Source: an uncultured Bacteroidia bacterium (lineage in GTDB: Bacteria; Bacteroidota; Bacteroidia; Bacteroidales; UBA932). From it: 64,000 nucleotides of DNA. Below are positions 1 to 64,000 of this stretch, piece after piece (within the stretch, counting starts at the first letter, position 1; every line of letters begins with the position of its first letter). Position numbers and translations under genes: made by a program. The notes beneath the pieces are model-generated. The model was not told the DNA's origin, searched no databases, and saw only the letters and a list, made by a program, of their open reading frames with translations. The stretch spans positions 25,275 through 89,274 of the forward strand of contig CACZCQ010000008.1 of NCBI GenBank assembly GCA_902779765.1, written 5' to 3'.

Positions 1-2
1 GA

Positions 3-536
3 ACGTGGAAGCGTATTCCTACAAGCAGCTGGACCTTCACTCCGCTCGTCCAGTATCATGGAGGCGGAGCGGCGGCCACCATCGAGCCGCTCGACGAGCA
101 CTTGGACTTCTACAAGGCCCATATGATCCAGAACTACGGTTCGGGCGTCCAGTCCTGCTACCGTGGATTCAGGCTCTACGACACCGAGCGGACCAAGGAA
201 GCGATAAAGGAGATCATCAGCTGGTACAAGGAGCATCGCGACATCCTGTGCAGCGATATCATACACCTGCGCAGGCCCGACGGACGCGACTGGGACGGAA
301 TAATGCACGTTAATCCTTCGCTCGACGAGAAGGGCTTCGTAATGCTCTACAATCCTACGGACAAGGATATAAGCCGCACGATAACCCTCCCTCTCTACTA
401 TACAGGCCTCACCGGGACAGCCCGTATCCAGGAACAGGACGGCCCTGCCCGCAGGGTCCGCCTTGACCGCCGCTACAACGCGCCCGTGACCGTCACCATC
501 CCCGCCAACGGTTATACTTGGTTGGTAATAAAATAA
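3..536 (+). CDS. C-terminal part of a glycoside-hydrolase-like protein (5' truncated by window edge)
   Basis: The frame is open from base 3 to the TAA at 534-536, so about 177 residues of a longer protein are visible. The first part has an aromatic-rich stretch (WKRIPTSSWTFTPL) and a YHGGG motif, followed by the conserved-looking IIHLRRPDGRDWDG. The last ~70 residues (FVMLYNPTDKDISRT onward, ending NGYTWLVIK) look like the C-terminal beta-sandwich that closes many large Bacteroidetes glycosidases. No catalytic residues can be assigned because the N-terminal region lies outside the window. The call as carbohydrate-active is an inference from style and neighbourhood; the exact GH family is not identified. 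No terminator is visible in the 73 bp before the convergent aspS. Confidence 0.55.
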   Translation, partial: TWKRIPTSSWTFTPLVQYHGGGAAATIEPLDEHLDFYKAHMIQNYGSGVQSCYRGFRLYDTERTKEAIKEIISWYKEHRDILCSDIIHLRRPDGRDWDGIMHVNPSLDEKGFVMLYNPTDKDISRTITLPLYYTGLTGTARIQEQDGPARRVRLDRRYNAPVTVTIPANGYTWLVIK

Positions 537-609
537 CCTTCGCTCCGCCGGTCATCAACGGATTCGGACTGTTCCTGGACAGGATCAGCGGGTAATCTTA
601 TTCGGATAA

Positions 610-2385
610 CTACTTCTCCGGAAGAGGACGGATGTCCAGGTTCAGCTCGTCCAGCTGGATCTGGTCGATCTCGGACGGGGAGTCGATCATCACGTCACGG
701 CCCTGGTTGTTCTTCGGGAAGGCGATGAAGTCGCGGATGGACTCCTTGCCTGCGAAGAGGGCGCACACGCGGTCGAATCCGAAAGCCAGTCCTCCGTGGG
801 GCGGAGCACCGAACTGGAAGGCGTGGATGATGAAGCCGAACTTGTATTCAGCCTCCTCGGGACCGATTCCGAGCACCTCGAACATCCTCTTCTGTACATC
901 GGCGTTGTGGATCCTGATGGAACCGCCACCGAGTTCGTTGCCGTTCAGAACGAAGTCATAGGCATTGGCGCAGACCCTTTCGAGGTCCTCCTTCCTGTTG
1001 CTGTTGAACCAGTCCATATGCTCCGGCTTCGGGGCGGTGAAAGGATGGTGCATGGCGTAGAAACGTCCGTCCTCCTCGCTCCATTCGAGAAGCGGGAAGT
1101 CCACGATCCACAACGGCGCGAACACCTTGGGGTCCCTGAGGCCGAGCCTGCCGCCCATCTCGAGACGCAGGACACCCAGCATGGTCTGGACCTTCCTCTT
1201 TTCGGGGCCGCTCATTATGAATATGATATCGCCGGTCTTGGCCTCGACTGCCTCGGCGATGGTCTTCAGCTGTTCGGGTGAGTAGAACTTGTCGATGGAT
1301 GACTTGACGGAACCGTCGGCGTTGAGCTTAATATAGATCAGGCCCTTGGCACCGACCTGGGGCCTCTTTACCCACTCGGTGATTTCGTCGATCTGCTTGC
1401 GGGTATATTCAGCTCCGCCGGGAACGGCGATAGCGCCCACGTATGCGGCATCGTCGAGCACCGAGAATCCGTTGCCCTTGACCTTGTCCGTAACCTCATG
1501 GATGGTCATTCCGAAGCGGATGTCCGGCTTGTCGGAACCGTAATTGTCCATAGCGTCATACCAGCTCATGCGGGGAAGAGGGTTCTTGATCTCGACATCA
1601 AGGACATTCTTGAAGAGAGTCCTCATCATGCCTTCGAACATATTCAGTACATCCTCCTGCTCCACGAAGCTCATCTCGCAGTCGATCTGGGTGAATTCGG
1701 GCTGGCGGTCGGCGCGCAGGTCCTCGTCACGGAAGCAGCGTACGATCTGGAAATAGCGGTCGTAACCTGCCACCATCAGGAGCTGCTTGAAGGTCTGGGG
1801 GGACTGCGGAAGGGCGTAGAACTGTCCGGGGTTCATCCTGGAAGGGACCACGAAATCGCGGGCGCCTTCGGGAGTGGACTTGATGAGATACGGAGTCTCA
1901 ATCTCCATGAATCCCTTGGAATCCAGATAGTTGCGTACTTCGTGAGCCATCCTGTGCCTGAGGGCAAGAGCACTCTGGAGAGGATTACGCCTGAGGTCGA
2001 GATACCTGAACTTTGCCCTGATGTCCTCACCGCCGTCGCTCTCGTCCTCGATTGTGAACGGAGGGGTCACGGACTTGTTCAGGACGTTGATCTTCTCGAG
2101 CTTGATCTCGATGTCACCTGTGGGCATCTTCGGGTTCTTGCTCTGGCGCTCGACAACCTCTCCGACCGCCTGGATTACGAACTCCCTTCCGAGGGAGGTG
2201 GCGGTTTCGACCAAGGAGGCATCTGCGTCTGCCTCAACGACCAGCTGGGTGATTCCGTAACGGTCACGCAGGTCGATGAAGGTCATTCCTCCAAGTTTCC
2301 TGGACCTCTGGACCCATCCGGCCAGGGTCACTTTCTGTCCGACATTGGCAATGCGGAGTTCTCCGCAAGTGTGATCTCTGTACAT
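610..2385 (-). CDS. aspS: Aspartyl-tRNA synthetase
   Basis: A 591-residue class IIb synthetase that charges tRNA-Asp in the cytoplasm; the length is that of the bacterial type. Residues 1-105 form the OB-fold anticodon-binding domain ([20 protein letters not shown]). Class II motif 2 is visible as [18 protein letters not shown], and motif 3 as [16 protein letters not shown]. The insert between them, about residues 285-410, is the GAD domain typical of bacterial AspRS. Start chosen at the ATG at 2385, giving the standard N-terminus [10 protein letters not shown]. It is transcribed divergently from ksgA, with a TAAATTTG promoter motif 41-48 bases upstream. Identification is secure. Confidence 0.98.
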
Positions 2386-2425
2386 ATCTAGATTCGTTAT
2401 TATTCGGATTATTCCGGCAAGACTG

Positions 2426-2433
2426 CAAATTTA
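2426..2433 (-). promoter_or_regulatory. Putative -7 element of aspS promoter
   Basis: Reads TAAATTTG on the minus strand, matching the Bacteroidetes -7 consensus TAnnTTTG. It lies 41 bases upstream of the aspS ATG, inside the 96-bp divergent aspS/ksgA spacer. A convincing -33 element is not obvious. Confidence 0.5.
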
Positions 2434-2469
2434 GCAAATTATGTCCAACCTTGATAGAAGAAAATGAGT

Positions 2470-2477
2470 TATCTTTG
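2470..2477 (+). promoter_or_regulatory. Putative -7 element of ksgA promoter; decides the start codon
   Basis: TATCTTTG matches TAnnTTTG, with a TTG at 2451-2453 as candidate -33 element. The expected transcription start falls within a few bases of the ATG at 2482, so the upstream in-frame ATG at 2464 lies inside the promoter and cannot be the translation start. The transcript would be nearly leaderless. Confidence 0.55.
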
Positions 2478-2481
2478 TGAC

Positions 2482-3585
2482 ATGGAAGTTCGCGCAAAAA
2501 AAGCCCTGGGGCAGCATTTCCTCACCGACCAGTCCGTCGCCACCCGCATCGTCGGCGCCCTGCAGGGCTCCGATGTCCTCGAGGTCGGCCCCGGCATGGG
2601 CGTCCTGACGCAATACCTGCTACCGCAGGATTGCGTCGAGCCTTCCACCCCCCTGCACCCCCAAGGGGGACTGAGGGGCGTTCCCCTCAGACACGATACC
2701 GTGTCATCTTCCACCCCCCTGCACCCCCAAGGGGGACTGAGGGGCGTTCCCCTCAGACACCCTGAATTGCAGAGTTCAGAAGAATTCAAGACGGCGAAAG
2801 TGGACGAAGTTGCCGGCCCGGCGGGCGAGACCACTGCCACCCTCGGCACGTTAAGAGGGGGGACCGGAGCGGAACGAAGTGAAGCGAGCGGTGGGGCCGA
2901 GCAAAGCGAGGCGGTCGAGTCGCCGGAACCGGCAACTTCGGACCGTCACCTGCAAGTCGTCGAGATCGACAAGGAAAGCGTGGAGTATCTGAAGAAGCAT
3001 TACCCTTCGTTGGGTGACGGGCTGATAGAGGGAGACTTCCTGAAGATGGACCTTTCCAGCCTGTTCCCTGGCCGGTTCTCCATCATCGGCAACTTCCCGT
3101 ACAACATCTCTTCCCAGATATTCTTCAAGATCCTCGACTGCCGCGACCTTGTTCCGGAAGTCGTCTGCATGATCCAGAAGGAAGTCGCCGAACGTATCGC
3201 CGAGAAGCCCGGCACCAAGACCTATGGGATCCTTTCCGTATTCCTTCAGGCCTGGTATGACATTGAATATCTGTTCACGGTCGGTCCCGGTGCATTCAAT
3301 CCTCCGCCCAAGGTCCAGTCAGCCGTAATCCGCCTCACACGAAACTCGCGCACGTCGCTCGGCTGTGACGAAAAGCTATTCCGTACAGTTGTCAAGACCG
3401 CCTTCGGCCAGAGACGCAAAACCTTGCGCAACTCCCTCAAGCCGCTGATCCGGCAAGCTCAGGGACCTCAAGGGCAGGACAGCGCCTCCAGTCCGGACAT
3501 CTCTGCGAATCCGGTTTTCGACCTCCGTCCCGAACGCCTCAGCGTCGAGGACTTCATCGCCCTGACCCTGATGCTCCAGCAGTAA
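2482..3585 (+). CDS. rsmA/ksgA: 16S rRNA (adenine1518-N6/adenine1519-N6)-dimethyltransferase with repeat-derived insertion
   Basis: Dimethylates two adjacent adenines in helix 45 of 16S rRNA late in 30S assembly, using SAM. Visible family motifs: N-terminal [14 protein letters not shown] motif [13 protein letters not shown] (residues 33-43); ribose-binding acid EID (161-163); catalytic motif IV NFPYNIS; C-terminal [12 protein letters not shown]. The protein is 367 residues, against about 260-270 for the family. The excess is a block of about 105 residues (about 50-154) between motif I and the EID strand, where orthologues have only a short loop. The block is coded by two copies of a GC-rich hairpin repeat followed by a Glu/Ser/Ala-rich stretch ([10 protein letters not shown]). 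A second small insertion ([10 protein letters not shown]) lies near the C-terminus. The frame stays open throughout, so the product is probably made. Start at 2482 chosen because 2464 lies in the promoter. Confidence 0.93.
2645..2758 (+). repeat. Two GC-rich hairpin repeat units inside ksgA (66-bp period)
   Basis: Two near-identical 48-bp units at 2645-2692 and 2711-2758. Each contains the hairpin CTGAGGGGCGTTCCCCTCAG and a C-run/G-run pair (CACCCCCAAGGGGG). They are the reverse complement of the tandem array at 40013-40200. The 66-bp spacing is a multiple of three, so both copies are read in the same frame and encode the same peptide, [16 protein letters not shown]. Confidence 0.9.
3451..3475 (+). 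repeat. Degenerate copy of the short in-frame repeat near the ksgA 3' end
   Basis: Contains GGCAAGCTCAGGG, matching most of the short repeat seen exactly at 62045-62063, and encodes RQAQGPQG. It lies between the conserved [11 protein letters not shown] segment and the C-terminal [10 protein letters not shown] segment of KsgA, where a length-variable loop is expected. Confidence 0.5.
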
Positions 3586-3651
3586 TCCGCCGCGGATCCT
3601 TTCCCCGTTTTGGGCGTTTTTCCAAAGTAGCTGATTATCATTATATTACAG

Positions 3652-3682
3652 AAAATGCATAGTTTAATAGTCTACGCATTTT
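3652..3682. repeat. Left hairpin copy flanking the RAYT gene
   Basis: AAAATGCATAG pairs with CTACGCATTTT (one A:C mismatch) around a 9-nt loop. The same hairpin recurs in direct orientation at 4911-4941, and both copies are followed about 30 bp later by the shared string AAAAACGGC (ending at 3721 and 4980). The pair brackets the transposase gene. Confidence 0.75.
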
Positions 3683-3726
3683 TCATAACTTTATAACAAT
3701 CAATTATTTCCAAAAAACGGCAAGGA

Positions 3727-3838
3727 TTAATTCACGTTATCCTGTTCTAAGAACTCCTGGTCCATTAATGGTACTTTTATCTTTCGTAGCATCTCGTTGA
3801 TCAAGGTATCACCACTGTGACAAAATCCTATTACTTTA
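3727..3838 (-). pseudogene. Possible remnant reading frame downstream of the RAYT gene
   Basis: After the RAYT stop codon a second minus-strand frame reads about 36 codons with protein-like composition (GFCHSGDTLINEMLRK, then PLMDQEFLEQDN) before a TAA at 3727-3729. It has no plausible start codon and is preceded by in-frame stops. It may be the decayed end of a gene or part of an ancestral longer element; no family is recognised. The rest of the 265-bp ksgA-RAYT spacer holds only the left hairpin. Confidence 0.25.
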
Positions 3839-3850
3839 TTTCAAACAACC

Positions 3851-4810
3851 TCAAAGTGATACTATATCTTCATTGCTCCGCCGTTTAGGTTTCAGTTTAT
3901 AAACCCGGAGCAATGTCCCGGCTATGAAACTAGACACATGCTGCTTCCTTATCATGGTGTTACACAGTTTCCTCCTGTCCTCATCCGACAGCCTTAGGAC
4001 ATCTTTGGGATTGGCAAAGCCATAATCACGGGACAAGGATTTAATAAGACGATAATATGGTTCATATGACCCGTCAGAGTATTCTTCCTTGAAATCATGT
4101 TCGCTTCCAACGTTGGAAGCAAAGGCTATCTTCATGTTTCCATACGATCCATAAAGACGAATAAGATATTTATAATCAACGACTTTAAATTTGACAATTA
4201 TATGATCAACCAGTTGTTCGCGCTCATCAGGGGACAGGCTCGTGAAACACTTCCTCAAAAAATAATGGTTCAGGTATTGTCCCCTATCAAACATACTCCT
4301 TACTTCGAGAAGACATTTCCGCATATTTATGGAGGCCTTCCTCACAATCAGCTTCTTCGAAAATGGATGATCCGATTCTGCATATGCCATAAAATTCCAC
4401 CTGTAGCTCTCCGCATTGACAGCCAACTGCTTCTCGACCGGATTATTATACAGATAGGCGGAAGCTTCCTTCTGCTTCTTGTTCCCGACTTTGTTCGATA
4501 AGCCATAAACCGGCATGAAGACATGACCTCTAATACCCGCGTCTTTGTTGAACTCCCTTGCATATGCAGCCTCAAGTTCGCAAAGGAATCTTGCTATTAT
4601 GTCGTGTGACTTGGCCCGGACCGTCAGGTGATAGTGATTGAACATGCAAACTACACCCAATACCATAATACAGTACTTGATTTTAAGGGTGTAAATGATG
4701 GTGTAGAAAACGAGAATGTCCCTGACTGAATAAAAAAGCACGGACATATTGAACCCTCTTTGATAGATGTGGGCGATACCCCTGCTATCGTATTTGATTA
4801 TTCTAGGCAT
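3851..4810 (-). CDS. REP-associated tyrosine transposase (RAYT, Y1/HUH family)
   Basis: A 319-residue protein of the single-stranded-DNA Y1 transposase superfamily. The N-terminus MPRIIKYDSRGIAHIYQRG resembles the RAYT opening (MPR..R....G..YHV..RG). The HUH pair sits in MFNHYHLTV (His59 and His61), the counterpart of the common MPNHYHLL motif. The candidate nucleophile is Tyr119 or Tyr121 in ASAYLYNNPV, the usual Y.H.NPV region. About 190 residues of basic, helix-rich C-terminus follow with no recognised domain. RAYTs mobilise or process REP hairpins rather than autonomous insertion sequences. Codon usage is AT-richer than the neighbours. The gene is bracketed by direct hairpin copies at 3652-3682 and 4911-4941. 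Both His residues and the Tyr are present, so it may be active. Confidence 0.85.
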   Translation of the reverse strand: MPRIIKYDSRGIAHIYQRGFNMSVLFYSVRDILVFYTIIYTLKIKYCIMVLGVVCMFNHYHLTVRAKSHDIIARFLCELEAAYAREFNKDAGIRGHVFMPVYGLSNKVGNKKQKEASAYLYNNPVEKQLAVNAESYRWNFMAYAESDHPFSKKLIVRKASINMRKCLLEVRSMFDRGQYLNHYFLRKCFTSLSPDEREQLVDHIIVKFKVVDYKYLIRLYGSYGNMKIAFASNVGSEHDFKEEYSDGSYEPYYRLIKSLSRDYGFANPKDVLRLSDEDRRKLCNTMIRKQHVSSFIAGTLLRVYKLKPKRRSNEDIVSL

Positions 4811-4910
4811 AGGAGTCTTTCATGTTTTAGTTTAAGTACAGCTAAATTAATGAAAATAATCCTGCCGGGAAAGCGTTTTTTGAAATGGGTTGAATATGAG
4901 GACAATACAA

Positions 4911-4941
4911 AAAATGCGTAGAATAATAATCTACGCATTTT
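4911..4941. repeat. Right hairpin copy flanking the RAYT gene
   Basis: A perfect 12-bp stem: AAAATGCGTAGA pairs with TCTACGCATTTT around the loop ATAATAA. It is the intact version of the left copy at 3652-3682 and lies about 100 bp upstream of the RAYT start. Confidence 0.8.
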
Positions 4942-5019
4942 CCATAATAGACTAGTTTTCAGTAACTTCCGAAAAACGGCCGAACAAAAAGGCAGGCCAC
5001 CAGGGTCGGGAACCAGGTC

Positions 5020-6120
5020 CTATCTGAAGATATTCATTACCTGGACGCAGGCGCGGGCGTCGTGCATCGGGTACATCCTGAAAGCGATGGTGTCCACCGT
5101 GTCGTTGAGGTGGTCCTTGATATAATCCCAGATGCGCATGGCGTAATCGGCTCCCTCGGGAACTCCCTGGTATTTCCAGGAGCAGAGGTTCGCGATAAGG
5201 GCTTCGGCCTGTACCCAGGGCACCATCTGGCTGTCGATCTCGCCTTCGGAATCCTTTCCGAGGACCACATAACCATCCCCGCAGAGACCGTCCATGCCGG
5301 CCTTGTAGAGCTGCAGACAGGTCTCCTTAACGTGATTGATCGCATCGATGTCCTCGATTGCATAAGCAGCATCAAGGATCGACCAGGAAGCTTCGAGGTC
5401 AAGACCATAGACACATCCGGAGGGAACTACGTTCCACTCCCTGCTGAACCTGGTCTCAAGATGACCTGTGTTCGGGTTGAAGAACTCGGAGATCATCACG
5501 TCCAGGAGGTCGGCTATTACTCCGCGCAGGGAGGCATCCCTCCATACCCTGTAGAGGTTGGAGTAGCTTTCAAGGAGGTAGAGATGCGACTCGGCGAGCT
5601 TGGACTCGTCCTTGACCGTGAAATCACGGGCCAGGGCCTCGCGGTATCCGCCGAACTCAAGGTCGTGGAATTCCTTCTCGAGTATCTTGTACAGGTTGAC
5701 GGCCTGCTTCAGGGACTCTTCGTCCTTGGTGGCTCCGTAGAATTCGCTCAGAGCGTAGATGGCAAGGGCCTGGTTGCTCAGGAGGGCATCAGTGTCCTTC
5801 TTCTCGCCCCAGGAATCCACGTAGACGAAAGCACCGCCGAACTTGTGGTCGATGAAATGCTGGATGAAATAATCCTTGCCGTTCATCGCAGGCATCAGGT
5901 ATTCTTTCTTACGGAATATACGATAGGCATTGGAGAACGCCCAGATTATACGGGCGTTGAGCTGCTCGTCCCTGTCTGCGTCCTTGTCGGCAGCAAGCCC
6001 CTCGGCGATCTTCCCGTAGAAGCCGCCGTGGGGATCCTGCATGCCTGACCAAAACTTGAGGATGTCCCACTCGAGGACTTCCTTGACTTCCTTTATCAGA
6101 GTGTCTGTCCTTCCGATCAT
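5020..6120 (-). CDS. N-acylglucosamine 2-epimerase / cellobiose 2-epimerase family protein
   Basis: A 366-residue (alpha/alpha)6-barrel protein of the AGE/CE superfamily, which epimerises C2 of reducing-end glucose or mannose. The family segment SHLYLLESYSNLYRVW is clear, and the C-terminal catalytic histidine appears in PMHDARACVQV. In characterised cellobiose/mannobiose 2-epimerases a second catalytic histidine lies in GHDIEASW; here that motif reads YGLDLEASW, so the histidine is a leucine. The substrate may differ or the reaction may be altered. Start taken at 6120 (MIGRTDTLIKEVKE); the frame extends 38 codons further upstream but only into the end of the preceding DUF1080 gene. It lies 13 bp behind that gene, so the two form an operon. 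No signal peptide, so cytoplasmic. Confidence 0.8.
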   Translation of the reverse strand: MIGRTDTLIKEVKEVLEWDILKFWSGMQDPHGGFYGKIAEGLAADKDADRDEQLNARIIWAFSNAYRIFRKKEYLMPAMNGKDYFIQHFIDHKFGGAFVYVDSWGEKKDTDALLSNQALAIYALSEFYGATKDEESLKQAVNLYKILEKEFHDLEFGGYREALARDFTVKDESKLAESHLYLLESYSNLYRVWRDASLRGVIADLLDVMISEFFNPNTGHLETRFSREWNVVPSGCVYGLDLEASWSILDAAYAIEDIDAINHVKETCLQLYKAGMDGLCGDGYVVLGKDSEGEIDSQMVPWVQAEALIANLCSWKYQGVPEGADYAMRIWDYIKDHLNDTVDTIAFRMYPMHDARACVQVMNIFR

Positions 6121-6133
6121 GGCACTCCGAGTA

Positions 6134-7423
6134 TTAAAGTGTCTTGATGTGGATGTTGCGCCAACGGACCTTGATTCCGCCACCGTCGTGGATCTGCAGG
6201 CAGATGCGTCCACGACCCTTGCCGATAGCCTCATCGGTGATATCGGTCATAGGCTCGCCGTTGAGCCAGGACTGGAGATGGTCGCCTTCCAGACGGATGC
6301 GCATCGTGTTCCAGTCGCCGTACTTCAGGATGTTCTCCTTCTCGTCGGGAATCTGGTAAAGCCAGCCGCGGCCATAGGATTCATAGACACCGCCGGTGTC
6401 GTTTCCGGGAGGAGCCACCTCGACCTGCCAGCCGTTGACCTTGACGCCCTCGGGGACGACGGACCTGATGAATACTCCGGAGTTGCCCTCGGCCTCCTGC
6501 TTGAACTCGAGGCTAAGGTCGAAGTTGTAGTAATAATCAGCCGTGCCGAAGTAGCCGTAAGCCTTGTCGGGACCGCTTTCGCAGGTCAGGTAACCCTCAT
6601 CGTCGACATACCAGAGCTCGGTGCCGTAGTTGACCCATCCGGTCAGGTCCTTGCCGTTGAAGAGGTCCTTCTCGACGGGAGCCGGATCAGGCAGCTCCTT
6701 GATCTTGATGTTCCTGAACCATGCGGGATAACCGTGGTCCTGGAGGCAGATGTGTCCGGTTGGGGACATTCCGTATTCGGTGCACTCGGCCCACTTGCCG
6801 GCAGCCTTGCGGTCGAACCAGTCCTGTGACCAAGCGTCGAATTCGACGGTGACCTTGCCGTTCAGGAGATAGGTCACGTGGCCGTTGTCGAATATGATTT
6901 CGCTCTGGTTCCATTCGCCTGCAGGCTTGAGGTCGCGGGCGTCGAAATCAGGAACATACATCGCATAATCGACGCCGCACCTCTGCCAGGGCTCGAGGAC
7001 GTAGCCGTCGTTCATCTCGGTGAAGTTCTCATCGTCGATGAGCTGATATTCAGGACCGGTGACGTAAGGGACAGGGAAGCACTTGCGCTCCACGACGTGG
7101 TACATCATGCCGCTGTTGCCGCCCTTGCTGATCTTCCACTCCCACTTGAGGTCGAAGTTGGTGTATTCCTTGTCAGTTACTATGTAGCCGTTCTCGTCGC
7201 TGCCTTCTCCTTCGGCCTGGATGGTACCGTCCACGACTGCCCACGGCCCGGTAAGGGCATCTCCGTTATAATCCCTCCATCCGTCCAAGGTGGTTCCATC
7301 GAAGAGGAGCTGCCATCCTTCGGCCTTCTCCTTTGAAGTCAGCGTGTTCTGCTTGGGTGCGCAGCTGGCGATAACGAACGCCGCCGCGGACGCGACTCCG
7401 ATCCAATAGATTAACTTTCTCAT
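6134..7423 (-). CDS. Lipoprotein with two DUF1080 (3-keto-disaccharide hydrolase/lyase) domains
   Basis: A 429-residue exported lipoprotein; the signal peptide ends in the lipobox VIASC. Two tandem DUF1080 (PF06439) jelly-roll domains are visible, about 35-215 (LLFDGTTLDGWRDY; GGNSGMMYHV) and 225-428 (LFNGKDLTGWVNY; EGNSGVFIRSV). DUF1080 proteins from Bacteroidetes cleave glycosides that have been oxidised at C3. Many family members have one domain; the duplication could give two binding sites. The ATG at 7423 (MRKLIYW) is preferred to the TTG at 7429. It is co-transcribed with the downstream epimerase. The matching oxidoreductase and isomerase genes are probably those at 14.2-16.5 kb. Confidence 0.85.
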   Translation of the reverse strand: MRKLIYWIGVASAAAFVIASCAPKQNTLTSKEKAEGWQLLFDGTTLDGWRDYNGDALTGPWAVVDGTIQAEGEGSDENGYIVTDKEYTNFDLKWEWKISKGGNSGMMYHVVERKCFPVPYVTGPEYQLIDDENFTEMNDGYVLEPWQRCGVDYAMYVPDFDARDLKPAGEWNQSEIIFDNGHVTYLLNGKVTVEFDAWSQDWFDRKAAGKWAECTEYGMSPTGHICLQDHGYPAWFRNIKIKELPDPAPVEKDLFNGKDLTGWVNYGTELWYVDDEGYLTCESGPDKAYGYFGTADYYYNFDLSLEFKQEAEGNSGVFIRSVVPEGVKVNGWQVEVAPPGNDTGGVYESYGRGWLYQIPDEKENILKYGDWNTMRIRLEGDHLQSWLNGEPMTDITDEAIGKGRGRICLQIHDGGGIKVRWRNIHIKTL

Positions 7424-7466
7424 AATCAATATATTTAAGAATAAAACAGATTGTCTGAATATAGAA

Positions 7467-7661
7467 TCAAATCACCAGAAGCCCCATGATCATGAAGAAC
7501 AGGAGGATAAGCAGGACTACGGAAACAGTGACGCAACCGCAACCGACTCCGATGCCTTTCTTGGCACCTTCGGTAAAACCTTTTCCACCCTCACCGCTGC
7601 GAGAGAACAGGAGGCCGATTAATCCGCCCACAAGGGCACAAGTCAATATGAATTTCAACAT
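7467..7661 (-). CDS. Small two-helix membrane protein
   Basis: A 64-residue protein with hydrophobic segments at both ends (MLKFILTCALVGGLIGLLF, and VSVVLLILLFFMIMGLLVI) separated by a Gly/Lys-rich loop and a Cys-Gly-Cys. Both termini are probably on the same side of the membrane. No family is recognised. ATG at 7661 chosen over the TTG at 7670. It stands alone, 44 bp upstream of the DUF1080 gene, and diverges from pepP. The protein-like composition and two clean helices support a real gene. Confidence 0.6.
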   Translation of the reverse strand: MLKFILTCALVGGLIGLLFSRSGEGGKGFTEGAKKGIGVGCGCVTVSVVLLILLFFMIMGLLVI

Positions 7662-7714
7662 AATGAACAAATTTAATACTTTTCCGGACTATTTCAATAG
7701 TCCCGCCTTATTGT

Positions 7715-7722
7715 TATCTTTG
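7715..7722 (+). promoter_or_regulatory. Putative -7 element for the pepP operon
   Basis: TATCTTTG, a TAnnTTTG match, 27 bases upstream of the ATG at 7749. It is followed by an AT-rich leader without a Shine-Dalgarno sequence, as usual for Bacteroidetes. Confidence 0.5.
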
Positions 7723-7748
7723 TAAAAGCATTAAAACCATATCAAACT

Positions 7749-9191
7749 ATGTTCAACAAGGAAGTTTATATCTCAAGGCGCAAGGCTCTCGTCGGGAAGA
7801 TGGGCATGACGGCTCCGGAAGGGAAACGAGGAATAGCCCTGTTCGTCGGAAATGTCGAAGCGGCCGCCCAATACAAGGATAATCCCTATAAGTTCAGGCA
7901 GGATTCTTCATGGCTGTATTATTTCGGTCTGGATGAACCGTGCATGGCGGCAATAATCGACCTTGACAACGGCGAGGAGACACTCTATGCCGACGACGTC
8001 GAGATCGGAGACATCATCTGGATGGGACCGCAGCCAACCGTCGTATCGAAAGCAGCCGAGGTCGGAATATGCAAGTCAGCGTCCTACGGTTCGCTGAACG
8101 TAGCCGTCGCAAAGGCTCTCGCAACGGGGAGGAACATACATTTCCTGCCCCCGTCAAGGTATTACAACACGATGAAGCTCGCAGCCCTCGTCGGTATCCC
8201 CGAGGAGAACGTGGGCAAGGTCGCCCCGATAGACGAAGACGGCGGAAGGCATGCTTCGGAAGAACTAGTGAAGGCCGTCATTTCCATGCGTCTGGTCAAG
8301 GAAGAGTGTGAGATAGAACAGCTTGACGATGCCGGAGCCCTCGGTCAGGAAATGCACACCGTGGCCAGGAACAACATCAAGCTCGGAATAATTGAACAGG
8401 AGATCGTCGGCAGGATGGAGGCGGCAGTACTCGCAAAAGGCTGGGGAGTATCCTTCCCCACCATCCTGACACAGCACGGAGAGACCCTTCACAACCATCT
8501 CCACGACAAGGTGGTCGAGCCAGGAAAACTGATGGTCATCGACGCCGGTGCGGAGAACAACATGCATTACGCCTCCGATTTCACGAGGACATATCCCACA
8601 TCGGGAAAGTTCACGGCCAAGCAGAGGGACATCTACCAGATCGTCTGCGACTGCAACGAACTGGCATTCCAACTCACCAAGCCGGGCGTGGCTTACCGCG
8701 ACATCCATATCGCTACAGCTAGGCTGATGCTTGAAAGGCTGAAGGATCTGGACATAGTCCGCGGCGACGTGGACACGATGGTCGCTGAAGGGATTGCCGG
8801 ACTGTTCCAGCCGCACGGACTCGGCCACAACATGGGCCTCGACGTCCACGACATGGAGGACCTCGGAGAGAACCTCGTCGGATACGATCCCGACCAGAAG
8901 CGTTCCAGCCAGCTCGGTCTGGGCAGCCTCAGGATGGCCCGCAAGCTCATTCCGGGGAATGTAATCACCGACGAGCCGGGAATATACTTCATTCCTGCCC
9001 TCATCGAAAAGTGGAAGGGGGAGAACATCGGAAAGGATTTCGTGAACTTCGCCAAACTCGAGAGCTACTACGACTTCGGAGGCATCCGACTGGAAGACGA
9101 TGTGCTCGTTACAGCCGACGGTGCCCGCAGGACCGGACCGAACAGGCTCCCCATCCAGCCCGATGACGTTGAGGCCGCCATGCAAGCATAG
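7749..9191 (+). CDS. pepP: Xaa-Pro aminopeptidase (M24B)
   Basis: A 480-residue cytosolic metallopeptidase that removes N-terminal residues preceding proline. Residues ~1-150 form the aminopeptidase-P N-terminal domain (SSWLYYFGLDEPC). The pita-bread catalytic domain follows with all five metal ligands visible: Asp in MVIDAGAE, Asp in ASDFTRTYP, His in HGLGHNMGLDVHD, Glu in ITDEPGIYF, Glu in GGIRLEDDVLVT. No signal peptide. It is first in a tight plus-strand run with the DUF456 gene (21 bp downstream) and the FAD/Fe-S dehydrogenase. Housekeeping peptide turnover is the likely role. Confidence 0.93.
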   Translation: MFNKEVYISRRKALVGKMGMTAPEGKRGIALFVGNVEAAAQYKDNPYKFRQDSSWLYYFGLDEPCMAAIIDLDNGEETLYADDVEIGDIIWMGPQPTVVSKAAEVGICKSASYGSLNVAVAKALATGRNIHFLPPSRYYNTMKLAALVGIPEENVGKVAPIDEDGGRHASEELVKAVISMRLVKEECEIEQLDDAGALGQEMHTVARNNIKLGIIEQEIVGRMEAAVLAKGWGVSFPTILTQHGETLHNHLHDKVVEPGKLMVIDAGAENNMHYASDFTRTYPTSGKFTAKQRDIYQIVCDCNELAFQLTKPGVAYRDIHIATARLMLERLKDLDIVRGDVDTMVAEGIAGLFQPHGLGHNMGLDVHDMEDLGENLVGYDPDQKRSSQLGLGSLRMARKLIPGNVITDEPGIYFIPALIEKWKGENIGKDFVNFAKLESYYDFGGIRLEDDVLVTADGARRTGPNRLPIQPDDVEAAMQA

Positions 9192-9212
9192 CGGCCTGGA
9201 ACCAAGACCTAA

Positions 9213-9707
9213 ATGTCAACAATCATCATCATACTGGCAGTCGTTGCCGGAATAATCGGCATCGCCGGGAGCATACTCCCGGGCCTGCCCGGTCCTCCGG
9301 TAAGCTGGCTTGGACTGATGATCCTGTACTTCTGGGGTAACGGTACCAACGGAGACGGAGAACCCATCTCCCTGGCTTTCCTTCTTATCTGGCTTGCTGT
9401 CACGGTGATTGTCTGCCTGATCGATTATGTGGTCCCTGCATATTTCACGAAAGTGACCGGAGGGAGCAAAGTCGCAGGCCGAGGGGCCATAGTGGGTTTG
9501 ATATTGGGAATGTTCTTTACCCCTGTCGGGATAATATTCGGAACCCTGCTGGGAGCCTTCCTGGCGGAATTCCTCATCAGCAGGAAGGACGGATGGCAGT
9601 CGATAAAATCTGCCCTTGGAGCCCTTCTAGGCTTCCTGTTCGGAACCGGGATAAAGCTCATCGCATCCGGCCTGATGATGTACTACATAATCGTGTTCCT
9701 CAAATGA
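9213..9707 (+). CDS. DUF456 family membrane protein
   Basis: A 164-residue polytopic membrane protein matching DUF456: conserved SILPGLPGPPVSWLGL in the first helix region, VIVCLIDYVVP, and two small-residue-rich helices (GAIVGLILGMFFTPVGIIFG; SALGALLGFLFGTGIKL). Four to five transmembrane segments are expected. Function is unknown for the family. Its stop overlaps the start of the downstream dehydrogenase as ATGA, so the two are translationally coupled. Confidence 0.85.
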   Translation: MSTIIIILAVVAGIIGIAGSILPGLPGPPVSWLGLMILYFWGNGTNGDGEPISLAFLLIWLAVTVIVCLIDYVVPAYFTKVTGGSKVAGRGAIVGLILGMFFTPVGIIFGTLLGAFLAEFLISRKDGWQSIKSALGALLGFLFGTGIKLIASGLMMYYIIVFLK

Positions 9708-12574
9708 CAGAAAACGATCATTCAGGTTTCCTGAAAGAGATTTCCGAATTCATTCCTGCGGAAAGGATTTACACCGATGAACTCCGCAGGCTCGCATGGG
9801 GTACCGACGCCGGGTTTTACCGGCTTGTCCCGAAGATAGTAATCCGTTCCGAAAACGAAGAGGAGATATCCCGGATCCTCCGGACCGCCGACAGGCTGAA
9901 AGTCCCGGTTACCTTCAGGGCAGCGGGCACAAGCCTCTCCGGACAGGCCGTGAGCGATTCCGTTCTCGTGGTGGCCGGAAAGAACTGGGAGGGATACGCC
10001 ATCTCCGAGGATGCCGGGCTGGTCACCCTCGAGCCGGGACTTGTCGGAGCGAGGGTAAACGATATCCTTAAGCCTCTGGGAAGGAAGTTCGGCCCGGATC
10101 CGGCATCGATAGGTTCCTGCATGGTGGGCGGAATCGTCATGAACAATGCTTCCGGAATGAGTTGCGGCATACATGCCAATTCCGACAGGATGATGGTCTC
10201 TGCAAGGATGGTCCTGCCGGACGGAACCGTCCTGGACACCGGGGACGAGAGTTCGAAGGAATCGTTCAGGTCAAGCCACCCGGGATTCATCCGCGCGATA
10301 GAGGATCTTCGCAAGGAAGTACTTGAAAACAAAGAGCTTACCGAAAGGATCAGGTTTAAGTATTCCATCAAGAATGTGACCGGGCTGAACCTGCTGCCAC
10401 TTATCACGTTCGAGGATCCGTTCGACATTATCGCCCACCTCCTGGTGGGTTCGGAGGGCACGCTTGCCTTCCTGAGCCGGGTCACGATGAAGACCCTCCC
10501 GCTCGCTCCATTCAAGGCAAGCGCGATGATCTATTTCAGGTCCATCAAGGATGCGGCCGAGGCGGTGGTCGCAATGAAAAAGGCTGTGGGACCCGGAGTC
10601 ATAAATGCTGCCGAATTGCTGGACAGGAGGTCGCTCGTGTCGGTGTCCGACCCTATGCTTTCCGAATATGGGGACACGGACCTGACCGCCGTCCTGACGG
10701 AAACTACGGCTTCGGCCAGGGAGGAACTTGAGGGCAATATCGAGAGGATCAAAGAGGCCCTTCGAACCACGGTCGGTGAGCCTGTCGAACCGCCGGAATT
10801 CACGACCGATCCGGCCGTATATTCGAAATACTGGGCGATCCGGGCCGGGATATTCCCTTCCGTGGGAGGTCTGCGAAAACAGGGAACCACCTGCCTCATA
10901 GAGGATGTCGCATTCCACATCGAAGACCTGCCTCAGGCCACGGAGGACCTCTCCGCCCTGCTCGACAGGCACGGATATGAGGATTCCTGCATATACGGCC
11001 ACGCCCTCGAAGGCAACTTCCACTTCATCATCAACCAGGCTTTCGATTCCGAAAGCGAAGTCCGGCGATACGAAGAGATGATCCGTGACGTGGCTTCCAT
11101 GGTCGTAGGCAAGTATGACGGATCGCTGAAGGCCGAACACGGCACCGGTCGCAACATGGCTCCTTTCGTGGAATACGAATGGGGGAAGGATGCCTTCAGG
11201 GTCATGAAGCGGATCAAGGATATCTTCGATCCGAAAGGGCTGTTGAATCCCGGCGTGATCTTCAACGACGACCCTTCCTGCTTCCTGAAGGATTTCAAGC
11301 CTCTGCCGATACTGCCTTACGGAGAAAAGATCAACAAGTGCATCGAATGCGGATTCTGCGAGGTCAACTGCGTTTCCTGCGGGTTCACCCTCTCGTCCAG
11401 GACGCGTATCGTGATACGGCGGGAGATCGAAAGGCTGAAGGCCGTCGGTAATCCGACTCCGGAAGAGACTGCGAAGCTCCATACCCTCCTGAAGGAATAT
11501 TCATACCTCGGGGAAGAGACCTGTGCTGCTGACGGCCTGTGCTCCATGTCCTGCCCGATGGGAATCAATGTCGGAGACATGACCCATATGATTCGCCAGG
11601 AAAACAATCCTCCCGGATCGGCGGGCTACCGGATGTGGTCATTCGCCGCCGACCATTTCCCTGCCGTGAAAAAAGGGGTGCGCAGCGTCCTGAGGCTTGC
11701 CTCTGCAGGAGACGCCATTCTGGGTGACAAGGCCATGGCGGGACTGTGCAGGGGGCTGCATGATAAGTTGGGCCTCCCGCTCTGGACCCCCTCCACCCCG
11801 AAGGCGTATTCGATTCAGGTCCCTAAACTTGTCCCTTCGGTCCCTGAGCTTGTCGAAGGGCCAGTGGGTCGCGTGGTGTATTTCCCGTCCTGCTTAAACC
11901 AGATGATGGGACTTCCTCGCCATACCCGCGTCGTGGACAAGCCGCTGGCGGAGGAGATGGTCTCGCTGCTGCATAAGGCCGGATACGAAGTGATATTTCC
12001 GGAGAACATGGAGAGCCTCTGCTGCGGTATGATGTGGGAAAGCAAGGGCATGCCGGACCTGGCGGACAAAAAGGCCAAAGAACTTGAAAAGGCCCTTTGG
12101 GAGGCTTCTGAGCACGGTCGCTGGCCGGTACTCTGCGACCAGAGCCCCTGCCTGCACAGGATGAGGAAGACCATCGGTTCGATGAAACTCTACGAGCCCG
12201 CCGAATTCATAATGACCTTCCTGAAGGACCGCCTCGAATTCCACCCGACAGACACACCGGTGGCCGTGCACATAACCTGTTCGACCAGGCTGATGGGACT
12301 GGCGGATACGATCGTATCCCTGGCCAGGTTCTGCTCCACGAATGTGACAGTACCTGAAGGAGTCGGTTGCTGCGGCTTCGCGGGAGACAAGGGCATGACC
12401 CGTCCCGAACTCAACGCTTGGGCGCTCCGGAAGCTCAAGGACGGTGTCAAAGGCATCCCGGTCGGGTATTCGAACTCCCGCACCTGCGAGATAGGTCTCT
12501 CGACCAACTCCGGCATCCCCTACGTCTCCATCGCATATCTGGTGAATTCCTGCACGACCCCGAAAATTGCATAA
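9704..12574 (+). CDS. FAD-linked oxidase / 4Fe-4S fusion dehydrogenase (D-2-hydroxyacid type, YdiJ/GlcD-GlcF-like)
   Basis: A 956-residue fusion enzyme, probably oxidising a D-2-hydroxyacid (D-lactate, D-2-hydroxyglutarate or glycolate) and passing electrons to quinone. Residues ~35-270 are the FAD-binding fold (VTFRAAGTSLSGQAVSD; GPDPASIGSCMVGGIVMNNASG), then the FAD-oxidase C-terminal domain (GHALEGNFHF; EHGTGRNMAPFVE). Two ferredoxin-like clusters follow (CIECGFCEVNC; CAADGLCSMSCP), then two CCG cysteine-rich domains (YFPSCLNQ with CCGMMW; HITCSTRL with GCCGFAG). Start at 9704 overlaps DUF456 by four bases. Short repeats are read in frame at 10774-10792 (VGEPVEPPEF) and 11842-11860 (VPELVEGPVG); the second lies in the linker before the CCG domains. 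The exact substrate cannot be told from sequence. Confidence 0.85.
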   Translation: MTENDHSGFLKEISEFIPAERIYTDELRRLAWGTDAGFYRLVPKIVIRSENEEEISRILRTADRLKVPVTFRAAGTSLSGQAVSDSVLVVAGKNWEGYAISEDAGLVTLEPGLVGARVNDILKPLGRKFGPDPASIGSCMVGGIVMNNASGMSCGIHANSDRMMVSARMVLPDGTVLDTGDESSKESFRSSHPGFIRAIEDLRKEVLENKELTERIRFKYSIKNVTGLNLLPLITFEDPFDIIAHLLVGSEGTLAFLSRVTMKTLPLAPFKASAMIYFRSIKDAAEAVVAMKKAVGPGVINAAELLDRRSLVSVSDPMLSEYGDTDLTAVLTETTASAREELEGNIERIKEALRTTVGEPVEPPEFTTDPAVYSKYWAIRAGIFPSVGGLRKQGTTCLIEDVAFHIEDLPQATEDLSALLDRHGYEDSCIYGHALEGNFHFIINQAFDSESEVRRYEEMIRDVASMVVGKYDGSLKAEHGTGRNMAPFVEYEWGKDAFRVMKRIKDIFDPKGLLNPGVIFNDDPSCFLKDFKPLPILPYGEKINKCIECGFCEVNCVSCGFTLSSRTRIVIRREIERLKAVGNPTPEETAKLHTLLKEYSYLGEETCAADGLCSMSCPMGINVGDMTHMIRQENNPPGSAGYRMWSFAADHFPAVKKGVRSVLRLASAGDAILGDKAMAGLCRGLHDKLGLPLWTPSTPKAYSIQVPKLVPSVPELVEGPVGRVVYFPSCLNQMMGLPRHTRVVDKPLAEEMVSLLHKAGYEVIFPENMESLCCGMMWESKGMPDLADKKAKELEKALWEASEHGRWPVLCDQSPCLHRMRKTIGSMKLYEPAEFIMTFLKDRLEFHPTDTPVAVHITCSTRLMGLADTIVSLARFCSTNVTVPEGVGCCGFAGDKGMTRPELNAWALRKLKDGVKGIPVGYSNSRTCEIGLSTNSGIPYVSIAYLVNSCTTPKIA
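10774..10792 (+). repeat. In-frame short repeat, GGTGAGCCTGTCGAACC type
   Basis: CGGTGAGCCTGTCGAACCG, a sister form of the CCCTGAGCTTGTCGAAGGG repeat, read as GEPVEP within the FAD-oxidase domain of the dehydrogenase. Confidence 0.55.
11842..11860 (+). repeat. In-frame short repeat, CCCTGAGCTTGTCGAAGGG
   Basis: Exact 19-bp repeat read as VPELVEGP. A degenerate partner (CCCTAAACTTGTCCCTTCGG) lies directly before it at 11821-11840. The peptide sits between the Fe-S domain and the first CCG domain. The same 19-mer recurs at 49532-49550 and, in reverse orientation, at 62045-62063. Confidence 0.8.
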
Positions 12575-12619
12575 TTATAGGATTATTCCTATATTTATGG
12601 GATTTTAGGAAGTTGCGTA

Positions 12620-14158
12620 ATGGCAGGTGGAAAAGGCAAATACTGGATAATCGGTCTCATAGGTTTGTTAGTGGGCGTTTTGATCATGGCTTTGTTCGAC
12701 AATACCATGAACAAGACTTCTACAAACGATTATTGCATGAGCTGCCATACCCATGAACAGGCCGACCTGGACTGGAAGAAATCCCCCCATTACAACAGCC
12801 ACAGCGGAGTGATGACGGACTGCATAGCCTGTCATCTTCCACCCAAGGAAGAAGGCCTGCTGAAGCACTATGCCGCCAAGACCCGGATGGGAATAAAGGA
12901 CATCTGGACCAAGATGACCAAGGATACCGAGGGGATCGACTGGGAAGCAAAGAGGGAACTCGAGCACGCCCGCAAGATTGTCTACAATTCAAGTTGCGAG
13001 AGGTGCCATGTCAACCTTTATCCCGAGGGGATTTCTGACGACGGCATCACCGCCCATCTCCATTACGAGGAGAATGCAAAGAAACTAGGCCTGGACTGCA
13101 TAAGCTGCCACCTGAACGTCGGACACTACATGCCCGGCTACGAGCACAAGCGCCTTGAGGGCGCCGTGTTCAATACCGGCGAGGGAGAGAAGTACGACAG
13201 CGCTGCAGTCGTGAAGAGTTTCGAGAACTTCACCGAGACCGTCCCCGGCACAACGGCAGCCATCAGGATGATAGCTGTCCCCGGCGGAGAGTTCACGATG
13301 GGCAGTTCCACGAAGGAAGCGTTCCACAAGGCCGACGAAGGCCCGCAGAAGAAAGTCAAGGTCTCCCCCTTCTTCATGGGTGAGGTTGAGGTAACCTGGA
13401 ACCAGTTCTGGGCTTTCTACAACGAGACCATGTCTGAAGGCCGTACCCCTCCCGAGAAGATATACGCGAACAACAACCGTCCCGACGTGGATGCCGTCAG
13501 CGGTCCGACCCCGCCTTTCGGCTTCCCCGACCAGGGATGGGGAATGGGTGAGAGGCCGGCTATCACCATGACCCATTACTCCGCCTCCACCTTCTGCCAG
13601 TGGCTCTCCCTCAAGACGGGACGCCACTACCGCCTCCCCACCGAGGCCGAATGGGAATATGCCGCCAGGGGCGGAACCGAGACCCCTTACTTCTTCGAGG
13701 GCAATCCGAAGAAATATTCCGAGGACGGTTTCTGGAGCAAGTTCAAGGGGGCCGACACGACGACGATAGCCAGCTATGTGGTTTATTCCGGCAACAGCAC
13801 CGGCAAGACGCAGGATGGCCGTTTCGTCAAGGCCAATCCCTTCGGCCTGAAGAATATGCTCGGCAATGTCATGGAGTACTGCTCCGACTGGTATGCCGAT
13901 GATGCATATTCCAAGATCGCAGACGGTGCCACGGATCCGAAGGGTCCCGAGAGCGGCGAAGAGCATGTTGTACGTGGAGGAAGCTATGCCGATGACGCCT
14001 CGCTGGTCCGCTGCTCCAGCAGGGGCCATACCGAGCATGACAAATGGCTGCGCACCGATCCGCAGAACCCGAAGAGCATCTGGTGGTACTCCGACATCAA
14101 GGGTGTCGGTTTCAGGGTGGTCTGCGACGTACCGGAAGATATAATCATCAACAAATAA
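12620..14158 (+). CDS. NapC/NirT-type tetraheme cytochrome c fused to a SUMF1 (FGE-sulfatase-like) domain
   Basis: A 512-residue membrane-anchored protein. Residues 8-26 form an N-terminal transmembrane anchor. Four c-type heme sites follow: CMSCH (39-43), CIACH (68-72), CERCH (126-130), CISCH (160-164), spaced as in NapC/NrfH quinol dehydrogenases. From about residue 215 a SUMF1/formylglycine-enzyme fold begins (VPGGEFTMGSS; PTEAEWEYAARGG; LGNVMEYCSDWY; VVRGGSY; GFRVV). The C-terminal paired cysteines of genuine formylglycine-generating enzymes are absent, so this domain is probably a binding or structural module. The protein would sit in the inner membrane with hemes and SUMF1 domain in the periplasm. 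It is followed after 18 bp by two Tat-exported enzymes, which suggests it carries electrons for them; that role is inferred. Confidence 0.85.
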   Translation: MAGGKGKYWIIGLIGLLVGVLIMALFDNTMNKTSTNDYCMSCHTHEQADLDWKKSPHYNSHSGVMTDCIACHLPPKEEGLLKHYAAKTRMGIKDIWTKMTKDTEGIDWEAKRELEHARKIVYNSSCERCHVNLYPEGISDDGITAHLHYEENAKKLGLDCISCHLNVGHYMPGYEHKRLEGAVFNTGEGEKYDSAAVVKSFENFTETVPGTTAAIRMIAVPGGEFTMGSSTKEAFHKADEGPQKKVKVSPFFMGEVEVTWNQFWAFYNETMSEGRTPPEKIYANNNRPDVDAVSGPTPPFGFPDQGWGMGERPAITMTHYSASTFCQWLSLKTGRHYRLPTEAEWEYAARGGTETPYFFEGNPKKYSEDGFWSKFKGADTTTIASYVVYSGNSTGKTQDGRFVKANPFGLKNMLGNVMEYCSDWYADDAYSKIADGATDPKGPESGEEHVVRGGSYADDASLVRCSSRGHTEHDKWLRTDPQNPKSIWWYSDIKGVGFRVVCDVPEDIIINK

Positions 14159-14176
14159 ACATAAACACACATCGTT

Positions 14177-15532
14177 ATGAGCAACAAAATGGACAGAAGA
14201 TCCTTCCTTGGCACCAGCGCCAAGATAGGTGTCGCCGGTGTAGTGGGCAGTTCCCTGCTCGCTTCCTGTGCCGGTAAGAAAGAACCCGCGATCGTTCCCC
14301 TCAGGCAGCCCGGTGAGTACTACATTCCCGAGCTTCCCGACAAGGCCATCGAAGGCAAGGCCCTCAAGGCAGGTGTCATCGGTTGCGGCGGACGTGGTTC
14401 CGGAGCCATCATGAACCTCCTCGACGCTGCTGACGGCATCACCGTCACGGCTCTCGGCGACACTTTCGCCGACCGTCTGGAAAGCCTTAAGACAAAACTG
14501 AAGGAACAGCGTGGACAGGAAGTTCCGGATGAGAACTGCTTCGTCGGATTCGACGCCTACAAGAAGGTCATCGACTCCGGTGTGGATATGGTGATCGTCG
14601 CTACTCCTCCCGTGTTCCGTCCCACCCACTTCCAGTATGCCACCGAGAAGGGAGTCCACTCCTTCCTCGAGAAGCCGATCGCAGTCGATGCGAAGGGCTA
14701 CCGCCTCATCATGGCCACCGCAAAGCAGGCAGCAGCCAAGGGCCTGAGCGTGGTCTGCGGAACCCAGCGTCACCACCAGCGCCCCTATGTCGAGGCGTTC
14801 AAGAAGATCCAGGAAGGAATGATCGGTGAGATCACCGGAGGCAACGTATACTGGAACCAGGGTATGCTCTGGTACAAGGAGCGCCAGAAGGGCTGGAGCG
14901 ACATGGAATGGATGATCCGCGACTGGGTCAACTGGAAGTGGCTCTCCGGCGACCATATCGTCGAGCAGCACGTCCACAACATCGACGTCTTCAACTGGAT
15001 GTTCGGCTACAAGCACCCCATCAAGGCCACCGCTTTCGGAAGCCGTCAGCGCAGGATCACCGGTGACCAGTACGACAACTTCAGTGTCGATTTCGAATAT
15101 GAGAACGGAATCCACCTCCACAGCATGTGCCGCCAGATAGACGGTTGCTCCAACAACGTCAGCGAGTCCGTGCATGGAACCAAGGGTTACTGGAGCTCAG
15201 CAGATCATGCTATCCGTGACCTCAAGGGCAATGTTCTCTGGCAGTTTGACAAAGATGCGGCCGAAGCTGAGTTCAAGCAGCAGGATCCCTATGTGCTCGA
15301 GCATGTCGACTGGGTCAACCATATCCGCAAGGGTACCGCCCATGACGAGGCTTCAGAGTGCGGTTTGTCCTCACTTTGCGGAGTTATGGGCCGCGAGGCT
15401 GCATACAGCGGACAGACAATCGAGTGGGATACCATCAGCGCTGCCGACCTCGACTATCTCCCCGAGAAGCTTGAAATCGGCAAGATGGACATGAGCAAAT
15501 ACGTGGTTCCGGTACCTGGATCAGCGAAGTAA
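14177..15532 (+). CDS. Tat-exported Gfo/Idh/MocA family oxidoreductase (lipoprotein)
   Basis: 451 residues. The N-terminus carries a twin-arginine motif (DRRSFLG) and a lipobox-like LLASC, so the folded enzyme with its nucleotide is probably exported by Tat and lipid-anchored. The Rossmann motif is GVIGCGGRGSG; the catalytic Lys is in SFLEKPIAVD; the downstream catalytic segment is EQHVHNIDVFNW. Members act on the hydroxyls of sugars or cyclitols using NAD(P), and several Bacteroidetes members oxidise or reduce C3 of glycosides in partnership with DUF1080 proteins. It lies between the cytochrome fusion and the isomerase-like gene, three bases from the latter. Substrate is inferred, not shown. 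Confidence 0.87.
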   Translation: MSNKMDRRSFLGTSAKIGVAGVVGSSLLASCAGKKEPAIVPLRQPGEYYIPELPDKAIEGKALKAGVIGCGGRGSGAIMNLLDAADGITVTALGDTFADRLESLKTKLKEQRGQEVPDENCFVGFDAYKKVIDSGVDMVIVATPPVFRPTHFQYATEKGVHSFLEKPIAVDAKGYRLIMATAKQAAAKGLSVVCGTQRHHQRPYVEAFKKIQEGMIGEITGGNVYWNQGMLWYKERQKGWSDMEWMIRDWVNWKWLSGDHIVEQHVHNIDVFNWMFGYKHPIKATAFGSRQRRITGDQYDNFSVDFEYENGIHLHSMCRQIDGCSNNVSESVHGTKGYWSSADHAIRDLKGNVLWQFDKDAAEAEFKQQDPYVLEHVDWVNHIRKGTAHDEASECGLSSLCGVMGREAAYSGQTIEWDTISAADLDYLPEKLEIGKMDMSKYVVPVPGSAK

Positions 15533-15535
15533 GCC

Positions 15536-16453
15536 ATGGACAGAAGATTATTCCTTAAAACGTCGGCAATGGGAACGGCGGCGGTAGCCGCCACTTCCCT
15601 GCTGCCCGGCTGCGCTTCCTCAAAGGAAGGCAAGAAGGCCGCTGACGACCTTGAGCTCAAGATTTCCTTCCAGGAAGGTACTGCACCCGGAGAGAACCTC
15701 GCTGAAAAGCTCGACTTCATGGAGAGCCTGGGAATCGTAGGTTTCGAGCCCGGTGGCCGTGGCCTGAAGGGCAGGGTCCAGGAGATCAAGGACGCCCTCA
15801 ACGGCAGGAACATCAAGGTCAGCGCCATCTGCGCAGGTTTCGGAGGATTCATCCTTGCCGAAGACCCTGCCGTGAAGAACGAGTTCGACACCACGATGCG
15901 CGAGATCGTGGAGGCTGCCGGGGAACTGGGTTCCACCGGTGTCATCATGGTTCCGGCCTTCAACGGCCAGAAGCCCTGCATGCCCCACACGCTTGAGACA
16001 CGCGACTATCTTTGCGAGGAACTCCACAAGCTGGGAGAGTTCGCCAAGAGCTGCGGTACCACCGTCATCCTCGAACCCCTCAACAGGGCTGAGGCCTTCT
16101 ATATGCGCCTCGTAGCCGACGCCGCCGCGATTGCCCGCGACGCCGACAGCGAAGGTGTGAAGGCTATGGGTGATTTCTGGCACATGAAGGAAGAGACTTC
16201 CGATTTCGGAGCCCTTATGTCAGCCGGAAAGCAGTATCTCCAGCACGTCCACATCGCCAGCCGTGGCAACCGCAGGATGCCCGGTGAGGATGGTGAACTG
16301 GACAACTATGTCGATGGATTCCGCGCCCTGCGCCAGATCGGTTACGACAAGTACGTCAGCTTCGAGTGCGGCTGCGGCGGAGACCGCGCCACCCTCGTTA
16401 CAGCTGCAGTCAATCTCCTCCGCGCACAGTGGGAGGAGTCAAGGTGCTGCTAG
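15536..16453 (+). CDS. Tat-exported sugar phosphate isomerase/epimerase-like TIM-barrel protein (lipoprotein)
   Basis: 305 residues with a twin-arginine signal (DRRLFLKTS) and lipobox LLPGC, followed by an AP-endonuclease-2-like (xylose-isomerase-like) TIM barrel. Typical metal-site segments are ILEPLNR (Glu), MGDFWHM (Asp/His), HVHIASRGNR (His) and VSFECGCGG (Glu). In gene clusters for C3-oxidised glycosides, proteins of this fold hydrate or isomerise the product of the DUF1080 step. It is the last gene of the cytochrome-Gfo-isomerase run. Its stop codon overlaps the convergent M28 gene in the shared tetranucleotide CTAG (16450-16453). The CysCys at the extreme C-terminus (ESRCC) is unexplained. 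Confidence 0.82.
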   Translation: MDRRLFLKTSAMGTAAVAATSLLPGCASSKEGKKAADDLELKISFQEGTAPGENLAEKLDFMESLGIVGFEPGGRGLKGRVQEIKDALNGRNIKVSAICAGFGGFILAEDPAVKNEFDTTMREIVEAAGELGSTGVIMVPAFNGQKPCMPHTLETRDYLCEELHKLGEFAKSCGTTVILEPLNRAEAFYMRLVADAAAIARDADSEGVKAMGDFWHMKEETSDFGALMSAGKQYLQHVHIASRGNRRMPGEDGELDNYVDGFRALRQIGYDKYVSFECGCGGDRATLVTAAVNLLRAQWEESRCC

Positions 16454-17877
16454 AAGTACTTGTTCAATCTCACGAGAGCTGTGCCCTGTCTGACCGACGG
16501 GGCACTTTTTTCATCAAAGAAAGGCGTCAGGGATGACATCCAGAGGACAGACAGTCCCATACCGCCGACCTTGAGACCGAACTCCCAGGAGAGGCCTAAT
16601 TCTTCAGTCCTGACAGTCCAGGGAGAAGCCAGCGATGTCTTGAACCTGTGGCCGTAGTATCCTCCGAAGCCAAGGAAGGCGGTACCCGAACCTCCACCCT
16701 GGTAAATCAGCTGGACGGGGACGCGCAGTTCGCTTCCCTTGTATTTCAGGGAAGATGAATAGATGGCCGTCGCGTCAGGATACGGGGCCGAAGCCTGCAG
16801 ATACAGGGCGTCAGCCTTGATGCCGAAATGGCTGAGATGTCCGAAATTCAGTTGGGCGGAAACCCCTCCACCATATGAGAAAGCGGTCTTGCCTTCAAAG
16901 GGAGCGTCCGGGAAGTTGAAATGGGAACTTCCGATGGCGGGGGAAAGCGCAACCTCCAGGATAGGATGTCCGCTCCTGTGCTTGCGGGCCACCCTTCCGG
17001 ATGCGGCGAAGTTTTCGTCGGAAGCCACTTCCATCGTAAGGTCCGTCAGATAGTCGGTTACCTTGTCCAGACCTTCGTAGTCTATCAGGTCGGCATCGTC
17101 CTCGGGTTTGTGATAGGGGGACTTGATTCCGGTGGATATCGCAAGGGTAGGAACCTGTCTTTTGGCAAAACCCTCGGTGTCCGTGGCAGTCACGGGGGAC
17201 CACTCGAAATTCCTGAGCTTGAGGTTCAGTTTTTCAGTCTGGAGAACCCTGCGGCTGTCCTTTATGGTCGCCACTCCCTGAAGGGTAAGGCTGTTCGTGG
17301 CCCTGTACCAGCCCACCATATCGACGCTCATCATCAGGCGGACATCCAGTCCGTCTTCGCCCAGCATCCTGTCAGCCAGCGCATTGGACCCGTAAAGACC
17401 GAGCTCCTCAGCGTCGAAGGCAGCTATGACCACTGTCCTCTTCAACTTGTCGCGGTTTGCACAAAGCGCCCTGGCGACCTCGATCACTGCCGCTGAGCCC
17501 GAGGCATTGTCGTCGGCACCATTGTAGATCTGGCCTTTCTTCACGCCCAGATGGTCGTAATGGGCTCCGATCACTATATACTGGTCCTTCAATTCCGGAT
17601 CGTTTCCCTCAAGCACGGCGACTACGTTCTTGTAGTCCTTGCCGTTGGTCGTGAAAGGCATGTACCAATCGTCATAGAATGGTTTCAAGCCCATGGATTC
17701 ATATTCATTAACTATATATTCTGCGGCCTTGGCGGCATACTCCGAACCGGCGGCCCGGCCGTAAAGGGAGTCGGAGGCGAAATAATAAACGTGCCCGGTC
17801 AGACGTTCCTGGCGGGTCTGGGAGAACATCGGCGCACACATCGCGGCCATTATGATGCATAAGACAAGCTTCTTCAT
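16450..17877 (-). CDS. M28 family metallopeptidase with C-terminal beta-barrel-like extension
   Basis: 475 residues with a signal peptide (LCIIMAAMCAPMFSQ). The M28 aminopeptidase domain (~20-310) shows the complete dizinc ligand set: His in IGAHYDHLG, Asp in NGADDNASGSAA, Glu-Glu in FDAEELGLYGS, Asp in SVDMVGWY, His in PYHKPEDDADL. About 150 residues follow with alternating hydrophobic/aromatic strands (FSYGGGVSAQLNFGHLSH; GLKVGGMGLSVLWMSSL) ending in NKYF, which looks like an outer-membrane beta-barrel and would anchor the peptidase at the cell surface or inner leaflet. Start at the ATG at 17877 because it begins the signal peptide; the longer frame overlaps the divergent promoter region. 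Confidence 0.85.
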   Translation of the reverse strand: MKKLVLCIIMAAMCAPMFSQTRQERLTGHVYYFASDSLYGRAAGSEYAAKAAEYIVNEYESMGLKPFYDDWYMPFTTNGKDYKNVVAVLEGNDPELKDQYIVIGAHYDHLGVKKGQIYNGADDNASGSAAVIEVARALCANRDKLKRTVVIAAFDAEELGLYGSNALADRMLGEDGLDVRLMMSVDMVGWYRATNSLTLQGVATIKDSRRVLQTEKLNLKLRNFEWSPVTATDTEGFAKRQVPTLAISTGIKSPYHKPEDDADLIDYEGLDKVTDYLTDLTMEVASDENFAASGRVARKHRSGHPILEVALSPAIGSSHFNFPDAPFEGKTAFSYGGGVSAQLNFGHLSHFGIKADALYLQASAPYPDATAIYSSSLKYKGSELRVPVQLIYQGGGSGTAFLGFGGYYGHRFKTSLASPWTVRTEELGLSWEFGLKVGGMGLSVLWMSSLTPFFDEKSAPSVRQGTALVRLNKYF

Positions 17878-17927
17878 AATCTGTAAATCTTGTTGCTTGG
17901 AATTGCGAAGATAAGCATATTTCATCG

Positions 17928-17935
17928 TATATTTG
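17928..17935 (+). promoter_or_regulatory. Putative -7 element for the HAD/TonB-receptor operon
   Basis: TATATTTG, a TAnnTTTG match, 20 bases before the ATG at 17955; TTG at 17903-17905 is a possible -33 element with a 22-bp spacer. The spacer to the divergent M28 gene is only 77 bp. Confidence 0.5.
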
Positions 17936-17954
17936 TTAATCAAGTCATCAGGAA

Positions 17955-18653
17955 ATGATAGAAGGACTGAAGGTTGTGGCGTTCGACGCCGACGATACTC
18001 TGTGGTCGAACGAGCCATTGTTCAGGGAAGCTGAAAGGAAAGTTGCTGATGCTCTGAAAGAATTCGGCGACTTTTCCTTCATCTCCGACGAACTCTACAA
18101 GGTGGAATTCAAGAACATGGAGGACTACGGTTTCGGAGCGAAGGCGTACACCCTCTCCATGATCGAGAATGCGGTGAACCTGTCCGGAGGAAAGCTGACG
18201 GGAGAGCAGGTCATGCTTATCATCGAGAGCGGAAGGAACATCCTCCACAATCCGGCCACTCCGCTGCCCGGGGTCGAAGAGACCCTCGCAGCCCTGAAAG
18301 AGGACGGGAGGTACCGCCTGGTACTGTTCACAAAGGGTGAACTTCACGACCAGGAGCGCAAGATCAAGCGCTCCGGACTAGGGAAGTATTTCAGTCACAT
18401 AGAGATAGTCTCAAACAAGTCCCAGCGGGAATACAGTATCCTCTGCGACAGGCTGGGGATAAGGCCGGATGAACTGATGATGGTCGGTAACTCTTTCAAG
18501 TCCGACATCGAACCGGTCCTGCAGCTTGGCGGATGGGGTATCTATATTCCTTTCGAGGTGCTCTGGAAACTCGAACATACGGAAGAATACGACCATCACC
18601 GCCTGTTCCGGGCCGACAGTTTCAACGACATCCAGAGCATCCTGATACCCTGA
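17955..18653 (+). CDS. HAD superfamily hydrolase (YjjG-like phosphatase)
   Basis: A 232-residue cytoplasmic haloacid-dehalogenase-fold protein. Motif I is FDADDTLW (nucleophile and acid Asp), motif II Thr in LFTKGE, the motif III Lys probably in SNKSQREY, motif IV MVGNSFKSDI. An alpha-helical C1 cap occupies about residues 20-95. Members dephosphorylate nucleotides or sugar phosphates; the substrate cannot be told. It is followed after 7 bp by the TonB-dependent receptor gene, so the pair shares a promoter though a functional link is unclear. Confidence 0.88.
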   Translation: MIEGLKVVAFDADDTLWSNEPLFREAERKVADALKEFGDFSFISDELYKVEFKNMEDYGFGAKAYTLSMIENAVNLSGGKLTGEQVMLIIESGRNILHNPATPLPGVEETLAALKEDGRYRLVLFTKGELHDQERKIKRSGLGKYFSHIEIVSNKSQREYSILCDRLGIRPDELMMVGNSFKSDIEPVLQLGGWGIYIPFEVLWKLEHTEEYDHHRLFRADSFNDIQSILIP

Positions 18654-18660
18654 AGAGAGA

Positions 18661-20889
18661 ATGAAAAAGATAGTCCTCATCGCCATGCTCATGGTCGGAA
18701 GCCTGGCCATGGCCCAGGAAGCCGACACCCTGAAGACAGGTCAAGAGCGCCGGAGCAACCAGAACGTGATGCTGAATGCATCCTATGCCTCGATTCCGAG
18801 GACCATCTCACTCGGAATCCCGGAATGGGGCACCTACATCATGGATGACGGTCTTCCAGCCTCAATGTTCAAGGATTACTTCCCGGGGTACCGGTCCTGG
18901 AGAAGCGGCCTTTCCACGGAGTCGATGCAGTTGACCCGCCTTGACGAATCTGCAATACAGCTTGGAACGACGGGATTCTTTCCGATGTCTGCCTCCAAGG
19001 TCGGTGCAGACAGGACCGAAGGGGCAGCAAAGTATACCGCCAACCAGTACGGCCGGCACGAGATCGAACTCCACACCGCCTCGCCGCTCGGAAATGGATG
19101 GGGGATCGACCTGAACGTGTACCAGTGTTTCGACCGAGGATCAAACCATCTTGACTTCACGACATACCAGGAGAGGATACGGTTCTACAAGGCCGGGATA
19201 TCCAAGAAACTGCCTGAAGGTCTTTTCAAGGCGACATACCTGTTCATGAACTACCTGGACCTGACCGACCAGTACGGGCCGTTCATATTCGTAGGGGACG
19301 GAAGCGTGAAGCCTTACGGTGACTTCAGGCTTGGAAGGGACCAGTATATACCCGAGACTTCCTTCTTCGAATATATCGACATACACGACGGGAAGAGGAA
19401 AAAGGGTCGCTACACTGAGGATCTGGGCGTCCCTGTCCACGTCCTGACGGCTTGTTACAACCGTACCTTCGACAACGGGATCGAGATGGACTTGAGTTCC
19501 CGCGTCAGGCTGAGTGACGGCAGGCAGAAAAGCACCTACCTCAACGGGATTACCAGCGTCGCGGCGGGAGACGGTTATTCCTATATAGACGGCACCCCTT
19601 ACTCCGGCAACGTACAGAGCCGCTTTTTCATGTACGAGGACGACCACTACAATGAATGGCTCACAACCCTCAAGGCAGAGAGGAACAAGGGCAGGCATAC
19701 CTCGCTTGCAGGGGCTAATTTCTGGTTCAACTGGAGCCAGTCCTCCTCCATGACCTCGAACTTTGCCTACGAAGCCATGAAAGATCCCAAAGCCCTCGCT
19801 TACAATGGAGAGGTTTATTATGTCCACAATACCGGAGCACAGTACCTGGACGGATTCCAGAGCCGTATCGCCCTGTTCGCGCAGGATGAGTGGAGGGTCC
19901 ACCCGAAGGTAAACATCCATTACGGGCTCAGGGCGGAATACAGCGGAATCAGCGGGAAGGCCGCCCATAATCTGGACGGCAAGGCCAACAACTCCCGCTA
20001 CAACGGCTGGTCCCTGAAGAGTCCCGGCGTGACCCTTACCCCTTTCAGGAGGAACGTCATCAACGGGGCTGCCTCATTGATAGGTTATTACTACTTCAAT
20101 TCCCATTGGGGGGCCGAAATCGACGCCATCGCCTCCCTGAACCACCCGAATCTCGGGCAATACGGCGACTCGAGCGTTCCATTCGAGGGAGCCCAACCCA
20201 GCTACATTCTCCGCGGAGGAATCAATTTCAAGAACAAATGGCTTGATTTCCAGTCACTTCTGACTTATCTCAGGCGCTCTAACAGCTATGAGATGGGCAT
20301 GTGGACACATAAGCTTTCCCACGCTGCCGGAGGCTACCCGGCAGGCTATAACGAGACCGTCTATGTGAGTTCGCTCTATGACATGGAAGTCCTGGGATGG
20401 ACGACCGACATGATCCTGAGTCCGTTCAAGGGATTCACGTTCCACGGTCTGTTCACATTCAGGATACCGAGGTACCGGAACTACAGCTTCACTCCTGTCT
20501 TCAGCGACGGGTATTCGGAGGAATACGATTTCTCGGGAAAGAGAATCACCAGCAGCAGCGGCACCGAAATCGAGCTGGAGCCTTCCTATGCGACCGGGAA
20601 ATGGAGATTCTGGCTGAGCGCCCGCTATTACAGCAGACGCTATATCAATATCACGAACACCCTGTTCCTGAATCCGCGCTGGGAGACTTTCGGAGGTGTG
20701 GATTTCAAGTGGAACGAGCACGTGAGCCTTTCCATGAACGTGGTCAACTTCCTGAATGTCACGGGGGCGTCTGCCGGAATGCGGGAAGCCTCCCTGGCTA
20801 CCGACATCACCCCCTACCGTAACTATCTGACAAGCGGCTCCTACATCAGGCCGTTCACAATCGAGTTCAGCACCCTCCTGAAGTTCTGA
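18661..20889 (+). CDS. TonB-dependent receptor-like outer-membrane protein
   Basis: 742 residues with a signal peptide (MKKIVLIAMLMVGSLAMAQ). The mature protein begins with a plug-like region (~40-150) and continues with a long series of aromatic-rich beta-strands (FKATYLFMNYLDL, INFKNKWLDFQSLLTYL, KWRFWLSARYYSRRY) ending in IEFSTLLKF with terminal Phe, the outer-membrane insertion signal. It lacks the N-terminal carboxypeptidase-regulatory domain of SusC-type transporters and no SusD partner follows, so it is not a classic PUL pair. The ligand is unknown. It converges with the GH2 gene, the two stops being 8 bp apart. Confidence 0.78.
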   Translation: MKKIVLIAMLMVGSLAMAQEADTLKTGQERRSNQNVMLNASYASIPRTISLGIPEWGTYIMDDGLPASMFKDYFPGYRSWRSGLSTESMQLTRLDESAIQLGTTGFFPMSASKVGADRTEGAAKYTANQYGRHEIELHTASPLGNGWGIDLNVYQCFDRGSNHLDFTTYQERIRFYKAGISKKLPEGLFKATYLFMNYLDLTDQYGPFIFVGDGSVKPYGDFRLGRDQYIPETSFFEYIDIHDGKRKKGRYTEDLGVPVHVLTACYNRTFDNGIEMDLSSRVRLSDGRQKSTYLNGITSVAAGDGYSYIDGTPYSGNVQSRFFMYEDDHYNEWLTTLKAERNKGRHTSLAGANFWFNWSQSSSMTSNFAYEAMKDPKALAYNGEVYYVHNTGAQYLDGFQSRIALFAQDEWRVHPKVNIHYGLRAEYSGISGKAAHNLDGKANNSRYNGWSLKSPGVTLTPFRRNVINGAASLIGYYYFNSHWGAEIDAIASLNHPNLGQYGDSSVPFEGAQPSYILRGGINFKNKWLDFQSLLTYLRRSNSYEMGMWTHKLSHAAGGYPAGYNETVYVSSLYDMEVLGWTTDMILSPFKGFTFHGLFTFRIPRYRNYSFTPVFSDGYSEEYDFSGKRITSSSGTEIELEPSYATGKWRFWLSARYYSRRYINITNTLFLNPRWETFGGVDFKWNEHVSLSMNVVNFLNVTGASAGMREASLATDITPYRNYLTSGSYIRPFTIEFSTLLKF

Positions 20890-20897
20890 GTTCAGGA

Positions 20898-24176
<3,279 letters not shown>

Positions 24177-24184
24177 TTAAGTCG

Positions 24185-25360
24185 TCAGAAACGGACATTG
24201 AACCGGATCCCGGCAGTCCATCGCCCGAAACGGCCGGAGTTCTTGATATGGTCATCCGTCAATCCTGTGAGCAGGATCTTGGTCCTGCCTTTGTACGAAT
24301 AACTGTCATAGCTTCCGGAAGCGCAGACGGAATACTTGTCCCAGGAATAGATCAACCCCGCCCTGGCAACATAGTTGACCATCAGGTTTCCGTTCATATA
24401 CGATTTCCGCTCGCTAAGGTCCGAGTATCCTTCGTAGATATAAACTGTCGACGCAAACTGGTTGAACAATGTCACCATCGGGATGGCGGTAAGGTTCAAG
24501 GTAATGTTGCGCAATCCTTTTCCGGTCTGAGGATCGGAATCCCGGTGGTAAGGGACCAGGTTGTATGAATATCCACCTCCGAAAGCAACCTGTGTGGTAG
24601 TCTGCCGGCCCACTCCTGCAACCAGGTCCAGAATCCTGTCGTGGGGGTCAACCTCCAACATACCCTGTATAAGCTTGATTCCAGACATGAAGGAACCAGA
24701 AGACCGCCGCTGGATCTTGTTGCCCTTGTAGGCCGCGGAATAGGCGAATGTCCGTTGGTTGAAGGCATAGAATCCATCCGCTATGAGGGAACGGTACCGG
24801 CAAGGCTTTTCGGATCTGGCTTGTTCCTCGAAATGGTTGGGATCATCTTTCGGAGCAACTTCGAAATCATATTCCATGTATTCCTGATAATCGAAATACT
24901 GCAATTGGGCTGCATATGCCGCTCCTGTGTAGTCGAAGGAAAACACCTTTTGTTTCAGCTCCTTCGACATGCCGAAAGACTGGTTCCATCCAAGGGTAAG
25001 ATTGCCGTATCCCACCTGGAAACCTGCAGACTTGTTCACATTGCTCCTGAGGCTTGAACTGAGTGACGACGGAAGCGGGGTCTGACCGAAATCACCGATA
25101 TCATCCATGTACGTCATCAATACGATGAAATCACTTTTCTGGGATACGGAAAACTTACGGAGATCCCCGGACAGGGAAAGCGTCCAGGAAGGTGCCGGCT
25201 GGATGACCGCCTCCGGATCAAGTTCCCTTGACGGAGCCGATATGAAACCCATGGCCTTTGAGAAAAGGGTCTGCTTGTCCTGGGCCCCCAGGACAGTCGC
25301 AGAACTGCCGGTCACCATAATGAAAAGCAGTCTGAGAAGGATCTTTGACAAACTATTCAT
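24185..25360 (-). CDS. DUF4421 outer-membrane protein
   Basis: 391 residues with a signal peptide (LLRLLFIMVTGSSATVLGA). The remainder is a run of amphipathic beta-strands with many Tyr/Phe (FAYSAAYKGNKIQRRSSGS; VNYVARAGLIYSWDKYSV), ending RWTAGIRFNVRF with terminal Phe. The segment around QRTFAYSAAYKG and FMSGIKL resembles the DUF4421 family of Bacteroidetes outer-membrane barrels, whose role is unknown. The ATG at 25360 overlaps the end of the WbsX gene by 8 bases, consistent with coupling; an upstream ATG at 25369 is also possible. Confidence 0.72.
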   Translation of the reverse strand: MNSLSKILLRLLFIMVTGSSATVLGAQDKQTLFSKAMGFISAPSRELDPEAVIQPAPSWTLSLSGDLRKFSVSQKSDFIVLMTYMDDIGDFGQTPLPSSLSSSLRSNVNKSAGFQVGYGNLTLGWNQSFGMSKELKQKVFSFDYTGAAYAAQLQYFDYQEYMEYDFEVAPKDDPNHFEEQARSEKPCRYRSLIADGFYAFNQRTFAYSAAYKGNKIQRRSSGSFMSGIKLIQGMLEVDPHDRILDLVAGVGRQTTTQVAFGGGYSYNLVPYHRDSDPQTGKGLRNITLNLTAIPMVTLFNQFASTVYIYEGYSDLSERKSYMNGNLMVNYVARAGLIYSWDKYSVCASGSYDSYSYKGRTKILLTGLTDDHIKNSGRFGRWTAGIRFNVRF

Positions 25361-26552
25361 ATTTCCCATCCAAAACGTCCCTGACAGCTTCGAGATATCC
25401 GTAGCCGTTCAACCTGTCGGGAAGCAGGTAGCTTCCTTCCACCCACTCGTTCCAGGCGTTGATCATCATGAACCTGGGTTGGTCGGTATGGCTGTCCATA
25501 TATTCCTTCGCCTTGGCCAGGAAAGTGGCAAACGACTGGGGAGTATTGTGGAAACGGGTGACGTCATCCGGCCCCTTGGCAGGGAAACGGGGAGTGTCGT
25601 CCCAACCGATGGAGACACAGGGGAAGACCGGAATGTCGAATACCTCGTCCATCTGCTTGCGTATCTCGATGGCTTCCTTGCCCTGGAGGAGGTAATCCGG
25701 AGTGAAGCCGCCCATGTTGTACAGGGCTTCGCTGTCGATCCCGAGGGCTGCTATGTTCTTCTTCATCGCATCTATGCGCTCCTGGTTCATCCTGTAACCG
25801 CCACCCTGGGTTTCCTGGATATGGAGTCCGGGGAAACCGGCCTTCCTGACTTCCTCGCGGAAGTAATCCATGGCCTTTGCCGCCTCATCGAGAGAACCGA
25901 AACTGCGCACGAAATTGCCTATCGAGAAGATCGCGAATACTGGGCAGCCATCGATTTTTACATATTCAGGAAGCTTGAAGTACTGGTCAATCACCCTGGC
26001 GACTACTTTCTTGAACTGGTCCCAGTCCACGTCGGGGTTGAAAAGCCGCTCTTCATTGTCACCCCATTTGTGATAGTTCCAGTAATTGTACTTCACGTCG
26101 TGGTTGGCCCACATCAAGTAGAAATTCATCTTGCTGTGGCTGGGAGCCTTGAGGAATCCGTCGTTCAGGGCACTCTCAAGATAAGGTCCGCTGTAGCCGT
26201 CAGGATCGTTATACCAGTACCAGTCATAGATGAAAGTGTTAACGCCATACTTGAGGGCAGTCTGGATCCATCTCTCGACCACCTCGGGGTCGTTGTCAAG
26301 ACCATAGCCCCATAAAGGCTGCCTGGGCTGGTAGTGCTCAGGGAAACGCTTGTCTCCCTGCTTGATAACCTCCCATTCCCCTATTCCTTCTTCCCATAGC
26401 CACTTGTGTGCCAGTGCATCATCGTGACAGGACGGCCAGACATAGGCGCAGACATAGGTCTTCTCTTCCCGGACCTTATCCTGACTGTTTCCGCAGGAGC
26501 AAATGCCTGCAGCGGCCAGGACAGAGACAAGTATGACGGTAACCTTTCTCAT
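25353..26552 (-). CDS. WbsX-like / GH99-like glycan-active lipoprotein
   Basis: 399 residues; signal peptide ends in the lipobox GICSC. The sequence matches the WbsX family (PF14307), a TIM-barrel related to GH99/GH71: YVCAYVWPSCHDD at the start, FIYDWYWYN, LMWANHDVKYNYW, VFPCVSIGWDDTPRF, and the C-terminal MINAWNEWVEGSYLLP. WbsX was named from polysaccharide loci as a glycosyltransferase, but exported lipoprotein versions in Bacteroidetes more probably act as glycosidases. GH99 endo-mannanases share the fold. It lies 5 bp behind the S41 gene and overlaps DUF4421. Confidence 0.78.
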   Translation of the reverse strand: MRKVTVILVSVLAAAGICSCGNSQDKVREEKTYVCAYVWPSCHDDALAHKWLWEEGIGEWEVIKQGDKRFPEHYQPRQPLWGYGLDNDPEVVERWIQTALKYGVNTFIYDWYWYNDPDGYSGPYLESALNDGFLKAPSHSKMNFYLMWANHDVKYNYWNYHKWGDNEERLFNPDVDWDQFKKVVARVIDQYFKLPEYVKIDGCPVFAIFSIGNFVRSFGSLDEAAKAMDYFREEVRKAGFPGLHIQETQGGGYRMNQERIDAMKKNIAALGIDSEALYNMGGFTPDYLLQGKEAIEIRKQMDEVFDIPVFPCVSIGWDDTPRFPAKGPDDVTRFHNTPQSFATFLAKAKEYMDSHTDQPRFMMINAWNEWVEGSYLLPDRLNGYGYLEAVRDVLDGKYE

Positions 26553-26557
26553 GATAT

Positions 26558-28429
26558 TTATTTCTTGTAATTCTCGAGCAGTTTGGTCAGGTAGTCGATG
26601 TCGTAGTAGTTCTTGTAATCCTTGCCGGTCACGGAGGCTTCCTCGGAAACTTCGACCTTGACATTCCCATCTGTGGCGATCGGGATGTCCGGAACCACAC
26701 CGGTATCGATGTTATGGCCGTCAAGGGTATTGAGCCTGGCCCTGAAGGAAGAGATCTGGAAGCAGAAACCATCCGCAGTACACATGGCCTGGATGGCGCA
26801 GCTGCCTCCTCCGGAGGTTTCACCCATGACGGGGATTCCGCCATCCTTCAGCATCGAAGGGAAAAGGTTTCCGCAGGAGAACGATACGTCAGATGTCAGG
26901 ACCGCGAAGTTCAGGTCGTAATGTACGTCATTGTCCTTTGCATCGAATACTCCGTCGAAATTGCGGTCGACTTCATATTCCACGATGGCCCTCTGGCCTG
27001 TGAGGGCATTGTCCTGGCTGATGTAGCTCTTGCCCATAATGAGCGAAGTCATCACCATCACTATGTCGGCGGAACCGCCACCGTTGGCAGTGATGTCAAC
27101 GATGAGATTCTTCACCTCGGGATCGGCGGAGGCCTTCTTCAAGGCATCGAGGAATATGACCATGTCGTCACCCTTCGTATTCTCGACCGTAGGAAGGGGG
27201 CCCTTACCCTCATAATAATCCTTCCAGGCCTTTTCGTTCCTGCTGTTGAAGGAATCGAATATGCAGACGGCGGTGTTGCCCTTCTTGATATAGGTCTCAT
27301 TCTCGCCATAGGCCTCTGAACGGATCTTGTTGATGGTCATCATGTCCTGATACATGCTCATCGCTGACGCCAGTCCGGCCCTCAGGGACATGATCATGCC
27401 GAGGTTCTCCATCTGGACCTTCGTATATTCATTGATCAGGTCCTCGTATTTATCCCTGTCCTTGATGGCGAAAGTGGTCAGTTCAAGGGCGGTGTGGCCG
27501 TCGTAGTAGATTCCGGTCAGTCCGGTCATGCCCAGGAAATACTCAGCCAGCGAGGTGGAATGGAGGAACTCCTTGATCTTGGGACCGAGTTCGATATCTT
27601 CATCGAGAGCCTTGTCCAAACCCTTGGCCTTGATGGCGTCATTGAACTGGATGCGGCCCGGGAAGCCGTAGAAATTGTCCATGGCGAAGCACAGTTCCTT
27701 GTAGGTGAAGTCCGCCAGGGACTGGGAACGGGTCGTTTTCCTGAGAAGGGGCTCGTTGTAATCAGGATCGATCTCTGAGAGTGCGACTTCGTTGACCGAG
27801 GTGTTGACAACCACTTTCTCGCCGTTGAATCCGGCATGATGATAAAAGAGGTCGCTGTACATGTCGGCGAGTGTCGCGAACGGGAAGTATACCGTTCCCT
27901 TGCCGTCAGCATGGATATCTATACCATATTTCCCCATGTCCAAAGTAACGGGAACGACCACCGGAGTGTAAGTCACACCCTTGTAACGGACGAACGGCAT
28001 TCCGTCGTAATAGACATTCGCCATCCCAGGCTGAAGGAGACCCATCATGTTGGTGAAGTCCTCGAAACGGTCGGAGGCGAATATATCCTTGTTGATGTCC
28101 ACTACGGCCGTGGCATCGCCGTTGGTGAGGGTATATTCACCTATGCCCGTATGGGTCACTTTCATTACGGATCCGGGAAGCACTATCGACTGGAAATCCG
28201 CTGCAGAGATATATGCAACGTCAGGAAGGGCGTCGTAGAAACGGAGGGTGACCTGGCCGTCCGGAGCGACCTTAGTCACTACAGGGAATGACTTTTCAGT
28301 ATAATTCCCGCCATCGGGAGCCTCGTCGGCCACTTTGTTTTTACCGGGTACCGCTTTGGGGCTGCAGGATGTCAGGATCACGAATGCGGCAATTACCGGA
28401 ATTGAAATCAGTCTTGTTTTCATCTTCAT
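26558..28429 (-). CDS. S41 family peptidase-like lipoprotein
   Basis: 623 residues; the signal peptide ends FVILTSC (lipobox). The N-terminal ~350 residues have no recognised domain. The C-terminal part carries S41/TSPc features: NLIVDITANGGGSADIV, the serine segment LTSDVSFSCGNLFPSML, and VMGETSGGGSCAIQ, as in tricorn/CPP-like peptidases of Bacteroidetes. The catalytic Ser is present. Start at 28429 (MKMKTRLISIP), with 28423 as alternative; the frame upstream has no signal peptide. It leads the operon S41-WbsX-DUF4421-GH2. Function may be periplasmic proteolysis linked to the glycan-active neighbours, which is unproven. Confidence 0.82.
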   Translation of the reverse strand: MKMKTRLISIPVIAAFVILTSCSPKAVPGKNKVADEAPDGGNYTEKSFPVVTKVAPDGQVTLRFYDALPDVAYISAADFQSIVLPGSVMKVTHTGIGEYTLTNGDATAVVDINKDIFASDRFEDFTNMMGLLQPGMANVYYDGMPFVRYKGVTYTPVVVPVTLDMGKYGIDIHADGKGTVYFPFATLADMYSDLFYHHAGFNGEKVVVNTSVNEVALSEIDPDYNEPLLRKTTRSQSLADFTYKELCFAMDNFYGFPGRIQFNDAIKAKGLDKALDEDIELGPKIKEFLHSTSLAEYFLGMTGLTGIYYDGHTALELTTFAIKDRDKYEDLINEYTKVQMENLGMIMSLRAGLASAMSMYQDMMTINKIRSEAYGENETYIKKGNTAVCIFDSFNSRNEKAWKDYYEGKGPLPTVENTKGDDMVIFLDALKKASADPEVKNLIVDITANGGGSADIVMVMTSLIMGKSYISQDNALTGQRAIVEYEVDRNFDGVFDAKDNDVHYDLNFAVLTSDVSFSCGNLFPSMLKDGGIPVMGETSGGGSCAIQAMCTADGFCFQISSFRARLNTLDGHNIDTGVVPDIPIATDGNVKVEVSEEASVTGKDYKNYYDIDYLTKLLENYKK

Positions 28430-28516
28430 AAGTCTGTTTATATTTAACCCGTGTATTAGTTCAGTAATACACCGCAAATATACAGATGTTTTTTAAATAT
28501 ACAAATATACTTTTAT

Positions 28517-28524
28517 TATCTTTG
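28517..28524 (+). promoter_or_regulatory. Putative -7 element; decides start of the EEP gene
   Basis: TATCTTTG, a TAnnTTTG match. It lies inside the longest possible reading frame (from 28486), so translation must start downstream; the ATG at 28552 fits. Confidence 0.5.
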
Positions 28525-28551
28525 AATTACTTGTCTTTAACGAACTTTGTC

Positions 28552-29637
28552 ATGCTTTACACGTATCTCAAGAAAATCAAGGATGCGGATGAGAAGAAAC
28601 GCACCATCGAACACCTGATCCAACTCCGCAGGCAGCTCGACGACGAGATTCCTGGAAAGACCGCGGAGGGTACCCTGCTGCTGGCAACCTGGAATATCCG
28701 CCAGTTCACGGACAACCGCAGGCCGGAGAGTTACATGTATATCGCCGAGATCCTGAGCCGTTTCGATCTCGTAGCCATCCAGGAAGTCAAGGAACAGATG
28801 AAAGGACTTGAAGAAGTCATGAAGATCCTTGGCAAGAACTGGGCTTTCATCGCGACCGACGTCACCGAAGGCAAGGAAGGGAACGGGGAACGCATTGCCT
28901 TCCTCTACGACACCAACAAGGTCAGCTTCAAGAATATCGCCGGAGAAATAGTACTCCCCTCCGACAACCTGATCCAAGGGGTGCAGTTCGCAAGGTCCCC
29001 CTTCTGCGTCGCGTTCCAGTCCGGTTGGTTCAAGTTCTTCCTGACCACGGTGCATATCATTTACGGTTCTACCAAAGAAGCCCTTGCAAAACGGGAGGAG
29101 GAGATAAAGGCCATAGCTACATTCCTCTCGAACAGGGCGCAAAATGAAGAAGCCAGCTACATCATACTGGGTGATTTCAATATTCCCAAGGCCGGCGACA
29201 AGTTCATGAATGCCCTGGAAAGCGGAGGATTCCGTATTCCCAGCCACATCAAGAAGCACCCTACGAACTTCGGCAAGGAAATAAAGCATTATGACCAGAT
29301 TGCGTTCAACCTTCATAGCGAGTATGATATAGACATCCTGGACGAAAACTCCAGGGTGAGGTCGGGCGCCTTTGATTTCACCAAGTCCGTCTACAGGGAC
29401 GAAGATTATGAGGACTATATTCCCTTCATGACTAAAGACGTCTCCGTACCGAATCCTGACAAGCCGGGAAAGAATATGAAGGTGAAAGTGGAACGGACCG
29501 GGGAAGAAGCGATGACATATTTCCACGACACATACAGGATCGACCAGATGTCCGACCATAAGCCCCTCTGGGTGGAACTGAAAGTCGACTTCAGCGACCA
29601 GTATATTGAAAAACTGAGACAGGAGGTTTCAAAATGA
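28552..29637 (+). CDS. Endonuclease/exonuclease/phosphatase (EEP) family protein
   Basis: 361 residues, no signal peptide. DNase-I-like EEP fold: LLATWNIRQFTD (Asn), VAIQEVKEQM (metal-binding Glu), TTVHIIYGS, ILGDFNIPKAGD (catalytic Asp-x-Asn), and the terminal MSDHKPLWVEL (Asp-His pair). A Lys/Glu-rich N-terminal helix of ~60 residues precedes the fold. Substrate (DNA, phosphodiester or phospholipid) is not predictable. Start at 28552 because the in-frame ATG at 28486 lies upstream of the promoter. It overlaps the DUF4886 gene as ATGA (29634-29637). Confidence 0.83.
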   Translation: MLYTYLKKIKDADEKKRTIEHLIQLRRQLDDEIPGKTAEGTLLLATWNIRQFTDNRRPESYMYIAEILSRFDLVAIQEVKEQMKGLEEVMKILGKNWAFIATDVTEGKEGNGERIAFLYDTNKVSFKNIAGEIVLPSDNLIQGVQFARSPFCVAFQSGWFKFFLTTVHIIYGSTKEALAKREEEIKAIATFLSNRAQNEEASYIILGDFNIPKAGDKFMNALESGGFRIPSHIKKHPTNFGKEIKHYDQIAFNLHSEYDIDILDENSRVRSGAFDFTKSVYRDEDYEDYIPFMTKDVSVPNPDKPGKNMKVKVERTGEEAMTYFHDTYRIDQMSDHKPLWVELKVDFSDQYIEKLRQEVSK

Positions 29638-30386
29638 AAAGGATTATCTTAGCCATCTCGATTGCTTTATCGGCATTCACCATGCACGCCCAGGTGGATA
29701 CCACCAGGGTGCTCTGCATCGGCAATTCATTCACATATTTCTACGACTCCCACCTGAAGCTGGCCGAAATCGCGCTAAGCCAGGGGCATTATATCGATAT
29801 GACCGCTGCATATGTGGGTGGCTACACATTCAACAGGCATCTGAATGACCTGAAGACCATCGGCGCCATAGAGCAGTTTACCAACCCTTATGACTGCGTC
29901 TTCCTGCAGAACCAGAGCCAGGTCCATGCGCTTTATGCCCGGAATCCGAAGCAGCACAAGTTTCAGAAGAAAGATGCCGTGGACCTTGTCGGACGCGTAC
30001 GCCAGTACTCTCCGGATGCAAGGATATGGATTGAGAGTACCTGGTCATATCCGGCCGGTAATTGCGGTGGATTCGGGACTGAGGCCGAGTTCAACCGCCT
30101 AATGGTGAAAGGTACCGGAATGCTGGCAAAGGCTGCCCGCACTGACGTGTCCCCTATAGGTGAAGCCTTCAGGATCTCACGCGAGGAGAGGCCTGACATC
30201 GACCTGTTCGACAAGGACAAGAAGCATCAGTCCGCTTATGGCACATACCTGAAATCCTGTATCAACTACCTGATGATATTCGGCGGCAGGTTCAACGGAA
30301 ATGCTTCCAACTGCGGTCTCGATCCGGACAGCTGCGCATATCTCCGCAGCGTGGCGGAAAGGGTGGCCGCCTCAAAAAGACACTGA
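29634..30386 (+). CDS. DUF4886 SGNH-like exported protein
   Basis: 250 residues with a signal peptide (IILAISIALSAFTMHA). The block VLCIGNSFTYFYDSH is the DUF4886 version of the SGNH block I (GNSFT, Ser as likely nucleophile), with QNQSQVHAL and a C-terminal DKKHQSAYGTYL that places a His near the expected catalytic position. The family is an SGNH-hydrolase relative that often neighbours glycosidases in Bacteroidetes. It overlaps the upstream EEP gene by four bases and abuts the convergent GH106 gene with no intervening base. Confidence 0.78.
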   Translation: MKRIILAISIALSAFTMHAQVDTTRVLCIGNSFTYFYDSHLKLAEIALSQGHYIDMTAAYVGGYTFNRHLNDLKTIGAIEQFTNPYDCVFLQNQSQVHALYARNPKQHKFQKKDAVDLVGRVRQYSPDARIWIESTWSYPAGNCGGFGTEAEFNRLMVKGTGMLAKAARTDVSPIGEAFRISREERPDIDLFDKDKKHQSAYGTYLKSCINYLMIFGGRFNGNASNCGLDPDSCAYLRSVAERVAASKRH

Positions 30387-33300
30387 TCATTCCTTGGGGG
30401 CTCCGGCTCCCAGGTATTCCTTGATGAAGCGGATCTCTTCTGCGTCGTAAGGACTGTGGTCCGGACGGAAGAGGTCATGGAACCATAATTCCGGCTCCTC
30501 AGTGAAGGGGACCGGCTTACCGTCGACCATTTTGTTCCATGGATACTGGCACTGCTGCTTGCCATTTACGAGGCCGTAACTGAAAGAACCGATCTTCTTC
30601 TCCTTGAACAAGGGCAGGATCGAAGGGTAGTCGGAGCCACGGGTCCTGGCCATCCACTCCGAGCACAGCACCGGTCTGCCGAACTGCAGTGCGTAGTCCA
30701 CGAACTGGCGGGTCCTGTCGATATCATCGTAGCAATGGAAGGAGATGATGTCGCTGTTCGCACAGATGAAGTCGGAGATGGGCTTGTTGTATGACCTCGC
30801 ATCCGGAAGTGCGCACATGGGGGAAGTCAGCGGCTGGGAGGGATTCACCTCCCTGGCCCAGCGGTACACTTCCTTGATGAAGGACAAGGTGTTGAATCCG
30901 TCGGTATGCTCCGGTTCATTATAAAGGCACCACGCCAGGATGCGCGGGTCATTCCTGTAGCGCTTCATCACCTGCTTAAGGTAACGCTCGATGACCGGCC
31001 ACTTTTCGGGATTGTTGACCACGTCCTTGCCAGGAGACGACATCCACACGGAGTTGTGTACACCTGGGACCGGCTGCGGCTGAGGTCCGGTATAGGGGTT
31101 TTTGATGGTACCCCCGTTCGTGAAGAAGGTCATGAGGATACGCATGCCGTGCTTGTCCGCCAGTCGCACCGTCTCTTCGAGCCTCTCCATGAATCCCTTC
31201 GGGTCTTCCTGCCAGACTACATCGCAGAGGAACAGCCTTATGGCGTTGAATCCCAGGTCTTCAGCTAAAGCCAGTTCGCTGTCCACCACTTCAGGCTTGA
31301 AGTATTCCTTCCCCCATATTTCAACGGGCGTCCCGCCGTATGATGGCATATACACGCACCCCACAGGCCAGGGCTGCGAAGCATACCACTCGTTAGCTTT
31401 TTCTTCGCTCCATCTTTCAGCGAATGTCCGGGTCAGAATCCTTACCGGACCGAGAAGGCCGGATGTCGGCAGCGGATCGTCAGGAGAATAGAACTCCCAG
31501 GAAGTCATTGTGGCACGCTCCTCCTTCGGAAGGGCGGAATCCCCGATGAGCCTGTTGCCCCAGGAGTTGGTTACCTTGATTTCCAATGTGTTCTCCCCAT
31601 CCACAAGAGCCTCCGAAATGTCGGTCTTGTACGGTTCCTTCCACAGTAGGCCAAGGTCCTTGCCATTGAGATATACATGTGCCATGTTGAACACCCGTCC
31701 GAGATCCAGGATAACTCCCGCCGGGCTATGGTCCGGACTCCACCGGAAGGATGTCCTGTAGGTGGCCGTCCCGGAGAAGAAGCGCAGATTTGGATCCTCA
31801 GATTCATTCCAGGCGGAAAGGGAGTCAAAGTGACAGTCCGCTTCCTTCTCAGGTTCAATAGCCGGAACAAAGCGGACATCCCAGGAGGATAAGGACATAA
31901 TCTCTTCTGTCACAAACGTTTCCTTGCGGATGGATTCCTTCTTTGCCTTGCCTTGAAGCACGACGAACACGGCGTCATCCCTTTCCATGTCGAGATCTAC
32001 GAACAAGCGTCCCTCCTCAAACCGATAGGGAACATCCTCGATCGTGCCACGGTCGGCTCTCCAGAGCTTGGGTTCCAAAATATCACGCCCCCGGCCATCC
32101 GACATGCAATCCCGGAAGCCCAAGGTAATATTCCTTGGCCTAGAACATATATTCGCTATCCAGTAAATCTCCCCGCCGGGAAGCTTGCGGTGGACAAAGG
32201 CCGCACTGTCCGGTACATTCACCACATCGGCACTGATTCCTTCTTCCTCAAGGACGGATAAGATATTCCCTCCTTCCCTGAGGTCGCAGACAGGTATTCC
32301 TGCATCACGTATAGCCTCGATGCGGGCGGCGACTGCATCGGACATCCTCTCTATCTGACTGTCAATCACCAGCATACGATAGCTTGCCCCATATTCGGAG
32401 ACAATACTTCCATCCTTTATCACGAGCGCATTGACAAGGGCATCCCCGTTTACGAAATCATAGTTCCATCCCGCGGGAATCCCCGGCCTCTCCTGGCTGA
32501 ACCTTGCCGTCGGATTCGTGTCCTCCCCGTACAGATAGGCGATGTCAGCGACGAAGCGGCCCTGGCTGAGCATGAAGCAGCTCCTGCTGATATAGTCTAT
32601 CCAGGGACGGGCCTCGGAAGCCCAGGTGTCGAACCTGTTGAACCATTGACCATACGGACCAAGGCCGAGTCCGGGCTTGCATTTTTCTGACGGCTGATGG
32701 ACTGAAGTGTGGATCACAAACCTGTTGAGTCCCTCGGCCATGGCCGCATCGGCGACCGGCTTGAGCTTGCCCGGATGGCACTGGTATGCCCACCATCCAT
32801 CCCATTTCCCGGGACGGCCATTGGTCGTGAAAGCTTCGGCGGCACAGATGTTTTGGCCATAGATATGGGCCACGGACGAAGATTCCCTGAGGTCCGCTTC
32901 CATGTGCGGCATAGTTGCATAGACCCCTGCCCTGAAACGCACCCAGAATGCACCCTGCGGTACGTCGGCGGTCCTTTTCACCATCATTCCGTCCCCTGTG
33001 AAGGAACGCCTCTCCTCGTGGGATTCGCTGTAGCGTTTGATGCCGTGGGAATGGAATATCTCTGTCGCAAGGTCGTAGTGATTCTCGGCAAGCAGCTCTC
33101 CAAGGGTCTGACGCCAGTCGAACAGGAAACGTTCACGCTCTTCATCGGTACCGATCAACTCTCCGGCAAGGGCAGGAAGCCACAGGGCCATGGAATAACC
33201 CCTCCTCCGCTCGAATTCTTCCTCCATATGCAAGGTCCACGTCCCCTTTCCGGACTCGTAGCTGTCAATGTCGATATTGCTTATCGTGCCCGGTCCAAGT

Positions 33301-34100
33301 TTGCGGCCAAGCGCCTCCTCGTACAGTCCCAGGTAGTTTTCCCAGTACCTTCTCACAGATCCTGCATCCAGCTTATCCACCTCAAGGCCCGTAGCCTCAG
33401 GTGGAGCGGGTCCGTTCGTGGTTCCTATCAGGGTATATGCAAACCTGTAGACATTCCATTCCCCTTCCGGTGCCGTCCAGTCAAGTATTCCATCGCGATA
33501 GGATGAAGAGATGTCCTCGACCGACGGATCAGGTCCCTTCCTGACTGCCAGAACCCGTATTTCCTTGAGGTAATCCCGGACGATTCCGTCCTGCTCCGGA
33601 ACAGCGTGGAAAAGACCCGAAGGGACCGTCTTCCAAGGCAACGGAAGGGCCCCGTGGAAGTGGCCCCGGACAGGAATAGTACTCCAGACCAGCTTCTTCT
33701 GGGCGTCATCCTCGCTCACCCAAGGGCCTCCGGTAAGGCTCCAGCCCGGAGAACTCGCTATGCCGACTTCAAGGCCGAGGGAATCCGCAAGGGCAACTGC
33801 GTAACGGAAAGCATCCTTCCAGCCTTCGCCCATATAAGGAAGAAGGGTGTCGACTACCTGGGGTGTCGAATATGCCGCATCGAACAGGAAAAAGCCTGAG
33901 AGACCGATGTCATGCATCCATTGAAGGTCCTTCTTTATGCCGTCCTTCGTCACATTGCCGTTCATCCAGTGCCAGAGTGCCATCGGCCTGCTTTCGTGGG
34001 GCGGGTCCATGAATCCGGCTTCAAGATCCGGGCATACTTTCCTGTCGGAGCAGGAAAGCATCAGAAAAACGGCGGCAATGCAGACGATGATTCTTTTCAT
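30387..34100 (-). CDS. Two-catalytic-domain glycosidase: GH106-like alpha-L-rhamnosidase + GH5-like domain
   Basis: 1237 residues; signal peptide with lipobox-like FLMLSC. Residues ~20-730 match GH106 (PMALWHWMNGNVTKDGIKKD; GLSGFFLFDA; DIDSYESGKGTW), the alpha-L-rhamnosidase family. A beta-sandwich follows at ~760-880 (VILDLGRVFNMAHVYLNG; LEIKVTNSWGNRLIG), usual at the GH106 C-terminus. From ~910 there is a second TIM barrel of clan A, GH5/mannanase-like: LGFNAIRLFLCDV, acid/base Glu in WCLYNEPEHTDG, nucleophile Glu in PVLCSEWMART. Both catalytic carboxylates of the second domain are present, so the protein may hydrolyse two linkages of one glycan. Start at the ATG at 34100 (MKRIIVCIAAVF). 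It is monocistronic and convergent with DUF4886. Confidence 0.82.
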   Translation of the reverse strand: MKRIIVCIAAVFLMLSCSDRKVCPDLEAGFMDPPHESRPMALWHWMNGNVTKDGIKKDLQWMHDIGLSGFFLFDAAYSTPQVVDTLLPYMGEGWKDAFRYAVALADSLGLEVGIASSPGWSLTGGPWVSEDDAQKKLVWSTIPVRGHFHGALPLPWKTVPSGLFHAVPEQDGIVRDYLKEIRVLAVRKGPDPSVEDISSSYRDGILDWTAPEGEWNVYRFAYTLIGTTNGPAPPEATGLEVDKLDAGSVRRYWENYLGLYEEALGRKLGPGTISNIDIDSYESGKGTWTLHMEEEFERRRGYSMALWLPALAGELIGTDEERERFLFDWRQTLGELLAENHYDLATEIFHSHGIKRYSESHEERRSFTGDGMMVKRTADVPQGAFWVRFRAGVYATMPHMEADLRESSSVAHIYGQNICAAEAFTTNGRPGKWDGWWAYQCHPGKLKPVADAAMAEGLNRFVIHTSVHQPSEKCKPGLGLGPYGQWFNRFDTWASEARPWIDYISRSCFMLSQGRFVADIAYLYGEDTNPTARFSQERPGIPAGWNYDFVNGDALVNALVIKDGSIVSEYGASYRMLVIDSQIERMSDAVAARIEAIRDAGIPVCDLREGGNILSVLEEEGISADVVNVPDSAAFVHRKLPGGEIYWIANICSRPRNITLGFRDCMSDGRGRDILEPKLWRADRGTIEDVPYRFEEGRLFVDLDMERDDAVFVVLQGKAKKESIRKETFVTEEIMSLSSWDVRFVPAIEPEKEADCHFDSLSAWNESEDPNLRFFSGTATYRTSFRWSPDHSPAGVILDLGRVFNMAHVYLNGKDLGLLWKEPYKTDISEALVDGENTLEIKVTNSWGNRLIGDSALPKEERATMTSWEFYSPDDPLPTSGLLGPVRILTRTFAERWSEEKANEWYASQPWPVGCVYMPSYGGTPVEIWGKEYFKPEVVDSELALAEDLGFNAIRLFLCDVVWQEDPKGFMERLEETVRLADKHGMRILMTFFTNGGTIKNPYTGPQPQPVPGVHNSVWMSSPGKDVVNNPEKWPVIERYLKQVMKRYRNDPRILAWCLYNEPEHTDGFNTLSFIKEVYRWAREVNPSQPLTSPMCALPDARSYNKPISDFICANSDIISFHCYDDIDRTRQFVDYALQFGRPVLCSEWMARTRGSDYPSILPLFKEKKIGSFSYGLVNGKQQCQYPWNKMVDGKPVPFTEEPELWFHDLFRPDHSPYDAEEIRFIKEYLGAGAPKE

Positions 34101-34171
34101 GTCATAAATATAGGATTTTTCCGGGACTCCCGTCAAAGAGAAGCGGGCACAGAGGATAATCGGGGACGTAA

Positions 34172-34198
34172 AAAGGCCCGCCTAAACGACGGGCCTTT
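34172..34198 (-). terminator. Rho-independent terminator after the 34.2-kb lipoprotein gene
   Basis: AAAGGCCCG and CGGGCCTTT form a 9-bp stem with a 9-nt loop, followed on the minus strand by a T-run. It lies 20 bp beyond the stop codon at 34219 and insulates the GH106 gene. Confidence 0.8.
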
Positions 34199-34218
34199 GC
34201 TGTTAATTCAAAGTAGTG

Positions 34219-34620
34219 CTATTTCTTCGAGAAAACATAGTTGCCGCTCTTTGAGAAGGTGACGTTCATGGTCGTTCCGGATACGGTACCGGTGATATCC
34301 TGCTCCTGGTCATTCAGCAATTTCCCCTTGGTAGTCATCTTTCCGTTACTGAATGTGTAAGGATACGTGCAAGTGGTTGTTTTTCCGTCGGCAACACGCT
34401 TCAAGGTTGCGTCTTTATCGGTGAAGGACAGTGTAAGGGTCCCTATTCCCATTTGTTCTCCTGTAGCCCAGGTGGTTCCCTTGAGGGATGTTACGGTACC
34501 ATCCTGTTTCCCGGGAGTAGGATCACTGCTTCCGGATGCATTATTTTCCTTGGAGCAAGAGACGGTAGCCAATGCAAGACATACGACGGCTAAAAAGCCG
34601 AAGAGTTTAATGTGTTTCAT
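34219..34620 (-). CDS. Small lipoprotein of unknown function
   Basis: 133 residues; signal peptide ends in LATVSC (lipobox). A short Ser/Gly/Asn-rich linker precedes about 90 residues of beta-rich sequence (TTWATGEQMGIGTLTLSFTD; MTTKGKLLND; GTVSGTTMNVTFSKSGNYVF), reminiscent of the small lipocalin-like or META-like domains found in Bacteroidetes lipoproteins. No family is assigned. It follows the 34637-35344 lipoprotein gene by 16 bp and is closed by a strong terminator, so the two form an operon. Confidence 0.75.
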   Translation of the reverse strand: MKHIKLFGFLAVVCLALATVSCSKENNASGSSDPTPGKQDGTVTSLKGTTWATGEQMGIGTLTLSFTDKDATLKRVADGKTTTCTYPYTFSNGKMTTKGKLLNDQEQDITGTVSGTTMNVTFSKSGNYVFSKK

Positions 34621-34636
34621 ATCAATTGATTAAAGA

Positions 34637-35344
34637 TTAGCGTATGAATTCCTTCAGGAGTTTATGGAGAAGATCACTGACATAGGAACTCTCTTCGGGA
34701 TGTGAGGCGAAGGTAGGGACCTCCTTTACGAAGTGGACGACCCTGTCAGTTTCCCCGTCTATGACGGCGCAGTAAAGGACGTTGCCGTACGGAGAATCAA
34801 CACTGTAGTTCCTGGATGGATTGGTCAGACCGCCGATACCGGTCAGCTTCTCGAAGGCAGTGTCGATGGCCTTGGAAGCAGCCTTTTCTATCTTCTCCGT
34901 CTGATATCCCTTCTTGGTCTGGACATATCCGTAGGAATAAATGACTACACCATAGCGGAGGCCGCTCTTGTTAAGCAATGCCTTGAGGGATTTGGGAACG
35001 CGAAGCCTGTCCGCCTTGGACGGATCCACATCAGAGAAGGACCACATCCAATTCTTGATGTCCTCGTTATCCCCTTTGTAGTCGGCAGGAATCATTTCGG
35101 AAAATGGAAAGCGTTCCGAATTTATGATGTTTGTAATCAGTCTCGTCGCCGTAGCGGAGGATTCTTCATTATAGTATCCTTTTCCGTCATCTCCATAGAG
35201 GACTATGTAGGAATAAGGCTGAATGAAAGCATACTCCGGGACGGATGCAAGGTTAAAACTTGAACTCGTGTAACGGGAGGGACCACAGGCTGCCACAAGA
35301 AGGAGGGCTGATAAACCGAGGATCAGATGGTGTAATGATTTCAT
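34637..35344 (-). CDS. Lipoprotein of unknown function
   Basis: 235 residues; signal peptide ends in LLVAAC (lipobox). The mature part is a mixed alpha/beta protein of no recognised family, with AFIQPYSYIVLYGDDGKGYYNE, RYGVVIYSYGYVQTK and a C-terminal helical segment. It leads the two-gene lipoprotein operon and has only a weak promoter match (TATATTTA) upstream. It marks the edge of the AT-richer accessory patch. Confidence 0.72.
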   Translation of the reverse strand: MKSLHHLILGLSALLLVAACGPSRYTSSSFNLASVPEYAFIQPYSYIVLYGDDGKGYYNEESSATATRLITNIINSERFPFSEMIPADYKGDNEDIKNWMWSFSDVDPSKADRLRVPKSLKALLNKSGLRYGVVIYSYGYVQTKKGYQTEKIEKAASKAIDTAFEKLTGIGGLTNPSRNYSVDSPYGNVLYCAVIDGETDRVVHFVKEVPTFASHPEESSYVSDLLHKLLKEFIR

Positions 35345-35630
35345 GAGTTGATTATTTCCATAAATATAAGCATTTCCGATGGAATATTGATGATTTAGCG
35401 GTCAAGTCAATCCCTTTGTATTTAGCACACCCTTTTCCTGCGACTTGAAGATGGAATACGGAGCCATATTTGGCCTGTCTTTTCAGCGAATGTGACCTGA
35501 AGGACCCCTACAGGTCCATATGCTCCAATTCTGGTTTGAAAAATGAATCGCCATGGGCGACTTAACCGACTACGCACATTATTCTCGACTTTCGCCTGCC
35601 AAGGAGAACCTGTCTGTACAGTCCTCAGAG

Positions 35631-35752
35631 GCAGGTCTGTCGGGCAGGTCAGGCCAAATTACCTCGCCTGCCCGACGAATATGCCATTATGGCCTCCAGG
35701 GGCCTGGTCGTGTGGGCAGGTGAATTTCATGTACCCCACCCGGAGGCCCTCG
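35631..35752 (+). repeat. Dispersed intergenic repeat, copy A
   Basis: About 120 bp, homologous in the same orientation to 39880-39999. Shared strings include GCAGGTGAATTTCATGTACC, AGGCCAAA and GGAGGCCCTCG. Copy A contains a perfect 10-bp inverted repeat, GTCGGGCAGG (35639-35648) with CCTGCCCGAC (35667-35676), which is degraded in copy B. No protein-coding role is apparent. Confidence 0.75.
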
Positions 35753-35790
35753 AAGCGCACATACTTCAAACGCTAAATATGGATTAATCT

Positions 35791-35970
35791 TTACGGATTC
35801 AATAGGCGTTGCACTTCGGAATAGAATCCAGCTTCAGTCATATTCATTGAATAGAGCATTCCTTTTTCTTTGTCCGTCAGCAATTGACATCTTCCCACGT
35901 TGACCCCAAGTAATTTGCCGGCTCATCTAGCGTTCTGTTGTGCTACAACTACAACTAACCGCTCCCATCC
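35791..35970 (-). pseudogene. Decayed coding fragment
   Basis: A minus-strand frame of 43 codons (AGKLLGVNVGRCQLLTDKEK, then GMLYSMNMTEAGFYSEVQRL) ends at a TAA at 35791-35793. One in-frame stop further upstream the frame continues with LVVVVAQQNAR. The composition is protein-like but there is no start codon. It looks like the 3' end of a lost gene on the same strand as the DUF262 gene; the family is not recognised. Confidence 0.3.
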
Positions 35971-36144
35971 TCACATATGTCCTCAGTACAATAGAAATGC
36001 AGGTACTCCTCTTACGTTTTCTCATTCTTGAACGTCAGTAAGGGAAGAAAGTCCATAAGATTGCTACAGCCTTGTCTTCTGTCCGATATGTATGCGGCGA
36101 TTTTGTTCTACATCATCAACTCCCCGAACTTGTTCGAAATAAAT

Positions 36145-38247
36145 TTACTTGCCAGTTTCGGGTGTATCAAAGAAGAGCATCTTCAGTCTTTCTTCGTCAG
36201 TTTGAATCCTTAAGCCCCAGCGTTCTTCCATGAATGCAATCATTTTAAGGCCGCGTTCTTTGATTGTTTCCGGTGTCCAGTCCGCGTACTTGGCCACCTC
36301 TTGTTCCGAATATGAGCCGTTCTCATATCCTTGCCTCATGATGGAACCATCGCGTCCATATTTGACGGTTTTCTTGTCGGGGAAACTGTCATTCTGAAGG
36401 CTGGAGTTTATGCTTTGACTCAAGAGCATCAGATTACCGAGCGAACCCTGCAGATTTAGCATCTGACTATCAGTCAAGCCAGTGAAGTGTTCTTGCCAGT
36501 ATTCGTTCTCGGGTGTCTGTGGTAAGATGTGCTCAATGCTGATTTTAGAATTCGATGTCTTGACGAAATCTTCCCATCTAGGAAGAGGCCTGCGATGCTG
36601 TGCATCTGATGCCAAATGGCGCTCATATTCGTACAGGAAATAATGACGGACGCCCCATTCATAATAGTGGCCATTCCTTCGCTCGATGCTGTTGATAAGG
36701 TAACTGGACTTGAAATACAACGTGCCTGGGGTGTTGATGTCTTCACTGAAAGCAAAACGAATTCTATCACTAAGGGTTCCGATAATCTCTTTCACGGTCT
36801 CCTCGGGATTGCTGCTAAGTCTCAATATTCTGGCATACCGGAAGTATTCGCTGTTCCTATAGTTTGTTTGTGCGACTTGGCACCTGAAGGCAATAAAGAT
36901 GAACCGCTCAATGGCCTTGAACAACTCAACTCTTGTTGCCGGGAGCAGGTTCGCAATCAATGCGGCAGTAACAAGTGGCCTGAAGTAAGCAATGTTGATC
37001 CTGTTCAAATTCTCCAGCCAGTATTTTTCTCCGTCAGTCAAAGCCATTCCACTGTCGTTGGGAAACCAGGAATAGTACCATTTGATGGCCGCGTTACTCA
37101 AACTAACGACATAATCCTTAATCTCTTTCGGTTTCAGGCTGGCTTCTTCAAAAGGTTCATCGGCAACAGTTTCATCCTCAAGTTCGGTATCGATGACAAT
37201 ATCTGGATCAATCACCATAGTTCTGTTGCATTTTCGTTTCTGGACCTTGGAAATAGAGAACTTATTATCCAGGAGGTCGTTGGCAAAATTAATTCCTGCT
37301 GTCCTGCTATAGGGGAACGATAGAATCCAATGAGCCTGTAAGAATTCATCATCATCGAGTGGACTGTCTTTTTTCTTTCCAAGTTGCTCGTAAACCACTT
37401 TCCAGGCATCGTTAATCTGAGCGCGTAGTGACACTTTCTCCTGGCTGTTCAACTCTGCGTCAGAATATAGAGTTGTAAGGTAGATGAGTCGGTTCTTAAG
37501 GAGTTCCAGCGTGGAAAGCTTCTTGCCGCGATTGTTCATCGTCTCAAATGCTGCAAAAACGTCGAAATCCCTTTTGACGCTGTCTATCTCGAACAAATTG
37601 AACACCATACACTGAGTCAATTTATGAAACAGCGTGGATATACCATCTTCTCCCTCTTGCTTATAAAGTTCCTCAAGATTGTTGAGGAAAAACGTATATG
37701 CGTTTTCAAGATTAAGAGTATAGTATGTTTCATCGGTCGCGGCTGCAGTCAGATCGTGAAAAATCTTACTTTTGAGATAATTATAGCTGGGGTTGTCAAT
37801 CTCGTAACCAAAGATATAAGATGTGATTATTCCACTTTTTTCCGTAATAGAGACATACTGTTTTTTTACCTCGTCAAGTGACATCTCTCCAATATAGACA
37901 TCTTCAGAGGTCTCACCTTTATGATGCTGTCCAACAAAGTCAAGAATCGCCTGGATCAGGATAATAGAGGTGGTTAGTCTCTGTTGACCATCTACAACAT
38001 GAACTGGTTTGAAACCTCTCTTAGAAATAAGCCACTGCTCATCATTCCATTTGACAATATCCTTATCTTCAAGGTACGCGATTGACAATAATCCAGTGTA
38101 ATGCCTGCGGTCTGGCTGGAGATTATTTAAGTCATCCCAGAAAGCAGCTACCTGTTCATTCGTGCGCCACGCATAACCACGCTGATAGTCTGGAATTCTG
38201 AATAAACGCTTGTAGAATATGTCGCTAAGAGAGTGTAATTCGTCCAT
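36145..38247 (-). CDS. DUF262 + DUF1524 (HNH) protein, GmrSD-like putative type IV restriction enzyme
   Basis: 700 residues. The N-terminal DUF262 ParB/Srx-like nucleotidase shows IPDYQRGYAWR and the DGQQRLTTS motif, which couples nucleotide hydrolysis to DNA cleavage. The middle is helical (FETMNNRGKKLSTLELLKNR). The C-terminal DUF1524 has the HNH-type SIEHILPQTPENEYW and LGNLMLLSQSINSSLQN. The order matches single-chain GmrSD-type enzymes, which cut phage DNA with modified (for example glucosylated) bases. No methylase or other defence partner adjoins it, so it is a stand-alone candidate. The ATG at 38247 is chosen because a -7 motif lies 22 bp upstream. The gene is AT-richer than the chromosome around it. 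Confidence 0.85.
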   Translation of the reverse strand: MDELHSLSDIFYKRLFRIPDYQRGYAWRTNEQVAAFWDDLNNLQPDRRHYTGLLSIAYLEDKDIVKWNDEQWLISKRGFKPVHVVDGQQRLTTSIILIQAILDFVGQHHKGETSEDVYIGEMSLDEVKKQYVSITEKSGIITSYIFGYEIDNPSYNYLKSKIFHDLTAAATDETYYTLNLENAYTFFLNNLEELYKQEGEDGISTLFHKLTQCMVFNLFEIDSVKRDFDVFAAFETMNNRGKKLSTLELLKNRLIYLTTLYSDAELNSQEKVSLRAQINDAWKVVYEQLGKKKDSPLDDDEFLQAHWILSFPYSRTAGINFANDLLDNKFSISKVQKRKCNRTMVIDPDIVIDTELEDETVADEPFEEASLKPKEIKDYVVSLSNAAIKWYYSWFPNDSGMALTDGEKYWLENLNRINIAYFRPLVTAALIANLLPATRVELFKAIERFIFIAFRCQVAQTNYRNSEYFRYARILRLSSNPEETVKEIIGTLSDRIRFAFSEDINTPGTLYFKSSYLINSIERRNGHYYEWGVRHYFLYEYERHLASDAQHRRPLPRWEDFVKTSNSKISIEHILPQTPENEYWQEHFTGLTDSQMLNLQGSLGNLMLLSQSINSSLQNDSFPDKKTVKYGRDGSIMRQGYENGSYSEQEVAKYADWTPETIKERGLKMIAFMEERWGLRIQTDEERLKMLFFDTPETGK

Positions 38248-38268
38248 AATAGTGATTTCTTTACCATG

Positions 38269-38276
38269 CAAATATA
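38269..38276 (-). promoter_or_regulatory. Putative -7 element of the DUF262 gene
   Basis: Reads TATATTTG on the minus strand, 22 bases before the ATG at 38247; it excludes the longer in-frame N-terminus. Confidence 0.5.
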
Positions 38277-38895
38277 CGAAATAACATCAACCATCAATTG
38301 TCCGAGCAGAACCATCAGTCATTCTGACTATTGAGAGCGCCTTGTGTCGGAGTCTTAATAATTGTCCGCTGCTTCAAGACGGTATCGTATGTTAAAAGCC
38401 TGCCCTGAGAGATGGGATACACTTATCGGTACGCCGGGGAATTTTAAGGTAACGGTCAAGAACACCGACAGAGCTGATTTCTCCGATCACTACTTCATCG
38501 AGGAAATTTAGCAAACTAAAACATAAAGATAATCCTTGAATGGCCGAGGTTGGAACAGTAGATCCAGCATACCATTCAAGGATACTTATTTGCAGTGACC
38601 CCTTGGAACTACAGTCCAACTTGTATGCATTAAACAAAGAGAACGCCCTCGCCGAAGGATCAGCAATCCAACACAGAATCGTTCCCTTTTGGCAGGGAAG
38701 ACCCACGATAGATTAACTAAGGGTTGCATACCTCCCTAAATCCAGCTTCTCGGGCTGTTTCTGGCGGTACAAAGTACCCGTCCGTGCTGCAAATATAAAG
38801 TATTCCTTTGAAAACAAAAACCTCTCTTCATCCTCATTCGGGACTACAGCCCGATTCAGAATTGGAGAGAGGAAAGAACGTGCAAGGGTATCTAA
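38277..38895. other. Gene-poor stretch with decayed fragments and a hairpin
   Basis: No intact gene is convincing. Two protein-like scraps are visible. On the plus strand, 38389-38511 reads a 40-residue frame (RADFSDHYFIEEI at its end). On the minus strand, 38717 to about 38815 reads TDGYFVPPETAREAGFREV before a TAG. Neither has a recognised family. A stem-loop occupies 38821-38872. A minus-strand TATATTTG at 38790-38797 could be a promoter or coincidence. Confidence 0.4.
38821..38872. other. Two-level stem-loop in gene-poor DNA
   Basis: CCTCTCT pairs with AGAGAGG at the outside, and TCGGG with CCCGA inside. There is no T-run on either side, so it is not an ordinary terminator. It could be part of a small RNA or a relic of a repeat. 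Confidence 0.3.
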
Positions 38896-39008
38896 ATGTT
38901 AACCACAATCACGCACTACAAAGATACAAAAATACTTAACAGCAGAGCGGTAGGAGAAGATATCCAACATAATGTAAAAGGTCTGAACTATATAAGGGGA
39001 CAGCTGGG

Positions 39009-39119
39009 TTACTGTTTCTTGTTGTGTTTCTGGTTACGATATCCACAATATGCGCCCCAGATTAAGATGGCTATCGCTATAACAGCTCCAGTTATGGCTC
39101 CTATGAGAAGATCTTTCAT
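39009..39119 (-). CDS. 36-residue single-span membrane protein
   Basis: The frame begins with ATG at 39119: MKDLLIGAITGAVIAIAI, one hydrophobic helix of about 20 residues, then a Tyr/Cys segment and a strongly basic tail (RNQKHNKKQ), and stops at 39009-39011. A TATATTTG -7 motif lies 8-15 bases before the start, making a nearly leaderless transcript. The positive tail predicts an N-out/C-in orientation. No family recognised. A plus-strand frame over the same DNA (38896-39135) has poor composition and is probably its shadow. Confidence 0.55.
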   Translation of the reverse strand: MKDLLIGAITGAVIAIAILIWGAYCGYRNQKHNKKQ

Positions 39120-39126
39120 AACAATA

Positions 39127-39134
39127 CAAATATA
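39127..39134 (-). promoter_or_regulatory. Putative -7 element of the 36-residue protein gene
   Basis: Reads TATATTTG on the minus strand, immediately upstream of the ATG at 39119. Confidence 0.4.
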
Positions 39135-39213
39135 ATCAATCTTGATAACGATATCCATGCCGACTGACAAGAGGTATCATATTTGCACGAGGATATGAAA
39201 AACGATAATAACT

Positions 39214-39639
39214 ATGAACAGACATATCCTTCCTATTCTTCTAGCTGGATTTCTTTGCTTATCCGCATTCCCTGCTATTGCCCAGACCGAGCAATATTAC
39301 ACTGTCGATAAAACAAGTCTTGAGGGTTCGCGATTTGAGATTGTGATTCCGACAAGGGATAATATACCTTCTATTTACAAGATTGACAAGTATTCGGGAG
39401 ATGTCTGGGAACTGCCGAATGATCTGGTTCTCCCACATAAACTCACCCTTTTCACAAGAGAGTCATCCGAAAATGACATAGTGGATGAGGGGAAGGTCAA
39501 TTATCAACTCATCGCCGTATCCTCCTCTCAAGTCTACCTTGTCAATCTCAATACTGGAGTCCTCTGGGAGTATACGAATAATTTGTTTCCTCGAAGTCGA
39601 AGAGGTAATGTGTTCCGCCTGGTAAAAGAAAAGGAATAG
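39214..39639 (+). CDS. Small secreted protein of unknown function
   Basis: 141 residues with a clear signal peptide (ILLAGFLCLSAFPAIAQ). The mature part is beta-rich and internally repetitive: RFEIVIPTRDN..IYKIDKYSGDVWEL and YQLIAVSSSQVYLVNLNTGVLWEY, two copies of a motif in which a short strand is followed by (D/N)xxTG/SGxxWE. This is reminiscent of single-blade propeller-like repeats in small Bacteroidetes proteins. No family assigned. It diverges from the 36-residue membrane protein gene. Confidence 0.65.
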   Translation: MNRHILPILLAGFLCLSAFPAIAQTEQYYTVDKTSLEGSRFEIVIPTRDNIPSIYKIDKYSGDVWELPNDLVLPHKLTLFTRESSENDIVDEGKVNYQLIAVSSSQVYLVNLNTGVLWEYTNNLFPRSRRGNVFRLVKEKE

Positions 39640-39731
39640 TATAAACAGAGAAGCATCTCCTGCCATCCGGCAACTCGCTTGGCCCTCTTGAACGCATCTT
39701 CGAGCGAACGACAATAATGTGTGATAATCAT
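39534..39731 (-). CDS. Doubtful small gene antisense to the end of the secreted protein
   Basis: 65 codons from ATG at 39731. The first 32 residues look protein-like (RSLEDAFKRAKRVAGWQEML), and a minus-strand TATCTTTG motif (39736-39743) lies just upstream. The second half overlaps the secreted-protein gene on the other strand and looks like its shadow. It could be the intact start of a gene whose 3' part was lost. Confidence 0.25.
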   Translation of the reverse strand: MIITHYCRSLEDAFKRAKRVAGWQEMLLCLYYSFSFTRRNTLPLRLRGNKLFVYSQRTPVLRLTR

Positions 39732-39879
39732 GGCTCAAAGATAATTTGAGCTTGTGCCAAGACAGATAAACACTGTTTCAACATCTCCAGTCAAAAAGTG
39801 GACATTGCACAAGAAAACTAAAATGGGGAACCTGAATTTCGTCTGCCCAGGCAAACAAGTCTGGACGATCGTCAGGGGC

Positions 39880-39999
39880 GGGTTTGTCGGGAAGGCCAGG
39901 CCAAAATGTCTCGCCCGCTCGGCCGATATGCCATAAGATCACATACAGTTCATGCTAGCCTGGCAGGTGAATTTCATGTACCATCCCCGGAGGCCCTCG
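39880..39999 (+). repeat. Dispersed intergenic repeat, copy B
   Basis: Direct-orientation homologue of copy A at 35631-35752 with more divergence in its inverted repeat. It is followed within 14 bp by the GC-rich tandem hairpin array. Confidence 0.75.
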
Positions 40000-40012
40000 G
40001 CTGACTCAGGGA

Positions 40013-40200
40013 GTCTGAGGGGAACGCCCCTCAGTCCCCCAATGGGGGTGCAGGGGGGTAAAAGAAGTGACGACGGCACGTCGTCTGAGGGGAACACCCC
40101 TCAGTCCCCCATCGGGGGTGCAGGGGGGTAAAAGAAGTGACGACGGCACGTCGTCTGAGGGGAACGCCCCTCAGTCCCCCAATGGGGGTGCAGGGGGGTA
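40013..40200 (+). repeat. GC-rich tandem hairpin array, 70-bp period
   Basis: Three units begin at 40013, 40083 and 40153 (the third incomplete). Each has the hairpin CTGAGGGGAACGCCCCTCAG (one unit has ACA for ACG), a second hairpin from CCCCC and GGGGG, and GCAGGGGGG. Units 1 and 2 carry a conserved 24-bp tail. It is the reverse complement of the repeat inside ksgA (2645-2758). The palindromes and identical tails exclude CRISPR; it resembles a REP/BIME-type cluster. Confidence 0.9.
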
Positions 40201-40212
40201 GATTGGGACAGC

Positions 40213-40245
40213 AAAAAGGCCACCGGCTGAGCCGATGGCCTTTTT
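40213..40245 (-). terminator. Rho-independent terminator downstream of tRNA-Met
   Basis: AAAAAGGCCA..CGGC pairs with GCCG..TGGCCTTTTT around a TGA loop, with A and T runs on both sides, so it can work in both directions. It ends two bases beyond the tRNA 3' end. Confidence 0.85.
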
Positions 40246-40246
40246 G

Positions 40247-40320
40247 TGGTCCCAGTAGGGCATGATCCTACGACCCCCTGATTATGAGTCAGATGCTCTA
40301 ACCAACTGAGCTATGGGACC
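40247..40320 (-). tRNA. tRNA-Met (anticodon CAT), elongator type
   Basis: 74 nt on the minus strand. Acceptor stem GGTCCCA/TGGGACC (7 bp), D-stem GCTC/GAGC, anticodon stem TCTGA/TCAGG with loop CTCATAA (anticodon CAT), T-stem GTAGG/CCTAC, discriminator A, CCA not encoded. The G1:C72 pair excludes the initiator. A tRNA-Ile2 read after lysidine modification cannot be excluded from anticodon alone. The T-loop reads ATCATGC instead of the usual TTCRANY. Confidence 0.9.
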
Positions 40321-40376
40321 GGTTTCCCGGCACTAAGGTCGGGATAATTTATCAAAAGTGCAAATAGCTAAGATAC

Positions 40377-40682
40377 TCACACTTTGATTTCCACCTCGAC
40401 ACCGGAGGGGAGCTCGAGCTTCATGAGGGCGTCGACAGTCTTGGCATTGCTGTCATCGATGTCGAGGAGCCTGCAATAGGCATCAAGCTCAAACTGCTCG
40501 CGGGACTTCTTGTTGACGAAGGTCGAGCGGTTGACTGTGAAGATCTTCTTGTTGGTGGGAAGCGGAATGGGACCGTTTACCTTTGCACCGGTAGCCTTCA
40601 CGGTGTCCACGATCTTGGCGGCTGACTTGTCAACCAGCATGTGATCGAATGATTTGAGTTTAATTCTGATCTTTTGACTCAT
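40377..40682 (-). CDS. rpsJ: 30S ribosomal protein S10
   Basis: 101 residues, full length: [35 protein letters not shown], and the C-terminal [12 protein letters not shown] component of the 30S head that also acts with NusB in antitermination. It follows fusA by 40 bp as last gene of the run rpsL-rpsG-fusA-rpsJ. The remaining S10-operon genes (rplC onward), normally next in Bacteroidetes, are not here; tRNA-Met follows. Confidence 0.98.
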
Positions 40683-40722
40683 ATCAATAATTGTTTTTGC
40701 TTAATCTTAAAAAAACTTTGTG

Positions 40723-42849
40723 TTACTCATCATCGTCAGAGCGCCTGAAACTGTAGCCGCTCTTTTCGACAATCTCCTTTGCAAGGTTCGCAGGAACCTC
40801 TGAATAATGGTCGAAGGACATCGTGCTCGTCGCCCTTCCGGAGGACAGGGTCCTGAGGACGGTGACATAGCCGAACTGCTCGGCAAGAGGAACGAATGCC
40901 TTCACTATGCGTGCACCGTTCGCGGTGGAATCCATTGCCTGGATCTGGCCACGACGGCGGTTGAGGTCTCCTACGATGTCTCCCATGTAATCCTCCGGGG
41001 TCACGACCTCGAGGGACATGATGGGTTCAAGCAGGATAGGCTTTGCCTTCGGGCAGGCGTGGCGGAATGCCATACGGGCTGCCATCTCGAAGGAAAGCTG
41101 GTCGGAATCGACCGGATGGTATGAACCATCGATGACGGTCACCTTCATGGATTGGACCTCGTAACCGGCAAGTACGCCGTTGGCCATTGCCGACTTGAAG
41201 CCCTTTTCGACCGAAGGGATGAATTCCTTGGGAATATTCCCACCCTTGACCTCGTTGACGAACTGGAGTCCGTTCACGCCTTCGTCGGCAGGACCGATCT
41301 CCACGATTATGTCAGCGAACTTGCCACGGCCGCCGGTCTGCTTCTTGAATACCTCACGGTGCTGTACGCAACCGGTGATGGCTTCCTTGTAGTTGACCTG
41401 AGGCGCGCCCTGGTTGATTTCGACGCCGAACTCCCTGCGGAGACGGTCGACGATGATGTCAAGATGGAGCTCTCCCATACCGCTGATGATGGTCTGGCCT
41501 GTCTCCTGATCAGCCCTGACGGTGAACGTAGGGTCTTCTTCAGCGAGTTTGCCGAGCGCTACGCCGAGCTTGTCAAGATCCGTCTGGGTCTTGGGCTCGA
41601 CTGCGATTCCGATCACAGGGTCGGGGAACACCATTGACTCGAGTACGATAGGATGGTTCTCATCGCATACGGTGTCTCCAGTGCGGAGATCCTTGAATCC
41701 CACGGCGGCGCAGATGTCTCCCGCCTCCACGGAATCGATGGGATTCTGGTGGTTGGAGTGCATCTGGAACAGACGTGAGATCCTGTCCTTCCTTGCCGTG
41801 CGGACGTTGTAGACATAAGACCCGGCATCGACCTTTCCTGAATACACCCTCATGAATGCAAGACGTCCGACAAAAGGATCGGTGGCAATCTTGAACACGA
41901 GAGCGCAGAAAGGTTCGGAAGCGGAAGGAAGGATATCCTTCTCGTTCCCGTTCCGGGGATTGGTGCCGACTATGACACCCTTGTCCAGAGGAGACGGAAG
42001 ATAACGCATTACTGCGTCCAGGAGGAACTGAACACCCTTGTTCTTGAAAGAAGATCCGCAGCAAGCGGGAACGACCTGCATCGAGATCGTACCCTTACGG
42101 ATTGCCGCGATGATCTCTTCCTCAGTAACAGATTCAGGATCCTCGAAGAACTTCTCCATGAGAGACTCATCGCATTCGGCAGCAGCCTCGACGAGTTTGT
42201 CCCTCCATCTCTCTGTTTCCTCGACCATATCGGCCGGGACGTCCTTCACCTCATAATTGACCAGCTCGTCGCTGGAGTCATATATGATGGCTTTACGTGA
42301 AATAAGGTCCACGAGACCCAGGAATTTGTCCTCAGCTCCTATGGGGAGACAGATGGGGACTGCGTTGGCTCCGAGTTTCGTGTGGATTTCCTCAACGCAA
42401 GCGAGGAAGTCGGCACCCACGCGGTCCATCTTGTTCACATATGCGATCTTCGGAACCCTGTACTTGTCGGCCTGGCGCCATACAGTCTCGGACTGAGGCT
42501 GCACGCGTCCGACAGCGCAGAAAGTAGCGATGGTTCCGTCAAGTACGCGGAGCGAACGCTCCACCTCGACTGTGAAATCAACGTGGCCGGGAGTGTCGAT
42601 AAGATTGATCTGATACACCTTGCCTCCATAATGCCAGAACGCGGTGGTTGCAGCGGAAGTTATGGTGATACCCCTCTCCTGCTCCTGCACCATCCAGTCC
42701 ATGGTAGCGGCTCCGTCATGTACCTCACCGATCTTGTGAGTCTTACCGGTGTAGTACAGGATACGCTCGGACGTAGTCGTCTTGCCGGCATCGATGTGAG
42801 CCATGATGCCGATGTTCCTGGTGTAATTTAGATCCCTGCCTGCAGACAT
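40723..42849 (-). CDS. fusA: Elongation factor G
   Basis: 708 residues. GTPase that drives translocation on the ribosome. G1 [15 protein letters not shown], switch [14 protein letters not shown]4 NKMDRVGAD, and the domain IV/V segments ([35 protein letters not shown]) are all present. Full length with the acidic tail SDDDE. The gene lies 12 bp downstream of rpsG and co-transcribed with it. Confidence 0.98.
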
Positions 42850-42861
42850 CCGTAATAACGA

Positions 42862-43338
42862 TTAGAAACGGAAGTGAGCGAATGCCTTGTTGGCCTCCGC
42901 CATCTTGTGCATATCCTCCTTTCTCTTGAATGCGCCACCTTCGTTGTTGTAGGCAGCCACAATCTCTGCACAAAGTTTTTCAGCCATGGAGTGGCCGGAG
43001 CGCTTACGGGCATAGCCGATCATGTTCTTCATGGAAAGCGAGACTTTCCTTTCCGGGCGCAACTCCGTAGGCACCTGGAAGTTGGCACCTCCTACACGAC
43101 GTGATTTGACCTCGATCTGAGGGGTCACGTTTTCGAGAGCCTTCCTCCAAATATCCAGAGGAGCCTTGTCAGAATCTTTCATCTTCTCGCCTACCATGTC
43201 GATGGCATCGTAAAAAATAGAATACGCGATACTCTTCTTCCCCTGCAGCATAAGATTGTTCACGAAGCGAGTCACCTCGACATCATGATACTTAGGATCA
43301 GGAAGTAGAATTCTCTTCTTAGGCTTCGATTTTCTCAT
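42862..43338 (-). CDS. rpsG: 30S ribosomal protein S7
   Basis: 158 residues. Organises assembly of the 30S head by binding 16S r[41 protein letters not shown], and the C-terminal FAHFRF. Second gene of the str operon, 35 bp behind rpsL. Confidence 0.98.
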
Positions 43339-43373
43339 TTTGAGTAAAAATTAAAGGTGATAAATAAAACGGA

Positions 43374-43754
<381 letters not shown>

Positions 43755-43785
43755 AAATGATTGTAAATCTATTATTTATGTTTCT

Positions 43786-43802
43786 CCCCAAATAATTTGG
43801 GG
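43786..43802 (-). promoter_or_regulatory. Hairpin at the 5' end of the rpsL transcript
   Basis: CCCCAAATAATTTGGGG is a perfect palindrome with an 8-bp arm. It begins just below the -7 box at 43806-43813, so it would form the first bases of the mRNA, 32 bases before the rpsL ATG. It could stabilise the mRNA or bind a ribosomal protein for autoregulation. Confidence 0.5.
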
Positions 43803-43805
43803 CTG

Positions 43806-43837
43806 CAAATTTACAGAATAATCTTGAATTCACCAAA
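43806..43837 (-). promoter_or_regulatory. Promoter of the rpsL-rpsG-fusA-rpsJ operon
   Basis: On the minus strand TTTG (43834-43837), a 20-bp spacer and TAAATTTG (43806-43813): one of the best matches in the window to the Bacteroidetes -33/-7 consensus. Confidence 0.7.
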
Positions 43838-43890
43838 GTTTTACGCCGTTTTGATGATTGTCCCGGGCATTGCAATTGACGGATTTTCAC

Positions 43891-43898
43891 TATCTTTG
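43891..43898 (+). promoter_or_regulatory. Putative -7 element of the S9 peptidase gene
   Basis: TATCTTTG with TTG at 43870-43872 upstream. It excludes starts before 43927. Confidence 0.5.
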
Positions 43899-43926
43899 GG
43901 TATGGACTTATAATGAATCTCTGCAA

Positions 43927-46401
43927 ATGAAACGAGCTTTATCGATCGGGATGGCACTGCTGATGTGCCTCGCCGCCTCCGGGCAGGACAACAAAATCAC
44001 CAAGGCGAACTATGCCCTGGCAGAACGGTTCTCTGCGAAGAAAGTGAACCAGATGGTGTTCTCCACAAGGGTACAGCCACGATGGTTCAAGGACGGCGAC
44101 AGGTTCTGGTACGACTGGCAGTCACCCAAGGGGACCAACTATTACGTCGTGGATCCGGTGAAAGGCACCAAGACCGAGGTCTTCGACATGGAGAAGCTGG
44201 CAATGCAGCTGACCGAGATAACCAAGGATCCCTATGACGCCCAGCATATTCCCATCACGGGCCTCAAGCTGAAGGACGACAAGGTGTTCACCTTCGACAT
44301 CCGCAGCTCCCAGGACAAGGTGGAGAAGCCTGATACCACGAAAGCAGGTAAAGGCAAGAAACCGGCCGCTCCGGGCAGGCCTGAAAAGAAAGTGTTCCAT
44401 TTTGAATACGACTTCGCCTCCGGAGTCCTCAAGGATGTTACTGAAGAAAAGGAGAAAGAAGTCAAGAAGTATCCTACATGGGCCTCCATTTCCCCTGACG
44501 GCACCCTGGGAGTCTACGCAAAGAATTCTAACCTCTGGATCATGGACTCCACGAACCTGAGGAAGGCAGCCAAGGATCCCAAGGACAGCACGATCGTGGA
44601 ATTCCAGCTTACGAAGGACGGCATCAAGCAGTTCGGATTCGGCTACGGCAACTATTCCGGAGACACGGAAACCGACACAACCAAGCGTTCCAACCCCGGG
44701 GAGCTCGTGTGGTCGCCAGATTCGAAGCATTTCGCAACCTCGAAATGGGATACCCGTAAACTGGAGGATCTCTGGGTCATCAACTCAGTGAGCAGCAAGC
44801 GTCCCAAGCTTGAGACCTACAAATACCAGATGCCCGGAGAGCCCGGACCGAAGGGGTACCTTTACATATTCACCCTGAACGGCACCAATGCGACCTCCAG
44901 GCAGGTCAAGGTTGACGCTTTCAAGGACCAGGACTTCAATATTGAACGCGGAAGAAGGCTGGCCAAGGACAGCTATAACGACTATTTCTCCAGCAAATGG
45001 CTGGGCGACAACAGCGGATTCTACCTACTCCGCCAAAGCCGTGACATCAAGCGAATCGATCTCTGCTGGGTCGGAGTGGATGCGGATTCGGCTAAGGTCA
45101 TAATCCCTGAAAGGTCAAACACATACATAGAGACAAGGACCCCCTTCCTGATCAAGGACGGCAAACAGCTGATCTGGTGGTCCGAGCGCAACGGCTGGGC
45201 CAACCTCTACCTCTACAACAGCGACGGAACGCTGGTCAGGAAGATCACCGACGGGGCCTTCCACGTAGAGAACGTATTGGGAGTCAACGAAAAGGAAGGA
45301 TATGTGCTGCTCAGTGCCTGCGGAGTCAACAAGGACGAGAATCCCTACCAGATGCATACTTTCAGGGTGCCCCTGACGGGTGGTGCCCTCCAGCAGTTGG
45401 ACATGGACGACATGGATGTCCTCTCGACGGCCAGCGACGATGCCAGGTTCTTCGTGGCCAACTATTCAAGGGTTGACTACACACCCAACGTCGCCCTCTA
45501 TGGTGCAGGCGGAAGGAAGATACTGGATCTGGAAGAGGCAGACCTGAGCCTCCTCCTGCAGGCCGGTTACAAGTTCCCCGAGCGCTTCAAGGTCAAGGCT
45601 GCCGACGGTGTGACCGATCTCTACGGAGCCATGTACAAACCCTATGACTTCGATTCCACCAAGGTCTATCCGATCTGCGACTATGTCTATCCCGGCCCTC
45701 AGGTCGAGGCGAACAACATATCCTGGAGCAAGAATTTCACAAGGGTCGACAGGCTCGCCCAGCTCGGAATAATCGTCATAACCGTGGGCAACCGCGGCGG
45801 CCATCCTAACCGTTCCAAGTGGTATCACAACTTCGGCTACGGTAACCTGCGTGACTACGGCCTGGAGGACCAGAAATACGCCATCCAGCAGATAGGCGCC
45901 CGCTGTCCCTTCGTGGATCTTGACAGGGTTGGAATACACGGACACTCCGGCGGAGGATTCATGAGTACCGCCGCCATCCTGAAATATCCCGACTTCTTCA
46001 AGGCAGCCGTCTCCTGCGCCGGAAACCACGACAACAGCATCTACAACCGCTGGTGGAGCGAACAGCACCACGGAATCCTGGAGAAGATAGACAAGGGCGA
46101 CACCACCTTCGTCTACCACATCGACACCAACCAGGAGCTGGCGAAGAACCTCAAGGGCCACCTTATGCTGGTCCACGGCGATGTGGACAACAACGTCCAC
46201 CCGGCCAACACCATCCGCGTGGTGAATGCCCTCATCAAGGCCAACAAGCGTTTCGACATGCTGCTCCTGCCCGGCCAGAGGCACGGTTTCGGCGACATGA
46301 ACGAATACTTCTTCTGGAGGATGGCGGACTACTACTCCGAATGGCTCATCGGCGATTCGGAACGCTCAAGGGTGGATATAGTCCAACTGAATAACGACTA
46401 A
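43927..46401 (+). CDS. S9 family prolyl peptidase (DPP IV-like)
   Basis: 824 residues; signal peptide LSIGMALLMCLAASGQ. The N-terminal ~550 residues form a beta-propeller (WASISPDGTLGVYAKNSNLW; PDSKHFATSKWDTRKLEDLW). The C-terminal alpha/beta-hydrolase domain carries Ser in GIHGHSGGGFMSTAA, Asp in LVHGDVDNNVHPAN and His in LLPGQRHGFGDM, a complete S9 triad. A Lys/Pro-rich insertion (KAGKGKKPAAPGRP) lies in the propeller. Exported peptidases of this type process proline-containing peptides in the periplasm. Start at 43927 because the longer frame includes the promoter. It overlaps the convergent ogt-like gene by four bases (CTAA). Confidence 0.9.
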   Translation: MKRALSIGMALLMCLAASGQDNKITKANYALAERFSAKKVNQMVFSTRVQPRWFKDGDRFWYDWQSPKGTNYYVVDPVKGTKTEVFDMEKLAMQLTEITKDPYDAQHIPITGLKLKDDKVFTFDIRSSQDKVEKPDTTKAGKGKKPAAPGRPEKKVFHFEYDFASGVLKDVTEEKEKEVKKYPTWASISPDGTLGVYAKNSNLWIMDSTNLRKAAKDPKDSTIVEFQLTKDGIKQFGFGYGNYSGDTETDTTKRSNPGELVWSPDSKHFATSKWDTRKLEDLWVINSVSSKRPKLETYKYQMPGEPGPKGYLYIFTLNGTNATSRQVKVDAFKDQDFNIERGRRLAKDSYNDYFSSKWLGDNSGFYLLRQSRDIKRIDLCWVGVDADSAKVIIPERSNTYIETRTPFLIKDGKQLIWWSERNGWANLYLYNSDGTLVRKITDGAFHVENVLGVNEKEGYVLLSACGVNKDENPYQMHTFRVPLTGGALQQLDMDDMDVLSTASDDARFFVANYSRVDYTPNVALYGAGGRKILDLEEADLSLLLQAGYKFPERFKVKAADGVTDLYGAMYKPYDFDSTKVYPICDYVYPGPQVEANNISWSKNFTRVDRLAQLGIIVITVGNRGGHPNRSKWYHNFGYGNLRDYGLEDQKYAIQQIGARCPFVDLDRVGIHGHSGGGFMSTAAILKYPDFFKAAVSCAGNHDNSIYNRWWSEQHHGILEKIDKGDTTFVYHIDTNQELAKNLKGHLMLVHGDVDNNVHPANTIRVVNALIKANKRFDMLLLPGQRHGFGDMNEYFFWRMADYYSEWLIGDSERSRVDIVQLNND

Positions 46402-46979
46402 CGGCTGTAGAGCTGCTTCTCGATGAGGCGGCGCTTGAGCTCGGAACCATATTCATACTCACCGACGTCTATCGAATCCAAAAGGTAGAGGTCGGTCCCT
46501 TTGAATATGGTACCTTCCGCAACAGTGCGGATCGCAAGGATCTTGTCTATGGCTTCCTTCGGGACGATCAGGTGGCAGGGAATGATGTAGGCGACGGGAT
46601 TGCAGGCCACTGCATGGGCAACGGCACGGACTCCGCGGGGATTCTCGCAGAGGTCTGCCAGTTGGCTGTAGCTAAGGAGTTTTATCCCTTCTCCGGGCAT
46701 GATGGGAGTGCCGTCCTCGTGATGGGTCAGGAGGTAGAGTTTCCGCCAGACATTGAGTTGGAAAGGAGTTCCGGCAAGCCTCATGTCCTCCCACTTCGTT
46801 GTTGCGGATAATCCGGCAAGGTCGTCTGTCGAAACCTTGGTCACGGTGATTTCAGAAATATTGTCCACGGGGAGTTTTGCGACATATTCACTTACTCTGG
46901 ACAACCCCCTGAAATCAGCGCTCACCGAAGCTATCTTCCCGTCGATACGGGTCACAACCCATCTTTGATCCTTTTTCAT
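46398..46979 (-). CDS. Methylated-DNA-protein cysteine methyltransferase family (Ogt/AGT-like)
   Basis: 193 residues. Transfers alkyl groups from O6-alkylguanine to its own cysteine. The C-terminal DNA-binding and active-site domain shows GTPFQLNVWRKLY, SYSQLADL, the arginine-finger region PRGVRAVAHAVACNPVAY and the active site IPCHLIVP with Cys135. The residue after the PCH triad is Leu where most members have Arg, a mild departure. The C-terminus YEYGSELKRRLIEKQL resembles the usual GG..KR.LL.LE end. No signal peptide. Convergent with, and overlapping by four bases, the S9 gene. Confidence 0.85.
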   Translation of the reverse strand: MKKDQRWVVTRIDGKIASVSADFRGLSRVSEYVAKLPVDNISEITVTKVSTDDLAGLSATTKWEDMRLAGTPFQLNVWRKLYLLTHHEDGTPIMPGEGIKLLSYSQLADLCENPRGVRAVAHAVACNPVAYIIPCHLIVPKEAIDKILAIRTVAEGTIFKGTDLYLLDSIDVGEYEYGSELKRRLIEKQLYSR

Positions 46980-47018
46980 GCCGTAAAACCTTAATCCTTG
47001 TAAAGTTAAGAAAAAAAA

Positions 47019-49109
47019 CTAATTATCAGAGACTACTCCCCTGAACGTCGAGGCCGGCAGTTCCGCTTCGTTGACCAGGTTGGCGCGGGTGTACGGCTCC
47101 CAGGCATAACGGACATAGACGGGGTGTTTCACCCCGGGTGCTGATAGCACGGCCCTGTCGTTCTCAAGTCGGCAGGTTGCCTTATGGAATAACATGTCAT
47201 CACCGGCCAGTTCGAAACCGGTGACTTCCGTTCCTTCAGAGGGTCTCAGGCCATCACCGTATTCAAAGGTCACTAAGACTTGTCCCTGCCCTTCGACCAG
47301 TGTCGAGGCTGATTTGAACAGGGGACCGGAAGGGACCAGGCCGAAACCATATTCATCGTGCAGGGCAAGCCTTGCAAGACGCTCTCCGACCGGTTTCTTG
47401 TCCTTGTAATGGACATCCGACGGATCACCGAGATCGCTGGAAACCGCCATACCCAGATGAGGCCTGCTTTCAAGGAGCCTGCGCTGGCTGTCCCTGAACC
47501 AAGGCCAGGAAGGACGCTCCAGACTTGACAGCTGGACATAATAGAAAGGCAGTTCCGGATTTCCGAACCAGCTCCTCCAACTGTCCACAAGCATAGGGAA
47601 GAGTCTTTCGTGCGCTTCAAAATTGTGGGCATTCGATTCCCCCTGGTACCAGATCACGCCTGCAAATGCAGGATGTTCCAAAGGAAGTATCCCGGACTCA
47701 AACAGATAGCAAGGTTCGAAAGGATGGCGGGAGAACTTGTCGCCCGGCTTATAAGAGAGGTTTACCTTGGCTCGCTCCCTTGACCATTCCTGGATGAAAT
47801 CATTGTTGATCCAGTCTCTCAGGATAACGGGGAATTCCGTTTCCATCGTATTCCTGTCGATCCAGGATTCGATGGGAGACCCTCCGATGGAATTACAAAC
47901 CAATCCCACAGGGACCTTCAGGCTATCCCTCAATTCCCTGGCAAACCAATATCCAACGGCCGACACCCGGGAAGAAGACCCTGGAGAGGCTGAAGTCCAG
48001 GCCGCAGGCCGGAAATAAACCAGGTTCTTCACGGAATCCACAGCTGACTCGGCCCAGACCAGATCATATGTTTCCCAGTATGGCTTCATGTCGAAATAGC
48101 GGAGGTCAGGATCATCAGAAGCTGCCGCAGCCTCCTTCCCGCCAACGGCCTGACCGAGGGCAAAACGCATGTTGGACTGTCCTGAACAAAGCCATACCTC
48201 ACCTACCGCCACGTTGGAATAATCAAGTGTCTTGTCCTTCGTGGATATCGTAAGTTCCAAACCCGTGGCAGCCTCCATGGCAGGAAAAACGACGTTCCAC
48301 TTGCCGTCAATGCCGGCAACCGCCTTCAGGCTCTTGCGGCCAAGTTTGACCGTCACCTTGTCCCCGGCATTTGCCGTTCCGCTTATTTCGATGGGACGGC
48401 GGCGTTGCAGGACCATGTTGTCAGTGTACAGAACAGGGACAGACAGTCCGCCGAAGTCTCCGGTGATCCTGGAATAAACTGTTTTCGCCAGCATCCCGTA
48501 ACCTTCCCGGTCGGGATGGATGGCATCCGGAATATGCCAAGGATATGGATATAACGGAGTGTGGAAATCAATGAGCTCGCAACCGGATGCCCTGGCAACC
48601 ACCTTGATGGCTTCCTGGATATCAGAATGCCACTGCTTGGTTCCGGACATGAATCGGTGATGACGGTCTGCGAGCGGACTGAGAAGGGCAATGATTACCC
48701 TGGCCTTGGGATTGGCGGCCTTGCAGGAATCTATCAAGGAGAGATAATCCCCGACGAAATCGTCTCTGTAGTTCGGCCAGGACCTGGGGTCCGTATCATT
48801 CACACCCAGATGGATCACGTAGATATCTCCGGCGAAATCCATCGCTTCCCTGAATTCCGGCTGGTCGAAATATGGCCTGTATGAACGCTTTATCAGTGTC
48901 GCGCCATTCTTTCCGAAATTACCCACAAGATAACCGTCACCGAGCATCGCCTGGAGCTGGGATGGATAGGAATAGTTTTCACGGTCCTCGATTGCTGCAC
49001 CATATGTGATGCTGTCTCCTATGCAGGCTACCTTGACCGGCTTTGAGTCCTTTCCTGAAAGGACGGACAGTTGTATCAGCAGGCAGAAAATGGCCGCTAT
49101 CTTTTTCAT
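47019..49109 (-). CDS. GDSL/SGNH hydrolase fused to a sialate-O-acetylesterase domain
   Basis: 696 residues with signal peptide (IAAIFCLLIQLSVLSG). Residues ~25-220 form an SGNH domain: block I ACIGDSITYGAA (Ser), block III HLGVNDTDP (Asn), block V DAIHPDREGYGM (Asp-x-x-His). From ~225 a sialate-O-acetylesterase-type module follows: VGEVWLCSGQSNM, GVIWYQGESNAHN and DLGDPSDVHYKDKKPVGERLA. Two esterase centres could remove acetyl groups from the same glycan. Start at 49109 (MKKIAAIF) rather than 49133, which overlaps the upstream gene. It lies 13 bp behind the TPR regulator in an operon with the ThiL-like gene. Confidence 0.86.
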   Translation of the reverse strand: MKKIAAIFCLLIQLSVLSGKDSKPVKVACIGDSITYGAAIEDRENYSYPSQLQAMLGDGYLVGNFGKNGATLIKRSYRPYFDQPEFREAMDFAGDIYVIHLGVNDTDPRSWPNYRDDFVGDYLSLIDSCKAANPKARVIIALLSPLADRHHRFMSGTKQWHSDIQEAIKVVARASGCELIDFHTPLYPYPWHIPDAIHPDREGYGMLAKTVYSRITGDFGGLSVPVLYTDNMVLQRRRPIEISGTANAGDKVTVKLGRKSLKAVAGIDGKWNVVFPAMEAATGLELTISTKDKTLDYSNVAVGEVWLCSGQSNMRFALGQAVGGKEAAAASDDPDLRYFDMKPYWETYDLVWAESAVDSVKNLVYFRPAAWTSASPGSSSRVSAVGYWFARELRDSLKVPVGLVCNSIGGSPIESWIDRNTMETEFPVILRDWINNDFIQEWSRERAKVNLSYKPGDKFSRHPFEPCYLFESGILPLEHPAFAGVIWYQGESNAHNFEAHERLFPMLVDSWRSWFGNPELPFYYVQLSSLERPSWPWFRDSQRRLLESRPHLGMAVSSDLGDPSDVHYKDKKPVGERLARLALHDEYGFGLVPSGPLFKSASTLVEGQGQVLVTFEYGDGLRPSEGTEVTGFELAGDDMLFHKATCRLENDRAVLSAPGVKHPVYVRYAWEPYTRANLVNEAELPASTFRGVVSDN

Positions 49110-49122
49110 ATTCAATATGTCC

Positions 49123-50694
49123 TTAATTATCAAGACATTCCAAGAAATAATCCTTGATCTTCGAGTCAGAGTTCGATATCCTGCCTTTTAGGCGCCAGAC
49201 CCGGTTGTAGATCACGCTTTTCTCTTTTTCCATCAATGCCGAGATGGTAGTGGTCGAAAAACCGGAAGAAACGAAACTGTAGAGCAGGAAATCATCTTCC
49301 TTCCAGGTCGGGAATTCAGACCGGAGCTTTGTCATCACTCCGTTCTTGGAAGAGTCCAGGATGTCTTCAAGGCTCTTTTGGACTTTTTTGTCATTTCGGA
49401 AACCTTCGACGATCGATTTTACCTCTTTCAGGATCCTTGGCTGGAGGTTGTTCGTCCCTTCGTAGATGTAGTACTGTTCGCAGAGACGCTCAAGCACATC
49501 AAAGCCGGGCCCTTTCGGTGGTTCGACCGGTCCCTGAGCTTGTCGAAGGGCCTGCCGGAGGGCCTGCTGCAAGTCCTCCGCGATCGTCATATACCTGTCC
49601 CTCTCGGCCTTTTCTTCTTCCAGGATGCGCTTCTGACCGGAACGGTAATACAGATAGGCGGCAACCATGGCTGCAACGACCAGCAGCGCCACAAGTGCGA
49701 TCAGCCATAGTTTCATCCTCGCGGAACGCAGTTTCTCAGCCTGGATTTCCGACTGTCCGAGAAGATAATCCCTCTGGCTCGCTGCAACGGCCTCCTCCAT
49801 AGCGTCCGACTGGGCCTTGTTGCCATATTCGGTGACCCTCTCCAGTGCCTTGAGCGCCCTTGCGGAATCTCCACCCCGGGAAGCGATCTGATATTCCCGG
49901 AAAGCAGCATCGGCTGCATCCCCGTCATCCTCGACGGAAGATTTTGCCTCGGAGAGCCATCTCCAGGCTTCCTGCTGGTTACCTGCCAACGAATATGAAT
50001 ATGCCAGTATGCCTTTGTCGGAACAGTTCAGGGGATAGTTCAACTGGTCGGCGGCCCTGCCCAGGAGGTCGATCGCGAGGACCGGATCCGGAATATCCTT
50101 GGAAACCGCAAGGGAGGCATAGGATTCAAGGCACCTTGCTTCCAGGAGCGTGTCCCTCAACTCGTGCGAATCGAAAAGCACGCTCTTGAATATCTCTTCG
50201 GCCGTATCGAATTTCCCGCTCGACGCCTGTGCCTGGCCGATTTCAAGCAGGGTCCTCTGGTACTCAGCAGGCAGTCCGGCAGCCTTGAATGCTTCTGACG
50301 CCCTGGCCAGGTAGAGGATCTCGTCGGAAGTGTTTCCGGTCGCACCGTTGGTCCTGGCCATGTCACGGCAAACCAGGCCCTCACGGTATTTGTCACCGGC
50401 CTTTTCCGCATATTCCAGGGCACGGGTATAGGAAACTATGGCAGCCGAATAACTCCTGTCATTGAACTGGGACCTGCCAAGACAGTACAGAGCCCTTGCC
50501 TTCCGGCTGTCATCCCCCCTGCGTACGAACCAGTCCGCCATCTTCGCGATATCCTCCGTACCAACCGCATTGACATATCCAAGGTCCTGCTCTACCCGGT
50601 CCAGGACGGCATCCATCTGTGTGTCCAGTCCGGTAGTACAGGACACCGCGAAAGTGCAGGCAAGGAAAAAAAGTATGGCGCGCTTGAAAATCAT
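49123..50694 (-). CDS. TPR lipoprotein with transmembrane helix and C-terminal HTH-like domain
   Basis: 523 residues; signal peptide with lipobox TFAVSC. Residues ~40-310 are TPR-like helical hairpins (KARALYCLGRSQFNDRSYSA; SYTRALEYAEKAGD). One transmembrane helix follows (WLIALVALLVVAAMVAAYLYY), a charged coiled coil, and a C-terminal domain (FPTWKEDDFLLYSFVSSGFS; ISALMEKEKSVIYNRVWRLK) like the LuxR-type output found in Bacteroidetes TPR regulators. This suggests a one-component envelope sensor. A short palindromic repeat has entered in frame between coiled coil and output domain (LRQAQGPVEPPKGP). It overlaps the upstream ThiL-like gene as ATGA. Confidence 0.75.
   Translation of the reverse strand: MIFKRAILFFLACTFAVSCTTGLDTQMDAVLDRVEQDLGYVNAVGTEDIAKMADWFVRRGDDSRKARALYCLGRSQFNDRSYSAAIVSYTRALEYAEKAGDKYREGLVCRDMARTNGATGNTSDEILYLARASEAFKAAGLPAEYQRTLLEIGQAQASSGKFDTAEEIFKSVLFDSHELRDTLLEARCLESYASLAVSKDIPDPVLAIDLLGRAADQLNYPLNCSDKGILAYSYSLAGNQQEAWRWLSEAKSSVEDDGDAADAAFREYQIASRGGDSARALKALERVTEYGNKAQSDAMEEAVAASQRDYLLGQSEIQAEKLRSARMKLWLIALVALLVVAAMVAAYLYYRSGQKRILEEEKAERDRYMTIAEDLQQALRQALRQAQGPVEPPKGPGFDVLERLCEQYYIYEGTNNLQPRILKEVKSIVEGFRNDKKVQKSLEDILDSSKNGVMTKLRSEFPTWKEDDFLLYSFVSSGFSTTTISALMEKEKSVIYNRVWRLKGRISNSDSKIKDYFLECLDN
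49511..49550 (-). repeat. In-frame short repeat pair in the TPR regulator gene
   Basis: CCCTGAGCTTGTCGAAGGG at 49532-49550 with the companion GGTGGTTCGACCGG just before it at 49517-49530. Read on the minus strand it encodes RQAQGPVEPPKG. It is the same 19-mer as at 11842-11860. Confidence 0.8.
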
Positions 50695-51704
50695 TCTTCG
50701 TTCCTCCAGCCCTGGGCCTTGACAGGGAGTTCAACTCCGTCAGGAGTGACCAGCACCGCCCCGACCTCCGACTGAGCAAGATGGCCTATGATGTCAAATG
50801 TCTGGAAATCCCTGCGGAACTTTTCCGCCGACAGGATGGGGATGGTGAACAGGAGCCTGAAATCGTCACCTCCGTTCATTGCCGCGGAAACAGGGTCGAT
50901 GTCCATCTCCTTGCCCGAGGCGAAGCTGTTCCCCTCGAACGGAATCTTGTCGGCATAGACCTTGACGCCGAGACCTGTATCACGGACCAGTTTCCTGAGG
51001 GTGTCAGACAAGCCGTGGGTGACAAGATAACCGTTTGAAGGATAAATACCCACGTCTTCCAGGTGTCCGACAAGTCCGGAAGGGATCTCCGGCTTGAGGT
51101 AGCTCCCGATGAGCATCTTGTATTTCTCAAGGTCCGGCTGGGAAGAATCGTCCTTCGTCTTTTCGAAATTGCGCTTTTCCCGTTCCAATATCTGCTGGCC
51201 GAGGAAAGCGGCCCCCAGGCTCCCGGAAACGCACACAAGGTCCTTGCTCCTGGCCTTCACCGTACGCCCCTGGGTGAGCTTGAACCTTTCCCCCGTTGCG
51301 GATATGCCGACCAGAAGGCCGTTTGGGGAAGGGACGAGGTCGAGTTCGACCGACTGGAAACCGTGTTCCTTCGCAGCGACGACGACTCCCGACCAGAGGT
51401 CCCGGATATGGCTGAAGTCCAGTTTGGCTGAAATACCCAGACGGACCGAGAGAAGCCTCGGATGGGCCATGGCGGCATAGATCTCCCCGGCTGCCACGGA
51501 TGCGTATTTATAACCAAGATGCTTGAGAGGGAAATATGTCAGGTCGAAATCGATACCTTCTTCATAAACCCCTGAAACGGATATGACATGGCTCCCCGGA
51601 GACGGCTCGAAGCAGATATGTTCATGGCGGTCAAATCCCGTCCCTTCGAACAGCAGGCGCAACGCCTCCTCCTTTCCATATTCCCTGAAAGACTCTTCTG
51701 GCAT
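50691..51704 (-). CDS. ThiL-like (AIR synthase-related) protein lacking usual acidic motifs
   Basis: 337 residues. The overall order follows thiamine-monophosphate kinase: GIDFDLTYFPLKHLGYKYASVAAGEIYAAMAHP corresponds (in two parts) to the segment where ThiL binds ATP-Mg, and AMNGGDDFRLLFTI matches the conserved C-terminal A.NGG.DYELLFT. However the family's early GDDAA motif and TTD motif are not seen (SVSGVYEEG in place of the latter), and the NLSD motif reads AAGE. The nucleotide-binding carboxylates are thus largely absent, so kinase activity is doubtful; it may be a diverged paralogue. It overlaps the TPR regulator by four bases and diverges from the EEP pair. Confidence 0.6.
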   Translation of the reverse strand: MPEESFREYGKEEALRLLFEGTGFDRHEHICFEPSPGSHVISVSGVYEEGIDFDLTYFPLKHLGYKYASVAAGEIYAAMAHPRLLSVRLGISAKLDFSHIRDLWSGVVVAAKEHGFQSVELDLVPSPNGLLVGISATGERFKLTQGRTVKARSKDLVCVSGSLGAAFLGQQILEREKRNFEKTKDDSSQPDLEKYKMLIGSYLKPEIPSGLVGHLEDVGIYPSNGYLVTHGLSDTLRKLVRDTGLGVKVYADKIPFEGNSFASGKEMDIDPVSAAMNGGDDFRLLFTIPILSAEKFRRDFQTFDIIGHLAQSEVGAVLVTPDGVELPVKAQGWRNEE

Positions 51705-51734
51705 AGTTTTATTCTTTTTCGCTGTCTATTATTA

Positions 51735-51742
51735 CAAAATTA
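51735..51742 (-). promoter_or_regulatory. Putative -7 element of the ThiL-TPR-esterase operon
   Basis: Reads TAATTTTG on the minus strand, 31 bases upstream of the ATG at 51704. Confidence 0.45.
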
Positions 51743-51753
51743 GCACAATTTGT

Positions 51754-51761
51754 TAAATTTG
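51754..51761 (+). promoter_or_regulatory. Putative -7 element of the EEP tandem pair
   Basis: TAAATTTG, 22 bases upstream of the ATG at 51784. It sits 11 bp from the divergent -7 box, so the two promoters overlap and may compete. Confidence 0.5.
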
Positions 51762-51783
51762 TAAGTATTGAAAACCACTCATT

Positions 51784-52626
51784 ATGAAAAGAGCACTACT
51801 AATCCTCATGGCGGCCCTCATGGTCCTGCCTGCAAGCGTTTCCGCAAAGAAAAAGACCGCGGATGTCAAGGTAATCTCCTACAACATCCGGCTGGGCGTT
51901 GCGAAAGACGGAACCAATTCATGGGAATTCCGTTACCCGGCATCGGCGATGATGATAATGGACCAGAAACCGGACATCTTCGGTCTCCAGGAAGCCTATG
52001 ACTTCCAGGTCAAATATCTGGAAGAATACTGCGAGGGATATAAGAGCGTAGGTGTCGGCCGCGAAGACGGCAAGCACGAGGGCGAGCATATGTCCATATT
52101 CTACAACAAGAAGACAACCAAGCTGCTGAAATGGGGAACTTTCTGGCTTTCGGATACTCCCGAAGTCCCCTCGATGGGCTGGGACGCCGCCTGCTTCCGC
52201 ACTGCAACCTGGGCCCTGCTTAAAGACAAGGCAAGCGGCAGGAAATATTACTATGTCAACACCCATCTCGACCACAGAGGCTGGCAGGCACGCAAGAATG
52301 GAATGAAGCTCATCGTCGACAGGATCGACAGCATCAATCCTCAAGGTCTTCCGATGATCGTCACAGGTGACTTCAACATGACCATCGACCGTCCCGAGTT
52401 CGACGATATGAAGAAGATCATGAAGAATGCCCGTGAAGAGGCTGCCAAGACCGACCATCACCAGACCTTCAACGGCTGGGGAAAGGCCAGTCCGAACAGC
52501 ATCATCGACTTCATCTGGTACAAGGGATTCAGTTCATGCCCCGAGTACGAGACCATCACGAAGCCTTACATGGAGAGGACTTACATCTCCGACCATTTCC
52601 CTATCAGGGCCACGCTGGTCTTCTAG
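51784..52626 (+). CDS. Exported EEP-family hydrolase, copy 1
   Basis: 280 residues with signal peptide (LLILMAALMVLPASVSA). EEP motifs: VISYNIRLG (Asn), IFGLQEAYDFQ (Glu), YYVNTHLDHRG, VTGDFNMTIDRPEF (Asp/Asn), YISDHFPI (Asp-His). Members are secreted phosphodiesterases, phosphatases or nucleases. It is the first of two tandem copies, separated by 29 bp, that are about 85% identical by eye count. Probably involved in phosphate or nucleic-acid scavenging, but the substrate cannot be read from sequence. Confidence 0.87.
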   Translation: MKRALLILMAALMVLPASVSAKKKTADVKVISYNIRLGVAKDGTNSWEFRYPASAMMIMDQKPDIFGLQEAYDFQVKYLEEYCEGYKSVGVGREDGKHEGEHMSIFYNKKTTKLLKWGTFWLSDTPEVPSMGWDAACFRTATWALLKDKASGRKYYYVNTHLDHRGWQARKNGMKLIVDRIDSINPQGLPMIVTGDFNMTIDRPEFDDMKKIMKNAREEAAKTDHHQTFNGWGKASPNSIIDFIWYKGFSSCPEYETITKPYMERTYISDHFPIRATLVF

Positions 52627-52655
52627 TCTCCAACCGGTAGCAACTGGATCACATC

Positions 52656-53498
52656 ATGAAAAGAGTTTTCCTGATTCTCATGGCAGCCCTGATGGTGCTG
52701 CCCATGAGTGTTTCCGCAAGGAAGAAAGATTCGGCCATCAAGGTCATTTCATACAACATCCGCCTTGGCACTGCCAATGACGGAGACAACTCCTGGGAGT
52801 TTCGCTATCCGGCATCGTCGATGATGATAAATGACCAGAAGCCGGACATATTCGGTCTTCAGGAAGCCTATGACTTCCAGGTAAATTACCTTGAAGAGGC
52901 CTGTCCGGATTATAAGAGTGTCGGTGTGGGCCGTGAGGACGGCATCCACAAAGGCGAACATATGTCCATCTTCTACAACACGAAGACTACGAAACTCCTG
53001 AAGTGGGGAACATTCTGGCTCTCGGAGACTCCCGATGTCCCCTCGAAGGGATGGGATGCCCAGTGCTTCCGTACCGCGACCTGGGCCCTGCTCAAGGACA
53101 AGGCCAGCGGCAGGAAATATTACTATGTCAACACCCATCTCGACCATGTAGGTTGGGAAGCCCGCAAGAACGGCATGAAACTGATCGTCGACAGGATTGA
53201 CAGCATCAATCCAAAGGGACTCCCGATGGTGGTCACGGGCGACTTCAATATGAGGATAAACAGGCCGGAATTCGATGACATGAAGAAACTGATGAAGAAC
53301 GCCCGAGAGGAGGCTGTCAAGACCGACCACCACCAGACCGCAAACGGATGGGGAAAATCAAAGCCTGACTCCATCATCGACTATATCTGGTTCAAGGGAT
53401 TCTCATCCTGCCCGATGTACGAAACCATCACCAAGCAGTACATGGGACGGCAGTACATCTCCGACCATTTCCCCATTACCGCCACCCTGGTTTTCTAA
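52656..53498 (+). CDS. Exported EEP-family hydrolase, copy 2
   Basis: 280 residues, same length and motif set as copy 1 (VISYNIRLG, IFGLQEAYDF, VTGDFNMRINRPEF, YISDHFPI). About 43 differences from copy 1, concentrated in the signal-peptide junction and surface loops, while active-site segments are identical; both copies therefore look functional. It probably shares the promoter at 51754 and is followed 18 bp later by the serine hydrolase gene. Confidence 0.87.
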   Translation: MKRVFLILMAALMVLPMSVSARKKDSAIKVISYNIRLGTANDGDNSWEFRYPASSMMINDQKPDIFGLQEAYDFQVNYLEEACPDYKSVGVGREDGIHKGEHMSIFYNTKTTKLLKWGTFWLSETPDVPSKGWDAQCFRTATWALLKDKASGRKYYYVNTHLDHVGWEARKNGMKLIVDRIDSINPKGLPMVVTGDFNMRINRPEFDDMKKLMKNAREEAVKTDHHQTANGWGKSKPDSIIDYIWFKGFSSCPMYETITKQYMGRQYISDHFPITATLVF

Positions 53499-53516
53499 AT
53501 CCTTATTTATCACGGA

Positions 53517-54743
53517 ATGACGATAATTAGACTGATATCTGTGTGGGTTACCGCAACGGTAACCCTTATTGCTTCAGCACAGGGGCCCCTCAAGGTAGTC
53601 AAACCCGGAGACGGCGGCATGGACGAGGCCAGGCTCTCGCAGGTCGACCGGGTCATCGAAGAGGCCATATCCGAGAAGACCATCCCCGGTGCAGTGGTAT
53701 CCATAGTCCGCGGGGACAGGATCGCATACCTGAAGGCCTATGGCAACAAGTCAGTGGTTCCATCTGTCAAACCCATGACCACGGAGACAATGTTCGACCT
53801 TGCTTCGGTCAGCAAATGCGTAGGTACCACCCTGTCCTTCATGCAGTTGATCGAGAGCGGCCGGGTACGTCTGACTGACAATGTGGACATGTACATTCCC
53901 GGATTCAAGCCGTGGGAAGACCCCGAGACAGGCGAGAAGGTGGACATCACCGTCAGGGACCTGATGACCCACTCTTCCGGGCTGGATGCCTACATCGGAG
54001 TGGACGGCTATGTGGCAGAGTTCGGGGAGAACACCCCGGACGAACTGGAGACCTTCATCGCCACGCGTGTCAACAGGAATTTCAGGCCGGGTACAAAATG
54101 CCTGTACAGCTGCCTGAACTTCGTCACGTTGCAGAGAATCCTGGAAAGGGTCACCGGTGAGAAGCTATGCGATTATGCCCAGAGAAATGTCTTCGATCCC
54201 CTCGGGCTGAAGCATACCTGCTACTTCCCGCTCACTCCCGACGGTCAATCGAAAGCCAAGGAAAAACTGAAGGAACTCTGCGCCCCGACGGAGGTCCAGG
54301 CTGACGGCCTGCCGCTGGTCGGAGCAGTCCACGATCCCCTCGCACGCCGTATCAACAGCGGCAATTCCGGTAATGCGGGAGTATTCTCCAATGCGGAGGA
54401 CCTGAGCGTGATCTGCGCTGCGATCATGAACGGCGGCTACGGTATCCTTGGGCCGCTGACCATCGAACTGATGTGCAAGGCCCCCATACAGAACGATCCG
54501 AAGGTCGGCAGGGCCCTGGGTTGGGACAAGGACGGATGGCATCCCGGCACACGCGGGGACATATTCGATCCTGAAACCAGCATCTGGCATACCGGCTACA
54601 CCGGACCGTCTATCGTGATTGACATGAAGACCAGGACGGCCGTAATCATACTGGCAAACAGGGTACATCCTGAGGACAAGGGATCCCTTGCCCGCCTTCG
54701 CGCCCAGGTAGCCAACATCGTAGCCGGCGCAGTCGTCAAATAA
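53517..54743 (+). CDS. Exported serine hydrolase (class C beta-lactamase/esterase fold)
   Basis: 408 residues with signal peptide (LISVWVTATVTLIASAQ). Penicillin-binding/beta-lactamase-like fold: the Ser-x-x-Lys tetrad SVSK in FDLASVSKCVG, the second motif Tyr in CLYSCLNFVTLQ, and a terminal HTGYTGPSIVID in the place of the KTG box. DLMTHSSGLDAY is the conserved family segment. Such proteins are mostly esterases or D-amino-peptide hydrolases rather than antibiotic-resistance enzymes. The gene overlaps convergent hemW by 8 bases. Confidence 0.85.
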   Translation: MTIIRLISVWVTATVTLIASAQGPLKVVKPGDGGMDEARLSQVDRVIEEAISEKTIPGAVVSIVRGDRIAYLKAYGNKSVVPSVKPMTTETMFDLASVSKCVGTTLSFMQLIESGRVRLTDNVDMYIPGFKPWEDPETGEKVDITVRDLMTHSSGLDAYIGVDGYVAEFGENTPDELETFIATRVNRNFRPGTKCLYSCLNFVTLQRILERVTGEKLCDYAQRNVFDPLGLKHTCYFPLTPDGQSKAKEKLKELCAPTEVQADGLPLVGAVHDPLARRINSGNSGNAGVFSNAEDLSVICAAIMNGGYGILGPLTIELMCKAPIQNDPKVGRALGWDKDGWHPGTRGDIFDPETSIWHTGYTGPSIVIDMKTRTAVIILANRVHPEDKGSLARLRAQVANIVAGAVVK

Positions 54744-55824
54744 GTTCGCGGATAATCTCGTCGGAGGTGAAGAAGTGATCCTCCGGAATACGGATCCAGC
54801 CCGGTCGGTTAGTTTGTCGGACCAACGCCCCCTCGGAGAGAAGGCGGTCGACTGCGGCGTCCCCTGCCAGGGACCGGAGTTCCGCCTCGGGAATACCTGA
54901 ATCCGTCCGGAGCGGAAGCATTATCCTCTCGATGCGGATGTCTTCCGGGGTGAGGACTTCTTCCTCCCGTGAATAATCGGGCACGGAACAGCTGTTCCAG
55001 GAACGTACTCCCAGAGGCGACAATGAATGCGCTCCCGGGCCGAGGCCGACATACGGGACCCGGCGCCAGTAGGCGCTGTTATGGACGGCCTCCCGGCCGG
55101 GCAGGGCAAAATTGGAGATCTCATAATGCCGGTAACCTGCCTCCCCGAGTCGTTCACAAAGAATGTCATACTGCCTGCGGCACTGGTCTTCCGAAGCCTC
55201 AACGTATCTGCCCTTCGTTATCATGCACTCTAGGGCGCTGTCATCCTCGACCGACAGCTGGTAGGCAGAGATGTGTTCCGGCTCGAGGGCAAGGGTCCTG
55301 CCGATCGTGTCTGTCCAGGTAGCTTCGTCCATTTGTGACAGTCCGAATATCAGATCCAGGCTGATGTTGTCCACGCCGCAGCGCCGAAGGATCCTGAACG
55401 CTTCTTCCGCCCTGGCGGCATCGTGCCGGCGGTTCATCCACCGCAGGATTCCGTCGTCGAACGACTGGATCCCCATGCTGATCCGGTTAACTCCCAATTC
55501 CAGCAAGCCCCGGACATATTCTTCTCCCTTTTCAACTATGTCCTCGGGATTCACCTCAATCGTAAACTCTTCCCAGTCCCTTCCGGGCAGAGCGGTGACG
55601 ATTCGGGACAATACGTCAAGCGGAAGCACCGATGGGGTGCCTCCGCCTATGTAGAGCGTATTGACCGATGATGCGGCGGCAATATCGCCGCGACGCGACC
55701 CGATCTCCTCCAGTACGGCTTCCGCATATTCTCCGTAAACGGTCTCACCCGGTCCCGGGACCATGGAGAAGAATCCGCAGTAGGTGCAGAAACTCTTGCA
55801 GAAAGGTACGTGAAGGTATATCAC
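54736..55824 (-). CDS. hemW: HemW-like radical SAM protein (heme chaperone)
   Basis: 362 residues. Starts directly with the radical-SAM cluster MIYLHVPFCKSFCTYC (Cys9, Cys13, Cys16), followed by TLYIGGGTPSVL, EVNPED, RISMGIQSFDD and the HemN-family C-terminal region (VGLGPGAHS). HemW was long annotated as oxygen-independent coproporphyrinogen oxidase but acts as a heme chaperone; the short N-terminus before the first Cys fits HemW rather than HemN. It lies 3 bp behind the coiled-coil membrane protein gene in one operon. Confidence 0.9.
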   Translation of the reverse strand: MIYLHVPFCKSFCTYCGFFSMVPGPGETVYGEYAEAVLEEIGSRRGDIAAASSVNTLYIGGGTPSVLPLDVLSRIVTALPGRDWEEFTIEVNPEDIVEKGEEYVRGLLELGVNRISMGIQSFDDGILRWMNRRHDAARAEEAFRILRRCGVDNISLDLIFGLSQMDEATWTDTIGRTLALEPEHISAYQLSVEDDSALECMITKGRYVEASEDQCRRQYDILCERLGEAGYRHYEISNFALPGREAVHNSAYWRRVPYVGLGPGAHSLSPLGVRSWNSCSVPDYSREEEVLTPEDIRIERIMLPLRTDSGIPEAELRSLAGDAAVDRLLSEGALVRQTNRPGWIRIPEDHFFTSDEIIRELI

Positions 55825-55827
55825 TGC

Positions 55828-56742
55828 TTATCGAAGCAGCAGTTCGGTCTTGCCAAGGAATGCCTGGGCCGTATAAGCCTCGACAGTGTAGATTCCCGGC
55901 TGGTAGGAAGGAATATCGTTGAGATAGATGCTCAGGTCGACTTCCTTGCCCTGGTAGTCCACCTCACGTGATGCCGAAGCGACCAGGGTCTGTCCGTTGT
56001 AGTTGAACGAAGTCTGGTTGCTGTTGGTCAGGAGGATTCCCTCCGGATCCTTGACACGGAGATAAACCCTGACGGGTCCCTTGGGAGCCAGGTCGTTTTC
56101 GACAAGGCTGAGGGAGGCGAGAAGCCTGACAACCCTGCTGCTCCTGTCCGTAACCTTGTCGGAGCTGTTGTAAGCAGCTACGCTGAGTCCCCTGGACTTG
56201 ATGACCGAACCTGCAGCCACCTGGCCGGAAAGATTCTCGACCTGACCCTTGAGTTCAGCGTTCTCAGCCCTGCTGGATGCAGCTTCCTTGCGGGCTGCCG
56301 CAGCATCGGCCGTCAGCTTGTGGTTGAGGGTATTCAGGGAATCGATCTGGACGATATAGTTCCTCATTATGCTTCTGAGGGTTCCGAGTTCCTTCTCGTA
56401 CTGGCGCATCTTGGCACGGTTGGTAGCCTCGGTCTTCTGGATCCTTTCAATCAACTGGTTGACTTCTTCCCTTGAAGAATCGAGCTGGCTGTTGACGGAT
56501 TCGTAATCCGAAGACAGGCTTTCGTAATCACCCCTCAGGGCGATCATCTGCTGGGTGAGGTCTTCCTTCTCAGCATTCAGGTCCCTGACGAGCGAGGACT
56601 TGGTAGACCAGACATATGCAAGGCCGGCGGCCATAAGGCCTGCCACTGCGACAAGCGCCCACATGATGTTCTTAAGGCTCTTGTTCTTCTGCTCCTGTGC
56701 CTCGCGCTCACGGCGCTCCTGGATTGGATCAATTTCTGCCAT
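55828..56742 (-). CDS. Membrane-anchored coiled-coil protein of unknown function
   Basis: 304 residues: a charged cytoplasmic N-terminus (QERREREAQEQKNKSLKN), one transmembrane helix (MWALVAVAGLMAAGLAYVW), about 120 residues of coiled coil (DLNAEKEDLTQQMIALRGDY; LNTLNHKLTADAAAARKEAA), then a globular beta-rich domain of ~120 residues (VRVYLRVKDPEGILLTN; GIYTVEAYTAQAFLGKTELL). The arrangement is known from Bacteroidetes proteins next to hemW, with no assigned role. The C-terminal domain lies in the periplasm. Confidence 0.75.
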   Translation of the reverse strand: MAEIDPIQERREREAQEQKNKSLKNIMWALVAVAGLMAAGLAYVWSTKSSLVRDLNAEKEDLTQQMIALRGDYESLSSDYESVNSQLDSSREEVNQLIERIQKTEATNRAKMRQYEKELGTLRSIMRNYIVQIDSLNTLNHKLTADAAAARKEAASSRAENAELKGQVENLSGQVAAGSVIKSRGLSVAAYNSSDKVTDRSSRVVRLLASLSLVENDLAPKGPVRVYLRVKDPEGILLTNSNQTSFNYNGQTLVASASREVDYQGKEVDLSIYLNDIPSYQPGIYTVEAYTAQAFLGKTELLLR

Positions 56743-56797
56743 AATTATTCAATTCATTGATTTATCGTACAAAAATAGTAAAACTATTTCTTTTTCG

Positions 56798-56805
56798 TAT
56801 ATTTG
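56798..56805 (+). promoter_or_regulatory. Putative -7 element of the 56.8-kb operon
   Basis: TATATTTG, 26 bases upstream of the ATG at 56831, in the 88-bp divergent spacer with the coiled-coil gene. Confidence 0.5.
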
Positions 56806-56830
56806 TGTATAATGCAAAAAATGTACTGAC

Positions 56831-57313
56831 ATGAAATATCTGGTACGCGCAGTCAAGTATCTGATCTGGTTCTGCTTGATTTTAGCAATCATGATCGCCA
56901 TCCTGAAAGTCTCGGGCAGTGCAGGAGACTCCGTCGGGGAAATGTTCCGTGGAGGATACAGATCCTTGTTGCAGATAGCTGCGCTCTTCGTAGTGTTTGC
57001 AGCCTTATATCCGTTGACCGGCTTCCGGAAACAATATGCAGTAATACCTGGCGAATTCAAGGATATTCGCGAAGGAATCGTAGACTATATGGCCTCCAAA
57101 GGTTATGTGGTCGAGTCGGAGAACGGGGAGGACATGACTTTCCGGCTCCGCTCCAAGGGTGCCGCCGCAGCAAAGATGTGGGAAGACCGCCTGACTTTCA
57201 CCAGGCAGCAGGGAGGCTATGACATCGAAGGACTCAGAAGGGATGTCGTACGCATTGTCGGAGGCCTCGAATACAGATTCAGGAACGATACTGATAATTA
57301 TTCCAAATCTTGA
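56831..57313 (+). CDS. Small two-helix membrane protein of unknown function
   Basis: 160 residues. Two transmembrane helices (LIWFCLILAIMIAILKV; LLQIAALFVVFAALYPL) are followed by a soluble ~95-residue domain (FKDIREGIVDYMASKGYVVE; GAAAAKMWEDRLTFTRQQGG). No family recognised. Followed after 5 bp by the DUF2007 gene. Confidence 0.7.
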   Translation: MKYLVRAVKYLIWFCLILAIMIAILKVSGSAGDSVGEMFRGGYRSLLQIAALFVVFAALYPLTGFRKQYAVIPGEFKDIREGIVDYMASKGYVVESENGEDMTFRLRSKGAAAAKMWEDRLTFTRQQGGYDIEGLRRDVVRIVGGLEYRFRNDTDNYSKS

Positions 57314-57318
57314 TAACC

Positions 57319-57582
57319 ATGAAAAGAGAAGATGATTTCAAGACCGTGATCACGGTAAACGATGCAATCAGCGCTCAGATGGTTGCAGGAATGCTGAATG
57401 AGAATGGAATCCCGGCCGCCGTGTTCGGGGCCGATTCCACCGCCTTGGTGAACGTAGTGGGCAACATCGACGTCAAGGTCAATGCCGCCGACTACGATGC
57501 GGCAATGGAACTGATCAACGCTCCCGGCGAGGACGTTGACGAAGCTGAAGAAGAGACTGAGGGAGAAGATCCCGACGCCTAG
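57319..57582 (+). CDS. DUF2007 (putative signal-transducing protein)
   Basis: 87 residues. The pattern KTVITVNDAISAQMVAGMLNENGIPAAVFG followed (in a second strand-helix unit) by IDVKVNAADYDAAMELI matches DUF2007, a small alpha/beta domain related to GlnB-like folds with an acidic tail. Its function is unknown. ATG at 57319 chosen. Stop codon shared with the convergent DUF3109 gene in CTAG (57579-57582). Confidence 0.8.
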   Translation: MKREDDFKTVITVNDAISAQMVAGMLNENGIPAAVFGADSTALVNVVGNIDVKVNAADYDAAMELINAPGEDVDEAEEETEGEDPDA

Positions 57583-58187
57583 CCGGGAATATGCTCGGCC
57601 GCCGCGCAAAGCGCGTCATAAAAGTCTTTCCCGTAGAGAGTTGTCAAAGGATCGCGGAGGAATTCGTAGACATGGATCCCTTCGCGTTTTCCTTTTTCAT
57701 ATGCATCCTTGCAAAGATGCCAGCGGTGAAGGTTGAGGGCCTGGCCGCCGTTACGGAGTCTGGTGACGCGTATGGGATACAGCCAGCATGACCTGGGCTT
57801 CCGGAATGAACAGGTCCCGGCGAAGAAACATTTTTCGATGGAGCAGAAACAGTTGCCCTCCCCGTCGAATGTCGTGTAGGCACATTCTCCGGTACCATCG
57901 ACGACGGGCGTAACTATGTCACCGTCACGGTCTATGATGAAAAAACCGTCCTTGTCGACCTGGTCCTTACCTTGCTGACGCATCAGGCTGGAAAACTCCG
58001 GATAATGCTTCTCGAGTTCATCCACCTCGGCTTCTTCCAGAGGCGCCCCGCTGTCCCCGATGATGCAGCAGCATCCCTTGCAGACCGGATAGTCGCAAGC
58101 GAAATACTCGGTTACGACCTCCTCGGAAACGAGGATGTCACCGATCTGGATTATCGTTCCGAATCTATTCTCCCGGTTTGACGACAT
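57579..58187 (-). CDS. DUF3109 family protein (Cys-rich, YkgJ-like)
   Basis: 202 residues with a cysteine-rich pattern: YFACDYPVCKGCCCIIGDSG, GECAYTTFDGEGNCFCSIE, FAGTCSFRKPRSCWLYPIRV and RWHLCKDAYEKG. The family resembles the zinc/iron-chelating YkgJ (CxxCxxCC-type) proteins and is cytoplasmic. It begins inside the last 23 bases of the M16-like gene, so the two are translationally coupled. Confidence 0.85.
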   Translation of the reverse strand: MSSNRENRFGTIIQIGDILVSEEVVTEYFACDYPVCKGCCCIIGDSGAPLEEAEVDELEKHYPEFSSLMRQQGKDQVDKDGFFIIDRDGDIVTPVVDGTGECAYTTFDGEGNCFCSIEKCFFAGTCSFRKPRSCWLYPIRVTRLRNGGQALNLHRWHLCKDAYEKGKREGIHVYEFLRDPLTTLYGKDFYDALCAAAEHIPG

Positions 58188-60696
58188 ATTCGATCCTCAT
58201 TCCTTCGGACAAGGCGCCGAAGGTCGCCTTAACATTATCCGCCGTTACTCCCTTGATCCTGTCGGCATAGCCGGTAAGGACATCCTTCCCCGCAGAGTAA
58301 CGCATCAGGATGGCATCGGCATAGTTGCCCGGATCGGCCATCATGGTTGAATATTCATTCGTAAGAAGGGACTTGCATGAGGCAAGTTCGGCGGGATTGA
58401 CAGGATTGGAGAACACTTCCTCAATGGTCTTCCTGGCTGCGAGAAGGGCTTCTTCGGGATGCGAGGAACCTCCTGATATTCCCTCCGGGAGACCTTCCTC
58501 TGGCACCGGAGCGAGATCGAAGACCAGCTCCATGGTTTCCTGCGGGAAAGTCTTGAAACTCTGTGACATCCTGACGCTGAAACCCTGGGCTGCCATCGTG
58601 CCGGACAACTTTCTGTTCAGGGCCAGGGCGGCTATCCTGAAGGCCATGTAATTCTCCGTGGAGAAAGGCCGGGCGGCAGCCAGACCTATGCTGATGGAGA
58701 CAGGGCTGCCGGTTCCGTAATAAGTACTGGCCCCGCTGCGCAAACGGTATGATACCGGCTGTTTGACAGCCACGGACTTGCTGACCCGGAATCCTCCCAT
58801 GAACCGGACCAGCGTTTTCTGCAAGGCTTCGGAAGGCAGGTCTCCGACCAGGACGATCACTCCGTCATTGCATCTCAGGAATACCTTGGAGAAAAATGCC
58901 TCGGCATCAGTGAGAGTTGTCTTTGTCAGGCCGGAAGGGGATTTCGCTTCGGAATAATCATACTCCGGATACATAAGGCTGTCCAGGACAGCGGGCTTCA
59001 GCATAGGCAGGGTCATGGTCCTGTAATTATCGAACCGTGACCCATCCGCCTTCCTTTCGTTCGCTACAGAGAGCAAGGCCTTCATGACCAAGGAGAGCTT
59101 GTCAGAAGGGGCGGAACCGAATATCCTCATGTCCGAAACACTGACTGCGGCATCCATCTCGATCCCGTTGGCTTTGAGCACCTTGAAGAAATCCTCTCCG
59201 CTCAGGCCGGCGATGCTGTGGAGGCCGAGCATGTCGGAGAAGAAAGCCCCTTCTCCGCGCGGAAGGTCCTTGACCGTGGAGAAACCGCCCTTCACCATCA
59301 TCGAGTAATTGACCCTTCCGCCGGAAGGCATCTTCTTGTAAATGATCCTCATCCCGTTGTTGAAGGTCCACATCTCGCCGCCTGATACGGGTTCAGGGAC
59401 GGATGTCTTCAGCTTGGACTTGTTGCCCAGATGGAACCCTGAAGTATCCCCCGCACTGACCTTCCAGACATAAGCAGGTTTCTCCAGCATGGATATGCCG
59501 CTCCAGGTCGACTTGAACATCATCTGGTATATCCATTCATCATAATCCTCGAGGTTCCCGGTCCATCTGACGGTGGCATTCTCGGTATTCGAAACCAGGG
59601 CCTTGGAATAGCCGTTGAACAGATTGAGTTCGGAATCCAAGGCTATGTTCCTCGAAGAGAAGAACTTTGCCTTCGTGGCAGTGGTGGCGAGATCCGAACC
59701 GTAGAGATATGAAGATATGCACTGACGGATCCTTTCGTCATTGGTCATGGCCCTTGACATCCTGGCGAGGGCGTACTCGCGGACCGTCCTGTATTCATCG
59801 GGGCCGATCCCGTTGGTCCCTATGCCGGCAAGAGTCGAAGCCAGTGCCATGGAAGCCGGAATTATCTGGTCCTCTGACATTTCAAGCCTGACTCGGAAGT
59901 GCTCGTCTCCGGGAGAAGAGGAACTGCCTATGTAATCGATGTCCATCCTGCTCACCGGGATACCCCGGGAAGCCAGTGTTTCATGAAGGCGGTTCCGGAC
60001 CACATCCGAAAGTTCCGTCGCGAATAATTCGGAGATGAAAGGCTGGATCGTATTCATCTGGTCCGCAGGCGTCCTGGGAGACCTGAAGTCCACCTCGACC
60101 GAAGCGGTTTCCGAAGGAGTGAAGGACCACGAGGTTGCATCGGAAGGTACCCAGGAGTATTCCGCCTGCTTATATGACGGATTCCTGGAAGGCACCATCA
60201 GGGCGAACACGTTCATCTTCTCCATTATGTCCGCAGGCTTGATGTCGCCGGACACGATTACGGCGTGCTTGTACGGCTGGGAAGCAATGATGTCGAAAAG
60301 CATCAGGAGGGTGGTATCGGCGGCGGCAGCATCGAACATGGGGACATCGTCGAACCTGAATACGGTCACGTCTCCCGAATATGAGACATAACCCTCCGGA
60401 CGGCAGCCTATTCCTTTGCGGGAAAGGAATTCATGGGGTATGGTCTTGTTGAAATGAGGAAGCGAGGAAAGCTCCTTGCGGGCGGAAAGGGTGTCGCACA
60501 GACCCTTTCTTACGAGGGCGAAATCAGCGACTCCCTTCATCGACGGATCGGCCACCAGGTAGTACGAGATGCCATTTGCCAACTCTCCTTTCGTGATAGC
60601 CGCATCCTTCTGCAGAACAGGCAGTTTTTGCGCTGGCATGCTTATTGAAATTCCAAGCATGACGAAGCAAAGTATGGATTTGAAAAAACTACGCAT
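58165..60696 (-). CDS. M16-like (insulinase/pitrilysin fold) exported protein without the zinc motif
   Basis: 843 residues with signal peptide (SILCFVMLGISISMPAQ). The two-lobed M16 arrangement is recognisable: ITKGELANGISYYLVADPSM resembles the usual N-terminal strand, and EMWTFNNGMRIIYKKM starts the second half. Where active enzymes carry HxxEH and a downstream Glu, this protein reads KELSSLPHFNKTIPHEFL, so zinc ligands are missing and it is probably a non-catalytic partner. The M16 fold pairs such inactive subunits with active ones, but no active copy lies in the window. Start at 60696; a GGAGG lies 8-12 bases upstream, unusual for this genome. Confidence 0.78.
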   Translation of the reverse strand: MRSFFKSILCFVMLGISISMPAQKLPVLQKDAAITKGELANGISYYLVADPSMKGVADFALVRKGLCDTLSARKELSSLPHFNKTIPHEFLSRKGIGCRPEGYVSYSGDVTVFRFDDVPMFDAAAADTTLLMLFDIIASQPYKHAVIVSGDIKPADIMEKMNVFALMVPSRNPSYKQAEYSWVPSDATSWSFTPSETASVEVDFRSPRTPADQMNTIQPFISELFATELSDVVRNRLHETLASRGIPVSRMDIDYIGSSSSPGDEHFRVRLEMSEDQIIPASMALASTLAGIGTNGIGPDEYRTVREYALARMSRAMTNDERIRQCISSYLYGSDLATTATKAKFFSSRNIALDSELNLFNGYSKALVSNTENATVRWTGNLEDYDEWIYQMMFKSTWSGISMLEKPAYVWKVSAGDTSGFHLGNKSKLKTSVPEPVSGGEMWTFNNGMRIIYKKMPSGGRVNYSMMVKGGFSTVKDLPRGEGAFFSDMLGLHSIAGLSGEDFFKVLKANGIEMDAAVSVSDMRIFGSAPSDKLSLVMKALLSVANERKADGSRFDNYRTMTLPMLKPAVLDSLMYPEYDYSEAKSPSGLTKTTLTDAEAFFSKVFLRCNDGVIVLVGDLPSEALQKTLVRFMGGFRVSKSVAVKQPVSYRLRSGASTYYGTGSPVSISIGLAAARPFSTENYMAFRIAALALNRKLSGTMAAQGFSVRMSQSFKTFPQETMELVFDLAPVPEEGLPEGISGGSSHPEEALLAARKTIEEVFSNPVNPAELASCKSLLTNEYSTMMADPGNYADAILMRYSAGKDVLTGYADRIKGVTADNVKATFGALSEGMRIEYVVKPGE

Positions 60697-60714
60697 GAAC
60701 GTGCCTCCCTTAGG

Positions 60715-60747
60715 CAAAATTAACCAATAATGTGTATTTGAAGCAAA
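60715..60747 (-). promoter_or_regulatory. Promoter of the M16-DUF3109 operon
   Basis: On the minus strand TTTG (60744-60747), a 21-bp spacer and TAATTTTG (60715-60722), a good -33/-7 match ahead of the ATG at 60696. Confidence 0.6.
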
Positions 60748-60754
60748 TTTTTAT

Positions 60755-60762
60755 TACTTTTG
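60755..60762 (+). promoter_or_regulatory. Putative -7 element of the TPR-U32 operon
   Basis: TACTTTTG, a TAnnTTTG match, with TTTG at 60737-60740 upstream. The leader to the ATG at 60808 is about 40 nt long and AT-rich. Confidence 0.5.
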
Positions 60763-60807
60763 TCTCCGCTGCAAATTCAAAAACAGTTGAACTTAAATAA
60801 ATAGAAG

Positions 60808-61743
60808 ATGAAAAAGATTTTTCTCGCCATCGCGGCAATGGTTTTGACCGCAGGTTTGATTTCAGCTCAGGACATGGCCCAGGCTACCGAACTCTACAAT
60901 AATGGAGCCACGGCTATTTCCATGAAGAATTGGACAGAGGCGCTCGACTGCTTCCAGAAGGCGCTTGCAATGGGTGAGACAATCGGTGAAGAGGCACAGG
61001 AACTTGTAGCAAACTGCAAGAACGCTATACCGGGAGTTTCCCTCCAGATCGCTAAGGATCTCATCAATGATGAGAAATATGACGAGGCTTACACCAAGCT
61101 TGAGGCCGTCAGCAAGATCGCAGAGGAATACGGCAACGCCGAAGTGGCCGATGAGGCCAAGACCCTGGTACCGCAGATCTGGCTGAGGAAAGGTGCTTCT
61201 GCAATGAACCTCAAGGACTTTGCGACTGCAGCAGACAGCTATGCCAAGGCCTATGCACTTGACACGACAGCCGGAAAGAACGCATTCCGTCTCGGACAGG
61301 CTCTCGGACAGCTTGGCAAGACTGAAGAGGCAGTAGAGGCTTTCGAGCACGCAGCCTGGAACGGAGAGAAGGATGCCGCAATGGGTCAGATCTCCAATAT
61401 CTATGTAAAGGAAGCCAACACCGCTTTCAAGGCCCAGAAGTTCGCTGACGCCGTCAAGGCTGCCAACAAGGCCAACAGCTATGCTGAGAACGCCACAGCA
61501 TACCTCATCGCCGGCCAGGCTTCCCAGAAGCTCAGCAAGAACGCCGACGCGATCAAGAACTTCGAGAAGTATCTCGAACTCAAGCCCACCGCTTCCAACG
61601 CCAACGGAATCACTTTCACCGTGGCCGCCCTCTATCAGGGACAGAAGAACAACGCCAAGGCTCTCGAGTACTACAAGAAGGTTCAGAACGATCCCAAGTT
61701 CGGCGCCCAGGCCAAGCAGATGATCGCAGCCCTCAACAAATAA
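60808..61743 (+). CDS. Exported TPR protein
   Basis: 311 residues with signal peptide (IFLAIAAMVLTAGLISAQ). About six TPR units are visible (ATELYNNGATAISMKNWTEA; KGASAMNLKDFATAADSYAK; RLGQALGQLGKTEEAVEAFE; YLIAGQASQKLSKNADAIKN; NAKALEYYKKVQND). Lys- and Ala-rich with regular codon use, suggesting high expression. Probably a periplasmic scaffold; the partner is unknown. Its TAA is followed at once by the ATG of the U32 gene. Confidence 0.82.
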   Translation: MKKIFLAIAAMVLTAGLISAQDMAQATELYNNGATAISMKNWTEALDCFQKALAMGETIGEEAQELVANCKNAIPGVSLQIAKDLINDEKYDEAYTKLEAVSKIAEEYGNAEVADEAKTLVPQIWLRKGASAMNLKDFATAADSYAKAYALDTTAGKNAFRLGQALGQLGKTEEAVEAFEHAAWNGEKDAAMGQISNIYVKEANTAFKAQKFADAVKAANKANSYAENATAYLIAGQASQKLSKNADAIKNFEKYLELKPTASNANGITFTVAALYQGQKNNAKALEYYKKVQNDPKFGAQAKQMIAALNK

Positions 61744-63600
61744 ATGAGAGAACTCGAACTTCTTGCTCCGGCAAGAAATGCAGACATCGGCATTGCAGCA
61801 ATAGACTGCGGTGCCGATGCCGTATATATAGCCGGACCTGAGTTCGGAGCCAGGCAGAACGCCGGCAACCGGATGGAGGATATCCGGAGGCTTTGCGACT
61901 ACGCTCACCGCTTCGGAGCAAGGATATTCCTGACCCTCAACACTATCCTTTTCGATACCGAGCTCCCCGCCGCAGAAAAGCTGCTGAAACAGGCTGCGGA
62001 GGCCGGGGTTGATGCCGTGATCGTTCAGGACCTGGCCGTATTCGCCCTTCGACAAGCTCAGGGATTCCCACCGCTGCACGCGTCGACGCAGTGCGCGATA
62101 AGGACTCCTGAACAGGCCAGGTTCTACGAAGCGTTGGGGGCTACAAGGCTGGTTCTGGAACGGCAGCTGTCCCTGGAGCAGATCCGCGCGATACGCCGGG
62201 TGGTTTCCTGCGAACTGGAGTTCTTCGTCCACGGAGCACTGTGCGTCTGCTACAGCGGGCAATGCTATATGTCCGAGGCTATAGAAGGGAGAAGCGCCAA
62301 CCGCGGGGCCTGTATCCAGGCGTGCCGGTCGCTCTACGACCTCGTGGATGGAAACGGGAAGGTACTCGTCAAGGACAAGGCCCTTCTTTCGCTGAAGGAT
62401 TACAACCTCCTCTCCAGACTGGAGGAACTTGCGGACCGCGGGGTATGTTCATTCAAGATCGAGGGCAGGCTCAAGAACATATCCTATGTCAGGAATGTCG
62501 TAAGGGCATATTCATCGGCCATGGACGGACTGGTGGCAAAGCATCCGGACCGCTACCGCAGGGCTTCCTTCGGTAAGGCGGAGGGCGGTTTTACCCCAGA
62601 TCCGGGAAAGACGTTCAACCGCGGCTACACGGAACTTTTCCTGGACGGCAAGCGCGGGAAGTGGTCTTCCATGGACACTCCGAAATCAGTCGGACAACCT
62701 GTCGGAACCGTCTCGATGATATCGACCGGTGACCCTCGGGGTGGTGCAGGAAGGGATCCCGGAGCCATAAGACGACCGGCTTTCGCACCGGAGATAATGC
62801 AGGTCCAGGTCAGTCTGGACAACCCGGCCATATACCTGAAGAACGGAGACGGATTCTCCTTCGTCTCAAGGGATCACAACAATATAATCGGATTCCGCGC
62901 AGATACCTGCCGCGGGGCGAAAATCATAGCCAGGAATGTGCCTGAGCTCTATGTCGGTGCCAGACTGTACAGGAATCTCGACACGGCCTTCGAGAAAGAG
63001 ATGGAGACCAACCTACCGGAAAGGAGGATACCGGTCGGGGTAAATATCTCAGTTTCATCTGAAGGGCCGGATAATTACCGTATCCAAGTGTCTGCGGAAA
63101 GCCAGGACGGAAGGATCGTGGAGTTCTCACCCGAAGGTGGTAGCCAGAAAGCGTCTAATACCGAACGTATAAAAGCCATGTTCGGATCGCAGATAGGGAA
63201 GAATACGGGAATATATTCTTTTGAGCTCAAGGGTCTGGACATCAGGACCAAGGATGGCAGCCTGCCGTTCATAACCGCTTCTGCTCTCAACGGAATACGC
63301 AGGGAACTGGCGGAACGGCTGGACGGGATGCCCTGCAGGGCGATTCCTATGGGCGGGCCTGTCTCATCGGAAACCGGTTCCGTAAAAGTGCCCGGAGAGA
63401 TTACATACAAGGCCAACGTGGCCAACGGAACAGCCGAAAGGATCTGGCGAAAGTACGGAGCTGAAAAGGTCGAGAAGGCATTCGAACTCTCGCACAGGAA
63501 AGATGCCGAGCTTATGAGGAGCAAGTACTGCATCCGTCACGAACTCGGCATTTGCCTGAAAGATTCCGGTCCTGTTTCGACTGCAGGAACTGCGAGATGA
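61744..63600 (+). CDS. U32 family peptidase / RNA-modifying protein (TrhP/RlhA-like)
   Basis: 618 residues. U32 core: LELLAPARNADIGIAAIDCGADAVY, LHASTQCAIRT, FVHGALCVCYSGQCYMSE, GRSANRGACIQACR, FKIEGRLKN; the C-terminal half carries SKYCIRHELGICLK. U32 proteins of this type support tRNA or rRNA hydroxylation (TrhP, RlhA) in enterobacteria; proteolysis is doubtful. Cysteines for the Fe-S-like site are present. The short palindromic repeat at 62045-62063 is read in frame as LRQAQGFP, lengthening the loop before the LHASTQ strand. It starts immediately after the TPR gene. Confidence 0.87.
   Translation: MRELELLAPARNADIGIAAIDCGADAVYIAGPEFGARQNAGNRMEDIRRLCDYAHRFGARIFLTLNTILFDTELPAAEKLLKQAAEAGVDAVIVQDLAVFALRQAQGFPPLHASTQCAIRTPEQARFYEALGATRLVLERQLSLEQIRAIRRVVSCELEFFVHGALCVCYSGQCYMSEAIEGRSANRGACIQACRSLYDLVDGNGKVLVKDKALLSLKDYNLLSRLEELADRGVCSFKIEGRLKNISYVRNVVRAYSSAMDGLVAKHPDRYRRASFGKAEGGFTPDPGKTFNRGYTELFLDGKRGKWSSMDTPKSVGQPVGTVSMISTGDPRGGAGRDPGAIRRPAFAPEIMQVQVSLDNPAIYLKNGDGFSFVSRDHNNIIGFRADTCRGAKIIARNVPELYVGARLYRNLDTAFEKEMETNLPERRIPVGVNISVSSEGPDNYRIQVSAESQDGRIVEFSPEGGSQKASNTERIKAMFGSQIGKNTGIYSFELKGLDIRTKDGSLPFITASALNGIRRELAERLDGMPCRAIPMGGPVSSETGSVKVPGEITYKANVANGTAERIWRKYGAEKVEKAFELSHRKDAELMRSKYCIRHELGICLKDSGPVSTAGTAR
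62045..62063 (+). repeat. In-frame short repeat in the U32 gene
   Basis: CCCTTCGACAAGCTCAGGG, the exact reverse complement of the repeat at 11842-11860 and 49532-49550. It encodes LRQAQG, the same peptide as the copy in the TPR regulator. Confidence 0.8.
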
Positions 63601-63613
63601 CCGTCTCAAAAGA

Positions 63614-64000
63614 CTAATCAAATGTGAATGTGGCGGAGACGTCGCCGAGGCGGCTGGAGACGCCGTTGTACTTCTGGAAGTAGTTGGATGAAAGTTTGCC
63701 GCGCCAGACTATGTCGTCATTGCGGTGATAGGGAATCTCCACTTCGAACCCGTATGACTTGGATTTGATCTTGACCGAACCGCTGGATTTCCAGGTGGTC
63801 ATCTTGCCCCCATCATCCTCGTGGATAAGGAAGGCGCATTCCGACAGCTGCTCGGACCAGTCCGGGACAATTACGGCGTTATACCGGAGAGCCTTGCCTA
63901 CCTGGCCCCTCTTGACCTTTATCATCAGGTCCGTGATTTCAGGATCGTATAGTTTGAGGTCGGATACGACGTCTGCCGTGAATGCCTTCAGGGAGCCGCA
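63614..64000 (-). CDS. C-terminal part of an unidentified protein (5' end beyond window)
   Basis: The frame is open from the window edge at 64000 to the stop at 63614-63616, giving 128 residues. The sequence is beta-rich (AVIVPDWSEQLSECAFLI; SYGFEVEIPYHRNDDIVW; VSSRLGDVSATFTFD) without a recognised family. An internal ATG at 63925 exists but coding-like sequence continues upstream. It converges with the U32 gene, the stops being 13 bp apart. Confidence 0.55.
   Translation of the reverse strand, partial: CGSLKAFTADVVSDLKLYDPEITDLMIKVKRGQVGKALRYNAVIVPDWSEQLSECAFLIHEDDGGKMTTWKSSGSVKIKSKSYGFEVEIPYHRNDDIVWRGKLSSNYFQKYNGVSSRLGDVSATFTFD

What the first reader, a model, noticed from the sequence alone, without database searches (positions are those of the whole stretch)
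2629..2943. KsgA interrupted in frame by ~105 residues of repeat-derived sequence
Between SAM motif I (VGPGMG) and the EID motif, where KsgA/RsmA proteins have a short loop, this gene carries about 315 bp made of two GC-rich hairpin repeats plus a Glu/Ser/Ala-rich tract ([10 protein letters not shown]). The frame is intact through the whole block, all methyltransferase motifs on both sides are conserved, and the repeat spacing is 66 bp (22 codons) although the intergenic version has a 70-bp period. This suggests selection for frame and tolerance of a large surface loop in an rRNA-modifying enzyme, or a mechanism (excision of RNA or peptide) that removes it.
Basis: partly seen in the sequence, partly recalled or inferred. 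Interest (0 to 1): 0.8.

Follow-up and report, generated by a model that had tools for sequence, protein, structure and literature searches.

The report
Palindromic repeats translated inside KsgA enzyme
A ribosome-modifying enzyme of an uncultured gut bacterium carries about 100 extra amino acids read from dispersed hairpin repeats, and such repeats sit in frame inside many other genes of this bacterium and its relatives, their arms changing together and their centre sometimes reversed, so proteins there are being remodelled by self-complementary DNA.

Summary
KsgA (window 2482-3585) carries a 309-nt, 103-codon in-frame insert (2632-2940) between the motif-I helix and the EID strand: two identical 53-nt REP-like hairpins (family A) plus one ~135-nt hairpin of another family (B), whose translation is the Glu/Ser/Ala tract. 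Relatives point to Candidatus Cryptobacteroides (Bacteroidales). In 9 of the 12 genomes nearest by KsgA (this one included) the loop holds an insert of at least 8 residues: A, B in both orientations, D or a hybrid.

B is genome-wide: 19 matches here, at least 216 in ten sisters, often in housekeeping genes. Of 46 copies called genic from their flanks, 43 keep one open frame. The unexpected part is B's anatomy: a shared ~82-nt core between outer arms that differ from copy to copy yet pair within each copy (130 of 132 above the 95% null). In 29 of 33 flank-matched groups arms pair better with their own partners than with those of matched copies; 21 of 32 loci show the core in both orientations.

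Best reading: selfish in-frame palindromes like Rickettsia RPEs, translated as a disordered loop, arms kept complementary at the DNA level (template switching, inferred). Excision has no support. New variant of a known kind.

The parts
2482..3585 (+). ksgA/rsmA, 16S rRNA A1518/A1519 dimethyltransferase; the only G000 match in the list that covers the methyltransferase
   Evidence: NCBIfam TIGR00755 239.2 bits; Pfam RrnaAD 150 bits; Foldseek best hit KsgA 3tqs
2632..2940 (+). 103-codon in-frame insert between motif-I helix and the EID strand
   Evidence: alignment of 109 KsgA loci; coordinates and translation checked; mostly pLDDT < 50
2642..2694 (+). family A REP-like repeat, copy 1 (CTGAGGGG-CGTT-CCCCTCAG hairpin at 2671-2690), encodes [17 protein letters not shown]
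2708..2760 (+). family A REP-like repeat, copy 2 (hairpin at 2737-2756), identical, 66 nt downstream
2805..2940 (+). family B hairpin element, whole, with outer arms
2805..2816 (+). left outer arm of B, CGAAGTTGCCGG (copy-specific)
2832..2913 (+). B core shared between copies; encodes [27 protein letters not shown]
2929..2940 (+). right outer arm of B, exact reverse complement of 2805-2816
40013..40222 (-). array of three family A copies with no open frame spanning it, period 70

Best explanation
The KsgA insert is short palindromic selfish DNA that landed in a tolerant loop and is translated. Shown by sequence: two family A hairpins and one family B hairpin make up most of the insert; both families recur in this genome and its sisters; the ORF is intact; the loop is occupied by other in-frame repeats in sister species. 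Inferred: the insert is made as a disordered loop and KsgA still works. B belongs to a clade-wide set of in-frame elements whose shared core is enclosed by copy-specific self-complementary arms. The arms change together between flank-matched copies and the core can be reversed in place. The likeliest cause is DNA-level palindrome correction, that is replication template switching between inverted arms, which homogenises arms and inverts spacers; selection then keeps in-frame survivors in genes. How new copies arise is unknown. Step confidence: repeat-derived in-frame insert 0.95; genome-wide in-frame family 0.95; arms co-vary 0.9; template switching as cause 0.6; enzyme made and active with the insert 0.8.
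For: Insert and repeats. Nearest genomes: 9 of 12 (G000 and the genomes of L094-L104, chosen by KsgA similarity rank, no tree built) have an insert of at least 8 aa at this loop, from A, B (both orientations), D and a B/C-like hybrid, one being a 14-residue piece of unclear origin. Genome-wide: 19 B matches in G000, 29 matches of the insert region in G017, 216 B matches in ten sisters (in three of the ten only 40 candidates were scored, so a lower bound). Host ORFs: 9 of 10 G000 ORFs given to NCBIfam had matches, 4 over the curated cut-off (ispE, fmt, purD, GH92), the others resembling an E2 acyltransferase, RsmF, argD, RlmB and an aldehyde dehydrogenase. Frame: 43 of 46 genic copies in one open frame across B, p = 1.4e-17 against 1/3; these 43 use only two phases, +1 in 24 and -1 in 19. 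Arms: mean score 38.3 versus 6.6 (sd 0.56, 30 shuffles) with swapped partners; 130 of 132 above the 95% null. Co-variation: own partner better in 29 of 33 groups, 4 equal, 0 worse; 191 double changes, 177 Watson-Crick to Watson-Crick, against 56.9 expected if arms were independent, in 57 pairs. Inversion: 21 of 32 loci carry the core in both orientations, 7 of 32 with homologous outer arms, ksgA among them. DNA rather than RNA: outer-arm mismatches on the coding strand are 8 G.U and 15 A.C, no wobble excess. Fold.
Against: No transcript, peptide or activity was seen. Core length modulo 3 does not differ between genic (43 of 46) and other copies (77 of 86), p = 0.54, so frame-preserving length is not shown to be selected. 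The -2 phase is open in 40 of 46 genic copies yet never used; I do not explain this. Read on the element's own strand instead of the coding strand, G.T mismatches do exceed A.C over whole arms (88 to 50, 130 copies) and slightly in outer arms (33 to 28). Empty sites (IspH, aldehyde dehydrogenase, purD) do not settle whether arms came from the host or with the element. Groups were matched by flank similarity, not by trees, and share ancestry, so the covariation counts are not independent. Only 15 of 84 opposite-orientation pairs have homologous arms, so other opposite pairs may be separate insertions.
Confidence: 0.82

Rival explanations
1. Arms are kept complementary by selection for an RNA hairpin in the message (stability, pausing or folding), not by a DNA process.
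For: The insert folds better than shuffles as RNA (z -2.98 for B; -3.43 for the whole insert). Compensatory changes are the classic sign of RNA selection. On the element's strand G.T exceeds A.C, 88 to 50.
Against: No G.U excess on the coding strand (8 G.U, 15 A.C in outer arms; 21 and 32 over whole arms, p = 0.17). Pairing is not weaker in copies not called genic (40.1 versus 34.9). Orientation in the message is mixed (27 sense, 19 antisense of 46).
Confidence: 0.17
2. Each copy is an independent insertion into a palindrome that already existed at the target, so arms are target sequence and no correction is needed.
For: Arms differ between loci. Some empty sites hold short palindromes, such as AAGGCCTCTGAGGCCTT in purD of G017 (by eye). 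A review says Yersinia YPAL targets span or adjoin dyad symmetry (PMC2229807, passages).
Against: Flank-matched copies with similar arms differ by paired changes; similar arms enclose reversed cores (G066 against G071, L283/L278: left arm 92%, right arm 65% alike). Ready-made arms this long inside many housekeeping genes would be surprising.
Confidence: 0.2
3. The insert is removed from RNA or protein (intron-, intein- or bypass-like).
For: It is long and lies in an rRNA-modifying enzyme; the hairpin brings the ends of B together.
Against: Open, frame-kept, no Rfam match at gathering score; different repeats of different length occupy the same loop in sisters.
Confidence: 0.03
4. Assembly artefact.
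For: The genome is in 31 contigs; repeats are hard to assemble.
Against: Same families at the same loops, in frame, in MAGs of several projects; the gene lies inside a contig.
Confidence: 0.02

Closest known systems
Rickettsia palindromic elements (RPE)
   Same: Palindromic elements of 105-146 bp, spread through a genome and fused in frame in conserved protein genes, tolerated by the one enzyme assayed (PMC2229807, passages)
   Different: Other phylum; arms here are copy-specific and co-vary, while RPEs are said to lose repeat identity over time (PMC6649704, passages); the core is seen in both orientations at the same loci
Intragenic GTAG/CGTC REPs (Di Nocera et al. 2013, PMC3733652, passages)
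   Same: Short REP hairpins found inside ORFs, many of them repair and replication genes
   Different: No conserved GTAG or CGTC tag in B; B is longer and has variable arms
Coding palindromes of nematomorph mitochondria (PMC6649704, passages)
   Same: Inverted repeats inside genes with arms kept complementary; authors suggest template switching or conversion
   Different: Perfect repeats in conserved coding sequence, not described there as copies of one dispersed core
Template-switch arm homogenisation and spacer inversion in yeast genes (PMC8604942, abstract)
   Same: Predicts both arm co-variation and reversed cores
   Different: Described for short inverted repeats in yeast coding DNA, not for a dispersed bacterial repeat family
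Intragenic invertons (Chanin et al. 2024; not read, seen only as a reference in PMC11868660; content recalled)
   Same: Coding DNA between inverted repeats found in both orientations
   Different: Seen here between genomes only; arms are not a fixed site; switching within a population is untested

Membership tests
KsgA/RsmA | Sequence over the family cut-off and KsgA fold | tested here: met
   239.2 bits against a cut-off of 171; Foldseek 3tqs E 5e-23
KsgA/RsmA | Dimethylates helix 45 of 16S rRNA | not testable with these tools
   needs an assay
RPE-like in-frame palindromic element | Dispersed palindrome of about 100-150 nt | tested here: met
   19 matches in G000; hairpin fold
RPE-like in-frame palindromic element | Inserted in frame inside conserved protein genes | tested here: met
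   43 of 46; NCBIfam matches for 9 of 10 host ORFs, 4 over cut-off
RPE (Rickettsia) proper | Sequence homology to a described RPE | not tested
   no RPE sequence was compared
RPE (Rickettsia) proper | Arms decay with time (as reported in PMC6649704) | tested here: not met
   arms co-vary
GTAG/CGTC REP | GTAG or CGTC tetranucleotide at one end: family A | tested here: inconclusive
   no tag inside the two ksgA units; CGTC within about 18 nt of the unit in 8 of 11 copies but at no fixed place
GTAG/CGTC REP | GTAG or CGTC tetranucleotide at one end: family B | tested here: not met
   of 132 cores GTAG in 20, CTAC 0, CGTC 7, GACG 37: no conserved tag
REP/RAYT system | Element shown to be flanked or moved by a RAYT | tested here: inconclusive
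   RAYT-like gene beside ksgA, but no family A-F hit at E 1e-3 within the fetched 1.5 kb flanks of the four Y1_Tnp matches; the ksgA insert lies just outside one of these stretches
MITE | Conserved terminal inverted repeats | tested here: not met
   B outer arms differ between copies
MITE | Target site duplication | tested here: inconclusive
   CGAG repeats flank a 72-nt family D difference (L103/L098), also explained by deletion
Inverton | Both orientations within one population | not testable with these tools
   no reads; between genomes 21 of 32 loci

The most novel reading that the evidence does not exclude
Family B is a self-maintaining, reversible coding palindrome: template switching or a dedicated recombinase keeps its arms perfect and flips its core in place. 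Both strands are open in one fixed phase, so each flip swaps one disordered loop peptide for another in dozens of housekeeping enzymes, possibly within single populations.
Probability: 0.2. Interest if true: 0.88.

Novelty: new variant of a known kind. Interest (0 to 1): 0.66.

Why it matters
In-frame palindromic elements are known best from Rickettsia. Here at least four repeat families (A, B, C, D) do the same in ksgA alone of uncultured gut Bacteroidales and keep returning to the same loops, so one can ask directly which protein sites accept new sequence. The co-varying arms inside coding DNA give a natural test of DNA template switching against RNA selection as the source of compensatory change, a confusion that affects how RNA structures are inferred from covariation. 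The reversed cores suggest coding sequence rewritten in place without breaking the frame.

Tried and rejected
Length-modulo-3 test between genic and other copies: no difference (39 copies, p = 0.28, 132 copies, p = 0.54). A 4-nt-shorter variant seemed to mark intergenic copies, but the later count could not resolve it (2 of 132 copies), so I do not claim it. RNA families: one match below its gathering score. RAYT as mobiliser: a RAYT-like gene (3851-4810, minus) with imperfect 111-nt inverted repeats lies beside ksgA, but no family A-F hit was found in the 1.5 kb flanks of the four Y1_Tnp matches of the genome. Empty/filled pair for family D (L098/L103): rejected as proof of insertion because deletion between the two CGAG repeats gives the same picture. 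Host origin of the arms: purD of G064 looked as if the right arm were native, but the aldehyde dehydrogenase and IspH empty sites do not confirm it. GTAG/CGTC tags: first judged absent by eye, then scanned; inconclusive for A, not conserved in B. Paper searches that might have shown prior description in this genus, phylum or order listed none that I judged on point; of the papers they listed I opened only PMC3733652, and the library is open-access PMC only. Rows dropped: 43 of 198 B hits as partial or at edges, duplicates then removed to 132; L041 (1 of 110 KsgA loci) failed the motif filter, and 5 pairs among the 109 proteins are identical; one search printed only part of its 216 matches, 30 came as loci and I fetched 100 of the others, so weaker copies are under-sampled. 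The genic label rests on codon usage in the flanks, not on annotation.

Full report
What was checked. The ksgA reading frame is open from 2464 (probably from ATG 2482) to 3585. Methyltransferase homology lies on both sides of the block: the ksgA model matches in two stretches. In an alignment of 109 KsgA loci (110 examined, L041 failed the motif filter; 104 distinct proteins) the block is a 103-residue insertion, window 2632-2940, in the loop between the helix after motif I and the strand carrying EID.

What the insert is made of. It holds two identical 53-nt REP-like repeats (family A) 66 nt apart, a short linker, and a hairpin of about 135 nt (family B) whose ends are the perfect 12-nt arms 2805-2816 and 2929-2940. 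Family A occurs 11 times in the genome by an exact pattern, the reversed pattern 0 times. Nine of those copies lie outside ksgA, eight of them in three tandem arrays spaced 68-70 nt; no open frame longer than 147 aa spans any of these places. The 66-nt spacing in ksgA fits a frame constraint but is a single case.

Where it comes from. The best-matching named records are uncultured Bacteroidales or Bacteroidia MAGs, several from ruminants; the nearest with a genus name is a Candidatus Cryptobacteroides (L105, 79% identity). I took as nearest group G000 and the genomes of L094-L104, the eleven best KsgA matches; no tree was built (L013 and L102 are the same genome, G017 = G069). In 9 of these 12 the loop carries an insert of at least 8 residues: family A in L094, L097 and G000; family B in the sense direction in G000, L095 and L097; family B reversed in L096; family D in L102 and L103; a B/C-like hybrid in L099; and a 14-residue piece in L098. 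None of the other KsgA in the 109 has an insert of that size at this loop. A second loop, before motif I, has inserts of at least 8 residues in 31 of 109, among them family C in both orientations. KsgA in this group is therefore repeatedly colonised at a few loops.

Only one ksgA was seen in this genome: among the listed matches of the whole protein to G000, one covers the methyltransferase and the rest match only residues of the insert region and its edges (the list was cut at weak matches). The interrupted gene presumably does the work. The predicted structure (48-sequence alignment) has 213 of 367 residues at pLDDT 90 or more, with residues 59-81 and 83-141 below 50 and no secondary structure assigned from 52 to 156. 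Foldseek's best matches are KsgA structures. A disordered loop on an intact fold is the simplest picture; activity was not tested.

A genome-wide family. B has 19 matches in G000, the insert region has 29 in G017, and B has 216 in ten sister genomes, a lower bound because in three of them only 40 candidates were scored. Ten host ORFs from G000 were given to NCBIfam and 9 had matches. Four pass the curated cut-off: ispE, fmt, purD and a GH92 hydrolase. Five resemble, below cut-off, a dihydrolipoamide acyltransferase, RsmF, argD, RlmB and an aldehyde dehydrogenase. In purD and argD one loop is occupied by B, by reversed B, by other repeats, by one-arm remnants or by nothing, depending on the genome.

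Frame. From all fetched loci I took 132 distinct copies with a complete core (198 hits, 43 dropped as partial or at edges, duplicates removed). A copy was called genic only if both 300-nt flanks, judged separately, were stop-free with positive codon-usage score on the same strand. 46 qualified, and 43 have the same open frame on both sides (one third expected, p = 1.4e-17). The 43 use only two of six phases: +1 in 24 sense copies and -1 in 19 antisense copies. Those two phases are open in 131 and 127 of 132 copies, genic or not, so the element itself reads through in both directions. The -2 phase is open in 40 of 46 genic copies but was never used; I cannot explain that. The expected difference in core length modulo 3 between genic and other copies was not found (p = 0.54).

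Arms. Beyond the shared core, the left and right flanks of a copy are complementary to each other, but the sequence differs from copy to copy. With 35 copies, 17.4 of 24 positions paired against 10.6 with partners shuffled, reached by 0 of 200 shuffles. With 132 copies the mean alignment score is 38.3 against 6.6 (sd 0.56, 30 shuffles), and 130 of 132 exceed the 95% null. In 33 groups of same-orientation copies matched by both flanks, the mean score of arms with their own partners exceeds that with the partners of matched copies in 29, equals it in 4, and is lower in 0. [quoted passage not shown] These sets share ancestry and were matched by similarity only, so the numbers are not independent trials.

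Reversal. Of 32 flank-matched loci, 21 have the core in opposite orientations in different genomes, and 7 of 32, ksgA included, also have homologous outer arms on both sides (15 of 84 opposite pairs). The clearest is G066 against G071 (L283/L278), left arm 92% and right arm 65% alike with the core reversed. Other opposite pairs may be separate insertions.

Mechanism. Two processes could keep arms paired: selection on an RNA hairpin, or DNA-level correction. RNA selection should tolerate G.U on the coding strand and not A.C; outer-arm mismatches are 8 G.U and 15 A.C, and over whole arms 21 and 32 (p = 0.17). Against this, on the element's own strand in all copies G.T exceeds A.C over whole arms (88 to 50) and slightly in outer arms (33 to 28); the inner arms hold fixed mismatches, which may account for it. 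Pairing is no weaker in copies not called genic (40.1 against 34.9). Template switching between inverted repeats is reported to homogenise arms and invert spacers in coding DNA (PMC8604942, abstract) and to create and maintain perfect stems (PMC8794818, abstract and opening). It predicts both features seen here with one mechanism, and I take it as most likely, as inference. How new copies are made is open: B has no fixed ends, and the RAYT-like gene beside ksgA (3851-4810) is a suspect only by proximity.

Prior work. In-frame palindromic elements are known from Rickettsia (PMC2229807 and PMC6649704, passages read; Ogata 2000 and 2002 not read) and intragenic GTAG/CGTC REPs from several bacteria (PMC3733652, passages). 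PMC6649704 says Rickettsia elements lose repeat identity over time, the opposite of what is seen here. Searches pairing palindromic or REP terms with Cryptobacteroides, Bacteroidetes or Bacteroidales listed no paper that I judged on point in an open-access library. I file the finding as a new variant of a known kind.

Noticed in passing
window 3609-4984: RAYT-like Y1 transposase gene (3851-4810, minus; reads NHYH) flanked by 111-nt imperfect inverted repeats, 70% complementary, just downstream of ksgA; matches below both curated cut-offs (Y1_Tnp 19.8 bits, REP_Tyr_transpos 20.1 bits).
   Followed up: partly
window 3451-3467; also 10770, 11838, 49527, 62044-62064: The KsgA C-terminal tail holds a weak partial match (17 nt, E 0.011) to another dispersed repeat (family E, CGGTCCCTGAGCTTGTCGAAGGGCC); tails of sister KsgA carry family D and E-like sequence.
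   Followed up: partly
L104, ksgA loop after motif I: A further repeat (family F), reading VILSEAKNL, occupies the same KsgA loop in G071, below the 8-residue threshold of the count.
   Followed up: no
L194 (purD of G064): A B element with a second sequence nested inside its core, still in frame.
   Followed up: no
window 51780-52079 and 52652-52951: Two 300-nt direct repeats, 77% identical, 872 nt apart.
   Followed up: no
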